The notes under the pieces: generated by a model
What the model saw: the letters and a program-made list of their open reading frames with translations, nothing else
The model's database searches: none
Told to the model about the DNA's origin: nothing
Origin: an uncultured Bacteroidota bacterium
Lineage (GTDB): Bacteria; Bacteroidota; Bacteroidia; UKL13-3
Reading direction: 5' to 3'
Assembly: GCA_903834625.1 (NCBI GenBank)
Contig: CAILJQ010000143.1
Location: 1-33,398 of the forward strand
DNA: 33,398 nt
Part shown: positions 1 to 33,398 of the stretch, piece after piece
How positions within the stretch are numbered: position 1 is the stretch's first letter
How the letters are laid out: each line of letters begins with the position of its first letter
Translations under genes and position numbers: made by a program

Positions 1-852
1 GGCTAAATCATTTCTTACCAAATCTACTATCATTAAATTCTCAGCTCTTTCTTTTTCAGAGTTTCTTAACTCATGTATCAATGCCTCGTCTTGCACTGCA
101 TCTGCCGCTCTTCGAACTGTTCCTTTTATGGGTTGTGATTGCAATTTGTTCAGTGATTTGCGTAAAAACCTTTCTGGACTGGCACATATCAAATACCTAT
201 CCTGCCATTTCATAAACGCACCAAAGGGAGTGGGGGAGATATCTTGCAAAGCAAAGTAGGTTTCAATGGGTGTTATTTTTTGTTGCTCTGCATAAAATTC
301 AACACAATAATTGAGTTCATATACATCTCCATTTAATATGTTTTCTTTAATATCATTTACGGTTTGTATATATTTTTCTTTCGAAACCCTAGCTTGCATT
401 TTAATAGGCTCAATAGCAAAGTTGGGAATGGCAGTTGCTTGTATTTCCTGCATGATTCTGTTGGCATCTTCACTCATTACCATGAGTTGCCCATTTGAGT
501 CAATTAACAGTAAGTGTTGCGGAGCAAAAAAATACATGGGCGCAAAGCCTATTCTATCGCTATGCGTTGATTGAAGCTGTTCTAATTGGTTTTTGAGGTC
601 GTAGGTTAAGTACCCAAATACAGGAGAGTTTCCACTGTGTTTGTCTATAAAATTACGCAATAGCTGCCAATCACCTTCCCCTTTACCCGTTATAGCATCT
701 GCCTCGCCAACTGCTAAGGCAAATTCCAACTCTTGTAATCCTAGTGCGTTTGAAATACGGTTATTATCTAATATGCAAATGCTACTATATTGTTGTGCCC
801 AAACGCATGCTTTTTTAATAAATTCTGGAGATATACTTTTTGTTGAATTCAA
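1..852 (-). CDS. pabB: Aminodeoxychorismate synthase component I (PabB), 3' end beyond window
   Basis: Chorismate-binding enzyme that would aminate chorismate to aminodeoxychorismate, the first committed step to p-aminobenzoate and folate. 284 codons are visible; the C-terminal part lies off the left edge. Family landmarks: NGDVYELNYCVEF (about 174-186), SPERF (225-229), PIKGT (241-245) and SEKERAENLMIVDLVRNDL (265-283). The lysine in PIKGT is the catalytic Lys of PabB; anthranilate and isochorismate synthases usually have Ala there, which favours PabB. No ATG lies between the upstream in-frame stop (865-867) and the conserved region. The likeliest start is TTG at 852, 12 bp after the preceding gene's stop, suggesting translational coupling. 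The exact start is uncertain (ATT at 855 is possible). Last gene seen of the uvrC unit. Confidence 0.86.
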   Translation of the reverse strand, partial: MNSTKSISPEFIKKACVWAQQYSSICILDNNRISNALGLQELEFALAVGEADAITGKGEGDWQLLRNFIDKHSGNSPVFGYLTYDLKNQLEQLQSTHSDRIGFAPMYFFAPQHLLLIDSNGQLMVMSEDANRIMQEIQATAIPNFAIEPIKMQARVSKEKYIQTVNDIKENILNGDVYELNYCVEFYAEQQKITPIETYFALQDISPTPFGAFMKWQDRYLICASPERFLRKSLNKLQSQPIKGTVRRAADAVQDEALIHELRNSEKERAENLMIVDLVRNDLA

Positions 853-864
853 AATGATTTTATG

Positions 865-1824
865 TTATAACTGAAGTTTCTTTTCGGGTTCAAAAATAAA
901 GAGCAAAAGGAAAAAAATACTATGCCAAATAATTCTTCCATCGGCAACGGTGCTCATAAAGCTAAAAACAAATAATCCAATAGCGGCTAATAATCCAGCC
1001 AAACTAGCCAATGGGAGAGGTTGAAGAAATTCTTTTTGGTTCAGACCGAATAGCTTATTTACATACCATAAACCAGGTATACCTAAGCTTAATACAAATG
1101 CACCCCATGTACGCATTCTGTTTACATTGTATTTGAATGATTGTTCACTTATTTCCCAGAAGGGATACCTATTTTCTCCTTCGCTGATGGGTGCATAAGC
1201 ACGTATGACGGCAAATAATGGGAAGGAGAGAATGAATAAAAATATAACCCAAGCAACCCATTTATAATCTTTCTGAACCAAGGCATACATTCCTGCAAAG
1301 GGCAATGCCAACAAACTTGTTTCTTTGGCACATAAACCAAGTAAAAGTGCTAGCGCAAATAATCCCTTTTTCTGAACCAAAAAGGCATAGGTGGCCATGG
1401 AAACAAAAAAGACAGAGCCCGCATCTATATAACCAATACATCCATAATAAAACACGGGAAATGAAGCGCTAAATATAACTCCTGCCATCAGCCTATTAAT
1501 AGGTTCAACACCTCTTAATCTCAAACTTTGGTTCAATAAAAATACCGTTCCTAGCAAACAAAATAAATTGATTAAATTCAAGGAAGTATTTGGTGCAAAT
1601 GGCAACACAGAAGCAACCATTGGCAATAAAAATCGCCAGTTGCTTGCAGGTCTTAAGGGCACCTCTGTGGGGTTTCCTCTCCAATAATCAACATAAGTTT
1701 CAAAGTATTTGGCATCCCAAGGTTCGGTCTGAACCAACTGCTGATTGCCATTAAACCTGGGTAATGCCACTAATGCCACAAGCACAAAACATATAACAAG
1801 AATAACTCCGTTAGTTAGTTTCAT
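865..1824 (-). CDS. Polytopic membrane protein, possibly GT-C-like glycosyltransferase
   Basis: 319-residue integral membrane protein of unassigned specific function. The N-terminus is a hydrophobic helix (about residues 5-22). It is followed by a polar segment with EPWDAKYFETYVDYWRG and RPASNWRFLLP, then a series of hydrophobic helices to the C-terminus (roughly eight or more in total). The early acidic extracytoplasmic loop after TM1 and the later GLCAKETSLLALP segment resemble polyprenyl-phosphate-sugar-dependent GT-C glycosyltransferases. No decisive catalytic motif is visible, so this is a weak inference. The ATG overlaps the last 14 nt of uvrC, and pabB follows within 12 bp, so all three are probably cotranscribed. 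Confidence 0.75.
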   Translation of the reverse strand: MKLTNGVILVICFVLVALVALPRFNGNQQLVQTEPWDAKYFETYVDYWRGNPTEVPLRPASNWRFLLPMVASVLPFAPNTSLNLINLFCLLGTVFLLNQSLRLRGVEPINRLMAGVIFSASFPVFYYGCIGYIDAGSVFFVSMATYAFLVQKKGLFALALLLGLCAKETSLLALPFAGMYALVQKDYKWVAWVIFLFILSFPLFAVIRAYAPISEGENRYPFWEISEQSFKYNVNRMRTWGAFVLSLGIPGLWYVNKLFGLNQKEFLQPLPLASLAGLLAAIGLFVFSFMSTVADGRIIWHSIFFLLLFIFEPEKKLQL

Positions 1825-3631
1825 GCTTTATTTTGTTTGGATGGAAATGATCATATACCAAATTTCCTTTTGAGGTGCCAACTATATTACATAATAAGGT
1901 AAGCTCTGCTTCCTTAATTTTTTTAACGCTCTTTAACTCACGTAACAACATATTCGCTGTTTCTGGTCCTACACCTTTAATATCATCTAACTCTGTTACC
2001 AAAGTATTTTTACTTCTTCTTTTACGGTGATGGGTAATACCAAATCTATGCGCCTCATCTCGTAATTGCTGAATAACTCTTAGTGTTTCCGATTTCTTAT
2101 CAATATACATGGGAAGTTCATCTTCTGGATAATACAACTCCTCCAACCTTTTGGCTATACCCATAATGGGCACCTTGCCATATATTCCTAGTTCTTTTAA
2201 ACTTTCTACGGCAGAACTTAATTGGCCTTTTCCTCCATCTACTATAATTAGGTTTGGCAAAGGCTCATTGGCTTCAAGTAGTCCTCTATATCTTCTAAAA
2301 ATAACTTCGCGCATGGTGGCAAAATCATCCGGACCAACCACTGTTTTTGGAATGAAATGTCGGTAATCTTTTTTACTAGGTTTACCATCTTTAAAAACTA
2401 CACAAGCAGACACAGGGTTGGTTCCTTGTAGGTTCGAATTATCAAAACATTCAATATGTTTTGGAGGGTCTTTTAAGCGCAAATCACTTTGCATTTGACT
2501 CATCAATCTGTCAACCTTAAATTCTGGGTTGAGCTTTTCGTACTGACTGAGTTTTTCCTTCTTATAGTACATCGCATTTTTAAGCGATAGGTCGAGCACT
2601 TTTTTCTTATCACCCAATTTAGGTACGGTAATGGTTAGGCCACTATCTTCCCAATCTAAAGGAATAGGAACAATAATCTCAGTGGTTCTACTTTGATACT
2701 TTTCACGCACCTCTGCAATGGCTAAACTGAGCAATTCTTCATCTGTTTCATCCATTTTTTTCTTTATCTCAAAAGTTTGTGTTTGAACAATAATTCCGTT
2801 TGAAACTTTGAGGTAATTGGCAAAGGCAAATTTATCATCGCTCACAATGCTAAACACATCTACATCATGTTTAATATCATTCACAATGGTTGAGCGGCTT
2901 TGGTAATTTTCTAACAATTGCAGTTTCTTCTTTAAATCATCTGCTTTCTCAAACTCCAAGTTTGATGCGGCTTTATGCATTTGTTCTTTTATCTCTGCCT
3001 TTACTTCTCCCAAATTTCCTTTGAGAAGCTTTTTAATAGCTATTATACTTTGGTGGTATTCTTCTTCTGTTTGTTTACCCACACAAGGAGCCATACAATT
3101 GCCTATGTCATACTCTAAGCAAGCTTTAAATTTCCCTGCTTTCACATTGGCTTCACTCAAATTAAAATTGCAAGTTCTTAATGGATAGGTGGCCTTAATC
3201 AAATCCATTAAAGTGTATTTCATGTTCCCATTTGAGTACGGACCGTAATACTCGCTTCCATCTCTTATAATGGTTCTGGTAGATAATATCCTCGGAAAGC
3301 GCTCATGTTTGATACAGATAGAGGCGTATGTTTTATCATCTTTTAAACTTATGTTGAACCTAGGTTGGTATTTTTTTATGAGCGCATTTTCTAATAACAA
3401 GGCATCCATTTCAGTTTCAACCAGCGTGTATTGAATATCGGCAATACGACTCACTAAAATGGCTGTTTTTCTGCTGTCGTGGTGTTTTTTAAAGAAATAA
3501 CTGCCAACCCTTTTTTTTAAATTCTTTGCCTTTCCAATATAAATGAGGTTTTGTTCGGCATCAAAGTACTTGTATACTCCCGGACTTTCAGGTAACGACC
3601 TAATAATATCTTTGTAATTAAACGCACTCAC
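1811..3631 (-). CDS. uvrC: Excinuclease ABC subunit C (UvrC)
   Basis: Dual-incision endonuclease of nucleotide excision repair, acting with the UvrAB-DNA complex. Domain order is complete: N-terminal GIY-YIG nuclease (SPGVYKYFD...LIYIGKAKNLKKRV); cysteine region with CLEYDIGNCMAPCVG; UVR motif (SNLEFEKADDLKKKLQLLE); RNase H-like domain with ECFDNSNLQGT, IIVDGGKGQL and EAHRFGITHHR carrying the expected Asp/His residues; and a C-terminal helix-hairpin-helix (LDDIKGVGPETANMLLREL). I place the start at GTG 3631 (606 aa), because SAFNYKDIIRSLPESPGVYKY aligns with the usual UvrC N-terminus. An in-frame ATG at 3664 would add 11 unconserved residues. The 3' end overlaps the membrane-protein gene by 14 nt. 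Confidence 0.95.
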   Translation of the reverse strand: MSAFNYKDIIRSLPESPGVYKYFDAEQNLIYIGKAKNLKKRVGSYFFKKHHDSRKTAILVSRIADIQYTLVETEMDALLLENALIKKYQPRFNISLKDDKTYASICIKHERFPRILSTRTIIRDGSEYYGPYSNGNMKYTLMDLIKATYPLRTCNFNLSEANVKAGKFKACLEYDIGNCMAPCVGKQTEEEYHQSIIAIKKLLKGNLGEVKAEIKEQMHKAASNLEFEKADDLKKKLQLLENYQSRSTIVNDIKHDVDVFSIVSDDKFAFANYLKVSNGIIVQTQTFEIKKKMDETDEELLSLAIAEVREKYQSRTTEIIVPIPLDWEDSGLTITVPKLGDKKKVLDLSLKNAMYYKKEKLSQYEKLNPEFKVDRLMSQMQSDLRLKDPPKHIECFDNSNLQGTNPVSACVVFKDGKPSKKDYRHFIPKTVVGPDDFATMREVIFRRYRGLLEANEPLPNLIIVDGGKGQLSSAVESLKELGIYGKVPIMGIAKRLEELYYPEDELPMYIDKKSETLRVIQQLRDEAHRFGITHHRKRRSKNTLVTELDDIKGVGPETANMLLRELKSVKKIKEAELTLLCNIVGTSKGNLVYDHFHPNKIKHETN

Positions 3632-3636
3632 AATTG

Positions 3637-3668
3637 CGAAAATAAGGGAATGCACCTTGCGCACCCAA
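3637..3668 (-). promoter_or_regulatory. Possible uvrC promoter (-7 TATTTTCG, -33 TTG)
   Basis: Reading the minus strand, TTG (3668-3666) and TATTTTCG (3644-3637) are 21 nt apart. This is one mismatch from the Bacteroidota -7 consensus TAnnTTTG, and the spacing is slightly long. Only 5 nt separate the element from the GTG chosen as the uvrC start, so the transcript would be leaderless or nearly so. Weak evidence; it also sits inside the alternative ATG extension. Confidence 0.3.
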
Positions 3669-3752
3669 CAGAATCATAATAAATGGTTAAAAAAAACTAA
3701 AAAATTTCTTCTATATAAATTAAAAGTCATTTTTGATGCTGCAATCTGTAAT

Positions 3753-6700
3753 ATGAGAAAAATAGCTACACATTTAAGGTTATACAGTTTATTTATCCTA
3801 TTCGTTTTTATTGGTGAGGCAGCCAATGGGCAATTTAGGTTCCTATCAACTGTACCAAAACCTGGTGCACTTGCTATTAGTACAAGTGGTAATTTTATTA
3901 CTCTTAATGTGAAAGCAAAGCGCAATATCATCATTAAAGAATTTTGGGTCCCTTTTGCAAATTTGAGTACAACAAATTATAGAATATGGTATAAAACAGA
4001 TTCGTTGAATGGAACACCAAGTGTATCAGTTGTAAATGGGTGGATTCCCACCACATGGTCTTCCTTTTCACCTCCAGTGGCAGGTTTTGCCAACCTCGTG
4101 CGCATTCCAACAACCCTAAATATTAATATACCTGCAGGGGCAACCTATGCTTTTGCCATAGAAGCAAATGGAATTATGTATATTAATTCTGGTGCACCCA
4201 ATGTACCTCCTTATAAATTTCAAGATTTTGATGCAGTCATTAATACAGGAGGCCAAGTGGGTTTCGGCGGCTCTATTTCTTCACCTTTAGCAAATAGAAA
4301 ATTTTGTGGTAAAATAGGTTATGATATTGTTCCAATAGGAATGAATAATGCAGCGGTAGAAGGTGTTTTTAAACCAGACTCAATGCCAAGCTCAGGGAAT
4401 TATGATGTTATGGCCAAAATTAGAAATAGCGGTAAAAATTTAATTTCAATTGTTACCGTTCAATGGTCAATTAATGGGTTATTACAAACTCCTATTTCAT
4501 TGATTTGTCCATTAGATACTTTTGGCACACCAGGTGGAACAAGTGATACCCTTATTCACTTAGGTTACTTGTTTTTTTCAAACGGCCAACGAACTGCCAT
4601 TAAAGTATGGACTGAGCAACCCAATTATTTGCTTGATTCACTTCGTGGGGATGATACTTCCTCTAGTGTTTTTATGCCAAAGTTTTCAGGTTCTTATAGC
4701 ATTGGTGGGCCAACACCCAGTTATCCAAGTTTGGCAGCTTTGGCCTCAGACATAAGCATATTTGGTATTTCGGGTCCGGTTTATATTCAAATTAATTCAG
4801 GTTTATATTCAGGTGGGGTATTATTTAAAGACGTAGAAGGCTCTAACCCTACAAATACTATAACTATTTCTGGGGTTAACAAAAGTACTTGCGTGTTTTC
4901 AGATAGTTTAAATGCCCCAATTCTTTCGTTTATTAATACGGGATATGTTACTTTAAGAGATGTAACTGTTATCAATAATGGAATTCAAGCTGCAGTGGGA
5001 ATCCATTTGTTAAGCCTTAACCATGAAAATGCAAGACTTACTCAATTTACAATTTCGAATTGTTCAGTATATATTCCTAATTCTACACATGTAAATAGCG
5101 CTGGGTTATATGTTTCAGGTGACCTACTTTCAGGCCTTCATACAAATAAATTTGACTCTATCTGCATAGATAGTAATACCATAACAGGTGCATACGCGGG
5201 GATAGTTTGTGGTGGGCAGAATTTTTCCATTTATGCTAATAGAGGTTTTATCATCAGTAATAATTTTATTACAAATCCACTTGCCTATGGTATAAGACTT
5301 TGGCAAACTTCAAGTGGAGTTACGGTTAAAAGAAATACCATCACCATGCGGTCAGGGCCTACAATGCAATCATATGGAATGCACTTGACCGACATAACAA
5401 ATTTTGATAGTATTCAACCTATTGAAATAATTGAAAATAAATTAATCAATTGTGGTTACATGGGAATGTATCTGTATATTTTCCAAAACACCATACCAAG
5501 CACTAAAATTTACAATAATGCAGTAAGTGGAAATATGACCTATACCACAAATTATGGTCTTAATCTTTTTGTGAATGGTCCCTTAGAGGTATTCCATAAT
5601 TCAGTTCATATCAACGGATCTGGGGCCTATCAATTTGGTTTGAACGTTGAAAGGTCGGTAAATACAGCGCCTATTGCCATTAAGAATAACATTTTTTCTA
5701 TTTACTCAACAACAGGTTCTTCCCTTTTTCCTTTAGCTATTACACCAAGCCCACCAGGGAAGGTGTTAAATTATAACCTTTACTATAATGCCCGAAACAA
5801 CAACTTGATTTTAAGAGGAGGAGTTATTTATATGGTTTCAAACTATAAATTAAATACATCAGGCGGTGACTCATCTTTTAACTTTCAACCACCATTTTTT
5901 AATAATACAGAACTTAAACTAAATAATGGTTGTATACAAGGGGTTGATTTATCCATTAAAGTTCCTTACGACTATTTTGGAACCACTCGTTCCCTAAGTC
6001 CAAGTTTGGGGTATCATGAATTTGAAACCCAATATAATGATTTAAGGATTGAAAAGATTGTCAGTCCTGTTTTGCCTTTAAGTCCGGGGTCGCAAAATTT
6101 GCTCGTAAAAGTAAGGAATGTTGGAAATAGTACTATTAGGTCCTTTCAATTAAGTCACAAAGTGAATTACGGAGCACCTGTAACCATTTCATGGGCAGGA
6201 ACATTAAACCCATGTGATACTGCTTACGTTCTTTTTAGCGGTTCGAACCAAATAGTACTTGCCGCTGGTGCAAATCAAATTCAGGTATATTCATCGAATC
6301 CTGATAGTATGATGGACGGGAATGTATATAACGATACCATAAGATTGGGCAATCTGCCTCCATTACCGGTTACCCTAACAAATTTTGTTGGTAGGAGGCT
6401 AGATAATATGGTGATGTTGAATTGGACAACTGCCATGGAGAAAAACAACAAGGGATTTGATGTTGAGCGCTCTGTGGATGGGAGCAATTTTCAACCTGTA
6501 GGATTTGTGCCAAGTCACTATATTAACAGCAATCAAATGCTACACTATGGCTATATGGATGACCACGCGCCATCAAGTAAATTATTTTACCGGCTAAAGC
6601 AAATAGATTTAGATGGTAAATATGCTTATTCACCCATAATAGAAATTCGTTCAATAGATATGGTTAAAGAGATAAATGTGTATCCAAACCCTTTCGAAAA

Positions 6701-6893
6701 TGTAATCACTATTGCAAATCTTACCCAAGAATCGGGTGAAATTACCATTTATGATTTGTTAGGTAAGAAATTAATTGGCCAAAATTTTCCTGCAAACGAA
6801 AATATTGAATTAATGGCAGTTTCAGATTTTAAACCTGGAATATATTTTGTTCAAATAAATGAAAATCAGCCTGTTAAATTCATAAAAAGATAG
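3753..6893 (+). CDS. T9SS-secreted right-handed beta-helix protein
   Basis: 1,046-residue surface or secreted protein of unknown specific role. Start chosen at ATG 3753 because it begins directly with a signal peptide (MRKIATHLRLYSLFILFVFI, cleavage near ANGQ). An upstream in-frame ATG at 3657 would bury it behind 32 Lys-rich residues. Order seen: an N-terminal beta-rich domain to ~190; a CARDB-like domain (~200-310); a region rich in N-x-I/ITISGN-type beta-helix repeats (~320-760), typical of parallel beta-helix proteins; a second CARDB-like domain (DLRIEKIVSPV...LLVKVRNVGNST); a FN3-like linker (NNKGFDVERSVDGSNF...FYRLKQIDLDGKYAYS); and a C-terminal T9SS type A sorting domain starting at VYPNPFENVITI and ending FIKR. 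Monocistronic, divergent from uvrC, with its own terminator. Confidence 0.88.
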   Translation: MRKIATHLRLYSLFILFVFIGEAANGQFRFLSTVPKPGALAISTSGNFITLNVKAKRNIIIKEFWVPFANLSTTNYRIWYKTDSLNGTPSVSVVNGWIPTTWSSFSPPVAGFANLVRIPTTLNINIPAGATYAFAIEANGIMYINSGAPNVPPYKFQDFDAVINTGGQVGFGGSISSPLANRKFCGKIGYDIVPIGMNNAAVEGVFKPDSMPSSGNYDVMAKIRNSGKNLISIVTVQWSINGLLQTPISLICPLDTFGTPGGTSDTLIHLGYLFFSNGQRTAIKVWTEQPNYLLDSLRGDDTSSSVFMPKFSGSYSIGGPTPSYPSLAALASDISIFGISGPVYIQINSGLYSGGVLFKDVEGSNPTNTITISGVNKSTCVFSDSLNAPILSFINTGYVTLRDVTVINNGIQAAVGIHLLSLNHENARLTQFTISNCSVYIPNSTHVNSAGLYVSGDLLSGLHTNKFDSICIDSNTITGAYAGIVCGGQNFSIYANRGFIISNNFITNPLAYGIRLWQTSSGVTVKRNTITMRSGPTMQSYGMHLTDITNFDSIQPIEIIENKLINCGYMGMYLYIFQNTIPSTKIYNNAVSGNMTYTTNYGLNLFVNGPLEVFHNSVHINGSGAYQFGLNVERSVNTAPIAIKNNIFSIYSTTGSSLFPLAITPSPPGKVLNYNLYYNARNNNLILRGGVIYMVSNYKLNTSGGDSSFNFQPPFFNNTELKLNNGCIQGVDLSIKVPYDYFGTTRSLSPSLGYHEFETQYNDLRIEKIVSPVLPLSPGSQNLLVKVRNVGNSTIRSFQLSHKVNYGAPVTISWAGTLNPCDTAYVLFSGSNQIVLAAGANQIQVYSSNPDSMMDGNVYNDTIRLGNLPPLPVTLTNFVGRRLDNMVMLNWTTAMEKNNKGFDVERSVDGSNFQPVGFVPSHYINSNQMLHYGYMDDHAPSSKLFYRLKQIDLDGKYAYSPIIEIRSIDMVKEINVYPNPFENVITIANLTQESGEITIYDLLGKKLIGQNFPANENIELMAVSDFKPGIYFVQINENQPVKFIKR

Positions 6894-6909
6894 ATTTCTG
6901 CATTAAATG

Positions 6910-6943
6910 AAAGCCCCAAACCCTAGGTTTCGGGGCTTTTTTT
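6910..6943 (+). terminator. Intrinsic terminator after the beta-helix gene
   Basis: Stem AAAGCCCC ... GGGGCTTT with an additional inner stem AAACC-CTA-GGTTT, followed directly by a run of seven T. It lies 17 nt after the stop of the T9SS gene and insulates the ribosomal cluster from upstream transcription. Confidence 0.92.
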
Positions 6944-6996
6944 GTTTGAAAATGCCCTCAAACGCGACAATTCTCAGAATTATTTTCAACAATAAT

Positions 6997-7027
6997 TTGT
7001 TTGTTAGCGAATTATCCCCTACGTTTG
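6997..7027 (+). promoter_or_regulatory. Distal promoter P1 of the ribosomal cluster
   Basis: TTG (6997-6999), 20-nt spacer, TACGTTTG (7020-7027): a full match to the Bacteroidota sigma-70-type consensus TAnnTTTG. It is followed by CAGCCCC at the expected start region. An alternative TTG at 7001 gives a 16-nt spacer. Confidence 0.65.
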
Positions 7028-7070
7028 CAGCCCCTTAAACGGGGATTTTACGGTAAAGACTGATGGTTAT

Positions 7071-7140
7071 TGTTAGCATTATAACCCGCTCAGCAGACGA
7101 TATTTAAAATATTTTTTGCCTCGCGCTTGCATTGCTAACA
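7071..7140 (+). promoter_or_regulatory. Inverted repeat in the rpsL leader
   Basis: Perfect 8-bp arms TGTTAGCA (7071-7078) and TGCTAACA (7133-7140) enclose 54 bp with an A/T-rich near-palindrome ATATTTaAAATAT. It would be transcribed from P1 but not P2, and the right arm lies between the -33 and -7 boxes of P2. It could be a leader structure or an operator; function unknown. Confidence 0.4.
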
Positions 7141-7157
7141 TCAAATCCTTACTTTTG
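7127..7157 (+). promoter_or_regulatory. Proximal promoter P2 of the ribosomal cluster
   Basis: TTG (7127-7129), 20-nt spacer, TACTTTTG (7150-7157): full TAnnTTTG match, followed by CCGTCCC. It lies 42 bp before the rpsL ATG. Confidence 0.72.
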
Positions 7158-7199
7158 CCGTCCCATTTTTTAGACAAATTGCGTATTTAAAAGTAAGAT

Positions 7200-7610
7200 A
7201 TGCCTACTATTCAACAACTGGTTCGTAAGGGCCGCAACGACGTTTCAACCAAGAGCAAATCACCTGCTCTGGATTCTTGTCCACAACGCAGAGGAGTTTG
7301 TACCCGTGTGTACACCACTACTCCTAAGAAGCCTAACTCGGCTATGCGTAAGGTAGCCCGTGTTCGTTTAACTAACGGAAACGAGATCAACGCTTACATT
7401 CCGGGAGAAGGTCACAACCTGCAAGAACACTCTATCGTACTCGTAAGAGGAGGAAGGGTGAAAGATTTACCTGGAGTTCGTTACCACATTGTACGTGGCG
7501 CTTTAGATACTGCCGGTGTAGCCGGACGTAACCAAAGACGTTCTAAGTATGGTACTAAGAAGCCAAAACCAGGTCAAGCAGCAGTTGATCCTAAAGCAAA
7601 AAAGAAGTAA
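7200..7610 (+). CDS. rpsL: 30S ribosomal protein S12 (uS12)
   Basis: 136 aa, full length. Decoding-centre protein of the small subunit. The conserved loops [15 protein letters not shown] and [14 protein letters not shown] are intact. The lysines in PKKPNSA and RVKDLPG, where changes give streptomycin resistance or dependence in other bacteria, are wild type, so the sequence predicts a sensitive allele. The C-terminus has the usual Lys-rich tail, slightly extended ([14 protein letters not shown]). First gene of the cluster, 42 bp after promoter P2 and 25 bp before rpsG. Confidence 0.98.
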
Positions 7611-7635
7611 TTACTAAGCGTAAGCAAATAATCAG

Positions 7636-8106
7636 ATGAGAAAAGCAAGAGCTAAAAAGCATATTTTGTTACCTGACCCGAAATTCAATGATGTTCTGGT
7701 AACCCGCTTTGTAAACAATATGATGTTGCAAGGTAAAAAAGCAACAGCCTACGGTGTATTTTATGCAGCCTTAGATAAAGTTGAAGCCAAAGCACAAGAG
7801 CGTGGTTTAGACGTTTGGAAAAAAGCTTTAAACAATGTGATGCCTTCAGTAGAAGTGAAATCACGTCGTGTAGGTGGTGCTACTTTCCAAATTCCTATGG
7901 AAGTACCTGCCGATCGTAAAATTGCAGTAGGTATGAAGTGGATGATTAAATATTCACGCAACCGTGGTGAGAAAACAATGGCAGATAAATTAGCCAACGA
8001 AATTCTTGCTGCTGCTAAAAATGAAGGTGCTTCAGTGAAGAAACGTGAAGACACACACAAGATGGCCGATGCTAACAAAGCCTTCTCGCATTTCAAGATT
8101 AGCTAA
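7636..8106 (+). CDS. rpsG: 30S ribosomal protein S7 (uS7)
   Basis: 156 aa, normal length. Primary assembly protein that nucleates the head of the 30S subunit and contacts the E site. It begins MRKARAKKHILLPDPKFND, with the conserved motif VMPSVEVKSRRVGGATFQIP in the middle and the usual AFSHFKIS end. Sits between rpsL and fusA as in the str operon. No unusual features. Confidence 0.98.
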   Translation: MRKARAKKHILLPDPKFNDVLVTRFVNNMMLQGKKATAYGVFYAALDKVEAKAQERGLDVWKKALNNVMPSVEVKSRRVGGATFQIPMEVPADRKIAVGMKWMIKYSRNRGEKTMADKLANEILAAAKNEGASVKKREDTHKMADANKAFSHFKIS

Positions 8107-8130
8107 AACCAAAAAGAAGGAAAATATTAA

Positions 8131-10236
8131 ATGGCTCGCGATTTAAAATATACAAGAAACATAGGTATTGCTGCCCACATTGATGCGGGTAAAACAACCA
8201 CCACTGAGCGTATTCTTTATTACGCTGGTGTGAACCATAAAATTGGAGAAGTACATGATGGTGCATCTACAATGGATTGGATGGTTCAGGAAGCAGAACG
8301 TGGTATCACAATTACCTCTGCTGCAACCACTGTAGAGTGGAAATACCGCAATGAGAAATACCATATCAATATCATCGATACTCCAGGTCACGTAGATTTT
8401 ACTGTTGAGGTAAACCGTTCACTTCGCGTATTAGATGGATTGGTGTTCCTTTTCTCTGCTGTAGATGGTGTTGAACCACAATCAGAAACTAACTGGCGTT
8501 TAGCCAACAACTATAACGTTGCTCGTTTGGGTTTCGTTAATAAAATGGACCGTTCAGGTGCCGATTTCTTAAACGTGGTAAAACAAGTAAAAGAAATGTT
8601 AGGTAGCCATGCAGTTCCATTGCAATTACCTATTGGTGCTGAAGACAATTTCAAAGGAGTAGTTGATTTGATCAACTTCCGCGGAATGGTTTGGAACGAG
8701 CACGATAAAGGAATGACTTACCAAGTTATCGATATTCCTGCCGACATGATTGATGAGGCAAACGAATGGAGAGAAAAATTATTGGAAGCCGTTTCTGAGT
8801 ATGATGACAAATTGATGGAGAAATTCTTTGAAGATCCATCTTCTATCACAGAAAGAGAAATTTTGGATGCTTTGCGTAAAGCAGTTATTGATATGAAGAT
8901 TGTGCCTATGTTGTGCGGTTCTTCATTCAAAAACAAAGGTGTTCAAACCATGCTTGATTTGGTTATGGAATTACTTCCTAGCCCAATGGATAAAAAAGCA
9001 ATCGTAGGAACTCACCCTGATACTGGCGAAGAAATTACTCGTACACCTAGCGTAAACGAGCCATTCACTGCCTTAGCATTTAAAATTGCTACCGATCCTT
9101 TCGTTGGTCGTTTAGCTTTCATGCGTGCTTACTCTGGTAAATTGGATGCAGGTTCATATGTATTAAATACACGTAGCGGAAACAAAGAACGTATCTCACG
9201 TATCTTCCAAATGCACGCTAACAAACAAAATCCTATTGAAGCTCTTGAAGCTGGTGATATTGGTGCAGCAGTTGGTTTTAAAGATATCAAAACAGGGGAT
9301 ACCTTGTGTGCTGAAAAGTCACCTATTGTTTTAGAAGCTATGGATTTCCCTGATCCAGTAATTGGATTAGCTGTTGAACCAAAAACACAAGCAGATTCAG
9401 ATAAATTAGGTATGGCGCTTGCCAAACTTGCTGAAGAAGATCCTACATTCAAAGTTCATACAGACGAAGAAACTGGTCAAACAGTTATCTCTGGAATGGG
9501 TGAACTTCACTTAGAAATCATCGTTGACCGTTTGAAGCGTGAGTTCAAAGTTGAATGTAATCAGGGTGCTCCACAGGTATCATATAAAGAGACCATTACA
9601 AATGCTGTTTCACACCGCGAGGTATATAAGAAACAATCTGGTGGTCGTGGTAAGTTCGCTGATATTCAATTTGAATTGATCCCAGGATCAGCAGATAAAC
9701 CAGGTTTAGAATTTGTGAATGAAATTGTGGGTGGTTCAATTCCTAAAGAATTTATCCCTGCAGTTGAAAAAGGATTCAAACAAGCCATGCAAAATGGTGT
9801 GTTGGCCGGTTATGCAGTAGAAAGTTTGAAAGTTCGTTTGTTTGATGGTTCGTTCCATGCAGTTGACTCTGACTCATTGTCATTCGAAATTGCAGCGAAG
9901 ATTGCCTTCAAAGAGGCTTCAAGAAAAGCATCTCCAATTTTATTGGAACCAATTATGAAGATTGAAGTAATCACTCCAGAAGAAAACATGGGTGATGTAA
10001 TTGGTGACTTAAACAAAAGAAGAGGTCAACTTGAAGGAATGGATAGCAGAGCAGGCGCTCAGGTTGTAAAGGCAAAAGTTCCATTGGCAGAGATGTTTGG
10101 TTATGTTACCCAGTTGAGAACACTCTCTTCAGGTCGTGCAACCAGCTCAATGGAGTTCAGTCACTACGCCGAAGCTCCAAGAAATGTTCAAGAAGAAGTT
10201 TTAGCAAAAGTTAACGGAAAAGGCTCAAAAGCTTAA
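8131..10236 (+). CDS. fusA: Elongation factor G
   Basis: 701 aa GTPase that drives tRNA-mRNA translocation. G1 [12 protein letters not shown] (about 16-27), switch [10 protein letters not shown] (around 87), NKMD (around 141) and the [10 protein letters not shown] switch I segment are all present. Domain IV carries the [13 protein letters not shown] loop, and domain V ends with [23 protein letters not shown]. Length is standard for canonical EF-G. An SD-like AAGGA (8117-8121) lies 9 nt before the ATG. The next gene is rpsJ after 8 bp; tuf, which follows fusA in Proteobacteria, is not here. Confidence 0.98.
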
Positions 10237-10244
10237 TTAATATC

Positions 10245-10553
10245 ATGGTTAGCCAAAGAATAAGGATTAAATTAAAATCGTTCGATCACAACTTGGTAGA
10301 TAAGTCTGCCGAGAAGATTGTAAGAACTGTTAAGGCAACAGGAGCCGTTGTAAGCGGTCCCATTCCATTGCCTACTCACAAGAAGATTTACACAGTTCTG
10401 CGTTCACCGCACGTAAACAAAAAAGCGAGAGAGCAGTTCCAATTGTGCTCGTACAAAAGATTGTTAGATATTTACAGTTCAACCGCAAAAACTGTCGATG
10501 CTTTGATGAAGCTTGAATTGCCTAGCGGAGTTGATGTTGAAATTAAAGTTTGA
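10245..10553 (+). CDS. rpsJ: 30S ribosomal protein S10 (uS10)
   Basis: 102 aa, full length. Head protein of the 30S subunit and, in other bacteria, NusE partner of NusB in antitermination. Conserved [42 protein letters not shown] and the C-terminal [13 protein letters not shown] are visible. It is the only ribosomal gene in the cluster that stops with TGA, and that TGA is followed immediately in frame by TAA, a tandem stop. It opens the S10 block 8 bp after fusA. Confidence 0.98.
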
Positions 10554-10562
10554 TAAAATACT

Positions 10563-11180
10563 ATGTCAGGTTTAATAGGAAAAAAATTAGGAATGACCAG
10601 CATCTTCGATGCTAACGGGAAGCAAATACCATGCACCGTACTCGAAGTAGGCCCTTGTGTTGTTACACAAGTGAAAACATCAGAAACTGATGGGTATAGT
10701 GCTGTTCAAATAGCGTACGGAGATGCTAAAGAAAAAAACACTCCCGCTGCGTTAAATGGTATTTTCAAAAAAGCAAACACTACCTCTAAATCAAAGATGG
10801 CAGAGTTTAAAGGCTTTGAGCAAACACTTAGTGTTGGTCAGACTTTAACTGTGGATTTATTTGAAGCAGGAGAATTTGTGGATGTGGTTGGTACCAGCAA
10901 AGGAAAAGGATTCCAAGGTGTTGTGAAACGTCACAATTTCCAAGGAGTTGGAATGCAAACACACGGTCAGCACAATCGTTTACGTGCTCCGGGTTCTGTG
11001 GGTGCTTCATCTGATCCTTCAAGGGTATTCAAAGGCATGAGAATGGCTGGTAGAACCGGTGGTACTCGTGTGAAGAAAACCAATCTTGAAATATTAAAAG
11101 TTCACAAAGATCAAAACTTATTGGTTGTTAAAGGATCCGTTCCTGGCCATAAAGGTTCAATTGTATTGATAGAGAAGTAA
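10563..11180 (+). CDS. rplC: 50S ribosomal protein L3 (uL3)
   Basis: 205 aa, normal length. Early-assembly 50S protein whose long loop reaches the peptidyl transferase centre. The loop region [24 protein letters not shown] is conserved, including the Gln that is methylated in some bacteria. N-terminus [19 protein letters not shown] is typical. One base separates it from rplD, so the two are translationally linked. Confidence 0.98.
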
Positions 11181-11181
11181 C

Positions 11182-11814
11182 ATGGAATTAGCAGTATTAA
11201 ATACCAGCGGATCAGCTACAGGAAGAAAAGTTACCTTGAATGATAACATTTTTGGTATCGATCCCAATGACCACGCTATTTATTTAGACGTGAAGCAATA
11301 CCTGGCTAACCAGCGTCAGGGAACTCACTCGGCTAAGGAAAAAAGTCAGGTGAGCGGTTCAACCAAAAAGTTGCACAGACAAAAAGGTACAGGTGGATCT
11401 CGTAAAGGTTCAATTAAAACCGGTACTTTCGTAGGTGGTGCTCGTATCCACGGACCACGTCCACGTGATTACAGCTTCAAATTGAACAAGAAGTTAAAAG
11501 CTTTAGCTCGTAAGAGTGCATTAGCATACAAGGCGAAGGAGAATAATATCGCTGTGTTGGAAGTATTCAGCATGGACACTCCTAAAACCAAAAATTACTT
11601 GAGTATCCTTAGCGGATTAAATCTGAACAATAACAAAACTCTATTGGTATTGGCAGACTACAACGAGAATATCTACAAATCAGGTCGTAACCTGCCTAAA
11701 ACGAAAGTTATGGCTGCTAAAGATTTGAATACATATGATATCCTTCACGCTGACAAAGTAATTCTTGTAGAGAATTCAGTTGAAGTTATTGAGAACATTT
11801 TAAATAAGGCATAA
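11182..11814 (+). CDS. rplD: 50S ribosomal protein L4 (uL4)
   Basis: 210 aa, full length. Exit-tunnel protein; in E. coli it also represses its own operon, but no equivalent leader is visible here. The extended tunnel loop is present ([20 protein letters not shown] and [20 protein letters not shown]). Overlap with neighbours is minimal: 1 bp after rplC and 2 bp before rplW. Confidence 0.97.
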
Positions 11815-11816
11815 GA

Positions 11817-12107
11817 ATGACTATTTTAAAGAAGCCTTTAGTAACAGAGAAATTTACAGCTATCAGCGAGAAGCTGAACAAAGTAAGTTTCATCGTAGCA
11901 AAAACTGCTACCAAAACAGAGATTAAAAAAGCTGTTGAAGAAATGTATAGCGTGAATGTTACTAATGTAAACACCATGATATACGCAGGTAAATCAAAAG
12001 CCAGATTTACCAAAAGAGGATACTTCTCAGGACGTAAACCTTCTTTCAAAAAGGCTGTAGTTACATTACAAGAAGGTCAGAAAATTGACTTCTTCCAAAA
12101 TATCTAA
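11817..12107 (+). CDS. rplW: 50S ribosomal protein L23 (uL23)
   Basis: 96 aa, normal size. Lies at the tunnel exit, where it docks trigger factor and SRP. Conserved features: [20 protein letters not shown] at the N-terminus, the helix [23 protein letters not shown], and the basic loop [22 protein letters not shown]. Located 2 bp after rplD. Confidence 0.97.
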
Positions 12108-12116
12108 TCAAGAACG

Positions 12117-12947
12117 ATGGGAATCAGGAAATTTAAACCAGTTACACCGGGAACACGTTTCAGAGCTCAGAATACTTATGAAGAGCTTACACCGGACTAT
12201 AAGGTTGAGAAATCACTTATCGTGAGTTTGAAAAACTCAGGTGGTCGTAACAACTCAGGTAAAATGACCATGCGTTACATTGGTGGTGGAAGCCGCAAAT
12301 TGTATCGTGTGATTGATTTCAAACGCAACAAGTTTGGAGTTGAAGCCAAAGTTGATTCAATTCAATATGATCCAAACCGCTCTTCATTTATTGCCTTATT
12401 GGTATATACAGATGGTGAGAAAAGGTATATCTTAGCTCCAAAAGGCTTAGAAGCTGGTCAAACAGTTATCAGTGGTACAGGTATCGCTCCAGAAATTGGA
12501 AATGCACTTCCTTTAAGTGAAATTCCTCTAGGAACAACCATTCACAATATTGAAATTCATCCTGGAAAGGGTGGTCAGATGGCGAGATCAGCAGGTGCTG
12601 GTGCCCAACTTTTGAACCGTGATGGTAAATATGCTACCGTGAAAATGGTATCAGGTGAAACCCGTCAAATTCTTGCAGCTTGTTATGCAACTGTAGGTTC
12701 GGTTTCAAACCCAGACCACATGAATGAGCGTAAAGGTAAGGCCGGTGCGAATCGTTGGATTGGAAAGAGACCACGTACAAGACCAGTAGCGATGAATCCA
12801 GTAGATCACCCAATGGGTGGTGGTGAAGGTAGAGCTTCAGGTGGTCACCCACGTTCACGCAAAGGCTTGAAAGCTAAAGGATACAAAACACGTACTCCTA
12901 AAAAATATTCGAACTCATTTATCATTGAAAGTCGTAAGAAGAAATAA
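12117..12947 (+). CDS. rplB: 50S ribosomal protein L2 (uL2)
   Basis: 276 aa, full length. Essential for subunit association and the peptidyl transferase centre. The highly conserved [17 protein letters not shown] segment near the C-terminus contains the histidine region associated with activity, and [20 protein letters not shown] is also intact. Nothing unusual. Confidence 0.98.
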
Positions 12948-12953
12948 CGAGAT

Positions 12954-13220
12954 ATGGCGCGTTCATTAAAAAAAGGTCCGTTTGTAGAAGTAAAACTTGA
13001 AAAGAAAGTTTACGCTATGAACGATAGCAAAAAGAAATCGGTTATCAAAACCTGGAGTCGCAGGTCGATGATTACACCTGATTTCGTAGGTCATACTTTT
13101 GCCGTACACAATGGAAGTAAATTCATCCCTGTGTATGTAACAGAAAACATGGTAGGCCACAAGTTGGGCGAGTTCGCTCCAACCCGTACATTTAAGTCGC
13201 ATCCTGTTAAGAAAGATTAA
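12954..13220 (+). CDS. rpsS: 30S ribosomal protein S19 (uS19)
   Basis: 88 aa. Head protein that pairs with S13 near the A-site tRNA. Typical [19 protein letters not shown] start, [21 protein letters not shown] core and [17 protein letters not shown] end. 6 bp after rplB, 5 bp before rplV. Confidence 0.98.
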
Positions 13221-13225
13221 TCACA

Positions 13226-13609
13226 ATGGAAGCAGTAGCTAAATTAAATAATTGCCCAACCTCTCCGCGTAAAATGAGGTTATTGGCCGATTTGATCCGC
13301 GGTAAGCGTGTAGAAGACGCCTTCAATATCTTGGTTTTTAATGCCAAAAAAGAGAACTCTCTTCGTTTAGAGAAACTTCTTCGCTCGGCCATTGCTAACT
13401 GGGAACAAAAGAATGAAGGTGCTAGGGTAGAAGAAAGTGAGTTGTTTATTAAGACAATCTTTGTTGATGGTGGTGCAATGGTTAAGCGCATCCAACCAGC
13501 TCCTCAAGGTAGAGCTCACCGTATCCGTAAACGTTCAAACCATGTAACATTGGTTGTGGATAGCAAAGCGGCTGCCAAAGAAGTTAAAGAAACAATAGAA
13601 AACGCATAA
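13226..13609 (+). CDS. rplV: 50S ribosomal protein L22 (uL22)
   Basis: 127 aa. Its beta-hairpin lines the nascent-peptide tunnel. The hairpin-bearing C-terminal half is recognisable ([20 protein letters not shown], then [14 protein letters not shown]). N-terminal [19 protein letters not shown] is conserved. The C-terminus is extended by a short Lys/Glu-rich tail. Confidence 0.97.
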
Positions 13610-13619
13610 TATAATCAGA

Positions 13620-14411
13620 ATGGGACAAAAGGTTAACCCAATAGGTTTACGTTTAGGAATTATCAGAGGCTGGGAGTCTAACTGGTATGGAGGCAAGAAT
13701 TTTGCTGATAAACTGATCGAAGATGAGAAAATCAGAAAATATCTGAATGCACGTATTACAAAAGGTGGGATCGCTAAGATCATCATCGAGCGTACTATCA
13801 AACGTGTAATCATCACCATCCACACTTCACGTCCAGGTATCGTTATCGGTAAAGCTGGTTCTGAAGTAGATAAAATCAAAGAAGAAGTTAAAAAACTTAC
13901 CAAGAAAGAAGTTGCTATTAACATATTCGAGATAAAGCGCCCTGAACTCGATGCTACATTAGTTGGTGAGTCAATCGCTAGCCAAATTGTTGCCCGTGTT
14001 TCTTACAAGCGTGCTGTTAAAATGGCAATTGCTTCAACCATGAGAATGGGAGCTGAAGGAATTAAAGTGATGGTGTCTGGTCGTTTGGGTGGTGCTGAAA
14101 TGGCACGCTCAGAGTCTTTCAAAGAAGGCCGCACACCACTTCATACACTTCGTGCCGATATCGATTACGCAATTTCTGAAGCCTTAACTGTATACGGTAA
14201 AATAGGTGTGAAAGTGTGGATTTGTAAAGGTGAAGTTTATGGAAAACGTGATCTTTCTCCAAACTTAGGTTTCAACAATCCTAATGAAAAGGCCGGCGGA
14301 CCAAGTGGTCGTCCTGACAGAAGAGGTGGAGACAGAAGAGACGGTGGAAATCGCGGTGGGGAGAGAAGAGACGGTGGAAACCGTGGTGGTGGAGATAGAA
14401 GAAGAAAATAA
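13620..14411 (+). CDS. rpsC: 30S ribosomal protein S3 (uS3) with Gly/Arg-rich tail
   Basis: 263 aa, longer than the ~230 aa of E. coli S3. Lies at the mRNA entry tunnel. Standard N-terminus [22 protein letters not shown] domain with [20 protein letters not shown], and conserved [19 protein letters not shown] and [12 protein letters not shown]. The extra length is a C-terminal tail of about 40 residues made of [18 protein letters not shown]-type repeats, encoded by a 30-bp tandem DNA repeat (14331-14390). The tail should be disordered and RNA-binding in character; its role is unknown. Confidence 0.97.
14331..14390 (+). repeat. 30-bp tandem duplication in the 3' end of rpsC
   Basis: Two adjacent 30-bp units (14331-14360 and 14361-14390) differ at about four positions and keep the reading frame, each encoding a ten-residue [11 protein letters not shown] unit. 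A partial unit precedes them at 14316-14330. Confidence 0.85.
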
Positions 14412-14443
14412 TTTATTGTTCGAAAGCTAAATAAACTGTAGAA

Positions 14444-14863
14444 ATGTTACAGCCAAAAAAGACCAAATATAGGAAACAACAGAAAGGAAGAGTCAGAGGT
14501 AATGCCACTCGTGGTTATACCGTATCATTCGGCTCTTTTGGTTTGAAAGCCCTGGATACTTGTTTCCTTACATCCAAGCAATTGGAAGCAGCCCGTGTGG
14601 CACTGAATCGTTTCATGAAACGTGAAGGTCAAGTATGGATCCGCGTGTTTCCTGATAAACCAATGACTCGTAAGCCTGCAGAGGTGAGGATGGGTAAAGG
14701 AAAGGGAGCGCCTGAATTTTGGGTAGCCCGTTGCCGCCCAGGTACCATCATCTTTGAAGCAGACGGTGTACCAATGGCAGTTGCTCAAGAAGCCATGAGG
14801 TTAGCTTCTCAGAAGTTGCCTGTTATTACAAAATTTGTTGTTAAACCTGAATATAGCGAATAA
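14444..14863 (+). CDS. rplP: 50S ribosomal protein L16 (uL16)
   Basis: 139 aa, full length. Organises the A-site region of the 50S subunit. [20 protein letters not shown] start, [22 protein letters not shown], and [20 protein letters not shown] are conserved. A 32-bp gap separates it from rpsC, larger than most in this block; no promoter was found in the gap. Confidence 0.98.
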
Positions 14864-14865
14864 GA

Positions 14866-15066
14866 ATGAAAAACTCAGAAATCAAGGAATTGTCTAATAA
14901 GGAATTAGCAGCCAGGATCAGAGAAGAGAGAGCCGGTTTAACCAAGATGGTTTTGAATCACGCTGTTTCTCCAGTAGAGAATCCAAATATTATTAAAGAA
15001 AACAAGAGGTTGATTGCTCGTTTGTTAACTGAACAAAGAAGCCGTCAATTGACAAACGTTCAATAA
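14866..15066 (+). CDS. rpmC: 50S ribosomal protein L29 (uL29)
   Basis: 66 aa, typical size. Two-helix protein near the tunnel exit, next to L23. Starts [20 protein letters not shown] and has the expected [20 protein letters not shown] segment. 2 bp after rplP. Confidence 0.95.
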
Positions 15067-15076
15067 AACATTGAAT

Positions 15077-15346
15077 ATGGAAAACACAATCGAAGAAAGA
15101 AACTCAAGAAAAGTCATCATTGGCAAGGTAGTGAGCAATAAAATGCAAAAAACTATCGTGGTTGCCGTTGAACGTAAAGTAATGCACCCTAAATACGGTA
15201 AGTTCATTAAGATGACCTCTAAGTTTAAAGCTCATGACGAAAAGGGTGAATGCGGTATGAATGATATCGTAAAAGTAATGGAAACTCGTCCGCTGAGTAA
15301 AGACAAGCGTTGGAGATTAGTAGAAATCATTGAAAAAGCAAAATAA
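15077..15346 (+). CDS. rpsQ: 30S ribosomal protein S17 (uS17)
   Basis: 89 aa from ATG 15077. A TTG two codons upstream (15071) is also in frame, but the ATG gives the normal N-terminus. Binds 16S rRNA helix 11 early in assembly. Conserved [37 protein letters not shown] and [20 protein letters not shown]. Confidence 0.97.
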
Positions 15347-15348
15347 CG

Positions 15349-15717
15349 ATGATACAACAAGAAAGTAGACTAAAAGTAGCTGATAACAGCGGTGCAAAAG
15401 AAGTTCTTTGCATTCGTGTGCTAGGTGGTACCGCCAGACGTTACGCTTCTGTAGGCGATAAAATTGTAGTAAGTGTGAAATCAGCACTTCCTTCAGGTAC
15501 CGTTAAAAAAGGTGCCGTTTCCAAAGCTGTTGTGGTTAGAACCAAAAAAGAGGTTCGCAGAGCAGATGGATCATATATCCGTTTCGACGACAACTCATGT
15601 GTGCTTTTGAACGCACAAGATGAGCCTCGTGCAACCCGTATCTTCGGACCGGTTGCCCGTGAGTTGAGGGAAAAACAGTTCATGAAGATTGTTTCATTAG
15701 CACCGGAGGTATTATAA
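15349..15717 (+). CDS. rplN: 50S ribosomal protein L14 (uL14)
   Basis: 122 aa, full length. Forms inter-subunit bridges with 16S r[23 protein letters not shown] start and [27 protein letters not shown]-type motif and [16 protein letters not shown] end are all conserved. Its last codons contain a GGAGGT that can act as a Shine-Dalgarno site for rplX. Confidence 0.98.
15705..15710 (+). promoter_or_regulatory. Strong SD-like site before rplX
   Basis: GGAGGT, 9 nt before the rplX ATG. It overlaps the Pro-Glu-Val codons at the end of rplN, so its presence may be partly coding constraint. Confidence 0.45.
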
Positions 15718-15719
15718 TC

Positions 15720-16058
15720 ATGGAAAGAAAATTTAACAATCAGGCTAAGCGCCATGTAAAAAAAGGTGACATGGTTCAGGTGATTGCCGGTGACGACAAA
15801 GGAAAAAAAGGTCGTGTAGTGGAAATCATTTCTGAAACAGAAAGAGCCATTGTGGAAGGTATTAACATCGTTAGCCGCCACACAAAGCCAAATGCACAAA
15901 ACCAGAACGGTGGAATTATTAAAAAAGAAGCACCTGTTCATATCTCCAACTTAAAGGTTGTTGATAAATCAGGTAACGCTACCAGAGTTGGACGTAAAGC
16001 CAACGATAAAGGAAAATTGGTTCGCGTTTCTAAAAAGTCTGGTGAAATTATCGATTAA
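15720..16058 (+). CDS. rplX: 50S ribosomal protein L24 (uL24)
   Basis: 112 aa, normal length. Assembly initiator near the tunnel exit. The KOW motif is clear ([20 protein letters not shown], about residues 16-35), followed by [21 protein letters not shown] and the typical [18 protein letters not shown]. Starts 2 bp after rplN. Confidence 0.97.
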
Positions 16059-16062
16059 GGAG
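16057..16062 (+). promoter_or_regulatory. SD-like site before rplE
   Basis: AAGGAG with a 7-nt spacer to the rplE ATG at 16070, outside coding sequence except for the rplX stop codon. Well formed for a phylum in which such sites are uncommon. Confidence 0.6.
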
Positions 16063-16069
16063 AATTTGT

Positions 16070-16618
16070 ATGTATACGCCAAGATTAAAAGAAAAATATT
16101 CAAAGCAAATTGTTCCTGCCATGCAGGAGAAGTTTGGCTATAAAAATAGCATGATGGTGCCAAAGTTGTTGAAGATATGCATCAACCAAGGTATCGGACA
16201 AGCAGTAGCTGATAAGAAACTTATCGACCAAGCCATTGAAGAACTTACCATGATTGCTGGTCAAAAAGCAGTAGGTACTCGTTCTAAAAAGGATATCTCT
16301 AACTTTAAATTGAGAAAAAATGTACCTATTGGTACTCGCGTAACCTTACGTGGCGAAAGAATGTATGAATTCTTAGATCGTTTGATCTCTGTTTCATTAC
16401 CTCGTGTTCGCGATTTTCAAGGTTTAAAACTTAAAGGTTTCGATGGTCGTGGTAACTACAACATGGGTATTACTGAGCAAATCATTTTCCCTGAAATTGT
16501 AATGGAAAAAGTAAACCGTATCAATGGTATGGATATCTCAATCGTTACAACTGCAACAAATGATGAGCAATGTTTAGAGTTGTTGAAAGAGTTTGGTTTC
16601 CCATTTAAAAAAGCGTAA
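16070..16618 (+). CDS. rplE: 50S ribosomal protein L5 (uL5)
   Basis: 182 aa, full length. Binds 5S rRNA and the P-site tRNA. Contains [38 protein letters not shown] and [20 protein letters not shown], with the usual [20 protein letters not shown] end. Preceded by an AAGGAG site. In E. coli the S8 repressor acts at this gene's start; no matching structure was recognised here. Confidence 0.98.
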
Positions 16619-16628
16619 TTAAATTAAA

Positions 16629-16898
16629 ATGGCAAAAGAGTCAATAAAAGCACGTCAACGCAAAAGAGAAAGAATGGTAGCACAATATGCTGCCAAGCGT
16701 GAAGCTTTAAAAAAGGCCGGTGATGCAGCAGGTTTGCAAAAACTTCCTCGTAACGCTTCTCCGGTTCGTTTGAAAAACCGCTGTAAATTAACCGGTCGTC
16801 CTAAAGGTTATATGAAGGACTTCGGTATTTGCCGTAACCAGTTCAGAGAGCTTGCCCTTATGGGTAAAATCCCAGGCGTAACCAAAGCTAGCTGGTAA
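16629..16898 (+). CDS. rpsN: 30S ribosomal protein S14 (uS14), zinc-independent long form
   Basis: 89 aa. The long (C-minus) form lacks the CxxC zinc pairs of the 61-aa form; the C-terminal half reads [20 protein letters not shown] and [21 protein letters not shown]. Located in the head of the 30S subunit. It is followed by a 126-bp gap with an internal promoter and structured leader before rpsH. Confidence 0.97.
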
Positions 16899-16910
16899 TT
16901 TAAGAAAAAT

Positions 16911-16941
16911 TTGGTAAGGGATGCGAGTTATTGTATATTCG
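16911..16941 (+). promoter_or_regulatory. Internal promoter ahead of rpsH
   Basis: TTG (16911-16913), exactly 20-nt spacer, TATATTCG (16934-16941; one mismatch to TAnnTTTG), then CAGCCCTTT. Same spacing and same start-region motif as the promoters before rpsL. It would drive rpsH through secY independently of the upstream genes. Confidence 0.6.
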
Positions 16942-16971
16942 CAGCCCTTTAATTTTATAACAAAGCACTTA

Positions 16972-17006
16972 GTCGGTAAGAGTAAAAGCCTTGGCTAACT
17001 ACCGAC
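16972..17006 (+). promoter_or_regulatory. Hairpin in the rpsH leader
   Basis: Perfect 7-bp arms GTCGGTA (16972-16978) and TACCGAC (17000-17006) enclose 21 nt that contain a nested AGCC/GGCT pair (16987-16990 and 16993-16996). It ends 18 nt before the rpsH ATG. No T-run follows, so it is not a terminator. It is a candidate for a ribosomal-protein-binding leader. Confidence 0.5.
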
Positions 17007-17024
17007 AAGTATAATTAACAACAT

Positions 17025-17423
17025 ATGACAGATCCAATATCAGATTTTTTAACCAGGCTTCGCAACGCGATCAAGGCAAATCATCGTATTGTAGAAGTTC
17101 CCTCCTCCAAATTAAAAAAGGAGATTACAAGGGTTCTTTTCGAAAAAGGTTACATCTTAAACTATAAGTTTGAGGATGTTGCAAACCATCAAGGAACCAT
17201 CAAAATTGCGTTGAAGTACCATCCGGTAACTAAAACTTCCGCTATCAAAAATTTAGAAAGAATCAGCCGTCCAGGTTTGAGAAGGTACACAGGTGTTGAA
17301 ACCATGCCAAGAGTAATCAATGGTATGGGTATCGCTATTGTTACCACTTCTAAAGGTGTAATGACCGACAAAGAAGCTCGTAACCAAAATGTAGGTGGTG
17401 AAGTATTGTGTTACGTGTATTAA
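17025..17423 (+). CDS. rpsH: 30S ribosomal protein S8 (uS8)
   Basis: 132 aa, full length. Binds the central domain of 16S rRNA; in E. coli S8 is also the translational repressor of the spc operon. MTDPISDFLTRLRNAIKANH start, the RISRPGLRRYTGVETMPRVI segment and the C-terminal GGEVLCYVY are conserved. First gene after the internal promoter; its leader carries a hairpin. Confidence 0.98.
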   Translation: MTDPISDFLTRLRNAIKANHRIVEVPSSKLKKEITRVLFEKGYILNYKFEDVANHQGTIKIALKYHPVTKTSAIKNLERISRPGLRRYTGVETMPRVINGMGIAIVTTSKGVMTDKEARNQNVGGEVLCYVY

Positions 17424-17432
17424 TCAATAGAT

Positions 17433-17437
17433 AGGAG
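17433..17437 (+). promoter_or_regulatory. SD-like site before rplF
   Basis: AGGAG in the 21-bp gap, 7-nt spacer to ATG 17445. Entirely non-coding and with the same spacing as the site before rplE. Confidence 0.55.
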
Positions 17438-17444
17438 AAAAATT

Positions 17445-17999
17445 ATGTCACGTATAGGAAAAGCACTTATAAAACTACCAGCAGGTGTTGATGTGAAAGT
17501 ATCAAACAGCAACGTAGTAACCGTAAAAGGACCTAAAGGAGAATTAACACAGCAATTAGATGCTGATATTACCTTAGAAGTAGTTGATGGTAACATTCAA
17601 TTAAATCGCCCTACAGAGCAAAAGCGCCACAAAGCTTTACATGGTTTGTACCGTTCATTAGTTAACAATATGGTAACTGGTGTAACTCAAGGATACAAAA
17701 CACGTCAAGAATTGGTGGGTGTGGGTTTTAAGGCAACCAACGAAGGAAATATCTTAGATCTTACATTAGGATATTCTCACCATATCTACTTTGAAATTCC
17801 TAAAGAACTGTCAGTGAAAACTGAACAGGATAAAGGTAAAAATCCAATCATCACGTTAGAAGGAATTGATAAGCAGTTAATCGGTCAGGTTGCTGCGAAA
17901 ATCCGCTCATTGCGTGCACCTGAACCATATAAAGGTAAAGGTATCAAGTTTGAAGGTGAAACATTAAGAAGAAAAGCAGGTAAAACTGCTTCTAAATAA
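17445..17999 (+). CDS. rplF: 50S ribosomal protein L6 (uL6)
   Basis: 184 aa, two tandem alpha-beta domains as expected. Sits near the factor-binding site. MSRIGKALIKLPAGVDVKVS start, HGLYRSLVNNMVTGVTQGY, LVGVGFKAT and the C-terminal signature APEPYKGKGIKFEGETLRRK are conserved. Confidence 0.98.
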   Translation: MSRIGKALIKLPAGVDVKVSNSNVVTVKGPKGELTQQLDADITLEVVDGNIQLNRPTEQKRHKALHGLYRSLVNNMVTGVTQGYKTRQELVGVGFKATNEGNILDLTLGYSHHIYFEIPKELSVKTEQDKGKNPIITLEGIDKQLIGQVAAKIRSLRAPEPYKGKGIKFEGETLRRKAGKTASK

Positions 18000-18008
18000 A
18001 ATTGAGCC

Positions 18009-18353
18009 ATGTTTAGTAAAGAATCCAGAAGAAATAAAATTCGTGCCCGTATTCGCAGCCGCGTAACCGGTACAGCTCAAAAACCCCGTTTGTCGGTATT
18101 TAGGAGCAATAAATTTATCTATGCCCAGCTTATTGATGACGTGAATGGTAAAACATTGGTTGCTACTTCATCAAGAGCATTGACCGAAAAGGTTGCCAAA
18201 GTTGATTCATCATCATTGGTTGGAAAAACCCTCGCAGAAAAAGCTATCGCTGCTGGTATCACTGAAGTGGTATTCGACAGAGGTGGTTACCTTTACCATG
18301 GTCGTGTGAAAGCATTGGCAGATGGTGCGCGTGAAGGTGGTCTTAAATTTTAA
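18009..18353 (+). CDS. rplR: 50S ribosomal protein L18 (uL18)
   Basis: 114 aa. 5S rRNA-binding protein. Basic N-terminus [20 protein letters not shown], then [40 protein letters not shown], and the C-terminal [21 protein letters not shown] with the universal [12 protein letters not shown] motif. Confidence 0.98.
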
Positions 18354-18373
18354 TCATTCAGAAAAAGAGAAGT

Positions 18374-18895
18374 ATGTCAACAGCAAACATAAAAAAGGTT
18401 AAAACAACTGATATCGAATTAAAAGAGAAAGTTGTATCCATTAACCGTGTAGCTAAAGTAACCAAAGGTGGTAGAACTTTTAGTTTCTCTGCCCTGGTTG
18501 TGGTAGGCGATGGAAATGGTATCGTAGGATATGGTTTGGGTAAATCCTTAGAGGTTACAGATGCCATCTCTAAAGGTGTGGATGATGCTAAGAAAAACTT
18601 AGTAAAGGTTCCAGTTCTTAAAGGTACTGTACCACACGAACAATTAGGTAAATACGGTGGCGGTCGTGTATTCCTTAAACCTGCAGCTCATGGTACTGGT
18701 GTAATTGCCGGTGGTGCAATGCGTGCAGTTCTTGAGAGTGCCGGTGTTACAGACGTATTGGCAAAATCAAAAGGTTCTTCTAATCCACACAACGTGGTAA
18801 AAGCTACCATCAATGCATTGTTAGAAATGCGTGATGCTTTCACAGTAGCTCAACAAAGAGGAATTAGTTTAAAGAGAGTATTTAACGGAGAATAA
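18374..18895 (+). CDS. rpsE: 30S ribosomal protein S5 (uS5)
   Basis: 173 aa. Lies at the mRNA entry channel and affects decoding fidelity. The dsRNA-binding-like N-terminal domain has [20 protein letters not shown] and [15 protein letters not shown]. The C-terminal domain carries [21 protein letters not shown] and [20 protein letters not shown]. Normal in length and composition. Confidence 0.98.
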
Positions 18896-18900
18896 GCACG

Positions 18901-19080
18901 ATGGAAAAATATAAAATCACTCAGGTTAAAAGTACCATCGACAGAACCGAAGACCAAAAGCGCACCGTGCGTGCCCTTGGTTTTACCAAATTAAATCAGA
19001 GCAAAGAGGTGGTAGGTACGCCACAAATTATGGGTATGATCCATAAAGTTGCTCATTTGTTAAAAGTAGAAAAAATCTAA
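18901..19080 (+). CDS. rpmD: 50S ribosomal protein L30 (uL30)
   Basis: 59 aa from ATG 18901 to TAA 19078. Small 50S protein: MEKYKITQVKSTIDRTEDQK, then RTVRALGFTKLNQSKEVVGTP, and a C-terminal helix ending KVAHLLKVEKI. Position between rpsE and rplO and length match the family exactly. 5 bp after rpsE, 12 bp before rplO. Confidence 0.96.
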   Translation: MEKYKITQVKSTIDRTEDQKRTVRALGFTKLNQSKEVVGTPQIMGMIHKVAHLLKVEKI

Positions 19081-19092
19081 TTAGGACCAGCG

Positions 19093-19539
19093 ATGAAATT
19101 ACATACATTAAAACCTGCAAGTGGCTCAACCCACAGAGAAGGTAAAAGAGTTGGTAGGGGAGAAGGTTCAGGTAAAGGCGGTACAGCTGCACGTGGACAC
19201 AAAGGAGCAGGTTCCAGAAGTGGTACTAGCACCAAGCGTGGTTTTGAAGGTGGTCAAATGCCTTTATACCGTCGTATCCCTAAATTTGGTTTCAAAAATT
19301 TGAACCGTGTTGAATACGCTCCAATCAATTTAGATAAGTTACAAGAGTTAGCTGATGCCGGTATTACTAAAGTGAATGCTGAAGTTTTAAGAGCTAATGG
19401 ACTTATTGGAAAGAAAGACCTAGTGAAAATATTAGGTCGTGGAGAGTTAAAAGCTGCCATGGAAGTACAAGCTGATAAATACTCAGCTGCTGCCCAGAAA
19501 GCAATTGAAGCAGTTGGTGGATCAATAGTAAATAACTAA
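19093..19539 (+). CDS. rplO: 50S ribosomal protein L15 (uL15)
   Basis: 148 aa. Late 50S assembly protein. Gly/Arg/Lys-rich extended N-terminus (KPASGSTHREGKRVGRGEGS, then GKGGTAARGHKGAGSRSG), MPLYRRIPKFGFKN, and a globular C-terminal domain. 27 bp precede secY. Confidence 0.97.
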   Translation: MKLHTLKPASGSTHREGKRVGRGEGSGKGGTAARGHKGAGSRSGTSTKRGFEGGQMPLYRRIPKFGFKNLNRVEYAPINLDKLQELADAGITKVNAEVLRANGLIGKKDLVKILGRGELKAAMEVQADKYSAAAQKAIEAVGGSIVNN

Positions 19540-19566
19540 TACTAACCTTTAATACTTCCAAAACAG

Positions 19567-20928
19567 GTGAAGAAATTAATATCAACATTTCAAAACATTT
19601 TCAGAATAGAAGAACTGAGGTACAAACTCATGGTCACTTTCTGGATGCTATTGGCATACCGCTTGGGTACATACGTTACCCTACCGGGTGTTGACCCTAA
19701 CATGCTTCAGGGTTCTGCGCAACAGGCAGATGGAGGTATCTTTGGTTTGATAAACATGTTCGCAGGTGGAGCTTTCGCAAGGGGATCTATCTTCGCATTA
19801 GGTATCATGCCTTATATCTCAGCTTCCATTGTTGTGCAATTGTTGAGTTTGGCCGTTCCTTCCTTTCAGAAAATGCAAAAAGAAGGTGAAGAAGGTCGTA
19901 GGAAGATTAACCAAATTACCCGTTACCTCACTATCGTGATTACTGCGGTTCAATCTATTGGTTTCTTGATCAACTTAAAATCTGAAAATCCTGCTGCTAT
20001 CATTTCTATCACCAATCCTGCTGCTATGTCTGATTTTGTTTTCATGCTTAGCTCAGTAATCATTCTTACCTCAAGTACCATGTTCGTTATGTGGTTGGGT
20101 GAGCGTATAACTGAAAAAGGAATTGGAAATGGAATCTCTTTGATTATTATGATTGGTATCATCGCTCGCTTGCCTTTGGCATTGAAAGATGAATTCTATT
20201 TCAAATTGTCTGAAAGTGGTGGTGGTTTGGTTATATTCTTAATTGAATTGGCTGCATTGTTCGCTGTAATTATGGTTACTATTCTCTTGGTGCAAGGAAC
20301 TCGAAAAATTCCAGTTCAGTATGCAAAAAGAGTTGTTGGAAACCGTCAATACGGAGGCGTTCGCCAATATATACCTCTAAAAGTGAATGCTGCTGGTGTT
20401 ATGCCTATCATCTTTGCACAGGCATTGATGTTTATTCCTTCAACCATTGCACAGTTCTTCCCGAACTATGAAGCAATGCAAGGAGTATTAGGTGCTTTTA
20501 TTAACCCAATGGGTTGGACATACAACATCACCTTTGGTTTATTGATTATTCTGTTTACTTATTTCTATACAGCTATTTCGGTTAATGCAAATCAGATTGC
20601 AGATGACATGAAACGTAATGGAGGATTCATCCCTGGCGTAAAACCAGGTAAATCAACCGCCGATTTCATTGATAACGTGATGTCGAGAATTACACTCCCA
20701 GGAGCGATTTTCTTAGCATTCGTCGCAATTCTGCCATCATTGGCCAATGTATTAAACATCAACAGCCAATTTGCTCAGTTTTATGGCGGTACTTCCCTTC
20801 TCATTTTGGTGGGTGTAGTACTCGATACATTGCAGCAGGTTGAAAGTCACTTGATGATGAGACATTACGATGGTTTGATGAAATCGGGCAGAATAAAGGG
20901 TAGGAATGCGGTTGGAGCAGCGCTTTAA
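19567..20928 (+). CDS. secY: Preprotein translocase subunit SecY
   Basis: 453 aa inner-membrane protein, the pore of the Sec channel. Start is GTG 19567, giving MKKLISTFQNIFRIEELRYK, the usual N-terminus; the first ATG inside would cut the first helix. Ten hydrophobic segments are expected and the sequence is consistent with this. Conserved RLGTYVTLPGVDP-type TM1 region with a periplasmic plug (GGIFGLINMFAGGAFARGSI), the cytoplasmic loop QGTRKIPVQYAKRVVGNRQY and FIPGVKPGKSTADFID. Supplies the first step of export for both T9SS proteins in this window. No map or adk follows. Confidence 0.98.
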   Translation: MKKLISTFQNIFRIEELRYKLMVTFWMLLAYRLGTYVTLPGVDPNMLQGSAQQADGGIFGLINMFAGGAFARGSIFALGIMPYISASIVVQLLSLAVPSFQKMQKEGEEGRRKINQITRYLTIVITAVQSIGFLINLKSENPAAIISITNPAAMSDFVFMLSSVIILTSSTMFVMWLGERITEKGIGNGISLIIMIGIIARLPLALKDEFYFKLSESGGGLVIFLIELAALFAVIMVTILLVQGTRKIPVQYAKRVVGNRQYGGVRQYIPLKVNAAGVMPIIFAQALMFIPSTIAQFFPNYEAMQGVLGAFINPMGWTYNITFGLLIILFTYFYTAISVNANQIADDMKRNGGFIPGVKPGKSTADFIDNVMSRITLPGAIFLAFVAILPSLANVLNINSQFAQFYGGTSLLILVGVVLDTLQQVESHLMMRHYDGLMKSGRIKGRNAVGAAL

Positions 20929-20940
20929 TTTTTAAAATCG

Positions 20941-20970
20941 TTGACTTTAATAAAAAATAACGTATTTTTG
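20941..20970 (+). promoter_or_regulatory. Internal promoter ahead of infA
   Basis: TTG (20941-20943), 19-nt spacer, TATTTTTG (20963-20970): full TAnnTTTG match, followed by CTGCCCTTTT. Located in the 61-bp secY-infA gap and 19 bp before the infA ATG, giving a very short leader. It would drive infA through rplQ. Confidence 0.72.
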
Positions 20971-20989
20971 CTGCCCTTTTGCGGATAAT

Positions 20990-21208
20990 ATGCCAAAACA
21001 GTCGTTAATAAAACAAGACGGTACAATAACAGAATCGCTAAGTAATGCGATGTTTAGGGTGCAGTTGGAAAATGGGCACGAGGTGATTGCCCATATCTCT
21101 GGAAAAATGAGGATGCATTATATTAAGATCCTTCCAGGTGATAAAGTGTCGATAGAAATGTCGCCATATGACCTATCAAAAGGTAGAATTATTTACAGAT
21201 ACAAGTAA
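20990..21208 (+). CDS. infA: Translation initiation factor IF-1
   Basis: 72 aa single OB-fold protein that binds the 30S A site during initiation. The core is near-invariant ([55 protein letters not shown]). It follows its own promoter. In some Bacteroidota map lies between secY and infA; it is absent here. Confidence 0.98.
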
Positions 21209-21219
21209 CAACTGGTAAA

Positions 21220-21336
21220 ATGAAGATCAGAGCATCGGTAAAAAAGCGCAGTGAAGACTGCATTATTGTGAAGCGTAAAGGTAGGGTTTACGTTATTAAC
21301 AAAAAGAACCCTAAGTTTAAACAACGTCAAGGATAA
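21220..21336 (+). CDS. rpmJ: 50S ribosomal protein L36 (bL36), zinc-free form
   Basis: 38 aa. Starts [20 protein letters not shown] and ends NPKFKQRQG, as expected. The zinc-binding set of canonical L36 (Cys11, Cys14, Cys27, His32) is reduced to a single Cys at 14; the others are Ser, Asn and Lys. It should therefore not bind zinc. Located 11 bp after infA and 9 bp before rpsM. Confidence 0.96.
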
Positions 21337-21345
21337 TACAAGAAT

Positions 21346-21723
21346 ATGGCTCGTATAGCAGGTATAGATTTACCCAAAAACAAAAGAGGAGAAATAGGTT
21401 TGACCTATATCTTCGGAATTGGACGCTCAAAAGCTCAAGCAATCCTCACTGAATGCGGTGTAGATTATGACAAGAAAGTGAACGATTGGAACGATGAGGA
21501 ATTGAACGCCATCCGTAAGTATGTAACCGAGAAAATCACTGTAGAAGGTGAACTTCGTTCGGAACGTCAATTGAATATTAAGCGTTTGATGGACATCGGT
21601 TGCTACCGTGGACTTCGTCACCGTAAAGGTTTGCCGCTTCGTGGTCAACGCACCCGTACCAACTCACGTACCCGTAAAGGTAAACGTAAGACAGTTGCAG
21701 GCAAGAAAAAAGTAACTAAGTAA
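21346..21723 (+). CDS. rpsM: 30S ribosomal protein S13 (uS13)
   Basis: 125 aa. Head protein contacting tRNA and the 50S subunit (bridges B1a/b). [20 protein letters not shown] start, helix-two-turn-helix with [34 protein letters not shown] and the basic tail [16 protein letters not shown] are conserved. Confidence 0.98.
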
Positions 21724-21740
21724 TCATTAATCAGAGAATA

Positions 21741-22133
21741 ATGGCCAGGGATAATAAGAAAGTTACAAAGAAGAGAGTTGTTAGCATAGATGCTCACGGG
21801 CAAGCTCACATCAAAGCTTCTTTCAACAATGTGATCATCTCCATTACCAATCAGACAGGTCAGGTAGTATCCTGGGCTTCTGCGGGTAAAATGGGTTTCA
21901 GAGGATCTAAGAAAAATACGCCATATGCTGCTCAAATGGCTTCAGCCGATTGTGCTAAAGTTGCAGTAGATGCAGGTATGAAAAAAGTAGATGTGTTCAT
22001 CAAAGGACCAGGTTCAGGTAGAGATTCTGCTATCAGAACTTTGCAAGCCAGTGGTTTAGAAGTATTGTCTATTACAGACATTACCCCATTGCCACACAAT
22101 GGATGCCGTCCTCCAAAAGCACGTAGGGTATAA
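21741..22133 (+). CDS. rpsK: 30S ribosomal protein S11 (uS11)
   Basis: 130 aa. Platform protein near the mRNA exit and the Shine-Dalgarno helix. Basic N-terminus, then [56 protein letters not shown] and the C-terminal [16 protein letters not shown], all standard. Confidence 0.98.
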
Positions 22134-22151
22134 TTAATAACAAGAAGAGTA

Positions 22152-22760
22152 ATGGCAAGATATATAGGACCAAAAACCAAAATCGCCAGACGTTTCAAGG
22201 ATCCAATCTTTGGACCTGATAAGTCTTACGAGAAAAGGCAAACCCCTCCGGGACAGCATGGCGCTTCTCGTAAAAGGGCTAAATTAACTGAATACGCCAT
22301 TCAGTTGTACGAAAAACAAAAAGCAAAATACACTTACGGTGTTCTAGAGCGTCAGTTTTTCAAAACTTTTGAATTAGCTGCCCGTAAAAAAGGTATCACA
22401 GGTGAAAACTTGTTGAAATTCCTTGAGGCACGTTTAGATAATACTGTTTACCGCTTAGGTTTGGCTCAAACACGTAGTCAAGCTCGTCAATTGGTTGCTC
22501 ACGGGCACATCAATGTTAATGGTAAACTAGTGAATATCCCTTCATTCCAATTGAAACCTGGAGATGTTGTGGCTGTTCGCGAAAAATCAAAATCATTGGA
22601 AGTGATCACAGGTTCAGTTTCTTCAAGTAATCCTAAGAAATTTAACTGGTTGAACTTTGAGATGAAAGATATGACCGGAACGTTTATGGCTTACCCTGAA
22701 CGCGACCAAATACCTGAAAATATCAAAGAACAACTGATCGTAGAATTGTATTCGAAATAA
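22152..22760 (+). CDS. rpsD: 30S ribosomal protein S4 (uS4)
   Basis: 202 aa. Primary 16S-binding protein of the body of the 30S subunit. [20 protein letters not shown] start without the N-terminal zinc cysteines (C-minus form), [20 protein letters not shown], and an S4-type RNA-binding domain ([38 protein letters not shown]). Standard member of the alpha block. Confidence 0.98.
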
Positions 22761-22781
22761 TCATTTTAAAAAGAACCATCA

Positions 22782-23774
22782 ATGGGTATCCTTGCATTCC
22801 AAAAACCAGATAAAGTTATCATGCACAAAGACACTGAGTTCTTTGGGCAATTCGAATTCCGTCCGCTTGAAAAAGGCTATGGAGTTACTATTGGAAATTC
22901 ACTCAGAAGGATCTTATTATCTTCGCTTGAAGGTTACGCAATTACTTCCGTTAAATTTACTGGTGTTGAACACGAGTTCTCAACCATCAAAGGAGTAATT
23001 GAAGATGTTACTGAAATCATCATGAACCTTAAACAGGTTCGCTTCAAGCGAATCGTTGATGGTATCGATAACGAAAAAATCTATATCAATATCAAAGGTC
23101 AAGAGCAATTCTTAGCTGGTGAAATTGGCAAACATACCAACTCTTTCAGAGTGCTAAACCCTGATTTAGTTATCTGTAACATGGAGCCATTTGTCCATTT
23201 AGAAGTTGAACTTACAGTTGACAAAGGTCGTGGTTATGTACCTGCCGATGAAAACAAGCCTAAAGATGCTGCTATTGGAGTAATTGCTATGGATTCTATC
23301 TACACACCAATAAAAAACGTTAAATATAGCGTTGAAGATTACCGTGTAGAGCAAAAAACAGATTACGAAAAACTTCTTATTGAGATTCAAACAGATGGTT
23401 CTATCCATCCTGAAGAAGCTTTGAAAGAAGCTGCTAAAATTCTCATCCAACATTTTATGTTGTTCTCTGATGAATTAATTACCCTCGATACGCAAGTAAA
23501 AGAACCAACCCAAGAAGTTGACGAAAATTACTTACACGTTCGCAAAATCCTTAAAACTCCGCTTTCAGACCTAGATCTTTCAGTTAGAGCATACAACTGC
23601 CTAAAAGCAGCTGATATCAAATCATTGGCTGATTTAGTTTCTTACGATATTGCTGACTTATTGAAGTTCCGTAATTTTGGTAAGAAATCATTAAGCGAAT
23701 TGGAAGAATTGGTGCGCGATAAAGGGTTAACTTTTGGTATCGACATCAGCAAATACAAATTGGATCAGGAATAA
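22782..23774 (+). CDS. rpoA: RNA polymerase alpha subunit
   Basis: 330 aa, normal length. The NTD (1 to ~235) dimerises and assembles beta and beta' ([39 protein letters not shown]). A flexible linker follows, then the CTD (about 255-320) with [20 protein letters not shown], and [16 protein letters not shown], which carries the DNA- and activator-binding residues including the Arg equivalent to E. coli R265. 54 bp precede rplQ, a larger gap than most in the cluster. Confidence 0.98.
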
Positions 23775-23780
23775 TAGAAT

Positions 23781-23812
23781 TGAAGATACGGAAGCTGCCC
23801 TTGGCATCTTCA
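23781..23812 (+). promoter_or_regulatory. Inverted repeat in the rpoA-rplQ gap
   Basis: Perfect 7-bp arms TGAAGAT (23781-23787) and ATCTTCA (23806-23812) around an 18-nt loop containing GCTGCCCTT, the same nine bases that follow the infA -7 box. No T-run, so not a terminator. Possible RNA processing or regulatory site; function unknown. Confidence 0.35.
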
Positions 23813-23828
23813 CATACGAAAAAGAAAA

Positions 23829-24308
23829 ATGAGACACGGAAAAACATTTAATCACTTAGGAAGAAACGCTTCACACAGAAAAGCTTTATTAGCTAACATG
23901 GCTACTTCGCTTATCATACACAAGCGTATCTCTACTACCGTTGCAAAAGCGAAAGAATTGCGCAAATACGTTGAGCCTCTTATAAGCAAAGCTAAAGATG
24001 ATAGCACCCACTCACGTCGTGTAGTGTTCAGCTATTTGAAAAATAAAGAGTCTATCAAAGAATTGTTTGGACCAGTTGCTGGTAAAGTTGCTGACAGACC
24101 GGGTGGTTATACCCGTATCTTAAAGTTAATGAACCGTAAAGGTGACAACGCCGAAATGGCTATCATCGAATTGGTTGATTTCAATGAAAACTTATTGAAA
24201 GACAATTCTGCTAAAGCAGGTGCTGCTAAGAAAACACGTCGTGGACGTGCTCCTAAAGCAAAAGCTGAAGCTACTGAAACTGCTACAAGCAACGAAGAAA
24301 CTAACTAA
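23829..24308 (+). CDS. rplQ: 50S ribosomal protein L17 (bL17)
   Basis: 159 aa. [20 protein letters not shown] start and the [20 protein letters not shown] motif identify it. The core ends near residue 122 and is followed by an Ala/Lys/Glu/Thr-rich tail of about 35 residues, longer than in E. coli and likely disordered. Last gene of the cluster; a strong terminator begins 22 nt downstream. Confidence 0.98.
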
Positions 24309-24329
24309 TTTTATACCTAGTTATATCTA

Positions 24330-24359
24330 AAAGCCCTTGGTTCTCCAAGGGCTTTTTTT
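24330..24359 (+). terminator. Intrinsic terminator closing the ribosomal cluster
   Basis: Stem AAAGCCCTTGG - TTCT - CCAAGGGCTTT, an 11-bp perfect stem with a tetraloop, followed by T-rich sequence. It separates rplQ from the giant surface-protein gene. Confidence 0.94.
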
Positions 24360-24463
24360 GTTTTAGTTCTCACCCAATTTCGGTTATTCAAATCTTTTTT
24401 GCGTATTTCTATTCGATATTTCCTCCATTGGTCATATTTCAATATTACTGTCTCTATTTAGTA

Positions 24464-24471
24464 TTAATTTG
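24464..24471 (+). promoter_or_regulatory. Weak promoter-like box before the giant gene
   Basis: TTAATTTG followed by CAG is one base from TAnnTTTG and lies 41 bp before the ATG. No TTG is found 19-20 nt upstream, so this is a poor match. Confidence 0.22.
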
Positions 24472-24512
24472 CAGATTGCGAGTACTATAACCTTTACTCT
24501 AATACCCAGTTC

Positions 24513-27500
24513 ATGAGACAAGTTTTCCGCCTATTTATTGTATTTTTCCTTGTTGCCTTTAATGGCTTTTTAGTTCAAAATATTTCAGCTCAATCTATCA
24601 GTTTGGAGCGAAATAAAGCAAGTTTATTTTCAGGTAACTCCATCGGTTTTGCAGATGGTAGCGCTCTTTCGGCTCAGTTTAATTTACCTACTGGCATCGC
24701 CCCAGATACATTTGGTAATATTTATATTGCAGATTATTCTAATCATTCCATAAGGAAAATTAATGCACTTGGCGTGGTTACCACAATAGCAGGTAACGGC
24801 ACTTCCGGTTTTGCCGATGGACAGGATACAGCTGCAAGATTTAATGGTCCAACTGGAATTACATGTGACTTGGCTGGAAACATTTATGTGGCCGACCAAA
24901 TGAACAATCGTATTAGAAAAATTACTCCAACAGGTCTTGTTTCAACCTATGCTGGTGATGGTTTTATTGGAGCTTTAGACGGGCCAGCATCTTCAGCAAG
25001 ATTTAATTTTCCTATTGGTATTGCTTGCGATACTGCAGGAAATCTATTTGTTGCGGATCAATACAACCACAAGATACGGAAAATAAATGCAGCCGGAATT
25101 GTTTCAACCCTCTGCGGTGATGGCGTTTCAGGTTTTGTAAATGGAACTGGGCTCGTAAGTAGATTTAGCATGCCTACTGGAATTGCTGTAGATTTAGCAG
25201 GAAATGTTTTTGTTGCTGATTATGGGAATCACTCCATACGAAAAGTTACAAGTACAGGACAGTCTTCTACCTATGCAGGAACGGGTGCAAGTGGTTACAA
25301 AGATACATTGTCCATTTTCTCCCAATTTTCAACCCCTTCAGGTTTATTTTGCGATATGAATGGCGATGTTATTGTTGCTGATAGATCGAATCAGAAAATT
25401 AGACGCATTTCTCCAAATGGTATTGTTTCAACTATTGCAGGAAGTTTTTGGGGAAGTGCCAACGGAATTGGCTCTGCTGCCCAATTTGCCAATCCTTATT
25501 CGTTGTCCAAAAATATAAATGGTGATTTTATCATAGCAGATGGTGGGAATAATCAAATTAGAAGATTGTCTGCTATTAGCTTAGACTCCTTTTTTGCAAC
25601 CATCTATGGATTTTCAGCACCTAAAAACATAAGTATCCGTGGTGTGGGACTTTCAGGCAACCTAAAAGTATTTGCGCCTACAGGTTTTCAAGTTTCCTTG
25701 CTTTCAGGTGCTGGTTATGCCGATTCGCTTGAGTTGACTCCTATTTCTGGTGAAATTACCCAGGAGCTTTACTTTCGTTTACAAAGCAATACCTCTGGCG
25801 TTTATAGTGGAGATGTTATTGTCAGTTCTCCTTCTTCTACAACCCTTCAAATTCCACTTAAGGGAAGAGTAAATTGTGCCATTGTAGGTGCTGTTTCACC
25901 AGGCGGTTCTTCTACCACCAATTATAATCAACCTACTTCTATCCAGTTTTCACAATCGGGTTTGTTTGCTCCAACCTGGTCAACAACTGGATCATTGCCA
26001 ACAGGCATTTCTATGAATTCAGCCACAGGAGAAATAAGTGGAAGTCCAACCCAAACAGGAACTTTCAATTTTATTGTGTTGGCCTCTGCAGGTGGTTGCA
26101 ACTTAAGCAACGCATATAGCCTTTTTGTAAATGGTACTCCTACAGCCTTATTTAACCATATTGCAAACAGCTGTGCCAACCGAAATGTTCAGTTTACAGA
26201 CTCCTCTGTATTAGATACCTCTTGGCTATGGAATTTTGGCGATGGTACCTTTTCAACCATACAAAATCCATTGCATACTTATGCAAGTGATTCTGTATAT
26301 ACGGTTACATTACAAATAAATGGGGCAAGTGGCCCACAAACGAGCAAACAAATATCTGTAGCAACTACACCAACTACCCCAACCATAAGCAGCAGCAATA
26401 GTTGTAATTATGTGTATACTTTTTCAGGTGCCCCCACAGGTTATGGTTATAGGTATGCATGGAGTTTTGCCCCGGGCAGTAGCGGCAATGGCGATACCAT
26501 TCGTATACCAAATAGAACGTATGCAAGTTCAGGACCAACCACAGTAAACTTAACTGTAAGCGCTCAAGGCAGTTGTTCTGTTTCAGCAGCACCCTTTGTA
26601 TTTATGGCGAACCAAAACACCGTTGGGGTAACAGCCGCAATGAGTTTAACAGGAGATATTTGTTCAAACCAAAGAACCTTAAGCAATACAAGCAGTGGTT
26701 CAGGAACAGTATTTTCGTATAGTTTAGATGGATCTGCTTATGCAACAATAACAGGTAGTCAATTATTGTCGTCATTAAGTGGTGGCGTACACCTAGTAAA
26801 ATTGGCGGCCCACGATAACTCGTGTTTTGATACCACAAGTACAAGTTTTACCTTATCAAGTGTGGTGGTTAATTTTAGTTCAGATAGTAATACTTGTAAC
26901 CAAATTGTAAACTTCAGTAATAGTTCAAGTGTGTCATTTGGTTCAGCCAGTTACTTATGGCAATTTGGAGTACCAGTAAAGGACAGCTCCACGTTAACCA
27001 ATCCAAGTTATGACTTTGTAAGTAAGTTAAGCGACTCAACCACTTTGCGTATTACAGCAGCAAGTGGATGTGTTGCCACCCTCAGAAAGGCAACCGCCGT
27101 AGGCCAAGGAACAGCCCCTGTGCCTAATTTTGACATTATTTTAGATAGTAATTACTGTTCCAATCGCTACAGATTTTTAAATACTACAGCAAATACTTCG
27201 GGTGTAAGTTATGTTTGGGATTTTGGAAACGGAAATGGCTCTACATTAGCAAACCCTATTCATAGTTATGGTGATACGGGTGTTTATTTGGTAAAACTAA
27301 ATGTAACAAGTGCAGCTTGTGTCAATCCTATTGTAAAGACAAAAGTTTTGCCTATCCCATATGGAACAAATTGGCCTAATCCTTTTTTTACTACGAATAA
27401 TAATGTCCAAAATTTTGCCACTCAAAATTTCAATTTTAACAACACTAGTACTTATGTAGGTTCAGGCTATATCATGCGTTATTTTTGGGATTTTGGAGAT

Positions 27501-29873
27501 GGAACCTATGATAGTACACATACCAGTATTTATGGTAAGACCTATGCCGCAGCAGGAATATATACAGTTACTTTGAGGGCGCAATCATGGCAAGGTTGTT
27601 TTAATCAGTACAGTCAAACAGTTGAAGTCACACCAATGTTGACAGCTAAATTTGGCTATACACAAAACCTATGTGTAGATAGGGTTATAAACTTCAAAGA
27701 TTCATCCACGTTAGCAACCTCGTATTTTTGGAATTTTGGTGACGGAGATACAAGCACCTTACAAAATCCAGTGCATGTCTTCAGAAAAGATTCGGTATAT
27801 ACTGTTACCCTTCAAGTAAATGGCGGCCCTATATTTACAAAAACCATTACTGTTTCAATAGCTCCTCCTGTTCCATCACTTACTTATTCAAATACCTGTA
27901 ATTTTGATTATACCTTTCTTGGCGCACCAGCAGGTAATTTTTATAGATATGCCTGGAATTTTGATGCAGGAAGTTCCGGCAATGGAGATACCGTTCAAAT
28001 TCCAAATAGAAGATATTCATTTAATGGAAGTACCACTGTTCAGTTAACCGTATTTTCCTTAGGCAATTGTTTGAGTGTTTCAAGTCCGCTTGTTTTTACA
28101 GCCTCCCAATATAAGGTTGGAGTAAATGCAGATTTTACCCTAACAGGAGATGTATGTTCGAACCAAAGGTTGTTAACGAATGCAAGCACAGGTTCTGGTT
28201 CTGTCTTTTCAATTAGTTATGATGGCCTTCCATTCATAAATTATACCATACCTGTACTAATTAGCTCATTGACTTCCGGAAGACATGATTTTGTTTTTGC
28301 AGCACACGATAGTTCTTGTTTTGATACTGCCTATTCAAGTGTTGTTGTTTCTAATGTTGTTGTTAACTTTAAATCAGATTCAAATACCTGTAACCAACAG
28401 GTTGCATTTACCAACCAATCAGTTGTTGCCTTTGGTACTGCCAAATACTTATGGGAATTTGGCTCTCCAATAAAAGATACCTCTACACAAACCAATCCTG
28501 TATTCAATTTTCAAAGTGCAACGGTTGACTCTACAACGCTTACCGTTTTAGCTGAAAGTGGTTGCACTGCTTCCCTTAAAAAGGTCACTGCAGTGGGTGC
28601 GGGTTTAATGCCAAATCCACAAATATTGGTAACCAGAGACCCCGGTTTATGTAGTAATAATTTCCGATTCTCAAATATTTCCACCTACCATCCTACGGCC
28701 ACTTATACTTGGTCTTTTGGCGATGGTTCTTTTTCTAATGATTCAAGCATTATTCATACATATGCAGATACAGGGTTTTATCAAGTTGAATTAAGATCCA
28801 GTAGTCCTAATTGCGCCCAACCCATTATTGCAACCTCCTCAGCCAATGTTCCTTCAACGGTTAATTTCCCCATTCCTAATTTTACCATTAACAACGACAC
28901 ACAAACATATACCAATCAAAATTTCCAATTATTAAATACCTCCATTTTCAGGGGTCCTGGTTTTATTACTAATTACTATTGGAATTTTAGCGATGGATCT
29001 TATGATTCTGTTAATACAAGTTTGTATTCAAAAACGTTTGGCCAACCTGGTATCTATACCATTACTTTATCTGCCAAATCGTGGTTAGGGTGTATCAATC
29101 AAATTTCACAAAAAGTAGTTGTAACTCCTGTTGTTATTTCAAAGTTTGGTTATTCAGGAAATACATGCAGTAGCAGAACGGTGAGTTTCCGCGATTCATC
29201 AAGCCTAGCAGCTAAATACAAATGGTATTTTGGAGATGGAGATACAAGCATTTTGCCTAATCCTGTACATACTTATAGTAAAGACAGTATATACCGTGTT
29301 TACCTTGTTATAAATGATACAGTTTATTCAACGCAATTGCTTACCGTGGCTACAACACCTGTTTTAACCAGTGTGGTTGCTTTAAAAGATTGTGGTAACA
29401 AGTACACCTTGGCTGGTGCTCCTGGAGGTTATGGCCTAAATTATGCCTGGAACTTAGGAGGAGGATTAGGGTCAGATTCAACCTTCCAAATACCAGTAGT
29501 ATATTACAATTCCGGTGGGTTGAAAACAGTTTCAGTTAGTGTTAATTCGTATGGGTTATGTCCAATAAGTTCTTCCTTACACAGCTTCACTGCACAACCT
29601 ATTTCAACGGCCAATATTGCTCGTTTATCCTTATCAGCTCCAGGAAGCGATTTCTGTACCAATGATAGAATTTTAACCAATAACAGCAATCCTGGTTCTA
29701 CTTATACATACAATATAGATAACGGCGTTTTTGCTCCTATTGCAACTTCCATTTCATTAAATGGCTTAGCAACAGGATACCATTCTGTAAAAGTAAAGGC
29801 AGAAAATGGCTCATGTGTAGACATTGCTGAAAAAGGTTTCTTCATTTCTACACCTACAGCCTCTTTTGTTTGA
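24513..29873 (+). CDS. Giant NHL/PKD surface protein, N-terminal part up to in-frame TGA
   Basis: 1,786 residues ending at TGA 29871. Signal peptide MRQVFRLFIVFFLVAFNGFL with cleavage near ISAQ. Six NHL repeats (about 41-355), each with a (V/I)ADxxNxxIRKI core, form a predicted six-bladed propeller. Next come a beta-sandwich-like segment (360-455), a putative Ig domain (about 465-540; LPTGISMNSATGEISGSP), then from residue 544 tandem PKD/Ig modules. The modules repeat in blocks of six (~77, 81, 82, 86, 84 and 90 residues). Two complete blocks and half of a third precede the stop. PKD cores such as WNFGDG recur in module types 1, 5 and 6. The same frame stays open for a further 2.5 kb, so this is the front of one interrupted gene. 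Alone it would enter the periplasm but lacks the T9SS sorting domain. Ligand unknown; adhesion or a surface stalk is an inference. Confidence 0.87.
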   Translation: MRQVFRLFIVFFLVAFNGFLVQNISAQSISLERNKASLFSGNSIGFADGSALSAQFNLPTGIAPDTFGNIYIADYSNHSIRKINALGVVTTIAGNGTSGFADGQDTAARFNGPTGITCDLAGNIYVADQMNNRIRKITPTGLVSTYAGDGFIGALDGPASSARFNFPIGIACDTAGNLFVADQYNHKIRKINAAGIVSTLCGDGVSGFVNGTGLVSRFSMPTGIAVDLAGNVFVADYGNHSIRKVTSTGQSSTYAGTGASGYKDTLSIFSQFSTPSGLFCDMNGDVIVADRSNQKIRRISPNGIVSTIAGSFWGSANGIGSAAQFANPYSLSKNINGDFIIADGGNNQIRRLSAISLDSFFATIYGFSAPKNISIRGVGLSGNLKVFAPTGFQVSLLSGAGYADSLELTPISGEITQELYFRLQSNTSGVYSGDVIVSSPSSTTLQIPLKGRVNCAIVGAVSPGGSSTTNYNQPTSIQFSQSGLFAPTWSTTGSLPTGISMNSATGEISGSPTQTGTFNFIVLASAGGCNLSNAYSLFVNGTPTALFNHIANSCANRNVQFTDSSVLDTSWLWNFGDGTFSTIQNPLHTYASDSVYTVTLQINGASGPQTSKQISVATTPTTPTISSSNSCNYVYTFSGAPTGYGYRYAWSFAPGSSGNGDTIRIPNRTYASSGPTTVNLTVSAQGSCSVSAAPFVFMANQNTVGVTAAMSLTGDICSNQRTLSNTSSGSGTVFSYSLDGSAYATITGSQLLSSLSGGVHLVKLAAHDNSCFDTTSTSFTLSSVVVNFSSDSNTCNQIVNFSNSSSVSFGSASYLWQFGVPVKDSSTLTNPSYDFVSKLSDSTTLRITAASGCVATLRKATAVGQGTAPVPNFDIILDSNYCSNRYRFLNTTANTSGVSYVWDFGNGNGSTLANPIHSYGDTGVYLVKLNVTSAACVNPIVKTKVLPIPYGTNWPNPFFTTNNNVQNFATQNFNFNNTSTYVGSGYIMRYFWDFGDGTYDSTHTSIYGKTYAAAGIYTVTLRAQSWQGCFNQYSQTVEVTPMLTAKFGYTQNLCVDRVINFKDSSTLATSYFWNFGDGDTSTLQNPVHVFRKDSVYTVTLQVNGGPIFTKTITVSIAPPVPSLTYSNTCNFDYTFLGAPAGNFYRYAWNFDAGSSGNGDTVQIPNRRYSFNGSTTVQLTVFSLGNCLSVSSPLVFTASQYKVGVNADFTLTGDVCSNQRLLTNASTGSGSVFSISYDGLPFINYTIPVLISSLTSGRHDFVFAAHDSSCFDTAYSSVVVSNVVVNFKSDSNTCNQQVAFTNQSVVAFGTAKYLWEFGSPIKDTSTQTNPVFNFQSATVDSTTLTVLAESGCTASLKKVTAVGAGLMPNPQILVTRDPGLCSNNFRFSNISTYHPTATYTWSFGDGSFSNDSSIIHTYADTGFYQVELRSSSPNCAQPIIATSSANVPSTVNFPIPNFTINNDTQTYTNQNFQLLNTSIFRGPGFITNYYWNFSDGSYDSVNTSLYSKTFGQPGIYTITLSAKSWLGCINQISQKVVVTPVVISKFGYSGNTCSSRTVSFRDSSSLAAKYKWYFGDGDTSILPNPVHTYSKDSIYRVYLVINDTVYSTQLLTVATTPVLTSVVALKDCGNKYTLAGAPGGYGLNYAWNLGGGLGSDSTFQIPVVYYNSGGLKTVSVSVNSYGLCPISSSLHSFTAQPISTANIARLSLSAPGSDFCTNDRILTNNSNPGSTYTYNIDNGVFAPIATSISLNGLATGYHSVKVKAENGSCVDIAEKGFFISTPTASFV
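24633..25577 (+). repeat. Six NHL repeats (predicted beta-propeller)
   Basis: Six ~52-residue units, each with a G(F/S)-A-DG...F..PTGI...D..GN(I/V)(Y/F)VAD..N..IRKI pattern. The last two are more divergent. Six units match a closed six-bladed propeller, commonly a protein- or glycan-binding platform. Confidence 0.85.
26142..27641 (+). repeat. PKD/Ig super-repeat unit 1 (500 codons)
   Basis: Six modules in order, starting at protein residues about 544, 621, 702, 784, 870 and 954. Modules 1, 5 and 6 hold canonical PKD cores (WNFGDG, WDFGNG, WDFGDG); modules 2 and 4 are degenerate (AWSFAPG, LWQFGVP); module 3 has no PKD tryptophan. Same order in units 2-4. Confidence 0.9.
27642..29135 (+). repeat. 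PKD/Ig super-repeat unit 2 (498 codons)
   Basis: Same six-module order as unit 1. It is the copy closest to unit 1: in module 4 a hand count gives about 54 identities over 86 aligned residues without a gap. PKD cores: WNFGDG, WSFGDG and WNFSDG. Confidence 0.9.
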
Positions 29874-30632
29874 TCACCAAGTGCCTGCAATCAAGTGGTG
29901 AATTTTACCAATACCTCTAGCACCTCAGATAACAATGGCTATAGTGCCATATGGAAGTTTGGCTCACCAGTTAAAGATAGTTCGTTTGATATCAGTCCAG
30001 CCTTCGATTTTAAAGTGCCTGGACTAGATTCTGTTTCGGTAACAGTTACCTCAAGTAGTGGTTGTAGTGCCACTATTAAACAACCAGTTACTGTGGGGGC
30101 AGGTACCACCAGCCTCAAAGCCAATTTTTCTATTTCACAAATGCCTGGAGTTTGTGGTAATAGATTTCAATTTATTGATAGTACCACAGGGGGGACCGGA
30201 CTAACTTACGATTGGGATTTTGGTGATGGAACAACTTCTCCCTTGCAAAATCCAGTGAAAAGCTTTGCAGATACAGGTTGGTTTACGGTTACCCTAACAG
30301 CCAAATTGGGCATATGTTATCATACCATATCAAAAGATGTTTATGTACAGCCAAATGCGTACGGGCCTGCCGCAGCGTTTAGAATTAATAACCCAATTCA
30401 AATAATTGTAGGAAATAGCTTCAATTTTATTAATGAAAGTAAGCACTTAGGTCCTGGCTATATTGCCGCTACCATGTGGACCTTTGGTGATGGACAAAAA
30501 GATTCATTAAGTGGTTCTGTTTTTGACAAGAGGTATACTTCACCAGGTACCTTTATGGTTACGCTCATAACAACATCTTCTTTGGGCTGCATAGATTCAT
30601 CCTCTGCTCAAGTATTGGTTCAGCCAATTCCA
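29136..30632 (+). repeat. PKD/Ig super-repeat unit 3 (499 codons), contains the TGA
   Basis: Same module order, more diverged. The in-frame TGA (29871-29873) falls near the start of its module 4 (PTASFV-stop-SPSACNQVV). The module continues normally after the stop. Confidence 0.88.
29871..29873 (+). other. In-frame TGA interrupting the giant gene
   Basis: Codon 1787 of a 2,633-codon frame. The equivalent codon is TCA (Ser) in module 4 of unit 1 (26880-26882), unit 2 (28374-28376) and unit 4 (31353-31355). One C-to-G change explains it; no insertion or deletion is needed. Confidence 0.9.
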
Positions 30633-32411
30633 TTGTCTAAGTTTGATTATATAACAAATAGTTGTGCAAATAGATCGGTTCAATTCATTGATTCTTCTTT
30701 ACTTGCTACCAATTACCAGTGGGATTTTGGCGATGGTGATAGTTCCAGTTTAACAGCACCATTGCATGTTTATGCCAATGATGGTGTTTATGTTGTAACA
30801 CTTACCATAAATGGAGGAATTGTTAGTCAGAAAACTATTACCGTTGCAACAACTCCAACAGCTGTTTTTACGGCTACACCAAACAATTGTTTAAACAAAT
30901 ACCAATTTCAGTCTTTTGATATCGGACCAACATATACTTACCAATGGCGCTTTAGCAATGGTTTGGCAAATGATAGCCTTATTAGCAATCCTCAGGTTAC
31001 TTTTTCATCTGTAGGAAATACCTATGTTAATTTGCGTGTTACCTCGGGAGGAAGATGTTTCAAAGATGCCCTTGAAGATACCATCGCAACCCAAGTAGGT
31101 GTAATTTCAAGTTTTCAAATTACTGTGAGTGATTCATGCAGTAATAACCGAACCATTATCAATAAAAGTACAAGTGGAAGCACTTTTATGCTTGCCTTAG
31201 ATTCTGGTGCCTTTACTACCTATAGCACTGCTGTGAACTATCTGAACCTAAGCGCCGGTCAGCATTTTGTTCGTTTTGTAGCGTTGGATATCAATTGCTC
31301 CGACACGAGTATTCAATATTTTTATATCAATAATTTGAGTGGTTCTTTTGCATCACTCCCGGCTAATTGCAGTCCAATGGTCGATTTTATTTCAAGTATT
31401 AGCACAGATGATGGCTCAGCTCCAAGTTATGCTTGGGATTTTGCAGGTGATGGAAATTCGAACCAAAAAGACCCTCGCTTTATTTTCTTGAGTTCTGGCA
31501 AGAGATTAGTTAAGTTAATGGCTACTGCTCAAGGCGGATGTAAGAAAGAGTTTTCAGACAGTGTTCAGGTAAATTCTTCAACAGGCCCAGATGCTACTTT
31601 TACGGTTACCGAGGTAAGAACAACCCCTTGTCAATCTGGTTTTAATTTTACAAGCACATCTGTGAAAGGTACTCAGTTTTATTGGAGTTTTGGCGATGGT
31701 TTGGTAAGTGATCAAAGCACCATAAGAAATATTTTTCATACATACATAGACACAGGTTCATTTGAAGCCGTGATGGTTGCCATTAGTCCTTTAGGTTGTG
31801 TAACCGTTTCAGATACCAGCATGGTAAAGGTTACACAAGCAGGTAAACCAAGTCCAGTTGCGTATTTCACTACCAATGATACCGTGCAATGTTTTAGTAA
31901 ACAAAACTTCAATTTAGTAAATGGGTCAACCTTAAATGGAGCAGGTTGGATCAATCAATTTAAATGGGATTTTGGTGATGGCAAAATGGATTCGTTTAAC
32001 GTAACTGTTTATGGAAAGAAATATACTTCTTTAGGGTCCTTTACCATACGGCTTACTGCTACCACAAATTTGGGCTGCTCGCATCAGTTTTCAAAAGTTG
32101 TACGTGTGGTACATGATAGCAATTGTGCAACTCCTGTTGGCTTGGCTCAAATCAATCCTGAGCTAAGTTGGAAAGTATATCCTAATCCAAATAATGGTCA
32201 GTTTATTTTCGGTCTGAACCAAAGCGCAAAAGAAAATATTGACATCCAAATAAGAGATATGCTTGGAAGAGAAATGGGCTCAAACTATTTGATCAGAAAA
32301 GGAGAACAACAAATAGAATTGCATGAAAACTTAAGTCCGGGAAGGTATGTTCTTGAAGGCATAAGTACCAACGGATATCTGATAAGACAAGTCTTTGTGG
32401 TAGCTTACTAA
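29874..32411 (+). CDS. Giant NHL/PKD surface protein, C-terminal part after the TGA
   Basis: Continues the same frame for 845 codons. It holds the rest of super-repeat unit 3, all of unit 4, and a T9SS type A sorting domain (from about KVYPNPNNGQFIFGL to the end RQVFVVAY). The first possible start is GTG at 29895, inside a module and without a signal peptide or a ribosome site, so independent translation into a functional secreted product is unlikely. It most likely belongs to the upstream gene. If the TGA is a real, fixed mutation this half is a pseudogene; if it is a sequencing or assembly error or a within-population variant, the full product has 2,632 residues. Confidence 0.8.
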   Translation, partial: SPSACNQVVNFTNTSSTSDNNGYSAIWKFGSPVKDSSFDISPAFDFKVPGLDSVSVTVTSSSGCSATIKQPVTVGAGTTSLKANFSISQMPGVCGNRFQFIDSTTGGTGLTYDWDFGDGTTSPLQNPVKSFADTGWFTVTLTAKLGICYHTISKDVYVQPNAYGPAAAFRINNPIQIIVGNSFNFINESKHLGPGYIAATMWTFGDGQKDSLSGSVFDKRYTSPGTFMVTLITTSSLGCIDSSSAQVLVQPIPLSKFDYITNSCANRSVQFIDSSLLATNYQWDFGDGDSSSLTAPLHVYANDGVYVVTLTINGGIVSQKTITVATTPTAVFTATPNNCLNKYQFQSFDIGPTYTYQWRFSNGLANDSLISNPQVTFSSVGNTYVNLRVTSGGRCFKDALEDTIATQVGVISSFQITVSDSCSNNRTIINKSTSGSTFMLALDSGAFTTYSTAVNYLNLSAGQHFVRFVALDINCSDTSIQYFYINNLSGSFASLPANCSPMVDFISSISTDDGSAPSYAWDFAGDGNSNQKDPRFIFLSSGKRLVKLMATAQGGCKKEFSDSVQVNSSTGPDATFTVTEVRTTPCQSGFNFTSTSVKGTQFYWSFGDGLVSDQSTIRNIFHTYIDTGSFEAVMVAISPLGCVTVSDTSMVKVTQAGKPSPVAYFTTNDTVQCFSKQNFNLVNGSTLNGAGWINQFKWDFGDGKMDSFNVTVYGKKYTSLGSFTIRLTATTNLGCSHQFSKVVRVVHDSNCATPVGLAQINPELSWKVYPNPNNGQFIFGLNQSAKENIDIQIRDMLGREMGSNYLIRKGEQQIELHENLSPGRYVLEGISTNGYLIRQVFVVAY
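30633..32123 (+). repeat. PKD/Ig super-repeat unit 4 (497 codons)
   Basis: Fourth copy with all six modules in order. PKD cores: WDFGDG (module 1), WSFGDG (5), WDFGDG (6). The most divergent modules are 2-4. It ends just before the T9SS sorting domain. Confidence 0.88.
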
Positions 32412-32416
32412 TATAT

Positions 32417-33274
32417 TTAAGAAAGGTTTTTGCTTCTAAATAAATAATAGTTAGGCAAAAGCTCAACTTCAAATTCATTGCTTTCCAACCATTCCCCATC
32501 AAGGTGTGCTTGAAGGGGGTGGGTTGCCTTTATGGAAAGCTTTGTGCCTTGCATATGGTGAACAAAAGGTAGGTGCATGTGCTTTCCTTTTTCAATTACA
32601 GGTAAATACCTTAGTCGGTTAAATAAGCCAATTTTATGAATGGTAATGATATCGAAAACTCCATTGTTAACCTTGGCCATGGGAGCAACTTTAAACCCAC
32701 CACCATAGGTTACACCTTTGGCAATACTCATCATGAACATATTCGATTGTAGGAGTTCATTTGCATGGGTTATTTGTACTTTACTTTCTTTATAAAATAA
32801 TAACAAGGATAAGATGGTACTGTAATATGCGGCCATGCCAGTAAAGAGTTTTTTGCCTAAACTGCTCTTAACAACCCATCCATCAAAACCAATGCCCGCC
32901 CCATTGATAAATAATTTTCCATTACATATACCTGCATCTACCCAAATTGGATTTCCTGCCAAGGCATTTTCAAATTGTTCTTCTAATTTGGCCTTGCCTA
33001 AATGCAGGGTGGCGTAATCATTTCCTGTTCCTCCTTTTATAATGGCAATGGGTATTTTGATTGATCCAAAATGATTCAACACATGGTTTAAGGTTCCATC
33101 ACCCCCAATGATAACCATTGAGGTAAATCCATCAATACTTAGAGGGTATGATTTAAGGAATAGTTGGTACTCAACATTTCTTTCCAATAAGAATTGTTCA
33201 AAAAGTGCCAAAACTTTGGAAGCATTTCCTTTGCCCGATTCCGGGTTACATAACACGAGGTAATTATTCTTCAT
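32417..33274 (-). CDS. Diacylglycerol kinase family lipid kinase
   Basis: 285 aa soluble kinase of the DAGK/YegS/BmrU family, phosphorylating a lipid such as diacylglycerol. The true substrate cannot be told from sequence. N-terminal nucleotide-binding motifs: CNPESGKGNASKVL (9-22), GGDGTLNHV (57-65) and GGTGND (81-86). The C-terminal beta-rich domain includes NGVFDIITIHKIG and AHLDGEWLES. Length and motif order match the family. Ends 5 bp from the convergent giant gene, with no terminator between. Confidence 0.92.
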   Translation of the reverse strand: MKNNYLVLCNPESGKGNASKVLALFEQFLLERNVEYQLFLKSYPLSIDGFTSMVIIGGDGTLNHVLNHFGSIKIPIAIIKGGTGNDYATLHLGKAKLEEQFENALAGNPIWVDAGICNGKLFINGAGIGFDGWVVKSSLGKKLFTGMAAYYSTILSLLLFYKESKVQITHANELLQSNMFMMSIAKGVTYGGGFKVAPMAKVNNGVFDIITIHKIGLFNRLRYLPVIEKGKHMHLPFVHHMQGTKLSIKATHPLQAHLDGEWLESNEFEVELLPNYYLFRSKNLS

Positions 33275-33398
33275 ACTTGTAAATCAGAACCAAAATAAGA
33301 ATTTATCCTAAATTTTCAGGGAAAGTGTAACTAAATTGCCAACGGATCGTCTTATGCCCAAAACCCCTAAGTATAGAAAATGACTCCAGCCGAGTATA
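33275..33398. other. Upstream of the lipid kinase; possible end of another minus-strand gene
   Basis: On the minus strand the outermost codons (33396-33370) read YSAGVIFYT and then TAG (33369-33367), which could be the C-terminus of an outer-membrane beta-barrel-like protein, but only nine residues are visible. The rest (33275-33366) would hold the kinase promoter; TTATTTTG, one mismatch to the -7 consensus, is seen on that strand near 33295. Low confidence. Confidence 0.25.

Follow-up and report, generated by a model that had tools for sequence, protein, structure and literature searches.

A putative S8-binding leader with a 16S helix 21-like core upstream of rpsH in an uncultured Bacteroidota bacterium

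The stretch of DNA analyzed here (the window, 33,398 nucleotides from an uncultured Bacteroidota bacterium) is a Bacteroidota ribosomal protein cluster. According to the open reading frames, a gap of 126 bp separates rpsH, starting at 17025, from a gene ending at 16898 that was named rpsN from a reading of its translation. A phmmer search of the window's S8 against solved S8 chains gave a whole-length match, with a best E value of 2.6e-57, and the list includes the sequence common to entry 1s03; by this comparison, the S8 protein is an ordinary one. When the sequence was re-read, the elements that an earlier sequence-only reading had described in the gap were found in their places: TTG at 16911-16913, CAGCCC at 16942-16947, and the stem arms GTCGGTA (16972-16978) and TACCGAC (17000-17006), the second of which stops 18 nt short of the rpsH ATG, as that reading had counted. 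The features are collected in Table 1.

Table 1. Features in and around the rpsN-rpsH gap of the window
Feature	Position	Strand	Basis or conservation
rpsN (S14), upstream gene	16629..16898	+	ORF
Promoter: -33 TTTG (16910-16913), -7 TATATTCG (16934-16941)	16910..16941	+	sequence, relatives, published consensus
Inverted repeat AAGGG-A-TGCGAGT ... ATTCGCA-G-CCCTT, then TTAATTTT-like T-rich stretch	16916..16949	+	folding
Whole putative S8 leader hairpin, made up of basal ACUU/AAGU, bulged A16971, outer stem, core, inner AGU/GCU, and loop	16967..17010	+	alignment, covariation
Outer stem of leader hairpin	16972-16977/17001-17006	+	
Core 5' side, equivalents of A595 A596 G597	16978..16980	+	AAG invariant, 31/31
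AGU, 5' strand of inner helix (598-600); partner GCU at 16994-16996	16981..16983	+	RNAalifold
Core 3' side, equivalents of A641 A642 C643 U644	16997..17000	+	ACU invariant, 31/31; 641 A or U
A/U-rich 18-nt spacer to the start codon (AAGTATAATTAACAACAT)	17007..17024	+	sequence
rpsH (ribosomal protein S8), presumed ligand and first regulated gene	17025..17423	+	ORF, phmmer

Of 60 relatives, 54 yielded an S8 gene, and the region upstream of each was read. To these came further S8 loci with organism names (80 of 523), some of which belong to the same genomes as the 54. A pattern for the leader seen in the window, here called type 1, matches L002 to L028 and L056 to L080 and none of the other loci listed. 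We aligned 31 distinct type-1 sequences, the window included, with MAFFT (alignment A2). The sequence-only reading had proposed a covariance analysis of the gap, and compensatory change in the arms of the leader proved strong: 50 pair cells have changed on both sides with pairing kept, against 12.7 ± 3.9 in shuffles, none of 500 of which reached this number. Paired cells make up 92.3%, compared with 20.6 to 52.7% when the partner is slid by one to three columns, and the covariation score is 0.347 versus 0.170 after shuffling. Further pair types in A2 are no more frequent than in shuffles (17 versus 17.1), and 47 of 500 shuffles attain the seven pairs that show change on both sides.

Judged only by its folding energy, the leader hairpin is unremarkable (z of -1.61; 15 of 200 shuffles do equally well), so it is conservation, not folding energy, that places it above chance. 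The hairpin sequence GTCGGTAAGAGTAAAAGCCTTGGCTAACTACCGAC at 16972-17006 does not recur in the window when up to three mismatches are allowed. Beneath the bulged A lies a basal extension of 4 bp (ACUU at 16967-16970 with AAGU at 17007-17010), in which column pair 7-46 covaries (20 UA, 5 CG, 2 AU, 1 UG, and 3 unpaired). RNAalifold, unaided, returned the outer stem together with an AGU/GCU inner helix; the G-C at columns 19-34 of this helix occurs in all 31 sequences. While the 7-bp stem of the sequence-only reading is present, the AGCC/GGCT pair it had nested inside is probably not the conserved pairing. That pair is a local alternative in most members and is impossible in the divergent L023 and L074; because AGU/GCU is the only one of the two that can form there, we prefer it.

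The internal loop of helix 21 in 16S rRNA has seven conserved nucleotides, and its core is described as the base triple A595-(A596-U644), the pair G597-C643 with 641, and the invariant A642 (cited passages of PMC4176348). A comparison of the folded leader with helix 21 found all seven core nucleotides in the leader, in the same order and with the same adjacency to the outer helix: the core strands directly adjoin the outer stem, the 5' strand after it and the 3' strand before it, which is the strand order of the rRNA. The equivalent of A642 is A16998 (31/31), and that of G597-C643 is G16980-C16999 (31/31), with A or U at 641. As far as sequence alone can tell, the triple reads A, A-U in 31/31 type-1 leaders and A, G-C in 22/22 leaders of a second type (below). 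Since 596-644 and 597-643 never vary in type 1, the core pairing there is argued from the analogy with rRNA and from the type-2 swap to G-C. The 598-640 pair is A-U in 30 of the 31 type-1 leaders; C598 breaks it in one genome, listed both as L014 and as L062. The 594-645 pair is U-A, U-G, or nonstandard among relatives, being standard in 20/31 and not in 11/31.

As the helix 21 reference, we used the relative UKL13-3 (L079, G060), in which the helix reads UAAGUC...GAAACUG with the same core; the descriptor match in its 16S rRNA falls exactly at position 595 (E. coli numbering, counted from the 515-533 primer site). A search for 16S rRNA in the window's own genome (G000), and likewise in G003 and G015, gave no match. 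The leader differs from helix 21 in having A-U instead of U-A at 598-640 and U-A instead of U-G at 594-645, in its short inner helix and different loop, and in being part of an mRNA. Covariation and core match together argue strongly for the S8-responsive leader at rpsH that the sequence-only reading had suspected, and two marks of a ribosomal protein leader were found: a covarying structure upstream of a ribosomal protein gene and a likeness to the rRNA site of that protein. In a comparison with the E. coli protein by eye, the Tyr in RRYTG and the Thr-Ser in VTTSKG of the window's S8 look equivalent to core-touching E. coli residues. The E. coli S8 residues that touch the core are named in the part of PMC4176348 cited here.

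For specificity, we used a descriptor that joins the core to two inner pairs and requires 4 bp or more in the outer stem. It matches 77 of 134 rpsH-upstream regions (50 type 1, 24 type 2, and 3 type 3), genomes in both collections being counted twice. In the controls, it matches 15 of 2,680 shuffles (0.6%) and 12 of 1,314 downstream tiles. Its misses include L014/L062, with C598, and L100, with an outer-stem mismatch, which by eye lie within the two families. Elsewhere in the window, the descriptor has three matches on the plus strand, two of them inside ribosomal protein genes, and two on the minus strand, all taken as chance.

A model of type 1 (R1) gave a single match in each of 45 genomes among the 64 from the order. 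On the window, R1 matches 16964-17013 with an E value of 1.8e-16, the window itself being among the 31 sequences from which the model was built. Placement was checked for 36 of the 45 matched genomes: rpsH starts 9 to 12 nt past the match in 30/30 loci and, according to coordinates, 10 to 17 nt past it in six more genomes (G018, G022, G028, G030, G034, and G036), so that the hairpin stands at a nearly fixed distance from the rpsH start. No R1 match was found in the remaining 19/64 genomes of the order, near-complete ones among them and six of 14 genera entirely, and the element is therefore dispensable or replaced in part of the order. In a phylum sample, R1 matched 1 of 395 genomes, namely, the window's own, which suggests that type 1 does not extend beyond its order.

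The sequence-only reading had also placed an internal promoter in the gap, and its sequence is of the Bacteroidota type. In the parts of the publications cited here, the primary sigma factor of a flavobacterium is reported to recognize TAnnTTTG at -12 to -5 (PMC9723704), and Bacteroides fragilis promoters combine TTTG near -33 with TAnnTTTG (PMC7366714). The window has both elements of such a sigma-A promoter, the -33 TTTG and the -7 TAnnTTTG, in the form TTTG-20-TATATTCG, with 20 nt between TTG and the box and a single difference from the published consensus, C for T (TTCG). With the box placed at -12 to -5 and hence ending at -5, the predicted transcript start falls at about 16946, the figure given in the earlier reading. 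Among the 31 distinct type-1 relatives, 29 have a -7 match of the form TANNTT[TC]G that lies 78 to 87 nt upstream of rpsH. L023 and L074, with short gaps of 85 and 78 nt, lack the -7 match and keep the leader hairpin. The mRNA of rpsH would start at what looks like a promoter of its own. The same box with CAGCC recurs at other places in the genome; at two of the loci fetched (L203 and L207), it stands shortly before an ATG.

An inverted repeat spans the -7 box. It folds with -16.1 kcal/mol (z of -3.47; 0 of 200 shuffles as good), and a hairpin across the box, counted where 6 or more downstream nucleotides pair with the upstream arm, occurs in 29/29 promoter-bearing relatives, with a mean z of -3.4, or -2.9 when the upstream arm alone is shuffled. 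The repeat is weak in L062 and L076 (z about -0.5), and in L027 and L028 its arms differ in sequence (GGCGC/GCGCC) and still pair. RNAalifold found no consensus pairs for the repeat at alignment level, probably owing to arm positions that differ from clade to clade (L027, L028, and L077). We used per-sequence energies instead, which show a hairpin and are weaker evidence than covariation; because alignment-level folding gave nothing, we treat the repeat as a lead. The predicted transcript start falls within its 3' arm, so an RNA hairpin would form in read-through transcripts only. The repeat may serve the upstream genes as a terminator, or it may act as an insulator or as an operator in the DNA. 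The terminator scan did not list it. In L085, L099, L104, and L105, the spacer between -33 and -7, GGATAATATAAATTGTTATATATC, is nearly palindromic, as in the window promoter.

A second type of leader lies directly before rpsH in Mucilaginibacter, Pedobacter, Arcticibacter, Olivibacter, and relatives (Sphingobacteriaceae-type), with the sequence CCGAUAG-[A/C]-AGGUC ... GGA[A/U]ACC-A-CUAUC or close variants; it was seen in L088, L092, L093, L097, L098, and others up to L135. Across 22 distinct rows, A595, G596-C644, G597-C643, U598-A640, C599-G639, and A642 do not vary, while covariation is seen in the outer stem (both-side change in 13 cells, reached by 0/500 shuffles; 99.5% paired). RNAalifold alone pairs U598 with A642 instead of A640 and places C599 one column off, so the S8-like inner register of type 2 rests on the rRNA analogy. 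A model of type 2 (R2) matched 9 of 395 genomes in the phylum, all of one family, and 87 of 121 genomes sampled from that family, and rpsH comes right after the match in 33/33 fetched loci. A second R2 match in G524 (E value of 0.0096) is probably false. Type 2 shares with the window's leader the core, the position before rpsH, and, by eye in several loci, a Bacteroidota-type promoter-like stretch upstream; it differs from type 1 in G596-C644, U598-A640, C599-G639, the loop, and the outer stem. As R1 and R2 miss each other's members in the phylum sample, the two types possibly have separate origins.

In L039, L085, L099, L104, L105, L211, and L212, we observed a third type, an S8-core hairpin roughly 90 to 150 nt before rpsH (UAUC-A-AGGUC..GAAACC-A-GAUA or close variants, with U595 in L085 and L099). 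The hairpin sits between rpsN and the rpsH promoter, and a terminator-like hairpin (GCAGCCCG..CGGGCUUGC-UUUUU) lies past the promoter, a layout that looks like an attenuator arrangement. A model built from five type-3 sequences (R3) gave five matches in 395 genomes, three of them before rpsH; the two without S8 in the fetched locus were taken as false.

In E. coli, the target of S8 is the start of rplE, from where control extends through lost translational coupling and retroregulation (cited part of PMC10931766); the spc site imitates helix 21 with A642, G597-C643, and the A595-(A596-U644) triple (cited part of PMC4176348). S8 as the presumed repressor and imitation of helix 21 are common to the E. 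coli site and the window's leader. The E. coli site, however, is at the start of the third operon gene (the rplX-rplE junction), whereas the leader of the window belongs to rpsH, behind its own promoter. Moreover, the published triple A+80-(A+81-U+11) (cited part of PMC4176348) means that the E. coli strands are swapped relative to the rRNA, with A642 at +9 and A595 at +80 of rplE, while the leader keeps the 16S rRNA order. A swapped-strand descriptor finds the E. coli K-12 site as its single match in 4 kb and finds nothing in the window at 15600-16300 (rplE) or 16800-17100 (rpsH). Its three matches at 10000-24000 in a stricter form and 11 across the window in a looser form, none of them at rplE or rpsH, were rejected as E. 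coli-like permuted sites. The view of the sequence-only reading that S8 control at rpsH would be a different solution from that at rplE agrees with the rRNA strand order and with the lack of a match to an E. coli-type operator at rplE or rpsH. On this evidence, the leader would work like the E. coli operator, and it is outside that operator family.

No description of an S8 leader at rpsH was found in open-licence literature, and a prior description elsewhere is possible. The cited portions of Eckert and Weinberg 2020 (PMC7247131) list 20 new leaders, none for S8 or rpsH; those of the Bacteroidota, from the same phylum as the window and likewise found by covariation, are for L13 and S4 in Bacteroidia and for S4, S15, and S16 in Flavobacteria. 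The cited passages of PMC11109978 and PMC2704228 mention no leader at rpsH. Rfam 15 gave no match at gathering score on the window and the gap, nor on L088, L118, L079, L029, and L085; matches to mir-355 and SNORD30 fell below the gathering score and were taken as chance.

The computation shows a conserved hairpin that covaries, matches the core, and stands before rpsH, and it shows the promoter match; from these results we infer that S8 binds, where transcription starts, that translation is blocked, and how far downstream the effect reaches. It is very probable that the gap combines an internal promoter with an S8-binding autoregulatory leader that blocks rpsH initiation, through which S8 in surplus probably switches off its own synthesis. 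RNA polymerase would start near 16946, upstream of the leader, and the transcript would fold so that its internal loop copies the helix 21 core (A595-A596-G597 / N641-A642-C643-U644, with 594-645 below and 598-640 above). S8 in excess of free 16S rRNA would bind this hairpin, the edge of which is 18 nt from the rpsH start codon, and the bound protein would keep the 30S subunit off the rpsH start, so that expression of rpsH would be turned down together with that of the genes translationally linked to it downstream (from rplF on). Bacteroidota initiate without Shine-Dalgarno pairing (cited part of PMC10931766), which makes it plausible that access near the start codon is blocked rather than a Shine-Dalgarno sequence masked, and S8 bound at this distance should hinder 30S loading.

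It is unlikely that S8 binds the leader and acts on mRNA stability or transcription (processing or termination) instead of on 30S loading. A transcriptional step is conceivable because an inverted repeat with a T-rich stretch spans the promoter and because the third lineage has an S8-core hairpin before a terminator-like hairpin (GCAGCCCG..CGGGCTTGC-TTTTTT) upstream of rpsH. In the window, however, AAGTATAATTAACAACAT and no terminator-like hairpin follows the S8 hairpin after 17006, the scan listed no plus-strand terminator in 15000-19000, and the short distance to the start codon is nearly fixed in relatives. S8 binding is predicted here from the sequence, and the type-1 loop GCCUUGG is also largely conserved, which S8 recognition does not explain; a hairpin that serves another ribosomal or RNA-binding protein, or a generic mRNA-stabilizing 5' hairpin, is nevertheless quite improbable, as two families of distinct sequence each carry the full core in an rRNA-like register immediately ahead of the S8 gene. 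An ordinary intergenic hairpin or upstream-gene terminator that matches helix 21 by chance would fit the unexceptional fold energy and the frequency of terminators between operon segments, but it is already disfavored, to the point of being hardly credible, by compensatory change around an invariant core, by the rate of descriptor matches against that in shuffles, and by the strict placement before rpsH.

Autoregulation of rpsH by an S8-binding leader would provide a concrete, short element for the balance of spc in Bacteroidota, with point predictions (A642 and G597-C643) and an rRNA-like strand order at a different gene than in E. coli. According to the cited part of a 2024 review (PMC10931766), the regulation of spc, the longest ribosomal protein operon, and how balance is kept there are unknown outside the gamma-proteobacteria, and its phylogeny is not advanced. 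As a bolder reading, rather less likely than not, we put forward that S8 control in the Bacteroidota passed from rplE to rpsH on more than one occasion: two or perhaps three leaders, if not more, would have converged on the rRNA core without being related, one of them before a promoter beside a terminator-like hairpin. The family of the window would then be under double control, with the inverted repeat ending or blocking read-through from rplE-rpsN, which would make the rpsH segment a separate S8-controlled transcription unit. Sequence-distinct mimics of one site form a natural series and offer material on how RNA-protein control arises.

Other hairpins were seen in the gap. In other families of the class (L029, L030, L034, and L049), the gap has a different hairpin, for example UUAUCCCGCGUGCGGGAUAA, in which pairs change between genomes and no clear S8 core was found. 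In L032, L033, L035, and L036, from genera of the same family as the window without type 1, GAAAGU...AACUC hairpins stand just before rpsH; these are possibly a degenerate or rearranged S8 core, in which the unpaired nucleotides are distributed differently between the strands.
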